This document shows, one piece after another, positions 1 through 64,000 of a stretch of 64,000 bases of DNA. The stretch lies in contig JALBYF010000029.1 in assembly GCA_023212725.1 (NCBI GenBank), positions 155,024 to 219,023 of the forward strand, written 5' to 3'. The first letter of the stretch is position 1; the number at the start of each line of letters is the position of its first letter. The position numbers and the translations under genes are program-made. The DNA is from Tranzscheliella williamsii. Lineage: Eukaryota > Basidiomycota > Ustilaginomycetes > Ustilaginales > Ustilaginaceae. Below the pieces are notes generated by a model. It was not told where the DNA came from. It saw only the letters and a program-made list of their open reading frames with translations, and searched no databases.

Positions 1-713
1 CATGCATGCGAATGCGAGAATCGCCGTGCTGGGTAGCCTCGATGAATTTGGGAATGAGGATGTTGATAGGCTTGACACCGTTGATCTCGCAGTGCTCCAG
101 CTCTGGCGGGATGTCCTCGCAAATCTTGGCTAGCGAGCTGAAGGCACCCTCGGCTTCGTCAGGATTTTGCGACTCCATGAGCTCGCCGAGCTTGGAGAGT
201 CCTTCCGGCCATCCCTGGGGTGTGAGGATGGTCATGAGCATGGAGACCACCTGGGTAGCCGTTCGGCGGAGCATGTCTTCCGGTAGACTGAGAGCAGGGA
301 TGATGGCCTGCTTGACATACTCAAAGGACTCTGGAGAGATGCGGTCGTGGTGGAAGAGAATATGGTTCTTCAGGATGAGACCAGCTACCGATCTGGTTGC
401 CAGCTCTTCGTTGCTCAACGATGTCAATGCGAAAACGCAGTAGTTTGCGTAGTCGGGGATCTGGCTGACAGTGTCGAGCCGCTGTAGAGCGCATGTTGCA
501 GAAAAGACGTTGATGGAAGTGTTAGCCAGGAGCAGGAGCAGAGACGGAGGCCTAGAAATGAGAAGAAAGCATGGCCGAGAAAGACCTGCCAATCCGACGA
601 ATACATACCTGGGCAATGCGTTCCTGAACATCCATTTGTGGGCTCTGCGAGTCGCGAAACAGCTGTACGAGCTCGGTTAGGCCCTCTTGCGAGGGCTGCC
701 AATTTGATACCAT
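1..713 (-). CDS. KAP104: Transportin / karyopherin beta-2 (KAP104 type), 5' part only
   Basis: This is the N-terminal part of a nuclear import receptor that carries mRNA-binding cargo through the nuclear pore; the gene runs off the left edge. Exon 1 is 609-713 (35 codons from ATG at 713-711) and exon 2 is 481 down to 1. The 127-nt intron (482-608) has donor GTATGT and acceptor CTACAG, with a CTAAC branch-like motif near its 3' end. The start MVSNWQPSQEGLTEL matches the first HEAT repeat of transportin-1 (human MVWEPDEQGL...). Exon 2 carries family signatures such as TRSVAGLILKNH, a GAFSSLAKICED-type stretch and a PINILIPKF segment. About 195 codons are visible. Other importin-beta members fit less well because the spacing of these motifs follows transportin. 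The family assignment is established knowledge; the splice is read directly from the sequence. Confidence 0.88.
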
Positions 714-2124
714 TGTGTCTGAAAGAGTATGACCACGGACGCGGGCGGCTGTATCCAGTGAAACGAGAATAGACAGAATCGACTCCCTTCAGAAGTGGAA
801 TGTATTGGAGACAGCAGCCTGGCGGAGGTCAGTGCTGGTGTAAGGGCGGACCTTATGAGCGGATGCTGCTGCTTGGCAGATGGCACGAGAGAAGAGGCGA
901 TTGCACGTGGAGAAGAGGACCCAAGTAAGGATGGTAACCAAGATAACCTGACGACGCAACCACAGTCCGTTGCTAATGCTGAAGATTCGGGAGAAGCTAC
1001 ACAGCGAGGCCGCGAAACTCGATGCGATTCACTTGACCACCGACCAACTTCGGTAAAGGAGATGGAGAGCGCTACGTCGGCAAGCCGAAAGAGTGCTAGG
1101 CGGTCGATTGCTTGGGCGTCGGGTCGGCGGTGCGATCCAGCGTATATTAGGAGACGGCTATGGAGGAGAGGCGTCAGTGCGTGAGGTGCAAGAGCCGTGG
1201 ACGCACGAGAAGACGGGATAGAGAAGGAGAAGGGTAATGAGAAGCACCAAGAGGGCGGGGAGATAGACGAGTTGGACAGGTTCTTCGATCGGGCTGTTGT
1301 CCTGAAGCTGTCACTTAAATCGAAATATTCTTGAAAGTGCGATCAAGAGGCGCTTACTAGCAAGTAGTAAGTAGCCTTCGATCTTCTGAATGGCCAAATT
1401 TGGAGGATTGTGTGTATCTCTATTTGAGTGAAGTGTGTAACTTTCTCAACCCTCCGTCTCGCCTGAGCCTTTTGCTTTTGTCGGTCGATCTGCCACCTTT
1501 GACTATTTCTTATTCACATTTTTTTGACACGACGTCGAAGCATCTGCAAGAAGATTCCGCAACGCTAGTTTGTTTTGTCGGCCGTTGTTGCGCTCGCCGT
1601 AGTTAGGTTTCTATCGGCCGTGCTTGCGCACACCGCTCGTCTAATTACAAAAAAGCGCGGCACGCAGTTCCCAAGTTAGAGCTGCAAGCTGAGCCTTCAA
1701 GCCCCTGAATTCAGTTTCCGACGGCCAATACAAGCTAGGCTGGCTGCCTTACTTCAGCCGTGCGTGGAAGCGATAAATGAATACAACTTCGCCAACGACA
1801 GCCAAGTGCAACAACTTTTCTGATTGTGGTTAGGAAGCGTATGGGAAGGGCCTGCGTGTATAGCAGCCTGCCGGGTCGCCTTGCTCACTCCAAAACCCAG
1901 GGTGCTACATGCTTTCCTCTTTTGGTCGTTCCAGCAAACGCTCGCGGAATTACCTTTGAGCATGCTGCGTTGCCCGGACACTCGCACGCGCGAACGAGAC
2001 AGAAGAGGCGAGGCAAATAGGTGCACAAAATCGATGACTAGCAAGGGTGTGAGCGAGGTACAAGACTCGCTCCCAAGGAGCGACAAGGCGATATGCGGGA
2101 GATGCGCATGCGGCTTGGCGAACT
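714..2124. other. Intergenic, 5' of transportin and 3' of MRN1
   Basis: No convincing gene is seen on either strand; the short ORFs have no family resemblance. The stretch should hold the transportin promoter and the MRN1 3' UTR. Confidence 0.6.
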
Positions 2125-4206
2125 TCACTCCGCAATGGCCTCTTGTGGAGCAGCGGCCGCCGCCGCCGTCAAGCTCAGGTCCTGCATCGATTCGGAGGCG
2201 GTGACCATGGTGTCATCGGCCCCGTTGGCGTTGCCAGACGCGTTCGGAGAGGCTGAACCGCTAGTCTTGCGCGATGCATCGCCGGAGCCCTGTACGGCTA
2301 CCAGGCTGCGTGGCGGATTACCACACCGGTCCTTCCCGTACGAGATCTTGACATTCTGGTAGTCGGGGTGACTCTTCATTCCCTCGATGCATTTGATGGC
2401 CGACTGGATGTTGGTGAAGTTGGCAAAGGCACAGTTCTTCTCCCGCAGGCTGTTCACCGTCTCGATTTCGCCGTACTGAGAAAAGTCGTTGCGAATCTTC
2501 TCCTCGGTCATGGTGTCAGGATCGTCGATGTTGCCAATGTAGACGTTCCTTGAACCGCCGGCTTGGACGGCGAACTGGATCGCCGGACTGAGCGGTCCCG
2601 AATGCTTGCCCCAGCCAATCTTGAGGCGGCGGTTGTGAATCATGATGCCCGAGTAAGATGCTAGATGGTAGAAGGCGAGCGCCGTGTTAGGGTCGACAAA
2701 AGTGACAAAGGCAATGTGCTTCTCTGGAATGTATCGAACATTCTGCAGGATCCCGCCGCGAATGTGATTGCAGATTTCCGCCGTGGTTGTCTCAGGGTGG
2801 ATATTGCCAAGATAGATGGTCCGGTTGCCTAGCTGCTCCAGAGCAGCTGCACTGGCACCCATCATTGCGCCAGCAGGGCCAAAGACAGAGCCAGCTGGTG
2901 AACGGCCGTTGTCCTGCACGCCCGGAGCGGGCGGTTGCGAGGCGAACGAGTTGGGTGCCCCATAGGCAGTAGGGTAGCCTAGCGATGCAGCTGCCGCCAA
3001 CCCCATAGCCGCAGCCTGATTGTTATGAGCCTGGTTCTGCTGTTGACTTTTTGGTACGTATGCACATCGGTCTTTGCCGTAACTGACACGTTTGCCAGCC
3101 CAGACAGGCTCGGTGGGGAGTGTCGCAACCACCTTCATGGCTGTCTGGATGGAGAGGAAGTGAACGAAGCCGATGTTCTTGTCGCGGACAATCTTGACCT
3201 GGTCTATGGGGCCGAAGCGGGAGAGATCATCTCGAAGGGAGGCTTCCGAAGCGCTTTCGTCGAGCTGGCCCACATAGACATTTCGTGATGCTTGACTCTG
3301 CTGTACGGCCATGAGGATGGCTGGATGACACTGGGAGGGTTTGCCCCACCCGATCTTAAGCTCCTGATTGTGCAATGAGACCTTCTTGACACAGGCGTCA
3401 GCATGGAATGCGGTGGCGGTCGAGCCGTCTAAAAAGGAGATGAAAGCGCAGCTCTTCTCTGGCAGAATGCGAACGTTCTCAATGGGACCGAATTTGACCA
3501 GATTGAGCAACTCGTCGACCGAGGCATCGGCTGGCAAGTTTCCCACATATACGGTTCGGTTGAGAGGATTGACCTGGCGAGGTACGCCCGACATCATGCC
3601 CATGTTGGGCATGAAGCCGCCGGCGTTGGCGAAGTTGGGGGCGAATCCGGGGAACATGGCGGCAGCTGGGTTCAAGTTGGAGCCGTTGGACATCATGAAA
3701 GGCGGCGAGCCAGCGGCGTTGAAGTTCTGACCGATCTGTCCCGCAAAGAGGCCAGCATGGCCGAGATTGCCGGAGAAGGAGCGGGTTCCATTGGTGCCAT
3801 TGCCGGGCGGCTGCAGCCCAGAGATTCCGCCGAAGACTTGGCCTTGAGGAGCACCGTTGTTGCCAAGAAAAGTGTTGGTGCCATTGTGGGGCAAGGTAGC
3901 TGCTGAGTAGGATCCTAGAACATCGGAAGGGTTCAGGAAACCTTGCTGGTTGAGAGTTGGGATGTTGCCTTCCGAAACGAAGCGAGCCTTTTTGGCATTG
4001 GTGTCGGATGCCTGACCGTTGGGAACCGAACCAAGGTTGCTGAGGCCGGCATGCGCGTCGTAGGACTGGGAAGAGGCTCTCTTCATCATCTCGAGCGGAT
4101 CGAGCGGGTAGCCAGTACCAGCCGGTGGCTCTGTGGCGTCGGTGGCGGGGAAGCCGTTAGAGGAGAAAGGAGAGGCGCCGGGAAGAGCTGCACTTTCGTC
4201 ATGCAT
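2125..4206 (-). CDS. MRN1: Four-RRM RNA-binding protein, Mrn1/Nrd1 family
   Basis: This is a 693-aa, single-exon cytoplasmic mRNA-binding regulator of the family that includes S. pombe Nrd1/Msa2 and S. cerevisiae Mrn1, which act on transcripts for differentiation, cell wall and stress. Four RRMs are visible at about residues 217-289, 308-378, 462-534 and 553-627. RNP2 motifs read TVYVGNL, NVYVGQL, TIYLGNI and NVYIGNI. Each RRM pair is joined by a conserved KIGWGK motif (RRM1 and RRM3) and ends in SYGKDRC (RRM2 and RRM4), which is characteristic of this family. The N-terminal 210 residues are low-complexity, rich in G, N, P and M. The ATG at 4206 is the only plausible start. The sense-strand leader upstream is pyrimidine-rich. 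The assignment to the family is firm; the target transcripts are unknown. Confidence 0.88.
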   Translation of the reverse strand: MHDESAALPGASPFSSNGFPATDATEPPAGTGYPLDPLEMMKRASSQSYDAHAGLSNLGSVPNGQASDTNAKKARFVSEGNIPTLNQQGFLNPSDVLGSYSAATLPHNGTNTFLGNNGAPQGQVFGGISGLQPPGNGTNGTRSFSGNLGHAGLFAGQIGQNFNAAGSPPFMMSNGSNLNPAAAMFPGFAPNFANAGGFMPNMGMMSGVPRQVNPLNRTVYVGNLPADASVDELLNLVKFGPIENVRILPEKSCAFISFLDGSTATAFHADACVKKVSLHNQELKIGWGKPSQCHPAILMAVQQSQASRNVYVGQLDESASEASLRDDLSRFGPIDQVKIVRDKNIGFVHFLSIQTAMKVVATLPTEPVWAGKRVSYGKDRCAYVPKSQQQNQAHNNQAAAMGLAAAASLGYPTAYGAPNSFASQPPAPGVQDNGRSPAGSVFGPAGAMMGASAAALEQLGNRTIYLGNIHPETTTAEICNHIRGGILQNVRYIPEKHIAFVTFVDPNTALAFYHLASYSGIMIHNRRLKIGWGKHSGPLSPAIQFAVQAGGSRNVYIGNIDDPDTMTEEKIRNDFSQYGEIETVNSLREKNCAFANFTNIQSAIKCIEGMKSHPDYQNVKISYGKDRCGNPPRSLVAVQGSGDASRKTSGSASPNASGNANGADDTMVTASESMQDLSLTAAAAAAPQEAIAE

Positions 4207-5618
4207 GATTGGATGCTTATTGAGGGGCAGAAGTATAGCACAGTGACTCTACAATTCGCTTAGGCAGTATCAAGACCAAGGCTCTCCTTTCGATCGCAAC
4301 GGCCGGATGAGAGGTTGCGGAACTGGTGAGACCAGAGTATTGACGTCTACAAGGGGTATCCTGAAACGGAGCTGCACGGCAGCAAGGAAAATTGCGGTGA
4401 GAGAAAGGTGGTGGCACGGATTGTCTTGCTGTCGAGTTGATAATCGTGCAGAGCAGCAAAGGAGGAAGAGGTTGAAGAAGCAAACGGCCGTTCGATGGCG
4501 TGAGTCACGGGGTATGGGCCGGGACGTGAACGACGAAATGAGCGGGACAGGCAAGCTCAAAAGACAAAGGACCAGCGTGAATTCGTGCCGGACGTCGAAA
4601 GCCAATGAAGCCGGACAGCAAGGGCGCGGAGAGTATGAAAAAGAGCACCGGGAGCTCGCGCCGAACAGAAGAGAAGGGGTAGAGAAGAGCAGAGTACCAC
4701 TGGGGAAATCAGCTCTCACAACGGCAACGGAGAGAAGGCAAAGAAGAAGGAGGGGAAGGTGAAGCGCGTGTAGAAAGGGAGGAGGCGATCAGAAGGGAAG
4801 GAGTAAGGGAGGCCAAACGTCGATCAGCGAACAGCAATGCATGAAGCTGGCACGCGTGTGCTTGCGCGCGGTATACGGCTCGATGGGCAGTGCGAGATGC
4901 GTACTCGTAGAATACTGTACTTGGTGCCAGTGCGGAGGCGACTGAAACCAGAAAGAAGAGAGGTGCGTGCAGTTCTCAAGCCCCAAGCTCGGCAACGCGC
5001 AAAGGAAGGCGACGCACATTTGACTTTGCCGCCCGAAATGAAAATGTAACACGCACCGTTCCCAATCGTCAAGCGGAGCCATGTAAGGCTTGCTTCTGCG
5101 CAGCTCAAAATGGCCGGCCCCTTCTGAACCATAAGGACATGAGTGGATGTGAAGGTGTGTTCGTCTCTTACGCATCCCTGCGTTGGGTATTGCTGCGAAT
5201 CTCCTGCCGATCCTCAGTCTTTTGGCTGACAACCCATCATCACAAATTCACGAAATCGTCTTCTGCAGGTGCATTTCGATCTCCCGATTATGTGGCCCCG
5301 ATGGCCACACGTCAGGCCCACAGACAGCGGACATGAGATGCAGCACGCATGCGGACATTTTGGCATGTCTGGGAATAACGCCTGCACAAACCCTTTGTGC
5401 TGTCCACTCCAATTCATGATCTCTGCTACCGTCAGGAAACGGACACAGCCTGAAGTACGAATGGTTGCGATTAGAAGAAATCATGTTCGACAGGGGGACG
5501 CGTGGGCAGCACAGTGTATGCGGGGTGCGTCCAGCGACGACGACGGACTGCAAGACAAGGTAGGGGCCCTGCCGTGAAGCGGAGGCGTGTCAGGGCAGTA
5601 GAACCGCGTTAGGTGCTT
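4207..5618. other. Intergenic, MRN1 leader/promoter and SFC1 3' region
   Basis: No gene is supported. About 4380-4800 is strongly purine-rich on the + strand, so the MRN1 sense strand is C/T-rich just upstream of the ATG, as in many fungal 5' leaders. Confidence 0.55.
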
Positions 5619-6690
5619 TTATTCGTCGGATCGTGTGTCTTTGAGACTAAAATCACCCGTTTTAGCCACCTCAATGTATCCTTTGACTTTCTCGTAGATG
5701 GTGAAGACGACCGCCTGGCCGGGTGCAACTCGAGCGACCCGCGGTGTGATGCCCTTCCAGAAAGCACTGACACCTTCCTGGGCGAACATGTCCTTGGCAA
5801 CTTTGACAACTCGGCTGATGGCAGTTTCACCTTCAACCTTGGAAGCTCGCTGGATACGCGTCTTGATCGTGTCAATCGGCGCATTCGAGAAGGGTCCCAG
5901 AGCACCCGAAATCAGTCCGATCACAGCCGTCTCGTAGGAAGGCAGCTCCGAAGTACCGTGATATCTCTGCGCAAGCATCTTGAGCTCCTGGTAGGCAGTA
6001 AAGTTGGCTGCCTGATTCGTAGCCTGACGAGCAGCTGTGAGCGCAACACCGCGGTAGAGCGTCATAAAGCCTTCTTCGCGGATAATCGTGTAAAGAGCGT
6101 GAGCGGCGTTCCGGTACCTTGGCACCTCGAGAGGATCGGCAAGCGAATGCTGCTGTGCTTGCAGACGGATCTTGACGACTTCCATCGGGTTTACAACGGC
6201 AACGGCTTCGGTGGTACCAGCCCCGAGACCTGCCAGGAAAACGCCCTTAGACGAGGTTCGCCCCGTCTCTTTGTCTGCCAGGAAGTTCTTGTACTGCTCG
6301 AAGCTCATGAATCGAATGGCCATCTTAGGGACGATACCCGCTACGACGGCACCAAGCCCTTTGTAAAGACCAAGGGGTGTCTCCCTCTTGATGATCGACG
6401 CGCCAGTCGCAATGAAGCCGCGTGGTTTCTCTCCGGCTTTCTTGCCTCTGCGTGAAAGCTGCATTCTCACCTTGATGGTATCAAGAGCTGTCAGGACCAA
6501 CAAGGATGGAGAAGCGGCGAATGGGGTCAGCACACTATGCTCGTGCTATCTGGCTTAGCCCATATGAAACGAGACGTTTTGTCGGCGATGGATACATACG
6601 ATGACATGTGCATGCTTCTGCAAAGCCGGCGATGCCGCCCGCGATCAAGTGCGTGGACGGTGCCACCTTTGATTTGTTGTTCGCAGACAT
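5619..6690 (-). CDS. SFC1: Mitochondrial succinate-fumarate carrier
   Basis: This inner-membrane carrier of the mitochondrial family exchanges cytosolic succinate for matrix fumarate and supports gluconeogenesis from C2 compounds. Exon 1 is 6600-6690 (ATG at 6690-6688, 30 codons plus one base) and exon 2 is 5619-6487; the 112-nt intron starts GTATGT and ends GACAG. Splicing rebuilds the first carrier signature as CHPLDTIKVRMQL. The second and third signatures read VNPMEVVKIRLQ and NAPIDTIKTRIQ, so all three PX[D/E]XX[K/R] repeats are present. The stretches GLYKGLGAVVAGIVPKMAIRF and ISGALGPFSNAPIDTIKTR are typical of Sfc1/Acr1 rather than of citrate carriers. The product is 319 aa, close to yeast Sfc1 (322). 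Without the splice the ORF would lack helix 1. Confidence 0.9.
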
Positions 6691-9386
6691 TCTGCTTGTC
6701 TACTTTTGCAGCTGGTTAGGGAAGCGACGGGTTTGCAAGGGTGAGGAAAGAGAAAGTTGTTTCCAAGGGGTGATAGAATGGGCAGGTGACTGTACAGCGG
6801 GGGCTGCCGTGAAGATGGTTGAAGAGCAAAGAGACAGCGCGTGTCGAAGGAGTTGCACGATGGTTCCAGAGAGGTAGAAGCAAGGTTGACCTTGAGAGAG
6901 CGGTTTCGACGGCGAATGAAAGAAGAGGGAAGATAGAGTAGGGCTTGCTTTTTTAAAGGAACCTAGAGCTGCGTGTGAAGGATGACGAGGTAGTACCGCC
7001 AAGGCCTCGCTATGTGGACGACTCACGGGCGGACTGAGGAGTCAGCTGTCCGGCTGAAGTCGGCTTCTGATCGAAGCGGACCTCTGCCTACGCCAGCGTT
7101 GTTCGAGGAAAGGTGGGGCTCCCGCGCAATCTTTCTTCTGCATTGCCTGCAAAGCGCGCGCTCGCCACTTTCAAATGGACCCCGCGGGCCCGAATGGTCG
7201 TAATTCGTTGTATTGCTCTCCGCAAAGCAGCAGCATAACAGAGTTGTATTCTACCTTCCTTCGTGTGCGGAGGTCGTCTAAAGTACGTGCCCGCATGAGG
7301 TTGGATTATTACAGTTACCTTGTCGTCCCGTCATCGAACAGATCGACGCGACCGACCGACCGTAAATTGAATTCTCGACTCAGAAAAGGACTTCAGTTCG
7401 GCTTTCACAAGCCCGTCTGGTACCGTCTCGATTCCTTAGTCCTCTAGTAGGCTTGGAGCATGAACTTTGTGACGGCGCTAAGGATGCCCATGTGAATCTT
7501 GTCCTTCGTCGTCGAAGCCTTGTTCCGGTCGGTCAATGATTAGCATCACAGCAGCCAGCATTTTACGCTTGTCACATGCCATGGGCACCAGCCGTACTTC
7601 CTTGTTCGTCCGAGGACTTTGCTACAATTGCTTTGGCGTTTCTGTGCTGCTAGCTGCTGGCGCCTTGGCCGTGCTGTGCCCGCTATGTGCTAGTTCGCTG
7701 AAGGCTGTTGGCCTCGTTGCGACCATCTCTATGGAGCCATGTTGCTCGGTAAAAATACTACAGACGGACCGGGTAGGATGGCCGATCGACCGATATGTCA
7801 AAGTGTGAGTAGGGAAAAGCGGGAGGAGTGGAGGGCGAGTGTAGTCCTACTTGCTCCGATGCTTAGCCCGCTTTCTCCGCACCTTTGTTGCAATCCACCA
7901 CGCCCGAGAGCCAGAAAAGTGGGAGGCCCGATCTAAACGCCTTCCGCATCTGGCCCGATCAGAACTCAAGATCTGGCCTCTGTCGCCACGGGCTTTTGTC
8001 AAAAAGTAATACCCGGATGGCACTGAAGTAACCGCAGAGGCACTTCGAGCGATCCACTGTGTATGAAAGCTTCTGTGCAACTGGTGGCTCAACAAGTGTT
8101 AGGTGGTGGCGTAGATACTTGCACGACGAAGCATCGGAGGCGAAATTGCATGTAAGAGTAGAAGCAGACATGAACCGGCGAATTTCAGTCGCAGCGTCCA
8201 GACTCCGCTGTGCGGCGCCCTGCGTCACAAAGGCAGCGGAGCGACAGAGGTGCCGCCTTGTTCGGGTCTCATGCTGACATGTCTAGCTCTCTATCGACGA
8301 CAAAGCCTCGATCTGACTGTTAAGGTAAGGGGTGGACACGAGTATCCAGCTTGGACAAAGTCAAGCCGAGCGTTTTCGAAAGTCGGGATGCGATCGACAG
8401 GGGATGGCCGCGTCAGCCACTCGCAAGCCCATCCTTTTCCTCCACTCAGGAGACGCGCACCGTTAAGCCTGGCGTGGACGCTGCTCATAAGCATGAGGAG
8501 CGCTCTAGACCAAAACAGCTTCAATGCTTATCTACGTGTAGGCAGCACCCGCACGCCAGTCCTCCAGCGACGATACCCCAGGCACAGGCCCACCTTCACC
8601 GCGATGGGTGCTTGGGTTAGATGAAATGAAGAACGGATGATAGTTGGTTAGTGGTGGATGCCAAGGAGAACAGACAGACTGACGTGCACCGGCGACACGG
8701 GTTGCGTGACCCTGCCCAGGTAAAGTCCAAAAGCGGACAGGCCAACGCTCAATATTGTTGGCGATGACTTAGCTACAGTATGCGGGCTCAGGGGAACGGC
8801 GATGATAAGTAGCCCTCACGCGATGTGCGCTGCGTAATTGCGTGTGCTGCGCGATGTGCTGCACTGCGCATGGATTCTGTGTGGAGTTGGGGCCGACGTC
8901 GCGTCCGGGCGAAAAGCGAGTCTCAAAAGGCAGTCATGGGTGCTGGTGGAGTGAGTCAGTGCGGCGCGACTCTTGAGTCTGCTTGCTGTGGCTCAGCTTT
9001 TGGCCGCTCTGGCTTGACATGGCTCTGGATTTGTGCGGCTCACCTGCATAGGCGCTGCGATAACGGAGCGGCCAGACCCTTGACCGTGCATCCGCCTCGC
9101 CCCAACTCAACCCGCCGCCTCGCCCTATCTCAACTCGCCGCCTCGGCGCCCTCCTCAAATACTCAGCTCTAGCATCCGCAGCGCCCTTGCCTCTCCTCCT
9201 CGCTATACATACCTCGACCTAGCCTGAGCCAATTCGGGTCTCTGATAACTCTCATCATCCATCTTTCCATCCATTCTCCTCGCCGCTTCATCACTGTCGC
9301 TTCCATTCTACCTATTCCGTCCGATCAGCTGCACCGTTGAATACCTCATCCATTGCTGCTTTTTGCACCCACTTTGATCTTTCATA
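6691..9386. other. Long divergent intergenic region, SFC1 / PRB1
   Basis: At 2.7 kb this is the longest stretch without a recognised gene. Only short ORFs without family resemblance occur on both strands. A TATA-like TATACATA lies at 9204-9211, about 180 bp before the PRB1 ATG, followed by a C/T-rich leader. A minor GACC tandem occurs near 7350. Confidence 0.5.
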
Positions 9387-10997
9387 ATGTACACAAAGCG
9401 TTACTTGGGCCTGCTGGCTCTGGCTCTCAGCCTTCCTTTGGCTGCTTTGGCCGCTCCCGCTCATCAGCCCTTTGTGCCTGGCTCCAGCGCCTCGGCCTAC
9501 TCTCCCTCCACACACTTTGCTCCCCTCACTGCCAACCCTGACCTCGAGACCATCCCGGGCGCTTACATGGTTGTGCTGAAGGATGGTGTTAGCGCCAACG
9601 ATTTCTTCTCGCACCAGAGCCTCATCTCCACTGCCCAGCTCTCCGCCAACAGCTTCCACGGCGAAGACGCTGGCGGCATCCGACACGTCTACAACCTCGA
9701 AGGCCACATGCAAGGCTACGCCGGTACCTTCACCGACGATGTGCTCGACTACATTCGATCTCAGCCGGAAGTCGACTTTGTCGAGCTCGACTCGATGGTT
9801 TCCGTGGAGGTCATGCCGCAGACCGAAGACAAGGTCTGGGATGTTCAGTACGGAGAAGACCTGGAGGCGGCCTCCAAGCAGGCTTTCCACGTCGGCAAGG
9901 TGGACACACACGATGTCGAGAAAGGTGCGCCATGGGGGCTGGCTCGCGTCTCGCACCGCAAGCGACTCGGGCTCAGCACCTTTAACAAGTACGTCTACGA
10001 CGCCGACGGAGGCGAGGGTGTCACTGCCTATGTGATCGACACGGGCATCAACATCAACCACGTTGAATTTGAGGGCCGAGCTCGATGGGGCAAAACCATG
10101 CCTCAGAACGACGTCGACGAGGACGGAAACGGACACGGTACCCACTGCGCCGGTACGATTGCCTCGCGCAAGTACGGTGTCGCCAAGAAGGCCGAGCTGG
10201 TTGCCGTCAAGGTTCTTGGTTCTGGCGGATCTGGCTCCATGTCGGACGTCACCGGAGGTGTCCTCTGGGCTGTAGACGATGCCAAGAACCTTACCAGCTA
10301 CTTCCGACAGAACCCTACCACGGCGGCTGCCAAGAAGCACAAAGGTTTCGTTGCCAACATGTCGCTGGGCGGCGGCAAGTCGCCTTCGCTGGACAAGGCG
10401 GTCAACGGCGCTGTTAGCAGCGGACTGCACTTTGCTGTCGCCGCCGGCAATGAGAACCAGGATGCTTGCAACGTTTCGCCTGCCGGTGCTGAGAAGCCCG
10501 TCACGGTAGGAGCTTCTACCGTTCAGGATGAGCGAGCCTACTTTTCCAACATTGGCAAGTGCGTCGACATCTTTGCGCCGGGCCTCAACATTCTCTCTAC
10601 CTGGAACACGGGCAACACGTCTGTCAACACGATCTCGGGCACCTCGATGGCCAGCCCGCACATTGTCGGCTTGTTGGCCTATCTGCTTTCCATCTACGGC
10701 ACGGACGATTTCAGCCCGGCCTTGGGCTCCAAGTCGCTGTCGATTGCCAGCGTGGAGGACTCGGTCGCCGCGAAGCTCTCCAACGTCCTGCCGATCCCCG
10801 CCATGGCGCTCGACCTGGTCAGCAGCGTTGCCTCGTACTTTGGCGCAGACAAGGCGGACAAGCCCGCCGTCGGCGGCGTTCTGGCGCCAGAGGATCTCAA
10901 GAAGGCGCTCACCAAGCTCGCCTCCTCGGGCGTCCTCACCGGCCTCGACTCAGAGACGGTCAACAAGCTGGCCTACAACAACGCCACGTCTACCTAG
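9387..10997 (+). CDS. PRB1: Subtilisin-type serine protease, cerevisin / vacuolar protease B family
   Basis: This is a 536-aa, single-exon S8 family protease of the proteinase K/cerevisin group, expected to degrade protein in the vacuole and mature other hydrolases. Residues 1-23 form a signal peptide, then come an I9-type inhibitor propeptide (about 56-140, with GAYMVVLKDG near its start) and a catalytic domain from about 180. The triad is D218 (VIDTG), H250 (GHGTHC) and S420 (GTSMASPH); the oxyanion Asn is N355 in AAGNEN. The C-terminal extension of about 100 residues resembles that of vacuolar protease B. ATG at 9387 lies after a long C/T-rich leader. A secreted proteinase K-like enzyme is the alternative, but propeptide plus C-terminal tail favour the vacuolar form. 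Confidence 0.88.
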   Translation: MYTKRYLGLLALALSLPLAALAAPAHQPFVPGSSASAYSPSTHFAPLTANPDLETIPGAYMVVLKDGVSANDFFSHQSLISTAQLSANSFHGEDAGGIRHVYNLEGHMQGYAGTFTDDVLDYIRSQPEVDFVELDSMVSVEVMPQTEDKVWDVQYGEDLEAASKQAFHVGKVDTHDVEKGAPWGLARVSHRKRLGLSTFNKYVYDADGGEGVTAYVIDTGININHVEFEGRARWGKTMPQNDVDEDGNGHGTHCAGTIASRKYGVAKKAELVAVKVLGSGGSGSMSDVTGGVLWAVDDAKNLTSYFRQNPTTAAAKKHKGFVANMSLGGGKSPSLDKAVNGAVSSGLHFAVAAGNENQDACNVSPAGAEKPVTVGASTVQDERAYFSNIGKCVDIFAPGLNILSTWNTGNTSVNTISGTSMASPHIVGLLAYLLSIYGTDDFSPALGSKSLSIASVEDSVAAKLSNVLPIPAMALDLVSSVASYFGADKADKPAVGGVLAPEDLKKALTKLASSGVLTGLDSETVNKLAYNNATST

Positions 10998-11330
10998 ACG
11001 CTACCCTGCCCCTGAGCCGCCGTGTCGATCCCGACGGTTCCAGCGGCCCCGCCACGAACGTTAGTTTTGCCTCCTGCCCGCGCCCGTTTTTCCATCCGCA
11101 TCTCGCCGACCCCACGCACATTCCCATTGCAGTAATTCCAATTCCGCTCCTACCGCTTGCCGTCTGTTTCCGACTGGTGCTGTCTGTACCGGTGTCTTCT
11201 CTCCCATCATGCAATGCGACGCGACTTGGCTCTTGACACGGTTCACAGCGTGCGCGCGCCGACGGCCGGGCGGTATGAGTCATGGATGTGAGATTGCGTA
11301 GAGGCGGGGGGGAGGGTGGGGGGGGGAAGC
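10998..11330. other. Convergent intergenic region, PRB1 / CCT8
   Basis: This is the 3' space of two convergent genes. It ends in a G-rich run at about 11305-11328 next to the CCT8 stop. No gene is seen. Confidence 0.6.
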
Positions 11331-12992
11331 TCAGTCGTCGTCCCAGTTGGGGTTGGCCTGGGGTGCTTTGATGCCTGCGGGCTTGGACATGATGATAGAG
11401 TCTACGGAGAGGACGGCGATGGCGGCGCCCGCGGCGTAGCGGATGGCCCAGGCCTTTGCGGCGAGGGGGTCGAAGAGAGAAATGGGGGAGGTGGGGAGGG
11501 TTCCGTCGCTGGTGTTTTCGATGTCGACGCCGATGTCGGTGGCGTCCTGGTGGCGAGCGTGGAGGCGGGCGAGGGTGTGGGTTGCGTCGAGGCCGGCGTT
11601 TTCGGCCAGCGTGCGGGGGACCACTTCGAGCGCGTTGCCGAACTGCTTGATCGCGTGCTGGTGGAGGCCGGGGGTGCGGTCGGCGAGCGCGACGATGCGC
11701 TTGGCAAGCTGCAGCTCGGTGGCGCCCGCACCGGGCACCAGCCGCGGATCGCGCGTGAGCGACTTGATCACATTGACCCCGTCGTCAATCGCACGCTCGA
11801 CGTCGTCGAGCAGATTCGACGTGGCCCCGCGCAGCACAATCGTGCACATCTTGGGCTTGGCCTTGCCGCCCGGCTGCCCCTCCTCCTGCCGGAACACCGT
11901 CACCCGGTCGCCGCCAATCTCGGTCGTCTCCACCGTGTCGATCCAGCCCGCCTCCTCTGGCAGCGGCGCCCCCAACCGCGCCAGCGGCGTCGCTCCCAGC
12001 AGCCGGCAGAGCCTGCGAAGCTCAAACTTGGACAGAATCTTGATCACCAAAATGCCGAACCGGTTCAGATAGTGCTGCGCCAGCTCGCCCACTTGCGACT
12101 GCGTCACTACCACCTTGACGCCGGCGTCGGCAATCTCCTTGAAGTACTTCTCCAGCTGCTGCTCCTCTCCGCGCGAGAAGCTGGAGAGCTCGTCGGCGTT
12201 CTTGAGCAGTACGGTGCCCTTGGTCTCGGTCTGGGTAATGTCCATGCCGCAGGTGTAGACACCCACCTTGGCGCCCGACGCCTTTTTGATGACGCCTTCG
12301 GGCTCGCGGCCAAAGACCATGCCGCGGACGACCTTGGACTGGGCGAGGCTGCCGCCCATGATCTTGACGACGCGCACGTTGTCGACGCTAAAGTCGGCGA
12401 GGCCGTTCTTGGCGTTCTGCGGCAGGACCATGGAGACGGCCTCTGCGATGAGCGGGGCGAGCAGGTCCTCCTGGCCGTACTGCTTGGAAGCGATGCAGGG
12501 CTTGAGCGCGAGCGCGAGGCTCTGGGTGGTGGGCGGGTTGGAGAGCGTTGCGACAGAAAGCTGCTCGAGCTCCTGCAGACACTTGTCGCGCGCGATCTCG
12601 TAGCCCTGCAGGATCTCGGACGGGTGGAGGCCCATGGTAATCAGGTACTCCGCCTTCTTGAGCAGCTCGCCGGCGAGGATGAGGACGAGGTTGGTGGCAT
12701 CGCCCATCTCGGACTCCTGCTGCTGGGAAGCCATGACGAGCAGCTTGGCGGCCGGGTGGACCACGTCGAGCTCGCGGATAATGGTAGCGGCGTCCGAGGT
12801 GACAAACAGCCGCTCGAGGTGGTTGATGACCATTTTGTTGCGGCCGTTGGGGCCGAATGACGTCCTGACGATCTCGGAGAGCTCATTGACCGCTTGGATG
12901 TTGCGCAGGACCGCCTCCTCGATGCCCTGGAAGTGCTTGTAGCCCTCCTTGAACAGGTTGGGGCCGCCGGCACGGGGCACCTTGAGCGACAT
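11331..12992 (-). CDS. CCT8: T-complex protein 1 subunit theta (CCT8)
   Basis: This is one of eight subunits of the cytosolic chaperonin TRiC/CCT, which folds actin and tubulin. It has 553 aa and no intron. The apical, intermediate and equatorial domains follow the group II chaperonin plan. Visible motifs are TSFGPNGRNKMVINH (phosphate-binding loop), FVTSDAATI, a GDATN motif in place of the usual GDGT(N), DDGVNVIKSLTRDPRLVPGAGATE, and a C terminus ending NWDDD, which matches theta subunits. The LKVPRAGGPNLFKEGYKHF start also fits theta. Length matches yeast and human CCT8 (about 550-570). The reading frame is intact and the start ATG at 12992-12990 is unambiguous. Confidence 0.95.
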   Translation of the reverse strand: MSLKVPRAGGPNLFKEGYKHFQGIEEAVLRNIQAVNELSEIVRTSFGPNGRNKMVINHLERLFVTSDAATIIRELDVVHPAAKLLVMASQQQESEMGDATNLVLILAGELLKKAEYLITMGLHPSEILQGYEIARDKCLQELEQLSVATLSNPPTTQSLALALKPCIASKQYGQEDLLAPLIAEAVSMVLPQNAKNGLADFSVDNVRVVKIMGGSLAQSKVVRGMVFGREPEGVIKKASGAKVGVYTCGMDITQTETKGTVLLKNADELSSFSRGEEQQLEKYFKEIADAGVKVVVTQSQVGELAQHYLNRFGILVIKILSKFELRRLCRLLGATPLARLGAPLPEEAGWIDTVETTEIGGDRVTVFRQEEGQPGGKAKPKMCTIVLRGATSNLLDDVERAIDDGVNVIKSLTRDPRLVPGAGATELQLAKRIVALADRTPGLHQHAIKQFGNALEVVPRTLAENAGLDATHTLARLHARHQDATDIGVDIENTSDGTLPTSPISLFDPLAAKAWAIRYAAGAAIAVLSVDSIIMSKPAGIKAPQANPNWDDD

Positions 12993-13501
12993 GGCGGGAT
13001 GCGCGTTGGGCTGATGCGAGCAGAAAGGACTAGCTGTGGAGCGCTACTGTCGTCGTCGTTGGTCAGTATCAGACAAGCGGCGGTGGACGATAGCAAGAAG
13101 AACGAAGCAAAGAGCCACCACCATAAGAATACATTGAAAGATGCACACATATATTTTGCAGGCACACTCACTGCTACGAATACAGCTACGAATACAATCG
13201 CGAACGCCTCTCAGCTGACGGCCACGGACGCCATTTCAAGCTGCGAGTGGCCGAATACAAAATCGAACAACACTCTGCTGCGCTGACCGGGCGGACGCGC
13301 CTCTTTGCTGCGCTTTCTTCTTCCACCTTCGATCAAAGCGCGCACGATGTTAGATCACGGCAGCGCCGCCTCTCCTTCCCCTTCACCCAGATCCGCCACC
13401 CACTTGCCACACCACTGGGGCTGCCTGATGCACGTAGGATGCGGACGGCAAAAGCGAGTAGTAGTACAGACAACCGAGTCTATATATGGGCTGCAGCGGG
13501 T
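12993..13501. other. Intergenic, CCT8 promoter / MTO1 3' end
   Basis: Both neighbours are on the minus strand. No gene is seen; the region should hold the CCT8 promoter and the MTO1 3' UTR. Confidence 0.6.
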
Positions 13502-15905
13502 CTAGGTGAGGGGGGGAGGAGGCTGCTGTGCGGCGGCGGCATACCGCCAGAGCGTGGCGTAGTTGGACGGCGTGCAGCCGGGTATCGACTTGAGCGAGAC
13601 CTGTGAGCAGCCAAGGCGCGTTCTGGGCGGTCAGCAGGCGGGTCTACAGCGACAGGATGGCGCGGCACTTACGAGCGAGGTGGGCTGCAGGAGGGCGAGG
13701 TTTTCGCGCAGCTGTGAGTTGAGGCCTGGGACAGCGGCAAAGTCGAAGCCGGCGGGGAAGAGGAGCTGCGCCTCGTCGTGGTAGGCCTCGATCTCCTGAG
13801 CTTGGCGCTGCAGGTGGGGCAGGTAGCGGGCTGCACATGCGGAGGATGAGCACAGTATTGGGGTCAGTCGATGCGGAGACGGGGGGGGGGGGGTCTGGGC
13901 AGGTTGGGGGGGACGTACCTTCGATCTCGACGCGGTCGAGGATGGGTTCAGCGAGGTCGGCGAGGGCGGGGACGACGGGGATGAGGTCGCGGATGCGGAG
14001 ATGGGGCTGGCGGAGCATGTCGAGGGCGGAGCGGTCTTCTGCGTCTGCGGAGCAGGGGAAGCCGCGGCGGATCCATGCGTGCGGGCTCATGCGCGCGGCG
14101 CGCAGGAGCTGGAGTGCCTGGTCCATGTCGGCCTCGACGGCGCAGTATCTGCGCCAGCGCTCGTCATCGACGGCGGCAGGACACGCGGCGCGCAGCAGCG
14201 GCGTCAGGCGGCGGTCCGCATTGTCCGCCCGCAGCGTCATCCGGTACTCGCTCCGCGAACTGAACATCCGGTCTGGCGGTAGAACGGGGCAAACCAAACA
14301 GTCAGCACGCAGCCACGCAGCCAGACACAGCCACGGCACTTACACGGCTCCTGGACACCCTGCAGTGTCAAGTCGTCCACCATGGTGCCGAGGTACGAGG
14401 TGGCGCGTGTTACGCTGAGCAGCGCCCGCCCCTGCGCCTGCAGGCCCGCGTTGAGCCCGGCGAGACAGCCCTGCGCCGCCGCCTCTTCGTACCCGGTCGT
14501 CCCATTAATCTGCCCCGCCAGCCAGAGACCCGAGATGCGCTTGGTCTCGAGCGTCGCCTTGAGCTCGCGCGGATCCACATGGTCGTACTCGACACCATAG
14601 CCCGGTCGGATCATCTGGACCCGCTCCAGCCCAGCAATCGACCGCAGCATCTCCTGCTGCACTTCCGCGGGCAGCGTGCACGACAGACCGTTCGGATAGA
14701 GCACCTGCCCATCCGGCGTCCCGGGCACGCCTTCCGGCTCGAGCCATACGGGATGGTGCTCCTTCTCCTTGAAACGGATCACCTTGGCCTCGATCGACGG
14801 GCAGTAGCGCGGCCCCTTGACCGTCTCCCGGATATGTATCGACCGGTGCAGATTGCGTTTCTGATGAAAAGAAGAGGGGTTAGCCAGGCGGGCACGTAGA
14901 CATACAGTGAATGCCAGCAGCGCCGCCGCGGATGCTTACCACGATATCGTGCGTGGTCGGATTTGTGCTGGTCCCCCAGCACTCTACCTGCGCCTGTGGA
15001 TCGATGTCCGGGGCGGAGTTGAGGAAGGAGAAGGGGGCGGGCTGGGCGTCGCCGCTGACGACCTCGAGGCGCGGGTCACGGGTGGAGTCGGGCTGCCAGG
15101 GCGTGCCGAGGGATACGGTGGCAGCGTCGAGACGAGCGGGGGTTCCTGTCTTGAGGCGAGCGATGCGGAAGCCGGCGCGAGCGAGGCTCTGGCTGAGGTC
15201 GTCGTCGGCGGGGTCGTCGGCGGTGGAGGGGAGGGGGAGCATTCTTCCGGCGGGGCGGGCGTCGAGGCCGATGTGTATGGTAGCCGCGAGGAAGGTGCCT
15301 GTGGCGAGGACGACCTGGTTGCAAGCGACGGTGCCTGTGTTGGTGCGGACGCCTCTGACTGTGGCCGTGGGGGTGGTTATTGGGTGGGTGGGGGGATGCC
15401 AGGCGAGGTCGAGGCCGAGGACGTGAGCTTGGCGGATGGTGAGGTGGGGGTAGGCGGCGAGGGCGTGCTGCATGTGGGTGCGGTAGCGGGTGCGGTCGAG
15501 CTGCGCGCGCGGCCCGTGGACTGCAGGCCCCTTGGAGCGGTTGAGCATGCGATACTGGATGCCCGCCCGGTCGCCCACGACGCCGCACAGCCCGCCGAGC
15601 GCATCCACCTCGCGCACCAGCGTCCCCTTGCCCACACCCCCCAGACTCGGGTTGCAGCTCAGCTCGCCAAGACTCCCCACACTCGTCGTCACCAGCAGCG
15701 TGCGCGCCCCCGTCCGCGCCGACGCCGCCGCCGCCTCCACCCCCGCATGCCCCCCACCCACCACCACAGTGTCGAACGCCACCGCACCCCGACCCCCTTC
15801 CACCCCCGCACCCGCCCCCGTCGCGAGCGTCCGCACCCACCCTCTCCCTTCGCGGGCCGCGCCCACAAGCGCCCTGACAGCCCGACGCCCGTATACGCCC
15901 CTCAT
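13502..15905 (-). CDS. MTO1: Mitochondrial tRNA uridine-34 modification enzyme MTO1 (GidA/MnmG family)
   Basis: This FAD enzyme works with the GTPase MSS1 to modify wobble uridine-34 of mitochondrial tRNAs. Five exons are inferred: 14940-15905, 14344-14860, 13919-14272, 13673-13830 and 13502-13600, giving 697 aa. Introns are 79, 71, 88 and 72 nt with GTAAGC, GTAAGT, GTACGT and GTAAGT donors. The start is Arg/Ala-rich, as for a mitochondrial presequence. The FAD-binding loop GGGHAG is at about residues 50-55; [24 protein letters not shown] and the [21 protein letters not shown] stretch are diagnostic. The second intron junction rebuilds [14 protein letters not shown], a hallmark of the family. 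The third intron contains a run of 13 C on the sense strand (13881-13893). The last exon is short and gives a proline-rich tail. Confidence 0.9.
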
Positions 15906-16732
15906 CCGGACGGCAATGACTGTGGCAAATCGGCCTCAAAGCTAGTGGTTGACACTTCGAAAGACCACGACTGCTGGACGTGCCGTCATAACTGAAGCGC
16001 AATGATAAAGCCACTTCCCTTTTCAATATCGCCACGCTCTTTCTTCGATCTAACACCGCTTTCGCTGTGATTTACCCACACAGTACGTACGCACATCTGA
16101 TGCTTTCACTCAATCGAGGCTAGGGAGCAAGGGTCGCGCTGCTCTAGTATATCATGAGCTAGGGAACGGACAAGACTGTCATATAAGCGTCCACAAAAGC
16201 CAACAGCCTGCCAAATGATGTCGAAGGGCTTTGATGCCTACCGTAGAAGCCAGGCTAAAGGGCTTTGTTTGCTGTCTGATTAGGAAGCGTGGTTTGGGGA
16301 GGGGGTGCGGCTATCAATGGCCAGTAATGAACGGCAGCCGTCGTAAAATTCCTCGCCATGAAATTTCGATTTCTTCGCGTCGAATAGGGCCGAGTCAATG
16401 CCGGCCGCCGATCCACGATCCCACCCGACCGTGGTCGCGAGCACAATGCTTTTTTTCAGTCGTATCACGAGGTTCAGCGGCTGGGTGCAGACGGGGCTAT
16501 GGCAAGGTGCGAAAGTGTCGAGCGGGCAAGGAAAATGTTCGGTCGTGGGCGTGGTCGGGGGAGCTGCTACACTACTAGTTTACAAGGCTATGGGCAAGAA
16601 AACGCTGTCTTTGGGCGGCGGGAAGCGGTGCCGGTCCGAGGCGGGCGACAGCCGGCTGTGGCAGCCTGCGGAGGGCAGTGAGAAGTCGAAGTTGGGGTTG
16701 CGAAGCGAGGCGAGGGCAGGGTGGGTGGTGGG
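15906..16732. other. Intergenic, MTO1 promoter / BUD4 3' end
   Basis: No gene is supported in this 827-bp stretch; short ORFs are unlike known proteins. Confidence 0.55.
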
Positions 16733-19700
16733 TTAGGAGCGTGGGGTGGGGGCGGGGTCGGTCTGTGCGCGCAAGTGGCCGGCGCGCTTGAGGCGGTCGA
16801 AGGCAGCGCGGCCGGAGGGGTCGTGTACGGGCGTCCTGATGGCGGAGGGCGGCTTCTGGCCGAGCGAGGGGGGTCGGCGCGGCACGCTGCCAGGTGCGGG
16901 CGACGCGGCGGCCATCGAGCGTACAGGGAGGCGCGACGGCGTGGCGGTCGCGCTGCCCAAGCTGCCCGTATGCGGCGCGCGCGCTGGCGTCCCCTCCGCA
17001 GCAGAGCCAGCACCACCACTGGCCCGCCTCGGATCAAACCGCTCCAGCCCCTTCTGCGGCGTCACCACCGCCTCTTCCACCACCGTCGGCACCGCCTTCC
17101 GCGAGAGCACCATCTGCTCGCTCGGCTTCCGCCGCACCGGTACACTCTCTGGCGTAACCGCACTGGCGCTCGACACCGCAGCACCAGGGCCCTCCATCAC
17201 CGCCTGCGCCCACAGCGGATTCGGCGGGACCTCGCTGCCGAGAATGTCGCTGATCACCTTGACCCACCGCGACGTCTCCTGCTCGGTATCGGCAAAGAAG
17301 TTGATGCGCTCGCCATCGGCAAACGTGATCCGGAACGAGCGGTCCACGTGATAGTTGGCATCCGCATCCTCCTCTTCGGCGAGCGTGGCCGATGTTGCGT
17401 GCGAAGCCATGGTGCGGGATTTGGTCATCGCCTGGCTCGCCGCCGTCGGGAAGAACATGGAGCCCGGGTTGGCCCGATTGCCCAGGTCTTCGACGCAGAC
17501 CGCTTTCGAGAGATCAATCTTGACCGTCGGCTTGTTGGTGACCGCATTGTAGCAGATGAGGAACTGGCCCTGCGCTTTGACAGGGCGTCGGCGCCAGCTG
17601 GTGCAGTCACCGCCGGACTGGGTCAAGGTGCCCGACTGCCACGGCTCAGCACGATGCCATGCTGCGTTCTGCATACCACGGATGCATTCGCCCAGATTCT
17701 CGGGCAGGCGGTTACGCGGGATGCTGGGCAGCGGAGGAAGGTAGAAGAGCTTGAGCCGCAACGTACCGCGCACTTTGCCCAGGTTCTTTCGAAAGTCGCT
17801 GGGCATGGCCGCGGCATGTGCGCGCGAGGCGATGCTGGAAGGGCCGGAAAGACTCTGTACCGGGTCTTGGACACCATGGACCGGTAGCTCCAAGGTCAAG
17901 CACCTTGCGTAGCACTGCGATGCGACCCTGTCAAAGACGACTCCCGTGCGGCCGAAGGCGCCTTCTCGGTTCATGTAGGCGATCATTGGCTCGGCTCGGG
18001 ATGCCTGGGCTGCCATCTCCTGAGCAGCGACGCGCTCCTGCTGCTCTCGCCTTGCCGCCTGCTTTTTGGGGCTGCTAAAGAATCGACTGAGGCCCTTCAG
18101 AGTGGGGCTACCATGCTCCTTGCGGCTGGGAGACACGGAGCGTTGAGGCTCCATCAAGTGCGCATCGCGTTGCACAACCAACGTCAGGCTGAACTCGAGA
18201 TTCTTGTGTTGGACCAGCTCGAACTCTTGCCCGATCTTACTGACGGCGCCCGGTCCAGAGTGGAGAGGTACAGTGGCTGTCTTGACCATGTGAAGACCGT
18301 TGTCGAGGATGCAGTGGAATAGGGTCGGCCGCGAAGGGACAGGCAGATCGCTGGGGGTGAACGAGTCGACCATCATAAACACTTTTCCAGACGCCTTTCG
18401 TGGGTTTTCCGTCTCCCTCAGCTGTCGCATCTCCTTCATGTAATCGTTGATGTCGCTGGGTCGACGCAGCTTTTTCCATGCCTTGCCATTGTCGACATCG
18501 CCGGCCGAGGTAGAATGGGAGACCTTATCGTCGATGCCTTGGAAGGCGCCGCGGTCATTGACATTGTAGTTCGAGTCTCCTTTCTGATAGATCTTGGTCA
18601 GCTCTTTTTCCATGTTGTTCTGGAATCCACCGTCGATGGCTCGCTGCAGGCTCAGGTCTAGCATCGCTTTGCTCTTGGCGAGATCGGCGCTGATGCTCTG
18701 CCGCGTCGGCAGCTCCCTCTGTTCGTCGTCCATGTCCGGGTGCTCACCCGCCTCTTCGATAGATTCGGCAGGCTCTACAGGAGAGCAAGGTTCGGCTGCA
18801 GTGAAGACGGGAGAAGCATCGCTCGTGCTCATACTGCGCTTCCTCGTCGGCCGCCCATTCTTGCTCCGACGACGAGCGATGATCTGATCGGCTTGTTCAG
18901 CAGGCGTGAGGCGGCGCAAGGCAACCGGGGGCTCTTTAGGAGCAAACAGATCGTCGTTGATAGCTTCCCGCTGGACGGTAGAGCCCTTGGGCTCGGCAAC
19001 GAGCGGGCCTGAAAGATGAGGCGTCTCCTGGACGGCACCGCGCATGGCGAGCTCGGCCGTCTCCTTGAGCTCTGTGCCCAACAATTCCAAAGGACTCTCA
19101 AGAGTATGAGGTTCTTCGACGGGGCTCGGAGCTGGTAGGGGTCTGGTTTCGGTCGCAAATTGGTACGATGCAGCTTTGGTCGGTGCGCTGGGTCGCGCGG
19201 ACAGGGGTTGCTTTCTTGGCGAGGAGGGCGGCGCAGCAAGCGGCTCGAGGGCCCTGCCTGGCTCGCTTCCGCGAGGAAGGCGCATGGGACCCTCCCGCTT
19301 CTGGCCTTGATCGTCGGTCAAGTTGGCAACGGTGGTTTGTGTTTGTTCCTGGTTCATTTTCTCTTTGGCAACGCGCTGCAGAATGGCGTCCCGAGAGATG
19401 TGCGGTCGGCCACGAACTGAACCGTTTCGGCTGGTCGGTGGAGCGATGGATTGGGCCAAGGTGGAGTGGCTCGGCGGCTCCCACTGCGTCTGACCGTTAG
19501 TGAGTCCGCTTGCGAGAGAAGAGCCAACATCGACGTCGAGGCTGATGGGGCTCCAGGCGGGAAGACTCGGCAGCTCTTGCTCAAGTGATGGCGGCTGTTG
19601 GCGGCCCGAAAGACCCGGAGACGGTAGATCCCGCTGGCTGTGACGAAGCGTGGGGCTGTTGAGAATCTCTTCACGCAGCAGCTCATCTACCATGCTGTCA

Positions 19701-20944
19701 ACGCGATCGGCAGCGGAGAGCCTAGCAAAGCTATTGTCCCGCTCTGGGCCAGCCTCTGTCAGGCAAGATTCCGGAGAAGAACGCTGCTTCTCAAATGGGC
19801 TATCTCGGTCTGCTTCGGGAAAGGAAAAGGGTCTTGGACTGGGCGGGCCTTCGATGGAAGACGTTTCACGGCTATCGTGAGACAGATCTGGCTCTGACTC
19901 GGCGGACAGAGGATCGGCCGCCTCCTCGGAGCTCTCTGCTTCTGCCGCGTGATTCATCACCTTGAGTGGTTCATCGTCCTGGTGGTCCTGTAGCCAGAAT
20001 GCGATGTCATTGCCGTCGGCCTCGTCGTCATTGCCGTCGGCCTCGTTGTCGGTGCCGTCGTCGTGATCGGCCAGGTCTTGATGGCTTTCCTGGTCGAAGC
20101 TGCTCTCTTTGTCAAACTCCTGAACATCGAGGATCTCGTCGAAGGTGACCGTTTTCCTTCGCTCGCGTCGTGATGGGCTGTTAAGCGTCGATTGGCCGGC
20201 CTCTCGAGAAGGAGAAGACTGCGGCGAGTGGTTCATGTGCCGCGGGCCGTGTAGTCGGTTCGAGGTGAGCACACTTTTGCCATGAGATGTTGGGCTGGTT
20301 GCCTGTGAAGGTGTGGACGGCGAAGCGGAGCAGGAAGACGCTTTTTGGGGCGATGAGGCGCCTCGCGATGGTAGCTCTGCCTGGGGCTGGCGAAAGACGG
20401 AATTGCTGACGTAGTTGGATTCGTGGAGACGGCCAAGGCTCTTCCTTGGCACCTTTCTCTGCGGAGAGGTTGGCACGGTAGCGTAGATGTTGAAGGGCGC
20501 CTTGTTCTCATCATCCTCTGCGTGGCCGTGGGTGTTATGAGTGGGTGAACGCGAGCTCGAGCTCGTTGGAGAGGAGGAGACGCCGATACCGAGACCAAAA
20601 GAGGGCGAGGAGATAGGCCGGCGCTTTGGCGAGGAGAGAGGCGAGCTGGAAACAGGGCTGCCGCCGTCAATCTGCTTAAAGATGCTGTTAGATACGAGAC
20701 CATGGTTGCGGAGGACCTTAAAGTTCTGCGTCTGCTTTTTGGGGCTGTAGAGGGAGGGATGTTCCTCTTCCTGTGTAGACGGCGAGTCCTGGCTATAGCC
20801 CACGGGCGCGGCAGCATTCCTCTTTGCCGTCTTGAGCGGCGACCAGCCGCTGGAGCTTGCGCCCAGGATCGCAGCGGTGGTAGCCTGCGGTGTCTGTGGG
20901 TTCACGTCGCTTGGCGAGGCCGGCGCCAGCATTGCTTCGCTCAT
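16733..20944 (-). CDS. BUD4: Anillin-like bud-site/septum protein, Bud4/Mid2 family with PH domain
   Basis: This is a 1403-aa single-exon scaffold expected at the septin ring, where Bud4/Mid2 proteins stabilise septins and mark the division site. The N-terminal 800 residues are disordered and Ser/Pro-rich with many SP/TP pairs and an acidic stretch (about 290-320) built of repeated EADGNDD-like units. An anillin-homology/C2-like region spans roughly 845-1090, including the LPSIPRNRLPENLGECI motif characteristic of Bud4. A PH domain follows at about 1108-1235 (GTLTQSGGDCTSWRRR at its start, W in the last helix). The last 160 residues are again low-complexity. No stop or frameshift interrupts it. 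Assignment to the family is firm; function in this species is inferred. Confidence 0.87.
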   Translation of the reverse strand: MSEAMLAPASPSDVNPQTPQATTAAILGASSSGWSPLKTAKRNAAAPVGYSQDSPSTQEEEHPSLYSPKKQTQNFKVLRNHGLVSNSIFKQIDGGSPVSSSPLSSPKRRPISSPSFGLGIGVSSSPTSSSSRSPTHNTHGHAEDDENKAPFNIYATVPTSPQRKVPRKSLGRLHESNYVSNSVFRQPQAELPSRGASSPQKASSCSASPSTPSQATSPTSHGKSVLTSNRLHGPRHMNHSPQSSPSREAGQSTLNSPSRRERRKTVTFDEILDVQEFDKESSFDQESHQDLADHDDGTDNEADGNDDEADGNDIAFWLQDHQDDEPLKVMNHAAEAESSEEAADPLSAESEPDLSHDSRETSSIEGPPSPRPFSFPEADRDSPFEKQRSSPESCLTEAGPERDNSFARLSAADRVDSMVDELLREEILNSPTLRHSQRDLPSPGLSGRQQPPSLEQELPSLPAWSPISLDVDVGSSLASGLTNGQTQWEPPSHSTLAQSIAPPTSRNGSVRGRPHISRDAILQRVAKEKMNQEQTQTTVANLTDDQGQKREGPMRLPRGSEPGRALEPLAAPPSSPRKQPLSARPSAPTKAASYQFATETRPLPAPSPVEEPHTLESPLELLGTELKETAELAMRGAVQETPHLSGPLVAEPKGSTVQREAINDDLFAPKEPPVALRRLTPAEQADQIIARRRSKNGRPTRKRSMSTSDASPVFTAAEPCSPVEPAESIEEAGEHPDMDDEQRELPTRQSISADLAKSKAMLDLSLQRAIDGGFQNNMEKELTKIYQKGDSNYNVNDRGAFQGIDDKVSHSTSAGDVDNGKAWKKLRRPSDINDYMKEMRQLRETENPRKASGKVFMMVDSFTPSDLPVPSRPTLFHCILDNGLHMVKTATVPLHSGPGAVSKIGQEFELVQHKNLEFSLTLVVQRDAHLMEPQRSVSPSRKEHGSPTLKGLSRFFSSPKKQAARREQQERVAAQEMAAQASRAEPMIAYMNREGAFGRTGVVFDRVASQCYARCLTLELPVHGVQDPVQSLSGPSSIASRAHAAAMPSDFRKNLGKVRGTLRLKLFYLPPLPSIPRNRLPENLGECIRGMQNAAWHRAEPWQSGTLTQSGGDCTSWRRRPVKAQGQFLICYNAVTNKPTVKIDLSKAVCVEDLGNRANPGSMFFPTAASQAMTKSRTMASHATSATLAEEEDADANYHVDRSFRITFADGERINFFADTEQETSRWVKVISDILGSEVPPNPLWAQAVMEGPGAAVSSASAVTPESVPVRRKPSEQMVLSRKAVPTVVEEAVVTPQKGLERFDPRRASGGAGSAAEGTPARAPHTGSLGSATATPSRLPVRSMAAASPAPGSVPRRPPSLGQKPPSAIRTPVHDPSGRAAFDRLKRAGHLRAQTDPAPTPRS

Positions 20945-21735
20945 GACCGTAATGCGGACCTACGCTCGTACGTTAACGGGCGAGGATGAGCAGCGTTCTC
21001 CGCCTTTGTGAATGCAATGGCACAAGTTCGCAGTGGTGGCACGCTGCGGGTCGCTGCGGCTCGGTTTAGAAGTGCGATGGAGCAGAGTCAGAAGGGTGAC
21101 AGACGAGGTGAATGCAGTCACGACTAGGTACCAAGCGCGGCAGGGGTAGATGGGAGTAGCGTATCAGTATCGCGGGCGCGGTAGCGATCAGGTGATACGG
21201 CGGTGGGGTTGTGCGAGTGGTGGTGGCGCGTATGGAGGTAGGATGAAGACGGAGATGAAGTTGCGGAGAGAAGGAGTAGGGCTCGAGCTGGACAGAGATG
21301 TTCTCTTCGGCGGGCGGACGCCAAGGATTGCGATCTTACGACTGTTTTGGAAATGCGCAGCCAGACGGTCTCGAGCGCAGCAGACATGGGCGCCGACAAT
21401 AGCATTATCAATGCTGCACTCTGAGGCAAACCAACCAACCCAACTTGCATTCAACCGTGAATGCATCGGCCACCGCTCTCCCCGCTGTAGCCATAACGGC
21501 ACAAATAGAATCATCTGTATGAACTTATGCGCGGGTGTGCATTAGAAAGTATTGGATGTTCAACATCTACCGCACCGCTTATGCTAACGCGCAGTCTATT
21601 GCAGACAGACAAAGTAGTCACACTGTGACCGTGACGGCCACTCGCAGCCAAGCGTCACCGTCACACTCACATTCAGCCTCCAGCGTAGGTCCAAGCTGAG
21701 TTCAGTGTCGGTTGCCGATGCAGGCGCTTGGCGAG
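20945..21735. other. Intergenic, BUD4 promoter side
   Basis: No convincing gene. An imperfect inverted repeat built of GTGACCGTGACG / CGTCACCGTCAC lies at about 21622-21660. Confidence 0.45.
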
Positions 21736-21978
21736 CTAGAAAGGAGGCAGACCTTCTGGCGCCGCACCGCTCGCGTTCAAGACGGCAGCGCTCAACCGTG
21801 CCGCCGTGGCGCGGCTGTACAGTTGGCCGCTAGCAAGCGGGAGCTGAGAGGGTGAGATTGTGAGCAAGTCTAGCGGCCGAACCAGGCCGTGGTTTGGGCT
21901 GGCTTTGCGGTGTTGCAAGGCGCGCATTCGCGTATTGGTCTCGCGGTGCACGCTCAGCGCGTCCAGCCCCTTCGGCAT
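21736..21978 (-). CDS. Possible small protein of unknown function (80 aa)
   Basis: This is a short ORF from ATG at 21978 to TAG at 21736, lying between the SLD3 stop and BUD4. The first 35 codons have strong G/C third positions like the neighbouring genes, which is the main reason to list it. The predicted protein starts MPKGLDALSVHRETNTRMR, is basic and has no recognised motif, signal peptide or membrane segment. Just upstream, a branch-like GCTAAC followed by an acceptor-like TTAG suggests a possible 5' UTR intron. It may equally be non-coding sequence in the SLD3 3' region. No family is recognised. Confidence 0.3.
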   Translation of the reverse strand: MPKGLDALSVHRETNTRMRALQHRKASPNHGLVRPLDLLTISPSQLPLASGQLYSRATAARLSAAVLNASGAAPEGLPPF

Positions 21979-22070
21979 CACGTGCAGCTCTCGTCCCGTC
22001 CCTCAATCTAACAGACACAGGTTAGCAGCTTCGAGGGTTCAGTGGAGGAAGCAGCGACGGCTAAGGTACG

Positions 22071-24183
22071 CTAGGGTCCAACAGACTCGCTATCAGAGCC
22101 TATGGCTATGGGCGAGGGCGAGCGGCTGGACTGCTGGCTGCCGATGCTGCCGAACGGGGAGGCGAGCGGCTCGAAGCTGGCCGTTTCCGGCGGGGCGGAT
22201 GTGGTGGGGCCGTGGGGGCCGAGGCCGGGGAGGACCAGCGGTGCGGGGTCGCGGCCGGACGCAGCGCGGCTGGGGAGGAGCACGCTGCGGCTCTTCTGCG
22301 GGGTGGAGAGGACCAGCAGGCGGCCTGACTGGCTGTGGCCTGCTCGGCCGGACCCATCGGCGGCGTGTGCGAAGGACGGGGCTGCGGCGGAGGGGGCTGG
22401 TGGGAGGGAGGCGGGGGTGCGCGATGGTGTCAGCCGGGGGAGGTGGGTGGACAGGCTGCGCGTGGCCGCGCTCAGGCCGCGGGAGCTGGGCCGCAGCGGG
22501 CCTAGCCGCGAGACAGCCGGCTGGGCGCGCTCGGCGACCAGCGCCGCCGAGCTCGCACTGACGCTGCGCGCAAGCTTGCGCTTCATGTCCACCTCCCGGC
22601 TGCGCGCCAGCAAGCTCGACGTGCCCACCGCCTCCACCCGCTTCCGCTTCCGCCCCGCCTCCTCCTGCTCCAGCACATCCGACAGCCCAGACAACCCCAC
22701 CGCCGCCGTCGCCGAACCCGCCTTGCCGCTGCTCCTTCGATCCTGGCCGCCCGCCAGAAACTCGAAGCCCTCGCTTCTACGTGATCGCAAGAACGGCTCC
22801 GTCGCGCCGCGGTTCTTTGTAGTTCGGGCAGGACGCGCGGGCGTGCCGGACGCCAGCGTGACAAAGCATTTCGAGCGGAAGAGCGAGCATTGCCTCGGGA
22901 GACTCGTTCCAAACCGCGGCTCGACGATGCACGAGCAGAGCCACTGTGCATCGTCCATCTGGTCATCTTGCGCCAGCTTCCGCACAGCCGATCCGAACAA
23001 GCTAGGCTCCGAAGCGGTGTGGGATGCTTTTCCGTCCGGGTCGGTGTCTACCTCGCCGAGCAGGTCCGCCAAATCCAGGCCCATGCCAGTGGTGGCCTGT
23101 TTGAGGCAGAGGAGATCGGTCAGCGCTTCGAGCCGCTTGCTGAGATGCTCCACGTCCAAGACGTCGCGCCCCTCCACCTCGAGCGCGTCTGGCTCAGCTG
23201 CCTCCTCGTCCTGCTCGTCCGGCCCGGTCAGGTGGCGATCTCTCGGCCGACGGCTCCATGCAAAATCGTCCATATCGCCGCCGTTGAGCCCGGATGCATG
23301 CCAGCGTCGCGGCTTCTCCAGCTTTCTCCGCCGTTTGCGCGACAAAGTGGCGCCCTGTTCGCAGTCCTGCCTACCGTCGGCAATCTGACTGGCGTCCTGA
23401 CTGGCAGCGTGTGCTTCAGGCCGTACAGGCATGTGCGGCTCGCTCCTTAGCTTGAGTGACCTGGCCCGTTCCAGCGCTGTTGGCTCTTGAGAGGCGACCC
23501 TCAGCAGATACAGGGTGATGAGGATCTGTAGTTGCAATCTGCACATACGCCCGGCAACGTCCGCATCAGAAACTGCAAACCAGGCACGGCGTCGACAATC
23601 CGAATTGGGTGGATACTCACTCCCTGCTTTCCATCGCCTGCGACCACTGCAAAGCCATGGAGTCGGTCGGCTGATGCTGTGGCGACGGGACGAGACGAGA
23701 TGCCGGGCCGTGGTGAGCGATTTGGCGGAGGAGTTTCGTCTCGTAGGCCGACAGGCCCGCCTCGGAAGGATGCTGGTCCGACGCGCCGGGCTTCGCTGCC
23801 GCGCTGCGGAGGGCTCCAAGCGCGGCATTTGTATGGCGGCTCTCGATCATGGATCTGCGGCGGACGAGGCGGCAAAGGCCGAGGATGATGCTGGGGAGCT
23901 GGTCGTCGCCGGCGGACTGCAGATGGTCCGCAAACGCGACAAAGCTGTCCAGCGGCGTGTGGAACTCGCCCAGCCACAGCGCTTCGCCGTATCGCCTTTC
24001 AAGGCTCGCCTCGATCCCAGTAACGTCGTCCAACGTCGCAGGGGCAGGTCCAGCCGTGGCTGCTGGAGACGAGAACCACGTCGATGCATTCGGCTGCACC
24101 AGACGATACGCAAAGTGGCACGCCATAGCAGCGTCCAGCCGCGAGGGGCCGGCCTCAGCGGGCAGACACGAGACCTCGGTCAT
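22071..24183 (-). CDS. SLD3: DNA replication initiation factor Sld3-like
   Basis: Sld3 loads Cdc45 on licensed origins after CDK and DDK phosphorylation. Two exons are inferred: 23621-24183 and 22071-23538, with an 82-nt intron (GTGAGT donor, GTGCAG acceptor). The junction yields MESRELQLQILITLYLLR, which matches the conserved 'RE-x-QLQILLLLELL' opening of the Sld3 Cdc45-binding domain. Further family marks are a KRRRKLEKP basic patch, LSKRLEALTDLLCLKQ, and QWLCSCIVEPRFGTSLPRQCSLFRSKCF (given here as residues about 387-413). The product has 676 aa. CDK-type sites T420-P-A-R, T558-P-S-R and T600-P-Q-K lie in or after this domain. ATG at 24183 is chosen; the frame is open a little further up, without another ATG. 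The C-terminal half is disordered. Identification rests on motif recognition. Confidence 0.75.
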
Positions 24184-24554
24184 GGCGCTGACTACCGTCA
24201 AGCGGCAAAAGACACCAAAGACATAGGAGCAAGCGATGTGGTGGTGCTGAGTTGTCTGACGATATCTTGTCAGATCGCAACGTCATATGAATGTGAATGT
24301 GATTGTTATTGGTGTTCAGTTCCGCCGCGTATGACGCGTCACTTGAATGGCGTCGACGACAAGAATGAGCTCGAAAGCGGATAGAAGAAAGCATACTCTG
24401 CCTTCAACACTCACAGCACACCGCCTCATCCACGGCCATTCAGGCAGGCACGCTATGCACAGGCTGATACAGACGGCAGGTGTGAATCTATGCTATCGAA
24501 AGGCCATCCTTCTGCGCGCAAGTCGTGGATTTACAGTGAGAGTGCGCGCGGCGG
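24184..24554. other. Intergenic, SLD3 promoter / glucosidase II 3' end
   Basis: This is a 371-bp space between two minus-strand genes, with no ORF of note. Confidence 0.6.
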
Positions 24555-27500
24555 TTACTCGAACTCGATGCTCCAGTCTGCGATGATGGGAACCGCAGGG
24601 TCTTTGACGACGAGCTCGCTGGCGGTGCTGGAGCCCAGCTTGAAGCCGGCCGACTTGGCGGATGCGCTGACGCCGGCTTTCCAGTGCCATTCGACGCGGT
24701 CTGCGCCGCTGTGTCCGTTGAGCCGCTCGCCGTTGATGCGCACCGCCTTGGGTTCCTTGTCGAGGCCTAGGACGACAAGCTTCTCCACGCGCACCTGCTG
24801 AATGGACTGTGCGAAGCGGTTGGCGCGCTGGTACGGCTGGAGCTGCTTCTCATCAGCTACGACGAGTTCGGCGTCCGCAAGCTTCAAGGCGGCCTCGTCG
24901 ACGCTGCGCAACGTGTGCTTGGAACCGCCGTGCGAGAGCCACTGGAACCGTCGCCAGGCAAACTCGCCGCTCTCGTAGTCGTATGTCTGGCCGTCGTCGA
25001 GGTACAGCGTGCCTTCGGCCCGGATCTGTCCCGCCTCGCCATCGCTTTGTTTACCATGCTTATCCAGCGCGATGACCAGCGTAAACGGGTCCAGACGACC
25101 GAGCTCGGCCGCCCGCCTGGCGCGGGCTCGGATCGGCAGGATGGAGCCACCGCGCTGGAGGAGCGGCATCTGTTCGGTCAGAGGCGCAGGCACGGTCACC
25201 GTTTGTCCATTCGTAGCGCCTTGGTAGACTTCGTGCGTGAAATAGTTGTAGTAAGGCCGGTCTTCAGCGAGGTAGACCTGCACGCTGTCGACGTCCTTGT
25301 CCACAGCAGGACGGACAAGAAGCCCAGAGTCGCCAATGTAGTACTGACTGTCAATGCCGAAGCCAGCAGCGTCGTCCGGAAACATGAGGTATTGTGGCCG
25401 CAGCACCGGCAGTCCGCTCACAGCGTTGTCCTTGAAGGCCGTGTACCACATCGGAAGCATCTGGTAGCGCAACTTGATGAGCTCCCGTACTGCGCTGCGC
25501 AAAGGCTCTTCGAGAAGGTACGGCTCCCGCCTCTTGGTGTCGATGTGGGCATGTGCCCTAAAGAAGGGCTCGAAGATACCGGCCTGGTACCACCGCACTA
25601 GCATGTCTGGCGCCGGGTTGCCGAAGAAGCCGCCGATGTCAGCTCCGCAGAAGCTCATGCCTCCGATGTTGTTGGCGAGAATCATCGGCACGCTGACCGC
25701 CAGATGCTCCCATGTGCCCAGGTTGTCTCCGGTCCAGATCGCACCGTACTTCTGGCTTCCCACCCACCATGCTCGCGAAAGCACAAACGGACGGCGGGGC
25801 TTGCCACCGCCGAGCGAGGCCGGGACGTTCAGCTCGCGGTCTCTCAGCCCGCGTGCTGTCTGGTTGTGGAACAGAATTCCGTTGATATTGTGCAGGTCTC
25901 TGTGCTCCCAGCCACCAGCATGAATGACATCCTTGGGTGATGTCACTTCGGGTCCATTGAAAATGGCAGGTTCGTTCATGTCGTTCCAGACGAAGACGTT
26001 GCGGGCATTCGCCCTCAACTTCCCAGTAAGCTTGGAGCCGGCCAGCGAGAACTGATCCGCCCACCACTTCCAGCTAGCGGGCTCAAACATGTCGAGCCAG
26101 CTAGCGCTTCCACTCCAGCACCACCCTTCATACTCCTTCTTGCCGTCGATATCCTTGACGAGCACTTTTTTGTCCTGTGCCTCGGCATAAAGATAGTAAT
26201 CGCGTGTGCGCTTCAGGTGCGGGTCGATGATAATGACAAGCTTCCTTCCTTTGTCATCCAGCGCTTTCACCATGCCTTCGGGATCCTTGAAGGCCTTTTC
26301 ATCCCATACGCCGTACATGTGATCCTTGCTGTACTCGATGTCAAGCCACATGACGTCCATCGGGATGTCCTCGTCATCGAACTTTTGGCTCACGTCCTTG
26401 ACGTCGGTATCGGTTAGGTAGTTCCAGCGGCATTGGTGATATCCAATGGCAAAGTATTGAGGTAGCACGGTTCGCCCCACCAGTTTGGAGAAGTGGGCCA
26501 TATTGGTGCGAGCATCCGAGGAGGTGAAGATAAAGAGGTCCAGAATACCAGACTCGGAGAAGAAGTGTGAGTAAGAGGTAGTAGCGTCCTTGTTGTGGCT
26601 AGATTGTGATTTGTGCAGATCAATCCATGTTTCGGCTCCATTGAGCCAGAAAACGGAGACGGCTCGGTTTTTGTCCTGAGCGTGAAGAACAGGGACGCTT
26701 CCGTAGAGGCCCATGGGAGAGTCGGCATCATATTCGAAGACGTCCGTGTTCATCAGTCTGTATGGGTCATCGAAGCGGCCAGGCTCGTCCAGGTCGCCAG
26801 GCCGACCGACCGGAGCTCGGGTGGAGCGGAGCGACAGCGGAGAGGCGTGCTCCGGAAGGCCGAAGAGATGGGAGTAGCCGGGAAAGGTCATGTCGAGACC
26901 CAACGCCTCTGGACCCTTAGGTTTGCTGTCGCGACGGGACGACCAGGTCTCCTCCCACTCCCCGTTGTCCTCCTGTTCGAAGCCAGCCCACTGATTGACG
27001 ACAGACTCTCCATACACTGAGGCTTGAGGAGCGCTGAGAATGGCTCGCTTGTTGCGCTGGAAGACAAGCTGCTGTGGCTCCTGCTCTTCTTCCTTGATGG
27101 TGGGGAACTGTTCCGGCTTCTTCCGGTAATGTTCGAGGTGCATCAGACCGCGGTCGTTCAAGATGACCTGCACTTCGCCATCACGAAGCACCTCGATCTT
27201 GAGCGGGGAGTAGGACAGTCTGAGCGAACGCGATTTGCCTGGACCGAATGCTACCTCGAAGCCTTGATCGGTAGCGGCGATCGCAGTGTCGTCCGGAGAT
27301 GTGGCGAGCAGCGGCATCTGATCGATTGCCCAAACAGAGGCTTCGTCATAACGCTTCCAGCCTCCATACCGCTGCCCAACCTGGTCTGCGCGAATGCGAA
27401 CAGTGCCATCCTTGAAGAAGTTCAAGTAGATCTCAAAGCTGACGTCAGGATGGAGGGCGGATTGGAGCGGAAGCGTGAGCTGTGCCTTCCCCGTGTCGAG

Positions 27501-27734
27501 CACAGGAGTATAAGGTGGGACAAAGTAAGGAGACACGAAGCTTTGCCCAAGGTCGTTTTCCGATTGTTCGACATAGGAGGACTGCCTGCGAAGCCTGCGG
27601 CAGAATGAGGAGTCCTTGCACTTTTTGAAGTCATTTGGCCTGACGGCAACAGCGTACTGCGACAGGGCCGCGAACACCACAAGGAAACAGATGCCAACGA
27701 CGCTGCAGCGCAGCATGCTGACTCGGGGCGTCAT
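24555..27734 (-). CDS. ROT2: Glucosidase II alpha subunit (GH31)
   Basis: This ER enzyme removes the inner alpha-1,3-glucoses from N-glycans and controls the calnexin quality cycle, normally bound to a beta subunit. The start at ATG 27734 gives 1059 aa, no intron, and a signal peptide (hydrophobic CSVVGICFLVVFAALSQYAVA); an ATG six codons later is also possible. After it comes FKKCKDSSFCRRLR, the conserved cysteine-rich start of mature glucosidase II alpha. The GH31 nucleophile is D585 in WNDMNEPAIFNGPE and the acid/base is D670 in WTGDNLGTW. GYHQCRWNY and WLDIEY are family motifs. There is no HDEL, as expected because retention depends on the beta subunit. The length is longer than yeast Rot2 (954 aa), mainly through an insertion near residues 210-320. 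Confidence 0.92.
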   Translation of the reverse strand: MTPRVSMLRCSVVGICFLVVFAALSQYAVAVRPNDFKKCKDSSFCRRLRRQSSYVEQSENDLGQSFVSPYFVPPYTPVLDTGKAQLTLPLQSALHPDVSFEIYLNFFKDGTVRIRADQVGQRYGGWKRYDEASVWAIDQMPLLATSPDDTAIAATDQGFEVAFGPGKSRSLRLSYSPLKIEVLRDGEVQVILNDRGLMHLEHYRKKPEQFPTIKEEEQEPQQLVFQRNKRAILSAPQASVYGESVVNQWAGFEQEDNGEWEETWSSRRDSKPKGPEALGLDMTFPGYSHLFGLPEHASPLSLRSTRAPVGRPGDLDEPGRFDDPYRLMNTDVFEYDADSPMGLYGSVPVLHAQDKNRAVSVFWLNGAETWIDLHKSQSSHNKDATTSYSHFFSESGILDLFIFTSSDARTNMAHFSKLVGRTVLPQYFAIGYHQCRWNYLTDTDVKDVSQKFDDEDIPMDVMWLDIEYSKDHMYGVWDEKAFKDPEGMVKALDDKGRKLVIIIDPHLKRTRDYYLYAEAQDKKVLVKDIDGKKEYEGWCWSGSASWLDMFEPASWKWWADQFSLAGSKLTGKLRANARNVFVWNDMNEPAIFNGPEVTSPKDVIHAGGWEHRDLHNINGILFHNQTARGLRDRELNVPASLGGGKPRRPFVLSRAWWVGSQKYGAIWTGDNLGTWEHLAVSVPMILANNIGGMSFCGADIGGFFGNPAPDMLVRWYQAGIFEPFFRAHAHIDTKRREPYLLEEPLRSAVRELIKLRYQMLPMWYTAFKDNAVSGLPVLRPQYLMFPDDAAGFGIDSQYYIGDSGLLVRPAVDKDVDSVQVYLAEDRPYYNYFTHEVYQGATNGQTVTVPAPLTEQMPLLQRGGSILPIRARARRAAELGRLDPFTLVIALDKHGKQSDGEAGQIRAEGTLYLDDGQTYDYESGEFAWRRFQWLSHGGSKHTLRSVDEAALKLADAELVVADEKQLQPYQRANRFAQSIQQVRVEKLVVLGLDKEPKAVRINGERLNGHSGADRVEWHWKAGVSASAKSAGFKLGSSTASELVVKDPAVPIIADWSIEFE

Positions 27735-28143
27735 TGTCAGTACCACCTCGCCTGCTTCTACCGCTGACGGAAACGATGCGGCGATGCTATGATCCAGTGA
27801 TAGCAAGGAAGCTTCGACAGCTGTTGCTTCAAGATGCTGCGCTACAAGCCTCCCCTTCTAGCGGGTCCGTGCTGGGAACTTCTCGCACGAATCGGTCATG
27901 CCTACCCCAAATACGACTTTTGCCGGGTCTCGGCAGTGCAATAATTAAAGACGGAGAAATTAATGGAGACAAAAAAGATGGAAGAATGCACAGCAGAAAA
28001 GACTCACACTCCAAAACCATGCTATGATACTCCACCAGGTCTGTTTCTTCTCACCCAGTTACTCTGCTACGAGGCTCCCGTGCAATAGGAGCAAGTCATA
28101 AAGGCTGTAACAGTGCAGTGACCTACAAAGTGCTCCGTGCATC
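27735..28143. other. Divergent promoter region, glucosidase II / DPH5
   Basis: This is the shared 5' space of two divergent genes. It has a more A/T-rich patch at about 27940-28030. No gene is seen. Confidence 0.55.
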
Positions 28144-29139
28144 ATGGTTCTGTTCGTTGTAGGGCTCGGCTTGGCCGATGAGAACGATATCACGCTCAAG
28201 GGGTTCCAGGCGGTAAAGTCGTCCGAGAGGATCTATCTGGAGAGCTATACGAGCATCCTGATGGTCCCAGGCTTCAAAGAACGCTTGGAGGAGCTCTACC
28301 AGAAGCCTGTCATCCTTGCTCATAGGGAAACGGTCGAGCTTGAAGCTGAATCGATCCTTGAGGGCGCCGCAACTTCGAATGTTGCCTTTCTCGTGGTCGG
28401 CGATCCGCTCTCGGCGACGACGCACACCGACCTGATCTTGCGGGCGAAACAGTCGCAGCCGCCGATCCCCGTGCAGATCATCCACAATGCCAGCATCATG
28501 ACCGCGATCGGGTCCAGCGGCCTGGCAGGCTACAACTTCGGACAGACGGTCAGCGTGCCCTTCTGGACCGAGGACTGGAAGCCGGATAGCTGGCTGGAGC
28601 GCATCGGCGAGAACCTCAAGATCGGATGCCATACCTTGGCGCTGAGCGACATCAAGGTCCGCGAGCAAAGTCCCGAAGATATGAGCAGAGGCATTGTGCG
28701 CTACCAGCCGCCGAGATACATGCTGATCCCTCAGCTCATCACCCAGATCATCGAGGCGGCCCGTTCGCGCAAGGTCGACTACCTCGACGCCGACACGACC
28801 TTGGCCATCGCTCTGTGCAGGATGGGGTCGGCGCACGAGCTGATCGTCTCCGGCACCCTGCAGGAGCTGCTAGATCTAGCCAAGCCGACAGACGACCAGG
28901 CCAGAGCCGAAGAAGCCGACGACGATGCTGACGAGCTGGCGAGCGAAGCGGATCTCGAAAAGAAACGCGCTGCGCGCGCAGAGGCCCGCGCCAAAACCGC
29001 CTTCGGTGAACCGCTCCACAGTCTGGTCATCGTGGGCAAGCGGCTACACCCCCTGGAAAGAGACTACGCGGCAGTCTACGCATGTAAGGACAGCCGCTTC
29101 CACAGTGTCGCCGAGGAGATCTATGGATGCAGGGAATAG
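28144..29139 (+). CDS. DPH5: Diphthine methyl ester synthase (DPH5)
   Basis: This SAM-dependent methyltransferase makes diphthine methyl ester on the histidine of elongation factor 2, a step in diphthamide synthesis. It has 331 aa in one exon. The family start MVLFVVGLGLADENDIT is present, followed by YLESYTSIL, a GDPLSATTHTDL motif (SAM-binding region), IHNASIMTAIGSSGLAGYNFG and PPRYMLIPQ. The C-terminal SLVIVGKRLHPLERDY is also conserved. An acidic and then Lys/Ala-rich insertion (about residues 252-285) lengthens the protein over yeast Dph5 (300 aa). It is convergent with SLP1, 303 bp away. Confidence 0.93.
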   Translation: MVLFVVGLGLADENDITLKGFQAVKSSERIYLESYTSILMVPGFKERLEELYQKPVILAHRETVELEAESILEGAATSNVAFLVVGDPLSATTHTDLILRAKQSQPPIPVQIIHNASIMTAIGSSGLAGYNFGQTVSVPFWTEDWKPDSWLERIGENLKIGCHTLALSDIKVREQSPEDMSRGIVRYQPPRYMLIPQLITQIIEAARSRKVDYLDADTTLAIALCRMGSAHELIVSGTLQELLDLAKPTDDQARAEEADDDADELASEADLEKKRAARAEARAKTAFGEPLHSLVIVGKRLHPLERDYAAVYACKDSRFHSVAEEIYGCRE

Positions 29140-29442
29140 AAACTGTCACCGAGTCGCCGCTATCAATATACCAGAGCACCTGCAAGGAGCGTTCTTCTGC
29201 CAGCAGTCCTTTAGCCTTCCATAGTGGCGTAAACATCACTCAGAAGCGATGACCTGCCGTCGCTTACCAATTCCGAGCCGCTCCTGTGTTTAATACGGAG
29301 GAGCCATGATGTTTAAGAAGATGAAGCCTCTGTGACGCACATGTCCTTTCCAGCACACTGAGAAAGTGGGCACTGGTGCATTGAGTTCGTCCTGTACGGC
29401 TAGTATGGGCCTTAAAAAGTGCGTTTGCATTACGACAAAGTG
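29140..29442. other. Convergent intergenic region, DPH5 / SLP1
   Basis: The 3' regions of two convergent genes; nothing else is seen. Confidence 0.6.
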
Positions 29443-32400
29443 TCAGCGTCCGCCTCCGCGTATCGTGTCCGGAGTGCCACTCCGGAACTGGCGCGGGTGA
29501 TCTGCAACGGGTGACGATGGCGACCGAGCCCAGAACCGCTTGATCGACTCTGGCGTTGCTGGCTTGCTTGCTCGTTCTTGAAAGCGGGGACGCGGACTGC
29601 CACCAGCCTCTCCGTCGCCGGCGCCGTCTTTTGAATGTGTAGACTGCAACTCGAAGCCCCTCTGCAGCTTGCCATCTGCTGTACGTACTCTGGCTCTCCG
29701 TGAGCCCGACCCGTTGGTCATACGTCTTGGCAGAACGCGCTGCCATACCCCGCCTTCGGATTCAGACTCGGAGCTATGGACTTCGATTTTCGGCGTACTA
29801 GTGGCCAGCGTTTCTTCCAAACGTTCGTGCTCGTCCGGTTGGGCATCGTGCTTACTTGTAGCGTGTCCATCCGAGCTTGCGAGCACTGCTGACGATGGTC
29901 CTGTCCTTTCCGAAACGGTGGCACGTGGCTCCTGTACCGCATTCCGCTCGAATACTGGCGATGATGCATCCAGTGGAAAGTCCGAGGTAAGTCCCGTCAG
30001 AGAGTTACTTCCGTGCGTCGGTGAGTAAGCTCTTTCGGATTTACTATGACCTGCAACCTCTTGCTCTGAGTGGGCGCCACCGGCCTCAGAGGCCTCCTCT
30101 GTCTCGGATCGCTCTGTCCAGTCCGATGACATCCCGTTGACATCGTCTTGGCTACGCGTGTAGTTAGACGCAGATATGCTGCGGTTACGCGGTGAGGATG
30201 TGCTCTTTTGTTCTTCTCGATCCATGCGCAAGGGTACTGAACGACCTGAACTACGCAAAGGGTTGCTCGAAGCAGCTGGCCGTCCGTCTGGCCCGTCATC
30301 CAATAGACTTTGTAGAGACATAGTACCCGACTGTGGCTTTACGACACTTTCAGGTAGCAACGCTGCGATCGAACGCTCCTGTGCAAGCGAGAGCGACTTC
30401 AGGGTCGCACTAGCTTTGCTCGCTCGGCGTGAGGTGGCAGCATCATGCTCCCTTGCTTCAAGAAGGTCCATCAGAACAGTAAGTCGGCTCTTGAACTCCC
30501 TGTCGGCCAAAACATTGAAGAGCAAGTCACGTCGACTCTTGTGCCGAGTCGACTTGGCGATGCTCACATGGCGAGAGCTGGGTGGTTTCGGAGGTGTCTG
30601 CATCGGCGAAGCTAGTCCGATATTCTGGTCGCCTGGTGGCATGTCGGAGAGAGATTCTCTCCTCCGCGCTGAGCTGTTGGGCTCCGAGTTCGTCACGGAT
30701 TTGTTGGGCTTCAAGACATGGTCACTACCTAAAGTTCTGTTCGTCGAACCAAGCCGAGGCATGTTCGCACTCGCAGAGGTCGGTAATGGTCGGCCCCGGC
30801 CAATGTCAGTCCGTGGCGTAACATCGGGAGGCAACGCAGAGCCTATACGGTCACCTTTGGGCGCATCAACTTTGGGGGCGGAAATCAGATCCTGGGCCAC
30901 GCTTCGTCGCTTGGCTGAGCGACTTATCTTGGCAATACCGGAGTGTAAGAACGGAACAGGCCTGGAACCACGGGTCAGACCGACAAAGACAAAGACGACC
31001 AGGAGGAGGACGAGCTGAGCAATGCTGAGACGTTTCTCCAACAGCACCTCTTCCGCAAGCAAGTGCACCTCGCGAAGAAGCGCCAGACGTTCCGAGTCCG
31101 CCTGCTGTCGATGGACATCAAATTCAAAGATAGCTCTTTGTAGATCAACGTGTTGACGCCTCTTGAGCGACTCGATCTGGTTCCAGTTGCTACTGTTCAG
31201 TGCCCTGAGCATCTCGGACATCCTCATTTCCTGACGCTTCTCCATGCGCCCGAACACCTCGCGTAACAACTGTCCACTGTGCTCGATATAACTGTGGCTG
31301 AGCGTGGCGTTGGATTCCAAAGCGCTAAGCCGTCGATGTATGGCCCTGTATACCGATTCAGTGCCTGCCCCCGAAGCTGCTTGATTCAAGGGCGGTGGCA
31401 TAGTCGCTTTTTGAGGAGGTGGCCTTTTGTTGTTCATATCCAGGACTTGCTGGCTGCTCACGTGCCCGTCTAGGTTGCCAACGGAGGGTCGTCCTTCGTC
31501 ATTGGTTGTGCGATTTGCTATTGCTGGTCTAGAGGCATAACGAAGCATTCCATTCCTATACGGCGGCCCTGCGGACTCGCGTGGAGAAAGAAGCGCGAAA
31601 GGATCGTCTTCATCTTCGAAGCACTTGTGCTCTTTCTCTAGCGGCCTGAACGGAGCATAGGTAACAAGGCACTTCTTTTGCAGCTCCGCTTCGCGGGGGT
31701 AAAGTGGACTTGGCCGTGTATCTTGGGAGCTCGGTGTGGCGGTGGCAGTCTCAGAAATATTCTGAACAGTCGGGATCTCGTTGACATCGCGGCTGATCGA
31801 GCTATTCTCTTCAAACTCCGTACCCAGGGGACTTGTTGCCAAGGTCTGGTTGCGTACTTTTTGTTGGAATAGTTGCTCGTGTTTCCTCCAAACGTCCTCG
31901 TCCTGGGCAGGCAACAACGCTTCTTGGACGCGCATGGACTCGCGCGAGGCAGATGCTTGCTTGAGGTTATCTTCGCTCTGGGCACCAGTGAAGGCATCGG
32001 CATCAGCTCCCTTTGCTTCGCCGCCATGCATGGATTCGGACTCCATGTCAGCTTCATCCGGGTCAGCTTCCCCAAATTCCTCGCGCTTGAACACTTCCAT
32101 TTCGGTGAGACCATATACTCTTAGTAAGCTCACGGGACAATAGTATTCGCTTCCGAAGTGCTCGAGGAAGTCGATCCTGAGATAGCGGAAGAACTGTTCC
32201 GATCGAGAGGCTGGAGGGATGCGGAAAGCCTGAAGACCTCGCACGTTTCGTGCGCGGAAGGTGCCTAGTTCCGTCCAGTCATTGTCACTACCGGTGAGGC
32301 GTCGGGCGGCGGTCACCTTGAATTTCTTGAACATGCTGCTGAAGAACTCGTAGTTGGCCAAGACGAGCGTATCTATTCGGATCTCTTCGCAGAGTTCGAC

Positions 32401-33861
32401 GATAATGAACTGGCTCGTCTCCAAGGTCTTGCTGCCTTGCCTGGGACAAGGGGATAGCATATAGCGGTCCTTTTTTTCGCTAAGAACAGAGCTTGCAAAT
32501 TTGGCCGTCGGATTGGTCCTGTGGACAACAGCTGCACAATCCAAGGATGCAAAGTTCCATCGATGCTTGAGTTTCGAGAGCTGAGCGGAGGAATCAGCCG
32601 CAGTCACAGACGGCTTGCCGCTATTTGGCGGTGTCAGCTGCCTGGACGGTGGCCTCTCATCAGAAAACACAGGTGCTTGTGTAGGATCGAGTTTGATCCC
32701 GCTTTGGGACGGCGACCAGTCCGGAGACAGATTGTCACGCTGATCAGTTGACGCCCCGGCACGTGAAAGGATAGGAGTTGGCGCTGTGTGATCATGCTGA
32801 TCAGGCCTAGACCATACCATATCCGGGGCGGGTTGAATGTCGGCTTTCGGTCGATTTTGTTGCTCTTCCGTAACGATTGTCCGGCTTTGACCAGTGTAGG
32901 ACGTCTGCGACTGCATGGAGGTAGGGGCCCATGAAGAAGACGGAATAGAGCCGACAGCTTTCTGGGCTTCAACGTTTTCCAGATACCTCTGTTTCCATTC
33001 GCTAAAGCTGAGGAAAGCCTGCCCTTCGTGCTCGGCCGACCATGCGTCGTATTCCTCGAGATGCGAGTCTGTCTTCGGCGTAATTGATTCCGGTGATATC
33101 ATTCTCTCATTTTGGCCGCCAGGCGCCGATGGGCTGGAGAGTTGCTGGACTGTGTCAGGATCGGACTCTAAATGCGCTACCGTGGCCGTGGAAGGATGCC
33201 ACTCGTGTTGACCGTTCCTCTGTCTCCAAAAGCCCTCTTGGCCTGGGCCTGGATAGGACGTAGCGTTTGGATCTGAGGCGCTTTGCGTTGTGGCCGTCGA
33301 TGGGGTTTGATTTGACGAGATCGGTCCAGTCCCCTCGATCTGCTCCATAGAGGGCTGCGCAGGGCCGTCATTAGCTGCGGGGTCTCGGATTGTTACGGTG
33401 CCGGAAATGGCAAACGTCTTTGGTTGCTGGTGTGCAGAGGCATGTGCATCTCTGGCATGCTTGATCAGCGGCTCCGGCTCAGGGAGATCGCATATGAGGA
33501 GGTCGGAAGTGAGCTGAGGTAGATTGGAGGTGCGATCATCTGTTGCAGCCGGAGGCGAAGACGAAGCCGGCCATGGATTCTGGCAAATCTGGCCGATAAA
33601 GTCGGAAGTGCGCCTGCATCCTCGAGGGAGAGTGAGCCCCGCTTGCTGGGGTATCACAAGCGATCTGCCGCTTTCTGATGTGACGTCTTGGTACTTCTGG
33701 TGACCAGGACTAGGATGCGAGTCGGTATGCTGGCGTGTTTCAGAGTTGTCGGCTGCCTCTGCTGGGGCTGCCGGATCGCCGGGATCGAAGAGCGCAGCGG
33801 AGCACGCTAGCGCCAGTGTGAATGCAAGCAGACAAGATAGGTGGCAGCGCTTCGCCCGCAT
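29443..33861 (-). CDS. SLP1: SUN-domain membrane protein, Slp1/SUCO family
   Basis: This is a 1472-aa single-exon protein of the non-nuclear SUN group (yeast Slp1, animal SUCO/OPT), which acts in the ER with Emp65 to protect folding membrane and secretory proteins. Residues 1-23 are a signal peptide. A long Ser/Pro-rich lumenal segment leads to the SUN domain at about 430-585: it begins near HRWNFASLDCAAVVH, has the QFIIVELCEEIRIDTLVLANYEFFSS region (residues about 490-515), and ends at YYCPVSLLRVYG. A coiled-coil-like stretch precedes one transmembrane helix at about 955-975 (LVLLLVVFVFVGL), followed by a basic, disordered cytosolic tail of nearly 500 residues. The tail is much longer than in yeast Slp1 (587 aa in total). 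Classic nuclear-envelope SUN proteins have a C-terminal SUN domain, so they are excluded. Confidence 0.85.
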   Translation of the reverse strand: MRAKRCHLSCLLAFTLALACSAALFDPGDPAAPAEAADNSETRQHTDSHPSPGHQKYQDVTSESGRSLVIPQQAGLTLPRGCRRTSDFIGQICQNPWPASSSPPAATDDRTSNLPQLTSDLLICDLPEPEPLIKHARDAHASAHQQPKTFAISGTVTIRDPAANDGPAQPSMEQIEGTGPISSNQTPSTATTQSASDPNATSYPGPGQEGFWRQRNGQHEWHPSTATVAHLESDPDTVQQLSSPSAPGGQNERMISPESITPKTDSHLEEYDAWSAEHEGQAFLSFSEWKQRYLENVEAQKAVGSIPSSSWAPTSMQSQTSYTGQSRTIVTEEQQNRPKADIQPAPDMVWSRPDQHDHTAPTPILSRAGASTDQRDNLSPDWSPSQSGIKLDPTQAPVFSDERPPSRQLTPPNSGKPSVTAADSSAQLSKLKHRWNFASLDCAAVVHRTNPTAKFASSVLSEKKDRYMLSPCPRQGSKTLETSQFIIVELCEEIRIDTLVLANYEFFSSMFKKFKVTAARRLTGSDNDWTELGTFRARNVRGLQAFRIPPASRSEQFFRYLRIDFLEHFGSEYYCPVSLLRVYGLTEMEVFKREEFGEADPDEADMESESMHGGEAKGADADAFTGAQSEDNLKQASASRESMRVQEALLPAQDEDVWRKHEQLFQQKVRNQTLATSPLGTEFEENSSISRDVNEIPTVQNISETATATPSSQDTRPSPLYPREAELQKKCLVTYAPFRPLEKEHKCFEDEDDPFALLSPRESAGPPYRNGMLRYASRPAIANRTTNDEGRPSVGNLDGHVSSQQVLDMNNKRPPPQKATMPPPLNQAASGAGTESVYRAIHRRLSALESNATLSHSYIEHSGQLLREVFGRMEKRQEMRMSEMLRALNSSNWNQIESLKRRQHVDLQRAIFEFDVHRQQADSERLALLREVHLLAEEVLLEKRLSIAQLVLLLVVFVFVGLTRGSRPVPFLHSGIAKISRSAKRRSVAQDLISAPKVDAPKGDRIGSALPPDVTPRTDIGRGRPLPTSASANMPRLGSTNRTLGSDHVLKPNKSVTNSEPNSSARRRESLSDMPPGDQNIGLASPMQTPPKPPSSRHVSIAKSTRHKSRRDLLFNVLADREFKSRLTVLMDLLEAREHDAATSRRASKASATLKSLSLAQERSIAALLPESVVKPQSGTMSLQSLLDDGPDGRPAASSNPLRSSGRSVPLRMDREEQKSTSSPRNRSISASNYTRSQDDVNGMSSDWTERSETEEASEAGGAHSEQEVAGHSKSERAYSPTHGSNSLTGLTSDFPLDASSPVFERNAVQEPRATVSERTGPSSAVLASSDGHATSKHDAQPDEHERLEETLATSTPKIEVHSSESESEGGVWQRVLPRRMTNGSGSRRARVRTADGKLQRGFELQSTHSKDGAGDGEAGGSPRPRFQERASKPATPESIKRFWARSPSSPVADHPRQFRSGTPDTIRGGGR

Positions 33862-34593
33862 AGGTGCAGCTTTCCAGGCTTATCCAAGGAGCGCGAAGGG
33901 CATGACAGCTTCCAAGCCCTTCTCTGGCGTGGCCAATATTCGACCAATTTGGCAGAAGCCGAGGTGGATTGCGATAGTGCGGGGCCGCAAGGAGATGAGG
34001 TCGCCGTAGTATTGTCTATGTCAGTAGGATGGCTGGAGCCAGAACAAGAAGGGCGTGGTGGTGATCTTGCCAATAGTTAGCGGCGAGTGTGCTCATGGAA
34101 GCCCTCATATGTTATACGTGGAGGTGACTCTAAGAACTCCAAAACTCCATCTTAGAAATCCCAATAATTACAGCACCCGGCATCCACATATCACATCCCA
34201 TCTGTGGTCAATGAATACATGTCTTGAATCACATCGATCTCTAGATTCTCTCCAGTCACATTAATCCCTGCATTCTCTCCCGTCACATCAATCACATCTC
34301 CTTACTCTACCTACCATACAAAGCATTCACGAGTAGATAGACTGCCTGAGAGCGACGGGTCGTAGTTCAGTGGGCCTGGAGAAAAACTAAAGCAATAGAT
34401 CTGCGCACTGAGGACGTGTTTAGTTACCATCATCCTATATTAGTATCATTTACATGTATTCTACCGAAGACGCCGCTCGGAGCAAAGGTGACATTTTAGG
34501 TGCCAAAAGTAGCGAGCAATTCAAGAGAGGGAAAAGGGAGCTATGCGCTGCAGCCAGGCGAGCTGAGTCCGACCAAGCAGGAAACGATAGTCC
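33862..34593. other. Intergenic, SLP1 promoter / MFS 3' region
   Basis: No gene. The part from about 34110 to 34340 is A/T-richer and poor in CpG and carries a small direct repeat listed separately. Confidence 0.5.
34245..34293. repeat. Two-copy 22-nt direct repeat, period 27
   Basis: Copies at 34245-34266 and 34272-34293 share ATTCTCTCC-GTCACAT-AATC and differ at two positions. The function is unknown. Confidence 0.6.
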
Positions 34594-36387
34594 CTAGAGC
34601 TGGTGTGCTTCCTTGAGCTGGGCAGCGTCGACAGAGTCTTGCGAAGGGGAGATCTTTCGCATGCCCGACAGCTCGTCACTGACGCAGTTCTGCTTGTCGT
34701 TGAGCTTTCGGTTGTTCATCAGCAAGCCAAGAATAATGGGCGGGACGGAGAGGACGATGGCAATGATGAGTAGGGTGTGGACGTAGTCGTTGTAGGCGTT
34801 GATGATGCCTGTTCGCTCGGGCGTGCCCAGAGGGTAAGTTGTCAGGACCAAAGTGGGACCCGCATAAATCTGGGCTCGAGCGGTGGCGTCGAGCATGGGA
34901 AGGTATTTCTCGAGAAGCCCAGGTACCGTGTTGGTCTGTACGGCTCCAACAAGAGCAGAGCCGCATGCACCGCCAATCTCGGTGAGCAAGAGGAAATAGG
35001 CAGTGACAGTAGCCACATCTTGGTGTCGCACGCTGACCTGAGCGGCCACCTGGAGCGTAATACCGAGGAATCCGCCACCGAGGCCCTGCAGCACTTGGGG
35101 AAAGACGACCTGGACAGTTGTAGACAAGGCCGAGCGGTAGCGGATCATGAGTCCAATACCGACCATTCGAATGACAGCCCCCGAGATGAGCGTCCATTTG
35201 TAGTTTTTCGTGCCAAGCATGATAAAGCCAGCGGCAATGCCAAAGACGGTAAGTGCAAGTGACTGACAGTTAGAGAAATATCCGGCATCAATAAGGTCAA
35301 AGTCCTTGACGATCATCACCCAGGTGTAGGCGGGCGTCCAGGAAGCATAGAAGCTAAAGAAATCGAAAAAGCCGATAGCCGTAGCCATGTGGACATCCTT
35401 GTTCAGTCTCCAGCGTCGATTGAGGATCGGCATAGGCGCATAGCATTCCCAGATGACAAAGCAAACCAGCATGACACCGCCAATCACAAGCATAGCAATG
35501 ATCCATCCAGTCTGCCAGCCGTCGCGCTGCAGCTTGGCGAGGTTGATGGCCAGAAGGATAAGCAAGAAACCGACGCAGAGAAGGAAGAGGCCGAGCATGT
35601 CGGTGTCGATAAAGAACGACGTAACCGCGCGGAGGATTGGCATTTTCCTGTAAGGATGGACGGGGACGAGACCCTTGGCCTTAGCTCGCCTCTGGTTAAT
35701 GGTCAGTGCCAGGATGATGAAGAAAGCAGCAACGGGTGCGCAGATGCAAAAGAATCCAGGACCCCATCGCCAGGTGTTACCGTAAAGGAACGTGGCCTTA
35801 TTGTAGGTCGCAAGAGCATTCACGATTCGTGGCGCTACGGCAAAGTTGACTACGTAGGGGAGGCTGACAAGGCCAATCGAAGCGCCTCGCCACTTGGTCG
35901 AGATGTAGTCGGCGAGCACGATCTGTTGCATGATCTGGACACCGGTGTTGCCAATCGCGTAGAGAACGGTACCACCCGCCACATCACGCGTGTCCTGAGC
36001 GACGGCGATGACGATGAAGCCCAGGACCCAGAAGGCAACGGACAAAACGTAGGCCTGGGCTCGCCCGAAGACATCGGCAAACTTGGCGATAGGAAACTTG
36101 GCGACCGCAATCAAGACGGCTTGGACCACAGCAACGGTGGTGTATACGTTGTATTGGCCGAAATTGGTGGTGGCAGCCGTCTGCCAGGCATACATGGTGT
36201 TGTTGTCCAAACCGTAGATGTAAGCCACCATGGCAATACCGAGGATGCCAACCCAAAGCGTCCAGTCGGCAACACTGCGGCCGGCCTCGGCAGATAGGAC
36301 ACCGATCTGCTTTTCGTAAAGGTCGTCCTCGGATTCCAGCGAAGCATCCCTGCGGTCGACGTTCTCAACGTCGTGCGGCATAGGCAT
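34594..36387 (-). CDS. MFS siderophore-iron transporter (Sit1/Arn/MirB type)
   Basis: This is a 597-aa single-exon plasma-membrane transporter of the major facilitator superfamily, siderophore:proton symporter group with about 14 helices. After a charged N-terminal tail of about 40 residues, the family motif AYIYGLDNNTMYAWQTAAT lies in helix 1, followed by FPIAKFADVFGRAQAY (the MFS A-like loop), QQIVLADYISTKWRG and TWRWGPGFFCICAPVAAFF, all typical of Sit1/MirB proteins. The large loop between helices 13 and 14 (after GLLEKYLPMLDATARAQIYAG) is also characteristic. The C-terminal tail is hydrophilic. GATA elements of the (G/T)GATAA type upstream fit control by an iron-responsive GATA repressor. 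No siderophore synthetase is nearby. Which siderophore is carried cannot be told. Confidence 0.86.
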   Translation of the reverse strand: MPMPHDVENVDRRDASLESEDDLYEKQIGVLSAEAGRSVADWTLWVGILGIAMVAYIYGLDNNTMYAWQTAATTNFGQYNVYTTVAVVQAVLIAVAKFPIAKFADVFGRAQAYVLSVAFWVLGFIVIAVAQDTRDVAGGTVLYAIGNTGVQIMQQIVLADYISTKWRGASIGLVSLPYVVNFAVAPRIVNALATYNKATFLYGNTWRWGPGFFCICAPVAAFFIILALTINQRRAKAKGLVPVHPYRKMPILRAVTSFFIDTDMLGLFLLCVGFLLILLAINLAKLQRDGWQTGWIIAMLVIGGVMLVCFVIWECYAPMPILNRRWRLNKDVHMATAIGFFDFFSFYASWTPAYTWVMIVKDFDLIDAGYFSNCQSLALTVFGIAAGFIMLGTKNYKWTLISGAVIRMVGIGLMIRYRSALSTTVQVVFPQVLQGLGGGFLGITLQVAAQVSVRHQDVATVTAYFLLLTEIGGACGSALVGAVQTNTVPGLLEKYLPMLDATARAQIYAGPTLVLTTYPLGTPERTGIINAYNDYVHTLLIIAIVLSVPPIILGLLMNNRKLNDKQNCVSDELSGMRKISPSQDSVDAAQLKEAHQL

Positions 36388-37821
36388 GGTCGCGAGTTCA
36401 ATGTACGGATAATCGGTCAGGGTGGTGGAGCGGGGCTACGTCAGCAGTGGGCACCACAGCGCAGACGGACTAGGAGGAGCCGGAAGACGAGGAACAACAA
36501 GGCGTGGAGCGATAAGGAGGACGGAGGCAGGGGGGAACTCGTCAATTACTGGGCACTTTAATAGTCACGTTCGAATGCCCCCGAGACGAAGGAAGCAGGG
36601 ATGCGGTTCGCTTAAAAATTTGTCCACGAGGTGAGGGGGAGTGGAGATTGTGCACCGTCAGGGTGATGTACCTGCTTTCTGCAACGACGGATCCAGCCAC
36701 AGACAAGGTACGCTGCAGATGCCCAGTGATAATGTGATAACCCGGGGCCATTCGGGACGGTAAAGCTGTTCTTGCGCATGCCAGGTACGGGACTGGAAAG
36801 CGAGCCAGACCGCATTGCGCGATGAAAGAAGCCCAATCAGGAGCCGACGCGGCGAACCACAGCGCAACTGCTACAGACGTCGTGCGACAGAGAAAGGAGA
36901 GCGCCAGAACGTAGGATCGATCAAGGTGACTAGCTGGATTTCGTGCAAAGCGTCAGCCATGAAGCCCAAATGAAAGCATGACAGTAGCAGCCTGAGGGTC
37001 TCTAAGTCTATCGGATCAGATAAGCGGCAGAATTCTCGATTCTAAAAGGTTTCATGATGAAAATTCAAGGGCCGCTCCTTTGCCCACACCGACCAAGTCG
37101 AACCAATTGAAATGAAATGGTTTCGGAGCCACTCACGCTTGCATATACACATGGGTTGGGTGACTAGCCCGAGCGTTCTGCGCGTCTCCAAATACGAATT
37201 TTGCCAAGCCTGGCTGGAATTTCCAAGCTCCTATATCTGACTACTGCGAGCAAAGGGATCAGATAAAGAGTACGTCGTGAGAGCGAAATTTGTTCGAAAT
37301 CCGCGCCGTTCCTGCACGCTCGGACGGGTCGCGCAACCTATGACTGCAGCAAGCGCGGCGCGGACTAGAGGGAAGCGTCCCGCGCTTACGCAGACTGCTA
37401 AGGAGGTGTCACCTTCCTGCTGAAACCCGTGCCGAGAGAGTGTGTCAACGTTGATCTATGTCACATGTTCGAAGACTAGTATTCATAACATGGCGTGTCG
37501 ATGGCGCTTCACTCGAGCCATGCTTGGGCCCCCACATCGTCGTGAGTGTAGAAGCCTGGTGGCAGAAGCTTTGCCAGGCGAAGCTCTTGACGGAAGCTTC
37601 GGGCTGTTGTCTCCGTCGCTCCTCCCCGCGGCACAACAGCCAACGCGGCACACTGGGTCAATGGTGAAAAGCAGACGTTATGCCCATGCGGCAGATCCAG
37701 TTTGCATTCGTTGGAGAAGAGTGATTTTGCATTCGTTCGACAGAGTGATTTCGCATTGCTTCAGAAAAATACAACGGAGCCGGGCGGGTACAAGCCACCT
37801 GTGGTAGGAAAGGCGCGGGCT
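36388..37821. other. Intergenic, MFS promoter / CEF1 3' end
   Basis: A 1.4-kb stretch upstream of the transporter and downstream of CEF1 with no credible gene. It contains several GATA hexamers: GGATAA 36407-36412, TGATAA 36727-36732 and 36735-36740, AGATAA 37018-37023 and 37261-37266. Confidence 0.6.
36727..36740. promoter_or_regulatory. Tandem TGATAA GATA elements upstream of siderophore transporter
   Basis: Two TGATAA hexamers separated by two bases lie about 340 bp upstream of the transporter ATG. They match the (G/T)GATAA site of Urbs1-type GATA repressors known to control siderophore genes in smut fungi. Binding is inferred, not shown. Confidence 0.5.
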
Positions 37822-40275
37822 TCACTGTGCAAGCGCAGCTTCGTTGAGCGCCTCGGCATTGCGCATGTCGATCTGCACCTGTAACGCTTCGCACTCTTCC
37901 TGCAGCTGGTTCCTTTCGTCCTCGAGCTGCTTGTACCTGCTTTGCGCAAGACGCTCTTTGCTTTCCAGTCGATCCACCTCCTGCTTCAGCGACGCCAAGC
38001 GTTCCGCCTTGCCGCCTTCTTCCTCCCGGCGCAGTTGCTCAAAGGTGATGCGCGAAATGTCCGACTCCTGCAAAGTGGCAAACAGCTCTTTGATGCTCTG
38101 CGACAAAGCCACCGAGCGTGCTTGATACCCTCCTAGCAGCTTGCCGAGCATCTTTTCGCCCTTCGAAGACAGAGACGCCTTTTCAGACATCTTTGTGCGC
38201 GCTTCTTCCAGCGATAAAATCAGAGCGGCTTTGTCCGATTGTGGCTGTCGCCATGCTTTTTGCAAGCTCTCGTCAAGGCTGTGCATTAACCATTCGTCGT
38301 CTTCCAGCGCGGCCATGATCAGGCGCTTCACTGCTTCCCCAGAAGCTCCGGGGAAACCGACCTGGCTGGCCAATTCGAAGCCCATCAGCTTGCGTGCATC
38401 AGCCATCGCCGTGTCCGATACGGCCTCCAGTCGAATCGAGTCTGGATCGGGGTGCTTGCTTCCGGGGATCGGATGCATGTTCGCGTCGTGGTGCATGAGC
38501 AGGACCATTTCCTGAGCCACAAGCTTTTCCACGGTGCCTTCCGTTCCACTCCCTCTCAGCTTGCTCTCGACGAGTGGCAAGAGATCTTGTAGCTCGACAA
38601 CAGCAGGCCGAGGCAGATTCTTCTGAACAGCCTGGCTACGTCTAGCCAGTGCTTTGCGAGCTTCTTCTTCTTCCCTTTGCGCGATCCTTGCGTCCCTTTG
38701 CTCAGCGTCTTCGTCCATGGCCACAGCCGATACCGGGTCGCCAGACTCGGCGACGTCATCGCTCTGATCGTCATCGACTACGATTTCAAAGTCATTTTGA
38801 GGTGCCGGCAGAGCGGAAAGCCCCTGCTTCAACCTTTGCTGAGCAAACAGCCTGGCTTGTTTCAATTCCCGTGGGGTTCCTGACACGCTCCGGCTGTCCT
38901 CGCCCACATTGAGGCCGAGGTTGTCCCTCAGAGGAGTTCTCAGCGGAGTGAAACCTGGACCGGTACGCGATGCGGAACTTGCTTCGGCGCCCGAGACATC
39001 TGACCTGGCCGGTGTCAGCAAGGGGTTTGGTGTCGGTGCTAGGCCATGGCCAGGCCGGTCCGCATATTCGAGATCGGCATTCGCGTCGCCGAGTAAAGGC
39101 GTTTGTGCCTGTGTCATCAAGCGCAAGTTTCTGGCTTCGCGCATTACGGTATCATCCTTGGGTGCCGTTTGTGGCGTCCTTGCAGCCTTGGCGGCGTCAA
39201 GAGCAGAGTAGTCACCCAGAAGCCCTCCAGTAGCCTCATTTGCACCATCTTCAACAAGCGATCTGGCGCGCTCGCTTGCCTGTCCCAATTTAACGATTTC
39301 TTCTAGTTCACCTTCGTCGACTTGCGCCGCTGGTAGATTGAGTCTCCTCCTCTTGGAAATCTGCTCGGCTTCCTTGAGCTTGCGAATCTGTTCCTCGTTT
39401 CGGCTTGACATCGCCTGCTTTGCTTCTTTGGTTTTCTCCTCGGCTTCTCTCTGGCGCTTGCTTTTGTTCACGTCCTCTGGAGCGGCTCCATTGGAGTCAA
39501 GCGCCTTGAGTGTCTTGCCGATAGGGGCTTTGTATGCCTTGGACGCTTCTTCGGCGGTGTCGTAGAATCCAGGAGCAGGCTTCTTCTCAAACGGGATATC
39601 GGCATTGAAATCCATACCATCCTTGTTGGGCTTCTGCTTCATTGTGATACCGGCTGCCTTAAGTTCTCGACGTTTTTGAAGCGTAGCTAAGCGACGTGCC
39701 TCTTCCAATGCCCGCTCTCGCGCCTTTCTCTTGGCCTTTTTGCCTTGCGTATTGGCCAGACGCGCTCTTGCTTCCGACAACATTTCCTTCTCGTCCTCGT
39801 CCATATCGATCGGATCTGGCCGCGCGGGCTTCGTTTCTGGATCCGGGTCGATCTCGCCGGGACGGAGTCTCCTCACGTCGTCAGCGCTGGGAACGGTCTC
39901 GCCAGTACCTGTGAGACCTAGGGAGCTGCCGCTCGCCTGGTTCTCTTGGGCTTCAGCCTCGTCGAGCAGGCGCTGATATCTCTCCAGGCATTGATTGGCG
40001 GTCCTGCCTACTATGGGTGCGATCGTTCGCCACTGTGTTGGCATCAGCTTGGCGAGATGCAGAAGCTTCTCATCCTCCTCCTTCGACCACTCGGTCTTTT
40101 TGATCGATGGATCGAGCCACTCATACCATCTCGCCTTGCATTGTTTGGGCGTCTTTCGCACCAGGAGCGACGAGATTCGAGCCCACTGGTTCTTACCGTA
40201 CTTGGAGATGGCAACCTTGAGGATCTCATCTTCGGTGTTCTTCCACACACCTCCTTTGATGATGACGCGAACCAT
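37822..40275 (-). CDS. CEF1: Pre-mRNA splicing factor Cef1/Cdc5
   Basis: This is a core component of the spliceosomal NineTeen (Prp19) complex. It has 817 aa from ATG 40275 and no intron; the frame opens nine codons earlier but only with TTG. Two N-terminal Myb repeats occur at about 7-56 (IIKGGVWKNTEDEILKVAI) and 58-108 (KTEWSKEEDEKLLHLAKLM), the typical R2R3 of Cdc5. The conserved LARRYQ-like and KRKARERALEEARRLATLQKRRELKAAG region follows (residues about 170-220), then DFNADIPFEKKPAPGFYD, which is highly diagnostic. TP-rich sequence and coiled-coil segments make up the C-terminal half (ending in a helix rich in E, Q and L). Length is close to human CDC5L (802). Confidence 0.93.
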   Translation of the reverse strand: MVRVIIKGGVWKNTEDEILKVAISKYGKNQWARISSLLVRKTPKQCKARWYEWLDPSIKKTEWSKEEDEKLLHLAKLMPTQWRTIAPIVGRTANQCLERYQRLLDEAEAQENQASGSSLGLTGTGETVPSADDVRRLRPGEIDPDPETKPARPDPIDMDEDEKEMLSEARARLANTQGKKAKRKARERALEEARRLATLQKRRELKAAGITMKQKPNKDGMDFNADIPFEKKPAPGFYDTAEEASKAYKAPIGKTLKALDSNGAAPEDVNKSKRQREAEEKTKEAKQAMSSRNEEQIRKLKEAEQISKRRRLNLPAAQVDEGELEEIVKLGQASERARSLVEDGANEATGGLLGDYSALDAAKAARTPQTAPKDDTVMREARNLRLMTQAQTPLLGDANADLEYADRPGHGLAPTPNPLLTPARSDVSGAEASSASRTGPGFTPLRTPLRDNLGLNVGEDSRSVSGTPRELKQARLFAQQRLKQGLSALPAPQNDFEIVVDDDQSDDVAESGDPVSAVAMDEDAEQRDARIAQREEEEARKALARRSQAVQKNLPRPAVVELQDLLPLVESKLRGSGTEGTVEKLVAQEMVLLMHHDANMHPIPGSKHPDPDSIRLEAVSDTAMADARKLMGFELASQVGFPGASGEAVKRLIMAALEDDEWLMHSLDESLQKAWRQPQSDKAALILSLEEARTKMSEKASLSSKGEKMLGKLLGGYQARSVALSQSIKELFATLQESDISRITFEQLRREEEGGKAERLASLKQEVDRLESKERLAQSRYKQLEDERNQLQEECEALQVQIDMRNAEALNEAALAQ

Positions 40276-41678
40276 CCTGCGAAAGTAGAGGCGGCTCTCC
40301 AAGCTTTACGCAAGTGTCTGGATGTTTGCCCCGTCGCCCTACAGGACAGATGTGCCGTTGATCGCTTTGGTGAAGACAGGTGGGTAGGAAGCTAGCACCC
40401 GAAACAGCAAGTGGAGCGGACACTGTTAGAAATCTCGAATGATGAGGCCGAAAGAAGCAGACCCTTCGGTGCCAGTCACGTGATGATAGCTCACTCGTGC
40501 GGTAGCTCTTAGCAGCTGGAGTGAAATTCTGACGTGCTATTTTCAGCACCGAGCGTTTGAATGCAGCAATAGGCGACGCCCTGAGAGAGCGGCTTCGGAT
40601 CCGCAGATGCGCAGCAAGGCGTTCGCAAGCGCATGGACCCCATCAGTCGGGATCGCGCTCCTGTCGTGTTGGAGGCGCGAGACCGGCGGGCAGCGCAGCC
40701 AGTGGTCAGCAATTGATAGATCACCTTACGATCGCGTAGCCCGAGAAGGGAGCGCCTTACATGCCCCGATCTCGAGCCACAAAGGGGTCGGGTAAGGCGA
40801 GGTTTGCACGTTCAGAATGTGGCGGGAAGCGAGCTGGTGAGTCTGATCGCTGAGCCAAAGGGGTGACATCCCTCGAATTCCATACTAACGATGCGATTTT
40901 GTAGACGCGTCCTCCCGCTCAGAATTCTGAAAGCAACTCTGAAACTGACAAGCGCCTTGTGTTTGTAGTGATCGATACATATCTTTGCGACGCCTTGCAG
41001 CTTGATGAAGTTGCCATTACCTTCGCATCTGTAATCACAATTCCTTGGTTGGATAGGCTCAAACGCTTAGCTCGGCCGCCTCTCGCATACAACTGACTGT
41101 CGAACCGGAGTTGCTATTGGCAGCGTATTCCGGCGGTGGGCGCGCAGCTTCGCCTACTCATCATCCCGACCCCTTTGCAACTGGAGCGTCTCTTCGCCTT
41201 CTCCTACCCACCAAACGCCCCCACCACCAATCCACCACCGTCCATTTCCCCCATCGCCGTCTCACGCAACGTTTCGTTTCTCTCAAGCTTGAAGCTTTTG
41301 TTTCTTCTCCATCGTCGCCTGCAGACCACGTCCTTGCGCTCCCACCCGCTTCTCATTCTGTTCATCTTTGGCCCCCTGGATCTGACCAACAAGTCGAAGC
41401 TTGCATTTGATCGATCTTCATTTCAGTAACATCCATCGCGGTTTCATCTCTGGACATCTATCTCTTCCCCTGTACCCACTGAATCGACTGGCTCGATCTG
41501 GTGACAGATTCCCATCCTCGGCAATCCCTCCTCGAAGGAGGCTTTGTAGACGTCTAAGCCTAGTGGACTACCGCTGATCGATTAGTCCAATTCTTTGCTC
41601 TGGCAGCATAAGAAGAGCTCCGCACATCCTAGCGCTCTCATATCCTCTTTCTATTATATTGACGGCTACCCCTACATT
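40276..41678. other. Divergent promoter region, CEF1 / bZIP gene
   Basis: A 1.4-kb stretch with a CACGTGA E-box near 40478 on the CEF1 side. On the bZIP side an ATG-free, C/T-rich leader of about 670 bp precedes the start codon, with one tiny ORF (41005-41034) before it. Confidence 0.55.
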
Positions 41679-43895
41679 ATGGCCCCCATTTTCCACAACG
41701 ACAGTCTTCATGGCTTCAACGGCTTCGTCCATCCTCAGTCGCCCTTTACATCATCACCCAACGAGCAGCGCCACAACGATCCATCGAAAAACAGCAACTC
41801 CTCTCACGAACCCTTCTGGCTTCCCTCAGACCCTGCTACTGCCGCAGGTCCAGACAGCATGCAACACGACCCTTCACATCTTTCACGCGGTCTCTCCTAT
41901 CACGCTCTGCAGAGCGGGTCTGCCTTTCCCGACTCCTTCTCGGCGCCGCCCTCCTTCGCACCTACTCCCCCCTCCCACCAATCGGTCGGATTCTACGGCA
42001 GTCTTGCCAACCCATCGCCCTATATGCCTCAGCATCCTGCTTCCATGTGGAGGACTGGATCCGTCGGTACAGCTCTTGCCCACACTATGGACTCTTTCAC
42101 CCTAGTAGACGAGGCCAAGATGAGTGGCTCGCCCTATTGCTCTGGACAACCCTTCAACGTCAAATCCGAGCCTGAGTGCGACTCGTCCTTCCCACCCCCG
42201 CCCTTTGGCGCTTTGACGGGCTTCGCCAACGGCCCTCCTATGATGTCTACCATGAGTCTACCCGGTTATGCTAGACTATCTGATGCTGAATCTATGGCGT
42301 CGATTTCCTCGCCTAGTGCTACTTCTGACGCCACCGCTCCTCCCATGTCGGCCAGGCGAGGCGCCAAGAGGAAGTCACAAGCAGATGTTACCAACAATGC
42401 AGCCGACGCCACCGTAGGCGATACATCCGCTGCCGCCAAAGCGTCAAAGAAAACTGCCAAGCCAGCTGGGCAGCGTCGCCCTCCCCCCTCCGCTTCGCAC
42501 GTCACCGAGGCCGGCATGCCTTTCCCGGTCATCGACACTTCAGCCAAGCATTCCAGTCAATTCGTGCCGCCCGACACCTCTGGCCTGACAAAGCGGGAAG
42601 CGCGCCTCGTCAAGAACCGCGCCGCGGCCTTCCTCTCTCGACAACGTAAGCGAGAGCAATTCGAAGAAATGGAGGTCAAGTGCAGAGGGATCTCTATGCT
42701 CGTCTGGAAGATGTGGGAGTCTATTGCCGGCCCCGATGCCCCCTTTGAGAAGCTTGAGTCTACCGATCTGCCCTCCCTTCTGGCGAATGAAGATCCTATG
42801 GCACGCGCCTGTCTCGAAGAAGTCATCTGCAAGAAGGGTGCGTCCATTGCACCGACCGCAGACGAGTTGTCGGCTGCTGAAGGCACTCCTGGGCCCGAGG
42901 CATCTCAATCTATGAGTTCTCAGCGATCCTCTTCGGTTGTCCAGAGCCACTTTGACTCTCCTACCGCTTCTATGCAGCTGCAGCAGCAGCTTAATGGCGC
43001 CAAGGACGAGATTGCACGCTTGCGGTCGGACCTCGCCTCTTGCCTTGAGCGAGAGAAGGTACATTTCGATGAGCTCAACGCTTTGCGAATGAACTCAGCA
43101 TCTGCCGCTTCCTCGCTGTACAGCGCTTCCCCGACATCACAATCTCCAGCTTCTACCACCTGGCTGGCCACGCAAGTGCCGTCTCAGCCAGGCGCTCGAC
43201 AGCTTGGCGCATCTGCTGGCCATGGTGCACTGCCGTTTCGAGGCACTCAGGGAGGCGAACTGCCTCTTTTCGTTGCCGATTCGCCTCTCGCCAAGTACAC
43301 CTTCGGTGGCCATGGCTCGCCCAACTTCAGTCTCGGCCAGTTTCTCGAAGCGCCTGAAAATGCATTCGACCTGACAAAGACGCCGACGCTGTCGATGTTC
43401 TCTGAGAACGCTCTGCGCAACCAAGCGTTCAGAGAGCAGTCCAGCCAGAAGATCAACAATGGGCTGGGCCTGGACTATCGGACGAGCGCCTCGCTTCCGT
43501 CGTCCCCATCGACGGCATCTTCCACTTCTCACGACAGTATTGCTCCCACAAAGGGCTTGGCGATTCTCGGGTGTGCCGGCAAGCCGGCCAGCCCATGGTC
43601 GATGATGCTTGTGCTTGCCGGCATGGCGCTGATGGGTGCGCTGCCCAAAAGCAAGGCGCAACTTCTCCGGCCCGCTCGCTTCCCGCTGGGGAGCCTGCTG
43701 GCGCCAGCGGACACCTCGAAGGTGCCCTCGCTGATCCGCGACGGACGGACACACCTAGGCCAGATGTCCGGCAACCCGTCGTCGCACCTCTCGCAAGACG
43801 ATTTGTCTCTGGAGATGGATCTCGACAACGCGACGTTGGCCGACGATGCGGACGAAAAAGCCACGCGGCCCATCCCTACTGCTTCCTCTGGCTGA
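41679..43895 (+). CDS. bZIP transcription factor with displaced coiled coil and C-terminal hydrophobic segment
   Basis: The protein is 738 aa from ATG 41679; the frame is open further up, but only with a TTG start. The basic region lies at about 303-326 (LTKREARLVKNRAAAFLSRQRKRE) with the invariant N-x7-R arrangement, NRAAAFLSR. It resembles ATF6/CREB3 basic regions (KNR...SR..K.E) more than Hac1 or Atf1. The following heptads read M, I, M, P instead of leucines, so the usual zipper is weak. A better coiled coil appears at about 433-470. Residues 640-656 (PWSMMLVLAGMALMGALP region) are hydrophobic and could be a membrane anchor. The N-terminal 300 residues are Ser/Pro-rich, as in activation domains. 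A nuclear bZIP is certain; the membrane-tethered reading is inference. Convergent with USO1. Confidence 0.8.
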   Translation: MAPIFHNDSLHGFNGFVHPQSPFTSSPNEQRHNDPSKNSNSSHEPFWLPSDPATAAGPDSMQHDPSHLSRGLSYHALQSGSAFPDSFSAPPSFAPTPPSHQSVGFYGSLANPSPYMPQHPASMWRTGSVGTALAHTMDSFTLVDEAKMSGSPYCSGQPFNVKSEPECDSSFPPPPFGALTGFANGPPMMSTMSLPGYARLSDAESMASISSPSATSDATAPPMSARRGAKRKSQADVTNNAADATVGDTSAAAKASKKTAKPAGQRRPPPSASHVTEAGMPFPVIDTSAKHSSQFVPPDTSGLTKREARLVKNRAAAFLSRQRKREQFEEMEVKCRGISMLVWKMWESIAGPDAPFEKLESTDLPSLLANEDPMARACLEEVICKKGASIAPTADELSAAEGTPGPEASQSMSSQRSSSVVQSHFDSPTASMQLQQQLNGAKDEIARLRSDLASCLEREKVHFDELNALRMNSASAASSLYSASPTSQSPASTTWLATQVPSQPGARQLGASAGHGALPFRGTQGGELPLFVADSPLAKYTFGGHGSPNFSLGQFLEAPENAFDLTKTPTLSMFSENALRNQAFREQSSQKINNGLGLDYRTSASLPSSPSTASSTSHDSIAPTKGLAILGCAGKPASPWSMMLVLAGMALMGALPKSKAQLLRPARFPLGSLLAPADTSKVPSLIRDGRTHLGQMSGNPSSHLSQDDLSLEMDLDNATLADDADEKATRPIPTASSG

Positions 43896-44339
43896 CCTGT
43901 TCGGCGACCTAGCCACCGACGGTTGGTTATCGCTTGGAGCCTGCCATTGCCTTTTTCCCTTACCACGACGCAGCGGCGCAGCCCGCGTCGCTTTCTGCAT
44001 AGCCCGACCGCCTCCCGACCAACTCTGTACTATCACCCATCCATCCTACTGTATACTTGCCCACGCGCCCCGTTCGCCTTCTCTTTCGGCCCGCCTCGGT
44101 TGCCCTTTGCCTCGCTCCGTTCTACGTGGAACCGAAACTGCCGAGCTGGACTCTGCGTTTCGCCGGATACACGCCCACGCTACTGGTGCCACGGTGCTCT
44201 TTCGACTTCGACCCCGGGAAGCCCCGCGCCTGGCGTGGGTGCTTCCATGCCGGAATCCGCATGTATATTCTCACTCGCGCTGCTGTGAATGGAGCACTGC
44301 TTTGTTGCTATGGTGTGCGATGCTGTGGTGTGCGGGGGT
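43896..44339. other. Convergent intergenic region, bZIP / USO1
   Basis: 3' regions of two convergent genes; no gene seen. Confidence 0.6.
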
Positions 44340-47300
44340 TTAGTCGACGTCGCTGTCGTCGGCGTCGTCGTCCGAGACGGGCTGGGCGAGGGCACGCAGG
44401 CGCGCCTTGTCCGCGTTGCGCTTCTGGGTGAGCTCCTCGAGCAGGACGAGGAGGTCTTCGTTCTCCTTGGCCAGGTCGTCTTTTTCGGCCTGGAGCGGTT
44501 CGAGCGCGGCGAGACGTGCCTGGAGTGTGGTCTTTTCGTGCTCTAGTGCGGTTTTCTCGTCGGTGAGTACGGTCTTTTCGTGCTCGAGTGCGGTGAGAGT
44601 GTCGGGGTCGGGGGTGTGGACGCGGGCGGTGAGCTCGGAGTTGCGCGCCTCGAGCTGGGCGAGCTGTTGCTCGAGGTGGGTGGTGTCGGGGCGGGCGGAG
44701 AGGGCGGATTCGAGCTCGGCGATGCGGGCGGCGTGCTTCTGCTGCAGCTCGTCGTGCGCGGCCTGGAGCGCGGCGAGCTGCTTGGCCGCAGTGCGGTCTG
44801 GCGTGGCGCGCGCCAGGTCCGCGGTGAGCTGGAGCAGCTTGGCGCCCGCCGCTTCTTCGCGGGCACGCGCGTCGTCGAGCTGCGCCGCCACATCGGCATG
44901 CGCACCCCGCAGCCGCGCCACCTCGCCCTCGAGCGCCGCCACCTCCCCACCCCCCGCCTCCCGCGCTGCCTCGGCCGCCGCCAACCGCGCCTGTAACTCG
45001 CCAACCTGCACCTCCTGCGCCTCCAGTACCTCCGCCACCCGCTTCTCGAGCACCTCGATCTCGCGCGCCTGCCGCTGCACCGTATCCCGCAGCACTTCCC
45101 CCTGCCGCTGTGCATCCAGCAGCTCCGCCGGCACCGCCGCCTGCGCTGCCGACGAAGACCCCGGCTCCACCAGGATCGCCTTCTGCATCGCTGTCGCGTT
45201 CAGCCGCCAGAACTCCACAAAGGACCACTCGAACCAGAGCCCCACGCGCCGTCGCTTCGACAGATGCCCCAGCCCGTTCACCTCGAGATCCTTGTCTTGC
45301 GCCTCCTCGTCGGCCTTGGCCCGGTCCTCCGGCCGCGCGTTATCCTGCTCAGCGGACGTATGCGCAGCGGCAGCTACCGCCACCGCCGCCGCGGCCGCCT
45401 TGGCTTCAGCCTCTTGCTTTGCACGGAACGCGTCCGCCTCTGCTTCCTCCTCGATACGGATCAGCTGGTCCAGGGTGTCCGGAGTGACTTCACGGAAGCG
45501 GACGTCGTCCGACACTCTGGCGATGCGGACAGCAAACTGGTCGGCACCGATGCGGGAATGCAAGATGGGGTGGATGGTGGCGCGTGTAACCGCCGCCTTG
45601 CCTGGATCCGTGTCAAACTCGTAGGCGACGCCGAGGAGGAAAGCAGCGAGACCCTGGATGAGAGGATCGATGCCCGACGACTGGGCGACGGGCTGTATAA
45701 CCGCCTGCAAAGTGGCCGACTCGGAGAGGAAGTCGCGCACGCTGAGAGGAGACTGGTGCAGCCATGTAGAGAGAAGGACTAGGTAGCCTACCATGATCCT
45801 GGTCCAGTCGGCGGCAGAGAAGGAAGACAGCGTGACAGAGGCGCCCATAGCGCCGGCTCGTTCCTTGCGGACCGCATCGGCCAGCTCACGCTCGGCAAGC
45901 GTCAGGTTGCCTACAATCACCTGGATCAACGAAGACGGTGCGTCGTCATCGTCATCGTCGTTGTCATCATCGCCGTCCGTCTCCGGCTTGGTGTTGCGCT
46001 TGACAATAGAGCCATCCGCCGTCAGGGCAACCGTTCGAGCCGCCTCCTTGGCGGTCTCGCTGCCTTTCAGGACGTGGGAGAATAGCATCGACGCGAATAG
46101 ATACTTGTAAGCGTCAGAACGGTCAGAGGAAGCCCGCGCCGAAGGATTTTCTGTCAGCCCCTCGACTAGGAGCTTTCCAGCGCCAGTGAAGGCGGCTTGG
46201 GCGTCGGCTTCGGATGCGTTGCCATCAGGGATCATGCTGCCGATGATGGAGAGACGAGCGTCCATGTTGTCTGCTACGTAAGCACGGAAGCAACTGATGG
46301 CGGCGCCACGCAGGCCGAGGCCTCCTGTCGCGCCCGGCGTGCCGAGAGCTAGGGCGACGAGGGCATGGACGGCGGACTGCGTTGGGCCGCGGGCGTATGC
46401 CCGTTCCGCTGGTGCATGCTGCGGCGGGTTCTCCCCGGAAGGCCGCCCGGCTTCGGAGATGGCATCAGACTGCGGGTTTGCGTCGGCGTCAGACAAGTGT
46501 ACGGGCTGTATCTGAAGCGTCGACAAGAGGTCTTGATTGGGCCTGGAAGCTTGCAGCAAAGAGGCCAAGACGTGCAGGGCCTGCGCTTTTAGGCTGGCAG
46601 GGGCGGTGGAGCCAAGGGCGATGTCCAGCAGGCACTTGGTCAAGCCGCACTGCAGCATGGCATTCTGGTTGGTCCTGCGTCCTTCACCTTGGCCGCCGAT
46701 CAGGAGACCAGCAATCTCCAGGACGAGCTTGGCATTGACCACCTTCTGTTGATCCCAATCCTGGAAGCAGAAGGCCTCGAGCTGGCGAGCATATTCGTGC
46801 TCCGCCTGCTTGGACGGGAAGGTCTGGTTAGCAGGGCTGGGAGGGTAGAACAGAAGAGGCGCGAGCATGGGGACGGAGAGCGTCTCGCGAAAGTAGTTTT
46901 GATTCGAGACGTTGTATCGCAGCAAAGCTTCGAGGCCCTCCAGGGCGTCCTGTACAATGACGCCGCCTTCGATACGGCCCTCGGCGGCGCAGACGTCGAG
47001 GAGCTTCTCGAAAGCACCCTCGAAAGCGACGAGCTTCTGGATGTCGGCGTTGCCATAGACAAGATGGGGAAGCAGGAGCAAGGCTTCGTTCCGGACGATC
47101 TCTGCGGATGAGCCTGCGCCTTCGGCGAGGCATTCTAGCACGGCACCGCAGCCGCCAGGTGCGACGAGGACATGGTCCTGTACTCTGTGCGGTCGATTGC
47201 GGAGCAGAGAGCCCAAAAGCTGAAGGGAGGCGAATCTGGTGTAGAAGGCGCGATCGGGCGCTAGCAGAGGCAAGAGGCAGTGCAGCGGGCCAGGCTCTCG

Positions 47301-47360
47301 GAGAAAGATGTCGGTATGTTGCAGGCCAGGCGGAGGCCCAGTATCCTGCTGTTTGCGCCT

Positions 47361-47400
<40 letters not shown>

Positions 47401-47780
47401 GGTTGTTGGTGGTTGTGATGGTGCTGCGATGTGTGGTGCTGCTGTTGCGGCGCATGTGCTGGAGCTTGGCTCTGGACCTCGCAAAGGGTGATGCAGCACT
47501 CAACAAGGGCTCTGGCGAGTTCCTCGTCTTTTGCGTCCCTCTGAAGCGACACCAGGAGGGCTGGCAGGGCCTTGTCGCCAACAGCACGGTTGTGGTCTCT
47601 GCTCAGACCTTTCAGAGCAAGGACGGCGGCTCTGCGATCCTCGAGGGAAAGCTGAGCCTCATCGGCCTTGAGAAGACGCTCGGCAAGTGTCTGTATGGTA
47701 GCGGTAGCAGACTGGTTGCCCCCGCCCGGCTTGGCGAGTTGCGAGTACTGCTGCCGGAGAAAGTCGAAGCTGTGCAGCAT
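44340..47780 (-). CDS. USO1: Vesicle-tethering golgin Uso1/p115
   Basis: This homodimeric tether links ER-derived vesicles to the Golgi. It has 1146 aa in one exon. The head is an armadillo-like globular domain (about 1-760) with p115 family segments such as QNYFRETLSVPMLAPLL and RTNQNAMLQCGLTKCLLDIAL. A Uso1 second head block (MVGYLVLLSTWLHQSP...) follows. The coiled-coil tail covers about 885-1120 and the protein ends in the acidic DDDADDSDVD tail, as in p115. The tail is much shorter than in yeast Uso1 (1790 aa) and similar to animal p115. A Gln/His-rich insertion (about 108-145) interrupts the head and includes 13 consecutive Gln. The start ATG (47780-47778) is clear. Confidence 0.87.
47364..47399 (-). 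repeat. (CAG)12 trinucleotide repeat in USO1 (polyglutamine)
   Basis: Twelve uninterrupted CTG triplets on the + strand read CAG on the coding strand and encode most of a run of 13 glutamines. Flanking codons are mixed CAA/CAG/CAC, giving a Q/H-rich loop. Confidence 0.9.
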
Positions 47781-48460
47781 GATGGCGAAGTGGTCGGTCT
47801 ATGCAAGCGCTGGAGGGGTTCAGTAGCGCAGCAGCAGTGCAAAGCTGCTGAGAGAAGCCGTCGCGACGCCGATATGGGAGCAGAAGGAGGGAGAGGGGGA
47901 GGAGGGAGTGGGTTGATGACACGGTCCGTGTTGTGAGTTCCTAAATAGTAAGGGCGATGATATATGCAGCGCGCACGGCTCCAGAACGCCATCCACGAGG
48001 TGGCACCGTAGGATGTTAGGTTTTGGTGTTCCACCGAGAGGGGTGTTAAGCCAGGGTTGAAGCCAGGGTGTTAAGCCCGTCGTCCTGCTTAAGAGGTGGC
48101 TCACCATCGTAATCCACTTACCACTCACCACCTCTCGTCTCGCCCTGGCTTGCGACCATGCAGAACACTGACAAGTCAGGTACAGAGCTCAGCGCTGTAC
48201 GCGCTATGGCGTGTAGCCAGCAGAGATCAGTCTGGTAGACAGACACACGACCACACATGCACACGTTTATGACGGCACGGAGGCGTTGAAGGATGCTGTT
48301 TTACAGGGAGGGTTATGGCTCGGTCATGTCAGATGCAGAGAAGCGGATAGCCGGGGCAGAATGTACAGGAAGGAAACATGCAGAGAAAGATGGGCGAGGC
48401 AAGGGTAGGTGAGCAGGCAAGAGGCATGGACAAGGGCGGCGCTTCGACAGCGGAGCGAGA
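47781..48460. other. Intergenic, USO1 promoter / NTF2-like 3' end
   Basis: No gene. A short direct repeat of GTGTTAAGCC occurs twice around 48043-48078. Confidence 0.5.
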
Positions 48461-49346
48461 TTAGTGCTCCATGTCGGCGTTGGTGCCGGTGCTGTGGGCT
48501 GGCGAGCCGGGGATGATGGCTTGTCGGAGGCCCGAGCGGTTGGCGAACAGCGCGGTCGGCTTGGCCTTCATGTGGTGTTTTCTCTTGGCCAGGTTCAGCT
48601 TGGACGTGACCGGCGAGAGCTGTGCGTCGGTGGGCGAGTAGAAGCTGTTGGCGGCGGCGGCGCGCGCGGCGAGCGGGGCCGTCGCCTTTCGGTGGCCCTC
48701 CTCCTCGACGAGCGACGAGACCTTTCCATCCAGTGGCTTGCGCTTGATGACAACGAGCGAGTGCATCGTTTTCACGTCTTGTTGGCTGTCCGACAGGCTC
48801 AAGATCTGGTCCAGCACAATCGTTCGCAGCGGCAGCGACTCGGGCGTCACGAGCAGCCTCTGTCGAAGCGATCGCTGTGGGTAGGGCTGTCACAGAGGAG
48901 ATAGATCACGAGGTCAGCAATACATCCTATGCTATTGGCAGAGGCAGGAGCGGCTACGTACCGAAAGGAGCTCGGTGAACTTGGCTCTGATGTTGGATGG
49001 GCCGACAACTACATCACCGGTAGGGAGCGTAATGATGGCCTCGTTGGCAAAGATGCTGAAGCATTCATCACTGGCGTTGGTAGAGGTGTAAATCTGCGCC
49101 AAGCGAAATAGAGCCGAAAGCACGAGCAGGTGGCATATAGGCATACATGCAAGTGGATGAAGGAGGGCGAGGTCAGTATCGCTTGTCTGAGAGCCTATCT
49201 ACTACCGAGAGCGGCGGGACGCTTACCTCGTGGAGAGCTTGGAGGAGGTCAGTTTCGTCTTCTTTGGGCTGCCTTTCCGGAAGAAGCTTCGAGTGCTCGG
49301 GGGCGAGGCCGGCGGCGTTGAGGCGGGTGTTGGATCCGAGGAACAT
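48461..49346 (-). CDS. NTF2-like fold protein of unknown function
   Basis: A three-exon gene was assembled from splice signals: 49227-49346, 48962-49093 and 48461-48886, giving 225 aa. Donors are GTAAGC and GTACGT, acceptors GCGCAG and GACAG, introns 133 and 75 nt. All exon junctions fall between codons. The middle (exon 2) reads like the NTF2 superfamily: LQALHEIYTSTNASDECFS leads to FANEAIITLPTGDVVVGPSNI and an FTELLS helix, the usual pattern of a small cone-shaped domain. The C-terminal third is basic and disordered (KLNLAKRKHHMKAKP). A link with nuclear transport is not implied by the fold. No catalytic residues are evident. Divergent from the kinase-like gene. Confidence 0.6.
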
Positions 49347-50292
49347 ACTTGACTGCTGCTTGCTTGTAGACGGTGAGTGTCGGAGAGGTGCTTTCGGTCT
49401 GCTCTGCAGAGGTAGAGACGAAGGGGGAGAGAGGTCCGAGGCTAGGGGTCTTGAGGTCAAGGGAAAAAGGAGGCTGGGATCTTGAGGTCGGTGGGGGTCA
49501 GGTCCAAGGCGTGGCAGACTTGAGGCCAAGGGCCTTTTATTGCAAATGGCGAGCCGGGCCAGCGGGAGGCGGAGCGCAAGATCAAGTAGAATCTACTTGC
49601 CCCATTCGCACGCATGACATAGGCTTGCCAGCTCCCCGACGGTAGCCGCGCTTGATCGACAGCGGCTTGCCTTTTTCAAAGTGTGCGTCGCTTGGGCTGA
49701 ACAATGAACAAGCTGTACGTGCATGTATGTGCGAGGCAAGCGCTTGGCTTAGCCTTAAACGCTACATACAAACGAGGAAAGTGATGTCATGCGTGAGGCG
49801 GTGGGCTGCAGATACAAACGGAACAAGATGACCGACCGCACAAGGCTGAAGAGACAAGTTTCTGCTGCGTGCGCTGCCGTTGAAGGAGTATCTACAAAGC
49901 ACCAGTTGCACGTTCCCTCGCCCTCCTACTTCCTCTTCTGATTTCACTCTCCCGGTTCATATGCAAAAGCTCATATGCCGGCCATCCTGCCGAGGAAGCT
50001 CTAAGTACATTGACCCATTATCTTTTCAAGGGTAGACGAACTTGTCCTCCTGCTCCGGGTCTGTGGGGCCAGGTCAGACGTACATGGTGTTGGCAGTATG
50101 GGTGGGTGAGTGTTGCTTGTCCCCGTCAATAACACACGCAACGCGAAGCATGGCGAGTTTCGAGCTTGCTTGTCACGTGCACGGAGAAGAAGCCTATGTT
50201 AGAGCGGGACGTGCCACGGCGGACTTGGACGTGGAGCGGCGCTGCAGCTTGTTGGTACCTTTCTTCTCTGCCGGTGCTCATGCGACGCAGCT
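49347..50292. other. Divergent intergenic region, NTF2-like / kinase-like
   Basis: A 946-bp shared 5' space. It contains a CACGTG palindrome near 50175. No gene is supported. Confidence 0.55.
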
Positions 50293-51399
50293 ATGAAACA
50301 AGGCGGCCTCGGCGACGTCCTGACGCCGCTCCTGCCGGCGGGCTGTGAGCTGGTAGGAGCGGAGCATCTGGCGGAGTTGTGGGCAGGGTACGGCGACATC
50401 TACCGCGTCGAGCTGGCGATGGGGGGGAAGAGGATGAGCAAGATCGTCAAGAGGATTTCGGCGCCTGCGCTGGGGACGGAGGGCGGGGGGGATGAGGGGC
50501 ATCTGCGCAAGATGCTGTCGTACCGGGTCGAGGCGAATTTCTACCGCGAGTATGCGGGCGCGATTACGGAGGGTGGAGGGTGCGAGGTGCCGCGGCTGTT
50601 TGCGTCGTCGGTGGGGGCGGGGGGGGAGGTGGTGGTGCTGGAGGATCTGGCGCCGACGTATGCGGCGATGGGGGAGCGGCGGGGGGTGTTGACGGCAGCG
50701 CAGGGTGTGAGGGCGGTCGAGTGGCTGGCGGCGTTCCACGCGCGGACGTGGGATGTCGAGACGGGCAGCATCGCCTGCACCTGCCCCCCGCCGCTGCTCG
50801 CCGCGCGCTGGGACGGCGACGGCCTCTGGCAGCACGGCGGCTACAGCTACCTTGCCACGCGCACCGCCGAGCTCCGCGCCATCCCCCCCGCCGATAAATG
50901 GCACCGCCTCGGCCTCCACCCAGCCTCGCCTCTCCCCCGCGCCGTCGACTGGGGCCTCAACAACCCCCCAGATCGATCCCGCCTCAGCCTCGTCCACGGC
51001 GATGTCAAGGCGGCCAACATGGCATTCTCCCGCGACACATCCCAGATGGCCATGTACGACTTCCAGTACGTCGGCAAAGGCCTCGGCGTCCAGGACCTCG
51101 CCAAGCTCCTCACCACCGCCATCTCCGCCGACCAGCTCGCGCGCGGCGGTGAGCTCAGCCTCCTCCGCCACTACCACACCGCCCTCTGCCAGCGCCTTCC
51201 CGCCAACGCCGGTTACGCGTTCGACCAGCTCGTGCACGACTGGGAGCTCGCGCTGGTCAGCTGGGTCCGCTTCCTCGCCGGCTGGAGCGGCGGCTTCTGG
51301 GGCAACGTCGACTGGCTCACCCAGCGTGTCGAAGCGTTGCTCACCGACCAAACATGGACGCGCAACGTGATCCAGCAATGGGAGCAGGCACAGACATAG
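50293..51399 (+). CDS. Aminoglycoside phosphotransferase/CHK-like small-molecule kinase
   Basis: This 368-aa single-exon protein has a protein-kinase-like fold of the EcKL/DUF227 and choline kinase type; such enzymes phosphorylate small alcohols or amines and the substrate here is unknown. The putative ATP-binding lysine is K53 in SKIVKRI, followed by a conserved E in the next helix (YRVEANFYREY). VVLEDL is the hinge. The catalytic loop is LVHGDVKAANMAF with D237 and N242, and the metal-binding motif is MYDFQYVGKGLG with D256. These residues are all intact, so it should be active. The 5' half is very G-rich. It is convergent with POB3, 173 bp away. No biosynthetic partner lies next to it. Confidence 0.75.
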   Translation: MKQGGLGDVLTPLLPAGCELVGAEHLAELWAGYGDIYRVELAMGGKRMSKIVKRISAPALGTEGGGDEGHLRKMLSYRVEANFYREYAGAITEGGGCEVPRLFASSVGAGGEVVVLEDLAPTYAAMGERRGVLTAAQGVRAVEWLAAFHARTWDVETGSIACTCPPPLLAARWDGDGLWQHGGYSYLATRTAELRAIPPADKWHRLGLHPASPLPRAVDWGLNNPPDRSRLSLVHGDVKAANMAFSRDTSQMAMYDFQYVGKGLGVQDLAKLLTTAISADQLARGGELSLLRHYHTALCQRLPANAGYAFDQLVHDWELALVSWVRFLAGWSGGFWGNVDWLTQRVEALLTDQTWTRNVIQQWEQAQT

Positions 51400-51572
51400 T
51401 CATTTTTCCACAATACTTCCACCGCCATAGGTAGGATGCCGAAGTTGGGCGACATGCCTGCGTGAGAGAGGTAAGAATACAGCGGGTGCGGTAAAGCGAG
51501 ACCGATCGTGGCGAGTGGGATGCGGAGCCGGCGGTGGCGAGCGGGGATAGGCCGGAGAGGCGGCGGTTGTGC

Positions 51573-53249
51573 CTAGTCCTTGCGCTTCTTCTTGGGGCGG
51601 TCGTCGGCGTCATCGTAGCCGGCGTCGTCGTCGGCCTCGTCGGAGGAGCCTTCGGAGGGGGAGCCGCCGTCGGTGTCCGAGTCGGCGGCAAAGTCGGCGT
51701 CCTCCTCGCTGTCTTCGTCGTCGTCGGCGCCAGCGCGCACATCGCCCATCTCTTCATCGTCGTCGCTGAGCAGGCCCGCGGCGGCGGCGGCGGCCAGCCC
51801 GCCGGTCTCCTCGGCCATCTCGTTCTTGACCCGCACCTTGCGGTCTGCCAGCCAAGCCTTGAGGCGATCCAGCTCCTCCCTCGAGATCGACTGGAACGTG
51901 TGATCCGTCCCGCTCTTGGTCGCAACGCGCAGGTCAAACGTCTTGGACGAGGCGACCGCCCCGCCGACGCGCGAGAGGATGGCCTGATGCACTTCCGAAT
52001 AGGGCACGTAGACCGGCTGCTTGGAAACCCACAAGAGACTTTTTTCCAACGGGTAGAGGTTGCCGTCAGCCGCCTTGACATTGCATTTGATGCTGGTTTG
52101 GCCAGAGGAGCTCTCAAACTCGGTCGGCGTTGCTACCTTTTGTCCGGATAAGACCTTGAAGATATTGGTGACAATGCGGAAGGTAGGCTCTTCGTATCGC
52201 TTCTTGAGCTTGCCGTCGTACTTGTTCTGGATTGTGTCGTCGTCGAGATTGAGCTCGGCATCCATCTCTTCTTCGCGCGGGAACTGAAGCACCAGATAGG
52301 GATATCGCGTCTGACCCTGGCGGATGGGCGGATCGAGGCCAATGACCAGCATGACGTGAATCTCGTCCGACTTGGGCAGAAGGAAAAGCTTATTGACGGA
52401 ACTGTAGAGGACCTTGTAGTCGTACGTCTTGCCGCGCAGTCGAAGAAAGGTGGAGAAGACATCAATGTCGTAACGGCCCCGCGGGGTGAGCACGAGAACC
52501 TCTTTGAAGACGATGATCGAGTCACCCGCCACCTGGCCAATGTCGGCCTTTGACTTGAGCGCCTCGTGGAAGGCCTCGGCCGCGGTCTCTTCGTTGTTGT
52601 CGTCGGCGTCGTTTGCGCTGGCCGCATCGCTGCCGTCGTCCTTGGCGGCCTGTCCTGGAAGGTAGAGCCGCATCTCTACGAGCTGATCGCCCCGATTGCG
52701 TCGCGACTTGGAGCCGGTGGCATCGGAAGAGCCAGTGTTGGCACCGGGCTGCTGCTGCTCTGGATTCAAGAACTCCATGGATACCTCTGTCTTGGCAATG
52801 TTGCTGTTGGCGAGATGCGAGAGAGGCAGTTCAAAGGCGAGCTTGTCGCGCACTAGGAATTGCACATCGTGCGGGCTGATCTGGGCCTTGCCCCAATTCC
52901 AGCCCCTGGTAGAGATCTCTTTGGTCTCGAGATTCTTGCCAAAGTACTGGCGGATATGGGAGGCGAGTTTGTCAAAGTCTTCGCGCACAAAGCCATCGAA
53001 ATTGGTGCGACGCGGGTGGGTCTGAGCGGGCGAAGGCGGATCGCGGTCCTTGGCAAGGTAGATGGAGAGCTGGTAATTGCGTGCCACCCTGACCCAGGCA
53101 AAGGAGGCCATCTGGTCGGCAGCAATGGTGATGGTGGTGCCCTCGCCGCTGGTAGGCTTCCAGCCCAGGCCACCCTGCGACATCCTCAACTTGCCCGGCG
53201 TAGTGTCCAGGCCATGGTATATGTTTTCCCACTGCGTTGTGCCGGACAT
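51573..53249 (-). CDS. POB3: FACT complex subunit Pob3 (SSRP1)
   Basis: Pob3 pairs with Spt16 to reorganise nucleosomes during transcription and replication. It has 558 aa and a single exon. It starts MSGTTQWENIYHGLD, then contains the N-terminal SSRP1 domain (GWKPTSGEGTTITIAADQM; VREDFDKLASHIRQYF), the family signature GWNWGKAQI and the tandem PH middle domain (GRYDIDVFSTFLRLRGKTYDYKVLYSSVNKLFLLPK region, residues about 262-297). The C terminus is an acidic tail with DDDEEMGD-like runs, ending PKKKRKD. An HMG box is missing, as is normal in fungi where it is supplied by Nhp6. The length matches yeast Pob3 (552). Divergent from coronin. Confidence 0.95.
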   Translation of the reverse strand: MSGTTQWENIYHGLDTTPGKLRMSQGGLGWKPTSGEGTTITIAADQMASFAWVRVARNYQLSIYLAKDRDPPSPAQTHPRRTNFDGFVREDFDKLASHIRQYFGKNLETKEISTRGWNWGKAQISPHDVQFLVRDKLAFELPLSHLANSNIAKTEVSMEFLNPEQQQPGANTGSSDATGSKSRRNRGDQLVEMRLYLPGQAAKDDGSDAASANDADDNNEETAAEAFHEALKSKADIGQVAGDSIIVFKEVLVLTPRGRYDIDVFSTFLRLRGKTYDYKVLYSSVNKLFLLPKSDEIHVMLVIGLDPPIRQGQTRYPYLVLQFPREEEMDAELNLDDDTIQNKYDGKLKKRYEEPTFRIVTNIFKVLSGQKVATPTEFESSSGQTSIKCNVKAADGNLYPLEKSLLWVSKQPVYVPYSEVHQAILSRVGGAVASSKTFDLRVATKSGTDHTFQSISREELDRLKAWLADRKVRVKNEMAEETGGLAAAAAAGLLSDDDEEMGDVRAGADDDEDSEEDADFAADSDTDGGSPSEGSSDEADDDAGYDDADDRPKKKRKD

Positions 53250-53917
53250 GGCTGCTGAGCTACCCGACGCAACGTCGGTGGAAGCCTGGCGGTAGGAACG
53301 GGTTGACGTGGTGCGGGCGCTGGAAGCCTGGCGGTAGGAACTGATAGATGTGGTGCGGGCGGTCGTTGGACTCGGCCGATGTGCACCTATGTAGACCAGT
53401 GCAGAGAAGGTGAGAGGAGAGGAGCAAGGCAGACGAAGAAAGACGGAGCCGTGTAGTCACTTCGAGTGACGCCTCTCAACGCGACACGAGTCGAGGCGCA
53501 GTCGATCAGAAGAAGTCACACACTTCCACATGTTAGAGCGCTAAAGAGATCTCTCCCAGTCTAACATGGAACGGTGGTTGTGCCGATGTTAAGTTTCGTG
53601 TGTGTTTGACGCACAGATCAATTAAGGATCCCTCAGAATGCGGCAAAGCGTGGATGAACGGCAGAGTGGGCCTTCTCATGTCGTACTGTGTGTGTGCGTG
53701 ATCCCTTCTGGAGCGTTGTCGACCGAGCTGCCCCTTTACTGCCGAGCGAACCGATCTGATCCTCATACTGTTCTACTCTCCACCTAGTCTTCTACTTCTA
53801 CCGCTCTCGCCCCGACTGTCCAATCTTGTCCTAGTCTCTGCCAGCGTGCTCTGTCTTACGCTATCACTCCCCCTCCTTTTGCCGTGGGCCGTACAAGCAG
53901 GGTGATACTGGTCCGAG
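53250..53917. other. Divergent promoter region, POB3 / CRN1
   Basis: The 668-bp shared 5' space contains a 42-bp tandem repeat close to the POB3 ATG (see separate entry). No gene is seen. Confidence 0.6.
53279..53362. repeat. 42-bp tandem repeat, two copies, POB3 leader
   Basis: Copies at 53279-53320 and 53321-53362 begin with TGGAAGCCTGGCGGTAGGAA and end with GTGGTGCGGGCG; they differ at a few bases in the middle. They lie 30-113 bp upstream of the POB3 ATG, so probably in its leader. Confidence 0.8.
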
Positions 53918-55540
53918 ATGAGCCGTTTCGTGCGCCCGTCCAAGTACAGGCACGTGTATCCGATCGTTGGCAAGAAGGAGTCGTCCTACGAGAATGTCAA
54001 GGTCTCCAACAATGCGTGGGACACCAACCTGATTGCCGCCAACGGCAAATACATCTCGATCAACTGGAACGCTTCGGGCGGAGGTGCCTTTGCTGTGCTT
54101 CCCGTGGCGCGCCCTGGCAAGCTGCCCGATATCTATCCCTTGTGTCGTGGTCACACCGCTGCGGTGCTCGACACCGCCTTCAGCCCGTTTGATGACAATC
54201 TGGTCGCTTCAGCCTCGGATGACGGGACGATCGGCCTCTGGCAGATCGATGACGCTGCGTACGACCAACTGGACCTGTCCGACAAGGAGCGCGAAAAGTA
54301 CGGCGGCGTCAAGGACCTGGAACCGCAGGCGCGCATCTCGGGCGGCGGTAGGAAGATTGGCCAGGTGGTGTGGCATCCCACCGCGTCCAATGTGCTTGCT
54401 GCCGCTACGGGCGACCACGTCGTCAAGCTCTTTGACGTCTCGCACGCCTCCACCGCTTCCTCATCGCCAAGCATCTGCCTGCGCGGCTTCTCGGATACCA
54501 TCCAGTCGATCGACTGGGACTGGTCCGGGACGACGCTGATCGCTACGTCGCGCGATCGCAAGCTGCGCACCTTCGACCCGCGCCAGGGCGAGAACCCGGT
54601 CCAGGTGGCCGATTCGCACGGCGGCATCAAGGGTGCCCGTGTGATCTGGTGCGGCGAGCAGGACCGCGCGATCACCACCGGCTTCTCCAAGATGTCGGAC
54701 CGGCAGATGTTCCTCTGGGACACCAAGAACCTCGCTGCAGGCCCGCTCAAGCAGATCACGCTCGACTCGTCCAGTGGCATCATCATGCCTTTCTGGAGCG
54801 ACAACAACATTGTCTTCCTCGCCGGTAAGGGCGACGGCAACATTCGCTACTACGAGCTGGAGAACGACGAGCTGCACTACCTGACCGAGTCCAAGTCGTC
54901 CGATCCGCAGCGCGGCCTCACCTTTGTCGGCCGCCGCTTCCTCAACACCGAGGAGAACGAGATTGCCAAGGCGTACAAGGTGACCGGCACCACCATCCAG
55001 CCGCTCTCCTTCCTCGTCCCGCGCAAGGCCGAAAACTTCCAGGCCGACATCTTCCCGCCCGCCTCGAGCGCGGTGCCGGCGCTAGGTGCAGCTGACTTTT
55101 TCGCCGGCAAGCGTGCTCCGCGCAATCTGGTCAATCTCGAGACGGGCAAGGGGCTCAGTTCTGGCAGTGTGCCCGCGCCCGCCGTGACGCCCACCGTCTC
55201 CGCGCCTGCTCCCGCTCCGGTTCCGGCGGCGGCGCCGGTGTCGGCTTCGGCTGAGCTGGCTGTGCCGACGCGTGCTGCGACTGCGCCTGCGGCTTCGGTT
55301 CCTGCTCGCAGTGCATCGCCTAGCAAACCGTTGGTCGAGGAGAAGCCGGCGCCGGCGGCGGTGCCTGCGCCTGTACAGGCCAACGGGGCCCGCGCCGAGG
55401 AGGACGCGCTCGCCGCACGCCTCGCCATGCTCCAGGCTGCAGTCGAGGCGCGCGACACCCGCATCCGCGAGCTCGAGCTCGAGAACGAGGCGCTGCGCGC
55501 CAACCACGCCAAGGCACGCGAGCTGTTCGGATCGGTGTAG
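53918..55540 (+). CDS. CRN1: Coronin, actin-binding WD40 protein
   Basis: Coronin binds F-actin and regulates the Arp2/3 complex at cortical actin patches. It has 540 aa in a single exon. The N terminus MSRFVRPSKYRHVY is the classic coronin signature. A seven-bladed WD40 propeller follows (VLDTAFSPFDDNLVASASDDGTIGLW at about residues 85-110) and the conserved C-terminal extension includes an FLVPRKAENFQADIFPP motif. Residues about 410-480 are an Ala/Pro-rich linker. The last 44 residues form the coiled coil (AARLAMLQAAVEARDTRIRE) that drives trimerisation and Arp2/3 binding. The yeast microtubule-binding insert seems absent. It is divergent from POB3 and convergent with REX2, 103 bp away. Confidence 0.95.
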   Translation: MSRFVRPSKYRHVYPIVGKKESSYENVKVSNNAWDTNLIAANGKYISINWNASGGGAFAVLPVARPGKLPDIYPLCRGHTAAVLDTAFSPFDDNLVASASDDGTIGLWQIDDAAYDQLDLSDKEREKYGGVKDLEPQARISGGGRKIGQVVWHPTASNVLAAATGDHVVKLFDVSHASTASSSPSICLRGFSDTIQSIDWDWSGTTLIATSRDRKLRTFDPRQGENPVQVADSHGGIKGARVIWCGEQDRAITTGFSKMSDRQMFLWDTKNLAAGPLKQITLDSSSGIIMPFWSDNNIVFLAGKGDGNIRYYELENDELHYLTESKSSDPQRGLTFVGRRFLNTEENEIAKAYKVTGTTIQPLSFLVPRKAENFQADIFPPASSAVPALGAADFFAGKRAPRNLVNLETGKGLSSGSVPAPAVTPTVSAPAPAPVPAAAPVSASAELAVPTRAATAPAASVPARSASPSKPLVEEKPAPAAVPAPVQANGARAEEDALAARLAMLQAAVEARDTRIRELELENEALRANHAKARELFGSV

Positions 55541-55643
55541 AGCCACAGCAGCACTACCAAAGCAGGAACGATCGCTGTGCTACTGTAAAGATTGTGGATG
55601 TGCGTGTGGATGTGGATGGGGATGTGCGGTGGGGGTGTGTTGA

Positions 55644-56448
55644 TTAGGCGGGAGGGCGGAAGAGGGTGGTGCGGTAGTAGCGGAGCTCTGCGATGCTGGT
55701 GAGGATGTCGTCCAGGGCGCGGTGGCGGGCGGGGGAGGGGGCGGGGCGCCAGGCGGCGGCGGGCGGGTACCAGCGGCGCGCGAGCTCCTTGATCGTGCTG
55801 ACGTCGACGATGCGGTAGTGGAGATGGCGGACCAGCTCGGGCATTTCGCGCGCGAGGAAGACCTTGTCCGCATGCACTGTGCTGCCTGCCAGACACGCCG
55901 CGTTGGCCACGGGCACCCGCTCGCGCACATACGCCAGCACCGCCGCGCGCACGTCGGCGTGCGCCCAGCTCCTCTCCCCCTGGCACGCCGCCGTCAACCC
56001 AGACACCCCGTGCTGCTTCACACACCTGCCCAACCACAACACGTCAGCAAACCCGCTCCCCTCGCCACACCACCACGCAGCGCTGCTCGACTTACCAAGC
56101 ATTCATCTGGTCCAGCACCGCCTTTTCGGTGCGGATCACATAGCTCACCCCCCCGTCGACCGGGTTCAGCTCGCCGTCGGTAATGATACATGCGATCTCG
56201 AGCAGCCGATCGCCGTTCTCGATGTCCAGGCCTGTCATTCTGATCACCAGCCAGCATGGACCATAGGCAAGTCGACAGTTAGTGGATCGAATCAGCACGG
56301 ACGCAGACAGCGCGGGCGATACTCACTCGCAGTCGATCCAGACGAGCGGGCCGTCGGCAGCGCTGAGGACGCGCGTCGCGGGGGGCGGCGGGATGGGCGA
56401 GAGCAGCTCGGCAACGCCGGTCGCGCCGGGGGAGGGAACAGCGGCCAT
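55644..56448 (-). CDS. REX2: Oligoribonuclease, DEDDh 3'-5' exonuclease (REX2/REXO2)
   Basis: This enzyme degrades very short RNAs in mitochondria and cytosol. Three exons are inferred: 56327-56448, 56096-56239 and 55644-56025 (introns 87 and 70 nt; GTGAGT and GTAAGT donors), giving 215 aa. The first junction rebuilds WIDCEMTGLD, the Exo I motif with D39 and E41. Exo II has D142 in GSTVHADKVFLAREMP, and Exo III has H190 and D195 in HRALDDI; RIVDVSTIKELARRWYP is also diagnostic. All catalytic residues are present. ATG 56448 is the first in frame. The frame stays open for more than 120 codons upstream with mitochondrial-presequence character but no ATG, so the true start is uncertain. Confidence 0.85.
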
Positions 56449-57229
56449 CGCTGCTGCTGCGACACTCGCGCGCCGCGGCGGGCTGGCGGGGTGGAAAAGC
56501 GACAGGACGCGCTGCCAGAGACGATTCGACCAAGGCGCGGGCTGGTTGAAAGCTGTAGCGCTGGTGCTGAACGCGATCGCTGGTCGTCGCGCAGACAGAC
56601 GCGCAAGAGGGCCGCTACCGGTTAGGCTGTATGCGCTCGTGGCCAACACCGCCAGGCACAGCGCAGGACGGCGCGGATCGGCTCGGCACACCGCACCAGC
56701 TCGGCGGTAATGCGGAGAAAGGCCAAGACCCGTCACGGCCGGCCGGGCAGATATCGTGGCGAAGGCGACCGTGCTGATGACGGAGCAGCGGCCAGGCACA
56801 GCAGTGGCGACCCTATCTCTGGTGGTCAACAAGCCTCCTTGAGTGACGTGGAAGCGAAAGCTAGGCGGTCAATCGGCTGGATCGTCGTGAGGTTCATGGT
56901 CGGTCGATAGGAATCAGAACGAGAAAATATGGATGGATTATCTGTACAGTGAGGCAGTGGGGTGGACCCTGCATTTCTCGTCCTGATGATGCTGCCTTCC
57001 TTGCGCTCGACAACGCCCACCGCCACGATGCACAACGACATAGTACGGCTGGGGCCGTGTTTGCATTCTGGCGAATGAGTCCCTTTGACCATAGTGGAAT
57101 TGCGACCATCGTGGCCCTGACTAGAATACATGCTGGTACGAAGCGCTGAAACCGAGCGGGGGGGGAATAAGGCGCGAATTTAGGCTGGCAGGCTAAAGGG
57201 AGAGGGGGGGCGGAGCGCTGGGCGGGAGA
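56449..57229. other. Intergenic or extended REX2 5' end
   Basis: The part from about 56449 to 56873 is open in the REX2 frame and may be coding or leader. The rest, towards 57229, shows no gene and borders the 3' end of the SEC14-like gene. Confidence 0.45.
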
Positions 57230-59209
57230 CTACCTATCTGTCATGGTCTGGACCTCCAAGTCGCCGTTGCGCGCGCTCTCGAGCATCGCCCTTTGACTGG
57301 GATGGATGGGGATCGCTTCTTCAAAATGCCCGTCTTCTGTGCTAGTGGTGGTTTGCTGCAGCGCTAAGGGATAGCCTATGCTCTCGGTCGCCGCTCTTCT
57401 CGACTCGGTTCCGCCCCCTTTCCCCACTCCTTTTCTGCCGCCAGCGACATGCCCATTGCCAGCGACGTTCCGTGCTCCGATATCATCGTCCTGTCCATTC
57501 TCGCTTCCGTCTGCGGCGGGGGGTGGCAGGTGATCGGGCCAAATTTGGCCAGCGGAAGCATTCTTGGCCTTCGCTGCCGACCGTGGCCCTTTGCGCGGGA
57601 CAGCTCTGCCGATACTCTTGGTTTGCGGCCCAGAGGCATCGAGTTCGGCCAGATTGCGCTCGAGGGCAGAGAGACTGGTTCCTTCGCCGAGCACCTGTTC
57701 TTCCAAGCGGCCATCGACCGTCGGATAGGTCCAACGGATGATGCCCTCCTGGTTGATAACGCCCCACCGGTCGTACTTCAAGCCGCCGATAGCATATGGC
57801 TTGTACTTGAGCCAGGCGACGCGCACTTTGGTGGCCAGGATGTCACGATTGGCGCGGAGACTCGCAACGCCTTCGGGCTCCCAGTCATCGTCATCGGCAG
57901 GTATCCACTCCTCGTCCGCCTCGCCCTGCTTCTGAGAACGGCCGAACTTGCGCCGGACACCCCGACCGTTGGCATCCGACAAGGACGCATCGTTACAGGC
58001 CCTGGCTAACGCACGGGTGGCGTACTCAAATTCCGTACAGGCGTTTCGGTAGACGGTGGCCGCTTCTTGCAACGCTTGGGTGTCGTTCTGAAGATCATTT
58101 TCCTTTTCATCTGGAAATGGATAGGTAAACTGCCAGTCCATGTTGCCGTGCATGCTGCCTTGCGGCAGATGGTCGGCGGGGACGTGCTCCTGCAGCTCGT
58201 CGACCTTCCACGTCAAGCGAATTTTGTCCCTCACAACTGGATCGAGCAGCGGACGGAGTATAGACCAGATTGGCTTGAAGATCCAAGGTGCGCCGTGGAC
58301 ATAGATCTTGGCGAGCGTCTCGGGATAGAAAGACTCCATGGTCTTGGCCATAAAGAGGACGATGCTCCAATCCATGTTGCGAATGCCAAAGTTGTTGAGG
58401 TTGAAGATGACCACCTTGCGCTCGACGGGTGGGGGCATAAGGATTTGGAGCGACTCTTGAAGCAAGATGACGCCTCGTTTGATCTCTTCGGCGGTCTGCA
58501 GGGAGGAGTAGTGCGAGCCCACTTCGATAAAATAGACAGGCTCGCCGGCTGGAGTGGCGCCGTAGATGTAAGAAACGCCGTTGTTCATGATATTGAATCC
58601 GCCGCGAGTGCTGACCAGGCCGAGCTCGGCGTGCTTCATGATGCCAGAGACGTCGTACTGGACACGGAAGGCGCAGGTGGAGCCGATGATGGCGAGCGCG
58701 CGATCGACATCCCACTTGCGTGCGCGCAAACAGCGGAGCATGTAGGCGTCCGGATGCTCGCCCTTGACAATGGCCCAGAATTCCCTGCGTAGAGCGGCAC
58801 CGCCATGACGAAGGAGGAAGTTGTGCATGTCTTTGCTCTCTTCGAGATGGCGCAGATGCTCTTTGAGCTTGTCATCTCTGGGTAAGGACTCGAAATCGTG
58901 ACTCTGCCGACTGTCAAGGTCGTCATGAGAGGTAGAGGCGGACGAGCTGTGGGAAAAGGGCTCCGACGCCGTGGCCCTCTGCTTGCGGGAGGAGGAGGCG
59001 GGGTAACGTCCGCCTTGCTGTGAAGGGGAAAAGGAAGGAGAAGAGGGGAGAGGCGCAGCACCGGCCGAGAGCGAGTCGGAAGAAGGAGCGCTGAACTCGC
59101 AGAGACGCAAGAAGCGACGCCATAGCTTGAAGAGCGCGAGCGTCTGCGAAGGGGTGAGATTGCAACGGAAGCCTGGCGAATGCAGGTAGTCGATGGTCGT
59201 CTCGGCCAT
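57230..59209 (-). CDS. SEC14/CRAL-TRIO lipid-transfer protein, Csr1-like
   Basis: This is a 659-aa single-exon protein that should move phosphatidylinositol or a similar lipid between membranes. ATG 59209 is chosen because the frame further up has only TTG. It has a CRAL-TRIO N-terminal helix bundle at about 138-185 (REFWAIVKGEHPDAYMLRCL, RARKWDVDRALAI) and a lipid-binding CRAL-TRIO domain at about 205-355 with VIFNLNNFGIRNMDW and ESFYPETLAKIYVHGAPWIF. These resemble yeast Csr1/Sfh2 more than Sec14 itself. About 300 residues follow, including a disordered basic tail, which is longer than in Csr1 (408 aa). The N-terminal 100 residues are Ser-rich. The bound lipid cannot be told. Confidence 0.83.
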   Translation of the reverse strand: MAETTIDYLHSPGFRCNLTPSQTLALFKLWRRFLRLCEFSAPSSDSLSAGAAPLPSSPSFSPSQQGGRYPASSSRKQRATASEPFSHSSSASTSHDDLDSRQSHDFESLPRDDKLKEHLRHLEESKDMHNFLLRHGGAALRREFWAIVKGEHPDAYMLRCLRARKWDVDRALAIIGSTCAFRVQYDVSGIMKHAELGLVSTRGGFNIMNNGVSYIYGATPAGEPVYFIEVGSHYSSLQTAEEIKRGVILLQESLQILMPPPVERKVVIFNLNNFGIRNMDWSIVLFMAKTMESFYPETLAKIYVHGAPWIFKPIWSILRPLLDPVVRDKIRLTWKVDELQEHVPADHLPQGSMHGNMDWQFTYPFPDEKENDLQNDTQALQEAATVYRNACTEFEYATRALARACNDASLSDANGRGVRRKFGRSQKQGEADEEWIPADDDDWEPEGVASLRANRDILATKVRVAWLKYKPYAIGGLKYDRWGVINQEGIIRWTYPTVDGRLEEQVLGEGTSLSALERNLAELDASGPQTKSIGRAVPRKGPRSAAKAKNASAGQIWPDHLPPPAADGSENGQDDDIGARNVAGNGHVAGGRKGVGKGGGTESRRAATESIGYPLALQQTTTSTEDGHFEEAIPIHPSQRAMLESARNGDLEVQTMTDR

Positions 59210-59773
59210 GTTCGCGTCGATAGCCAAAGGAAACTGAGAGAGTTACGAGGTGACGCTGGCGGTCGGCCAATCCAGATTCTGAGGAGGCGCAAGGCAAGCC
59301 AAGCAGACCCTGAAACGCAAGGCAAGCCAAGCAGACTCTGGAACGCAAGGCAAGGCAGAGATTACACGGCTGCTGGCGAGACTCGATGACAAATGTACGA
59401 CCTTGGCCTGGCGAGGCGAGAGAGGATGGAGGAGCAGACGGAAGCCAACAAGCGTATGTGTGGGCCGACGTTGCGCATGGACGCTTTGGACCACCGCCAA
59501 GCGACAAAGCAGAAATCGTGAATGGATTCCAACAGCAAGCAGTGAATCTTATTTCTTCGACTAAGCGCCACACAAGAAGGACAGTCGACTGCTCCTGTGC
59601 CGGTGTTACTGGTGCCTGACTGGCTTGGCCTAACGCGGGGATGCCAATGGAGTGTAGTCACGCTAACTAGGAGTTAGCGCAGAGCCAAGACCACGTTGAG
59701 CGGTACAGAGTGCAGTATACCGTGCGAGTCGTCTCGCAATACCCGCCGCGGGCGCATGACCTGTCACACCGCG
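59210..59773. other. Upstream region of the Csr1-like gene
   Basis: CpG content is normal for the window. It contains a 28-bp tandem repeat (59288-59357) and a perfect inverted repeat, CGCTAACT-AGG-AGTTAGCG, at 59661-59679. No gene is seen. Confidence 0.55.
59288..59357. repeat. 28-bp tandem repeat, about 2.5 copies
   Basis: Units start at 59288, 59316 and 59344 with CGCAAGGCAAGCCAAGCAGA as their core; the third copy is partial and diverged. They lie about 80-150 bp upstream of the Csr1-like ATG. Confidence 0.8.
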
Positions 59774-60373
59774 GCACCCTCACACACTCACTTAACTGCT
59801 AGACATAACCCTAACAATCTTTAAAGGTAATTGAATCTGATCAGAATCTCCTCCTGTAGCTGTTCTTGCTGCCCCTTGCCCTGTTCACTGTGACTACCAC
59901 CAGTGATACAGCCATAAACACCAGACACATTGTAATGGTGGAGTATCCATAGAGCAATGCTGGCTCTAGGATCACTGTTTGAGTCACCTGTCCAGGGACC
60001 TGGTGGCAGTGACTATGGCACCAGCTGGACTTGGGCAGTGACTCTTGCCCAAGTGCACTGTGTGTGCTAGCACCAATGGATGGAGTCCTATGGCAAAGTG
60101 ATCAGGGATAATTCCCTATGGAGCATGGGTCTGCTGTACTAGACAAACAAAGGTATAGCTTGCACTGTGTTGCAAGAAATACCTAACAGTAAAGAACTGT
60201 GTGTATAAACTAGACTGGAAAGAGGCTCCTCCTCACCCAGCCTTGACATGCTGTTCTATATACATAGTTATTCTTCCACCCATGGTGTGAGTAGCCTGCT
60301 ACTGCCACTCATGGTGGGACTTGATACTCCCAGAACCTGGCTGAAATGGATGTGCAGGTGACAGTGTTACCCA

Positions 60374-60378
60374 CATTG
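60374..60378. repeat. Left target-site duplication CATTG
   Basis: Five bases directly before the LTR, identical to those directly after it (60710-60714). Confidence 0.8.
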
Positions 60379-60709
60379 TGTTACGCCCCAGGGTCTGATA
60401 ACCTCTGGCACTGGGTAAAGCACCGGTGTGACCGGTGCTGGGGTAGAGGCTGGGGTACTCGGTGGTGCACCGCTACGAGAGGCCGCACGATGGCGACGAG
60501 GTGGTTAGGGTCAGGTACTTCTCCTATTGGGTAGCAATAGACTAAATACATTCGACGACCTCCGGGAGGGGAGGTCGTGGGCTAGGGTGGGTATATATTT
60601 ACAAGTGTCAAGCGGTCAAGGACGGGCCCGACCGGGCACGGGCCAGGTAGGGTGTGATAGTCTTGGGGTGCAGGTGACCAACCCACAAATCGGGTCGGTG
60701 ACCGTAACA
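60379..60709. mobile_element. Solo LTR of an LTR retrotransposon, 331 bp
   Basis: It begins TGTTACG and ends CGTAACA, a perfect 7-bp inverted terminal repeat with the canonical TG...CA ends. It is flanked by the 5-bp duplication CATTG, the usual size for Ty1/copia and Ty3/gypsy integrases. There is no internal region, so it is a solo LTR left by LTR-LTR recombination. It carries 22 CpG in 331 bp, unlike its surroundings. Inside are a TATA-like GTATATATTT at 60591-60600 and two perfect 9-bp hairpins, at 60419-60439 and 60555-60578. Orientation is not certain, though the TATA-like motif favours +. The parent family cannot be named from the LTR alone. Confidence 0.82.
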
Positions 60710-60714
60710 CATTG
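60710..60714. repeat. Right target-site duplication CATTG
   Basis: Directly follows the LTR end and matches 60374-60378. Confidence 0.8.
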
Positions 60715-60821
60715 CCATGACCACAGTTGTACCAGCACAGCCAACCCTTGCCTCTCCAGTGGCAACTGGGGCACAGGCCACCCTATAACACCATACACTG
60801 TTGACAAATAGCCAAGCATGT

Positions 60822-61267
60822 CGCCACTACTGCTGACCGCTTATTCTGGAGACTGGGTACCAATACCTGCTGTACATGCAGAGCGGCTAGTCACAGTGCC
60901 ACAAAGGAAGGTGCGGAAAAGTAGAAAGGGCAGGATATTGTAGATCAATGCAGGAGGAACAGGAGGCCAGCTTGACAGGCTGAGCCAGCCTTGCTAATGA
61001 ACTATCTGCTCGCCTTTCTTTACTTAGCTGCTTGGACCTGTCAATCAGAATCAATCACAATTACCAGAATGTGGAGAACTGATTTTCTAGCCAAAAAAAG
61101 GCTCTTTGGTAGAGGGAATTACCGTTTCACTTGTGAATGCTCAAGTTCGATGCTTGGCTCTCTTCCCCACGCTGCTTTCCTGACAAACAAGCTTGCCCCC
61201 AAAACCGAGCAGAAGCGTGGTGGTGGTGACTTACCACGCAAGTCATTCTTTGGCAGCGCCCATCGAC
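60822..61267. other. Right edge of the repeat island and ECM31 promoter
   Basis: CpG-poor up to about 61010, then normal composition. It should hold the ECM31 promoter. No gene is seen. Confidence 0.5.
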
Positions 61268-62671
61268 ATGGCGTCAGCAAGTCCCCACATGCTACGGAGG
61301 CAGTGCGGCCGCATCGCCGGTCGCGCATCCTGCCCCCGTGCTTTTGCTTCTTCGTCTGCCCTAACGCTAGCAACAGCCACGCCAAGGACAACAACCGCGG
61401 CAGCAACAGCAATTGCCACCACGAACGCTACGTATTCTGCTGCTAGGTACATCCATTCGACGGCTCAGATCGCCAGCACATGGCCCGTCGGCTCTGTCCG
61501 TCCAGGAGAAATGGATGAAGAAGACGTCGATCCGTCTAGCTCGCATTCCTCTAGTAGCGGTCGTCCCAACAGCGCCCAGCCAACTTCTGGCGCAGCAAGA
61601 GCAGAGGACTCTGGTGGCTCTAGCACTACAGCGCGAGCGCCTCCTCGTCCCGGCGCCCCGAACGCTAGCTTCTCGCTTCCGACACCGCCCAGGGCCAAAA
61701 CCATCGCCGACCTACATGCGCTCAAACACGAGTCCCGGCTGCCCATCGTTTGCCTTACCGCCCACGACTTGCCCAGCGCCCTGTCCATCCGCTCGTCCGA
61801 CGTCGATCTGTGTCTCGTGGGCGACTCGCTTGCCAACGTCGCCCTCGGACATCCCTCCACCCAGCCGCTCACTCTGGATGCCATGATCCACCACTGCCAG
61901 GCTGTCATGCGAGGCCTCAATGCCCCGCTCTTCTCGGCGCCTGGACCGGTGCAAGTGCCACGGCCGCCGCTCGTGATCGCCGACATGCCGTTCGGGACGA
62001 CGATGGCCAGCACCGAGTCCGGCGTGGCGGCGGTGGTCAAGCTCATGCAGCAGACGGGCATCGATGGGGTCAAGATCGAGGGGTCGCACGAGACGGTGCC
62101 GCTGATCAAGAAGCTCACCGACCAGGGTATTCCCGTCATGGGGCATCTGGGGCTGCAGCCGCAGCGCGTTGGTGCGACGTCGGGCTACCGTGTGCAGGCG
62201 CAAACGGCAGCGCAGGCGAAGCAGGTCTACGACGCCGCGCTGGCGCTGCAGGCGGCAGGCTGCTTCTCGCTCGTGCTCGAATGCATCCCGAGCCGCGTCG
62301 GCGCGTTCATCACCCAGCGCCTCCGCATCCCCACCATCGGCATCGGCGCCGGCAGCAACACCGACGGCCAAATCCTCGTCATGAGCGACATGCTCGCCGA
62401 CCTCACCGGCGCCGCCCACGTCCTCGCCGCCCTCCACACCGCCCCGTCCTCCCCCGCCTCCGCCCCCGCCCCCAGCCCCCAAGCCCCGCCACCCCCCAAA
62501 TTCGTCCGCTCCTTCGCAGCACCCGCCTCCCTCGGCGCGCTCCGCATCGCCGCGGTCCAGGCCTATTCCCACGCCGTCCGCCACCGCTCCTTCCCCGACG
62601 ACCACGCCGAGGGCTATAAGATCAAAACCGACGAGTGGCGCCGCTTCCTCCAGCTCGCCGAGCCGGCTTAG
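61268..62671 (+). CDS. ECM31: 3-methyl-2-oxobutanoate (ketopantoate) hydroxymethyltransferase
   Basis: This enzyme makes ketopantoate from 2-ketoisovalerate and methylene-tetrahydrofolate, the first committed step to pantothenate and CoA. It has 467 aa from ATG 61268, single exon; the frame upstream has only TTG. The first 60 residues are rich in R, A, S and T without acids, as in a mitochondrial presequence, followed by a Ser-rich linker. The PanB barrel starts at about 143. Metal ligands are D186 (LVGDSLANVALGH) and D239 (IADMPFGTT); the catalytic Glu is E338 (LVLECIPSR). VMGHLGLQPQ and IPTIGIGAGSNTDGQILV are family motifs. A Pro/Ala/Ser loop (about 392-411) is inserted before the C-terminal helix. 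Convergent with the Zn2Cys6 gene. Confidence 0.92.
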   Translation: MASASPHMLRRQCGRIAGRASCPRAFASSSALTLATATPRTTTAAATAIATTNATYSAARYIHSTAQIASTWPVGSVRPGEMDEEDVDPSSSHSSSSGRPNSAQPTSGAARAEDSGGSSTTARAPPRPGAPNASFSLPTPPRAKTIADLHALKHESRLPIVCLTAHDLPSALSIRSSDVDLCLVGDSLANVALGHPSTQPLTLDAMIHHCQAVMRGLNAPLFSAPGPVQVPRPPLVIADMPFGTTMASTESGVAAVVKLMQQTGIDGVKIEGSHETVPLIKKLTDQGIPVMGHLGLQPQRVGATSGYRVQAQTAAQAKQVYDAALALQAAGCFSLVLECIPSRVGAFITQRLRIPTIGIGAGSNTDGQILVMSDMLADLTGAAHVLAALHTAPSSPASAPAPSPQAPPPPKFVRSFAAPASLGALRIAAVQAYSHAVRHRSFPDDHAEGYKIKTDEWRRFLQLAEPA

Positions 62672-62809
62672 CCTCCTCGCCGCACCCGTTTCCCCTCTAC
62701 CCTGTACTGCTACCCCCTCCTGCGTACCATACGGAACTATACTATAATGGACAGCAGCGCACCTGGTCCGTGCCGATAGTGGATACGATGGCAGATGCAA
62801 GGCGAGCGG

Positions 62810-63586
62810 TTATGTGTTTCCATGCTCGCTGGCGGGGTGGGGGAAATCGCGTACCCAGTCTTCGTCGGCAGGGGTGCCGCCGAATTCGATGGTGAAGCCG
62901 CCGAGGGCGGTGTTGGGGTGGGTGCCGGGGGGTACGAGGGATCTGTTGTGGGCGGAGCCGCCTGACCCGGAGGGGGCGAGGGGTGGGGAGTCGGGGGCGG
63001 GGTCGAGGGGAGCGGGGTGGGGACGGTCTATGTCGGTGTCGGTGTCCGGGTCGGGTTGGGTGCTGGGGGGGGTGGTGAGGGGGAGGTGGGGTTGGGTGAG
63101 GGCGGGGTAGGAGGGGGTGAGGGCGGTGTAGGTGGCGGAGCGGGGCCAGGCGGCACGCCAGGCGGCGCGCTGTGTGTCGGTGGCGCGCTCGAGGGAGGGC
63201 AGCCGGGCGGCGGCGGCGCGGTCCACATCGCCGCGCGCGAGCACAAAGCCCAGCACCGTCTCCAGCGCCACGACCCGCGCCTCGAGCTGCGGCCGCAGCC
63301 CCTGCGCCGGCCCCCGCTTCCGCTCAGGCCGCAGATACGTACACCCCCGCCCAAGACCCGCGCAGAACCCACACACCGGCCGCCCCCCATCACACCGGTC
63401 CTTCTTCTGGAAACACTGGTCGCACGCACGCGACACCCGCTTCCGCTTCCCCCCCTCCCCCCCCGACGGCGACCCCATCCTCACCAGCGCACCCACCCCA
63501 CCGCGTCGCCCCGCCGTAGATTCCCAATGCCGCAGCCAGCGTCGAGCTCGTGGTGAAGAACGGCCAAGCCTGATGGAGGTCCGCAT
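62810..63586 (-). CDS. Short Zn(II)2Cys6 transcription factor
   Basis: This is a fungal binuclear-cluster DNA-binding protein. The motif CDQCFQKKDRCDGGRPVCGF continues to a sixth Cys and gives C-x2-C-x6-C-x6-C-x2-C-x6-C, a complete Zn2Cys6 knot, preceded by the usual basic KRKRVSRA. A helical stretch (LEARVVALETVLGFVLARG) follows as a likely dimerisation region. From ATG 63586 the protein has 258 aa; from ATG 63478, just before the knot, 222 aa, and the second start is equally likely. The rest is Pro/Thr/Asp-rich, with no fungal-specific middle homology domain. The C-terminal DEDWVRDF could serve as an acidic activation motif. Target genes are unknown. It is convergent with ECM31, 138 bp away. 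Confidence 0.72.
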   Translation of the reverse strand: MRTSIRLGRSSPRARRWLRHWESTAGRRGGVGALVRMGSPSGGEGGKRKRVSRACDQCFQKKDRCDGGRPVCGFCAGLGRGCTYLRPERKRGPAQGLRPQLEARVVALETVLGFVLARGDVDRAAAARLPSLERATDTQRAAWRAAWPRSATYTALTPSYPALTQPHLPLTTPPSTQPDPDTDTDIDRPHPAPLDPAPDSPPLAPSGSGGSAHNRSLVPPGTHPNTALGGFTIEFGGTPADEDWVRDFPHPASEHGNT

Positions 63587-64000
63587 CACACCCGCATCGT
63601 GCCCCACAGTTCCCTAAAAAGTCAGCACGCTGAAGCCCCACCCCGCAGCCCACTAGAACCGGTCCGCCCTAACAGACAGCTCCCTTTGCTGTAAGATCGG
63701 GCGTCGATCTCTGCTCGTCTCGCCATCATCCGCGGCCGGCCAGCAGCGGATCCACATTCAGTAAGCCGGGATTCTACCGGTCCTCCTAACCGGGCAACAA
63801 GGGAGAGCAGAAGCGCGGCGCGAGATGTGTTCTTCACTGCCAAGGCCAAATCTGTCGAATGTACAGTACATAATACAGTACAATCGCGTCACCTAAATTT
63901 CTTGACGGAAATGAAATTGGCCCGTGAACCTCCTCCTCCTCAAATTCATAGACCATTTTTGTGATGCCATAGCTCCTTCATATGAACCCCTATCAAGCTG
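63587..64000. other. Right-end intergenic region
   Basis: Upstream of the Zn2Cys6 gene; no gene is seen. The last 80 bp or so are A/T-richer and lack CpG, which may mark the edge of another repeat beyond the window. Confidence 0.45.

Follow-up and report, generated by a model that had tools for sequence, protein, structure and literature searches.

The DNA between a SEC14-like gene and panB in the 64 kb window (the whole stretch of DNA analysed, which is the final 64 kb of contig C58) contains two blocks without a single CpG. For the most part they are the relic of one LTR, here called family A, and they probably arose by slow deamination of methylated CpG; a second, still CpG-bearing LTR (family B) was later inserted into the relic. 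Compared with CpG-rich copies of family A elsewhere in the same genome, the relic carries mostly TpG or CpA where those copies have CpG.

The CpG-free blocks and the anatomy of the locus

A base-by-base count found no CG in 59774–60378 (605 bp) or in 60710–60821 (112 bp), the CpGs that bound the two blocks being at 59772, 60384, 60703 and 60822. For the whole window the observed/expected (o/e) ratio of CpG is 1.01 (5669 CpGs), and the ratio is 1.01 and 0.89 in the 1000 bp to either side of the locus and 0.82 between the blocks (60379–60709). The longest CpG gap of the window measures 612 bp, and three of the four runners-up (119, 112 and 97 bp, the other being 118 bp) lie at the same locus. 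From its composition the 605 bp block would be expected to hold 34.2 CpGs, and the minimum among 20,000 shuffles was 17. Control windows of 300 bp, taken from eight 4 kb pieces of seven other contigs and from positions 1–59000 of the window, included none with a CpG o/e of 0.3 or less (0/883), and the longest CpG-free run in this control DNA was 123 bp. Count, shuffles and control windows thus confirm the claim of the initial annotation that two exactly CpG-free blocks lie in CpG-rich surroundings, and the abundance of TG and CA that it described is borne out by TpG o/e values of 1.89 (59774–60378) and 2.31 (60710–60821) and CpA o/e values of 1.30 and 1.77 respectively. What the annotation did not recognize is that both blocks belong chiefly to the relic of a single LTR, which a more recent solo LTR has interrupted.

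To the left of the locus, a gene for a SEC14-like CRAL/TRIO protein occupies 57230–59227 on the minus strand (PF00650, E=1.8e-33). It is followed by the left flank (59774–59930), which is CpG-free, with no CpG in 59774–59926, and lies outside the LTR. The first part of the family A relic, which starts with TGTAAT, spans 59931–60378 (plus strand of the alignment, not the LTR's own orientation) and had 13 other match rows in a search of the genome (18.18 Mb in 135 contigs). Its last five bases, CATTG (60374–60378), are the left copy of a target-site duplication whose right copy stands at 60710–60714. Between the two lies the family B element (60379–60709, 331 bp, likewise given on the plus strand of the alignment and not in its own orientation), with 22 CpGs and 44 genome match rows including itself. 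The second part of the relic (60715–60790, plus strand) has no CpG and ends with ATAACA, and the right flank (60791–61122), which is CpG-poor with five CpGs (o/e of 0.28 over 60794–61123), leads to panB/ECM31, encoding ketopantoate hydroxymethyltransferase (61193–62671, plus strand; PF02548, E=6.3e-83). These last coordinates are the extent of the open reading frame, and the true start may be further in.

The segment 60710–60793 matches C117, C92 and C23 over 82–84 bases, each time adjoining a match of the first part, and also matches C26. Since the matches of both parts adjoin in C117, C92 and C23, the two parts are one element of 524 bp (59931–60378 plus 60715–60790), with TGTAAT...ATAACA termini and no CpG. 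Family B has the termini TGTTAC...GTAACA and CATTG on both sides, and a second copy was not found in 55977–63877; we therefore regard it as a solo LTR. For family A no target-site duplication was found at the present site (CACAT and CCATA stand at the ends of 59931–60790), and for this reason we term it an LTR relic and not a solo LTR. Other copies of family A have 5 bp duplications, recognized by eye, namely CCCGC (L020), CCGCT (L019) and CTGGG (L021). No Rfam match was found in 58000–62500 up to an E value of 1 and no tRNA in the 64 kb window, and the open reading frames of at least 60 aa that overlap the CpG-free block encode 62, 94 and 67 aa. Elsewhere, on C31, an open frame of 1579 aa (L040:2628–7364) encodes RNase H and integrase domains such as LTR retrotransposons carry. 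We refrain from naming it the parent element of family A, as the family A copy near it is truncated on the side that faces the frame.

CpG-bearing copies of family A and the direction of change

The family A search returned 14 rows including the query, and pieces of 11 of the 13 others were aligned, rows of 81 bp and 37 bp being omitted. The pieces range from 173 to 535 bp, and that of L018, which as cut carries non-homologous end sequence, was trimmed before alignment comparisons. As cut, the pieces hold 36 (L020), 31 (L019), 29 (L018), 22 (L021), 11 (L022b), 6 (L017), 6 (L026), 5 (L024), 4 (L023), 2 (L025) and 0 (L022a) CpGs, compared with 0 in the window's own copy. The initial annotation had proposed a search for copies with intact CpG, and copies richer in CpG are indeed present in the same genome.

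Against L020, the most CpG-rich copy, our copy has TG at 15 of the 35 CpG sites, CA at another 15, other dinucleotides at five and CG at none; of the 214 cytosines outside these sites, 18 have changed to T. The change from C to T is confined mainly to CpG and affects both strands equally, as is characteristic of methyl-CpG deamination. When every alignment position at which at least one copy has CG is considered (43 sites), our copy has TG at 18, CA at 18 and another dinucleotide at seven, so that the CpG-to-TpG pattern anticipated by the initial annotation appears once copies are aligned. Of the 35 L020 sites, 27 carry TG in some of the 11 other pieces and CA in others, and at the remaining eight only one kind is seen. 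The presence of both products at the same sites across copies points to recurrent loss and to CG as the ancestral state.

Ten of the 14 family A rows lie within approximately 5 kb of a contig end (on C51, C31, both ends of C58, C117, C23, C133, C7 and C48), which reflects either a subtelomeric bias or mere breaks of the assembly at repeats. A TTAGGG tract lies 0.3 kb away from the copy on C117. In L026, the final ~0.2 kb of C48 (near 605.9–606.0 kb) consists of GGGGTT repeats grading into GGGTTA repeats, a variant telomere-like array 0.6 kb from a family A copy. A block larger than that of the window was seen in L023:1–4151 (C133:46000–50150), where 4.15 kb with a CpG o/e of 0.23 contain several pieces of both families.

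CpG loss in relation to divergence

In family A, CpG retention drops with divergence at non-CpG positions (rho=−0.77, P=0.006, n=11 pieces), and in eight of the 11 pieces the loss per CpG cytosine is 9–26 times that of other C>T changes, the other three yielding bounds only. The family B set comprised 33 pieces, each 120 bp or longer, from 30 loci, and over all of these there was no correlation (rho=−0.11, P=0.54). Removal of the seven pieces at a divergence of 0.19 or more, a cut chosen post hoc with the data already seen, gave rho=−0.82 (P=2.6e-7, n=26). Five of the seven dropped pieces retain 9–11 of 10–11 CpGs and have the appearance of a young subfamily of their own.

The decay is nevertheless uneven. 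L025, a family A copy at the end of contig C7, has lost 13 of 15 CpGs with 0/103 other C>T changes (1/104 in another alignment), more than its divergence suggests, whereas L021 has lost 14 of 35 at a similar divergence (Fisher P=0.004 for L025 against L021). Family B is uneven as well, the L018 piece having lost 5 of 14 CpGs at a divergence of 0.012, whereas at 0.055 one of 14 is gone from the L016 piece. The CpG sites are also not all independent, because the losses common to L017 and L024, 11 on the same strand and none on the opposite one, are shared by descent.

The family B insert itself has 22 CpGs. Over the same stretch none of the less divergent pieces of 120 bp or more surpasses it, and L016 and L045 tie with it at 14 each. 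Five members of the distant subfamily do surpass it, by 13 to 12 (L017), 15 to 12 (L049 and L062), 16 to 12 (L022) and 12 to 11 (L064).

Cytosine methyltransferase and RNAi genes

A PF00145 profile search of the genome identified two genes, on C72 and C122, and the cytosine methyltransferase genes that the initial annotation had suggested looking for are therefore present. The C122 gene combines PF00145 (375–549) with PF00176 (1392–1537) within a single open reading frame that extends over at least 2200 aa, and its product matches PDB 7r76 with E=0 over residues 307–1846. With this architecture of methyltransferase and SNF2 domains we assign it, by sequence, as a putative DNMT5. It has 64–76% identity with named proteins of Ustilaginomycotina among the best 12 of 120 matches listed, the best-scoring being 74% (U. 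trichophora); the corresponding values are 71% (Sporisorium reilianum) for panB and 49% for the C72 product. These nearest named proteins agree with the smut setting assumed in the initial annotation. The C72 product matches DNMT1 chains such as 3pt9 and is predicted to be a DNMT1-like methyltransferase. Its nearest named smut relatives have 44–46% identity, and within its 696 aa frame the only domain found was PF00145, with no match there to a replication focus domain. The two proteins are 28% identical over 140 aa, and NCBIfam added nothing. Considered with regard to the RID/Masc1 class of methyltransferase that belongs to Neurospora-type RIP, they gave matches to DNMT1 and DNMT5 in sequence comparisons, and by analogy with the CpG specificity described in the literature both are probably CpG-type methyltransferases. 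In addition, one Piwi match and two RdRP matches in the genome point to the presence of RNAi genes. The presence of a methyltransferase gene does not, of course, prove activity.

Origin of the CpG-free locus

We propose that family A was a dead LTR held in cytosine-methylated chromatin, with the C72 and C122 enzymes as the likely agents of methylation of the repeats of both families. Methylated CpGs would have been lost one by one by deamination of 5-methylcytosine, which is the chemical step we infer, a hit on the top strand giving TpG and one on the bottom strand CpA, until none remained. A second retrotransposon would then have inserted, duplicating CATTG, and collapsed to the solo LTR of family B, which would be young enough to retain most of its CpGs. 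The nesting of a CpG-bearing family B within a CpG-less family A, together with the relative CpG content of the two, suggests that most of the family A loss predates the arrival of family B. If the methylation system is active, the family B insert is expected to be methylated now.

The initial annotation had left the choice between deaminated methyl-C and a RIP-like process. That reading is supported, and slow deamination fits the data better with the exception of L025. In a RIP-like burst, of the sort proposed for Pucciniomycotina among the basidiomycetes with TpCpG as the target, duplicated DNA would be hypermutated at CpG by a dedicated process within one or a few sexual cycles, and L025, with its 13 of 15 CpGs gone and almost no other change, fits this better; a mild excess of TCG in both family A (31/69 compared with 123/441, P=0.007) and family B (75/265 compared with 124/579, P=0.036) points the same way, although these tests treat related copies as independent. 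Most pieces, however, have lost CpG in step with their other divergence, and the order of TG and CA along the copies shows no strand runs (|z|≤1.75 in the ten pieces tested). Nor is there the preference for CpA of Neurospora-type RIP, C>T having affected 7 of 74 CpA cytosines compared with 33 of 72 at CpG. With a loss that scales with divergence, targets CpG in preference to CpA and leaves no strand runs, the data favour methyl-CpG deamination over Neurospora-type RIP, and we consider a burst improbable as the source of the CpG-free locus. It is far less credible still that family A was CpG-poor from the outset, by import or by composition, and that its CpG-rich copies gained their CpGs. The GC content of the relic (0.50) is indeed below that of the window (0.59), but the occurrence of both TG and CA at 27 of 35 sites requires either a CG ancestor or double hits, and the two copies closest to L020, namely L019 (97%) and L018 (98%), are CpG-rich like it.

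Slow deamination of methylated CpG in family A, our preferred account of the relic, leaves the flanks to be considered, as depletion reaches beyond the recognized LTR: the flanks in the window, for which no other copy was found, are also CpG-poor, though 0/883 control windows were at or below 0.3. On the left the nearest 150 bp have 0 CpGs compared with 6.4 expected (TpG o/e of 2.19 in 59774–59926) and the next bin has 16 compared with 13.8; on the right the observed/expected counts are 4/9.0, 1/7.9 and 6/9.4 and then 14/13.8, low CpG extending to 61122, into the region upstream of panB. Methylation and the ensuing CpG decay may have extended beyond the dead LTR to reach single-copy DNA, over ~150 bp to the left and ~330 bp to the right as far as the panB upstream region, a suggestion we put forward tentatively and with some doubt. 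There is close to an even chance that the flanks are instead a third, very old repeat that family A entered, as the abrupt left CpG edge at 59772 might suggest. Against this, a genome search with 59770–59935 (E up to 1) found only itself, and one with 60710–61130 (E up to 0.001) found elsewhere only the first 84 bases, bearing in mind that the lack of a match is not equivalent to rarity; in addition, no family A target duplication stands here to show insertion into older sequence. We also scored flank CpG at 11 other LTR pieces and searched the genome with the flanks of three (L061, L063 and L050). In the nearest 150 bp L061 has 0/7.5 on the right and a normal 13/14.4 on the left, L063 0/8.1 and 0/6.7 on its two sides, L050 1/9.1 on the left, L055 3/8.4 on the left and L052 3/10.3 and 2/7.9, with milder depletion at the remaining pieces and normal flanks at L057, the LTR of which keeps its CpG. 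The CpG-poor flank of L061, like those in the window, finds only itself and speaks against a third repeat, and those of L063 and L050 contain repeat pieces (four and one other matches) and speak for it. If spreading does occur, LTR relics in this smut would promote CpG mutation locally, in the promoters next to them.

Comparison with known systems

U. maydis is a smut that we take to be related to the present genome. No DNA methyltransferase is listed for it in the accessible text of two sources (PMC7862722, PMC13297926), one of which, a review, nevertheless quotes 2.26% methylation by HPLC (PMC7862722); unlike it, the present genome has two methyltransferase genes. Smuts are thus reported to differ in DNA methylation genes, with none listed for U. 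maydis and CpG-poor repeats described in U. hordei and U. bromivora (PMC7862722, PMC13297926, PMC5106213). In the latter two species repeats are reported to be without CpG relative to controls, less so in Melanopsichium pennsylvanicum, and the study notes that RNAi genes are present and suggests RIP (PMC5106213). Our locus resembles these in the depletion of CpG from smut repeats; the evidence given there consists of dinucleotide frequencies in repeats compared with controls (PMC5106213), whereas here the direction of change in individual copies, the grading with divergence, the nested order and the location of two methyltransferase genes are available. CpG-poor repeats are therefore already known from other smuts, and the present case is a further one of this kind, with clear copy-level evidence: a single locus holds a stripped relic with a CpG-bearing insert, related copies rich in CpG lie elsewhere, and the genome has two methyltransferase genes. 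Another study of smut retrotransposons suggests LTR elements as a possible target of methylation and reports gene substitution levels that are weakly higher near them, for a different type of substitution (PMC9603552).

Outside the smuts named above, RIP-like TpCpG hypermutation of retrotransposons has been described in Microbotryum (PMC5381629), and CpG-only signatures have been tied to Masc2-like DNMT1 in Microbotryum, Melampsora and Puccinia (PMC4352252). The present case is similar in that a basidiomycete possessing a DNMT1-type gene shows C>T at the CpGs of its retrotransposon copies (PMC5381629, PMC4352252), but differs from the TpCpG pattern of Microbotryum in that all CpG contexts are hit and the TCG excess is weak. 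In basidiomycetes DNMT1 and DNMT5 are reported to give CG methylation (PMC7862722). The C122 product, with its methyltransferase and SNF2 domains and its match to 7r76, resembles the Cryptococcus DNMT5, described as an enzyme of maintenance methylation (PMC7862722); unlike the Cryptococcus system, the predicted system of the present genome also includes a DNMT1-like gene.
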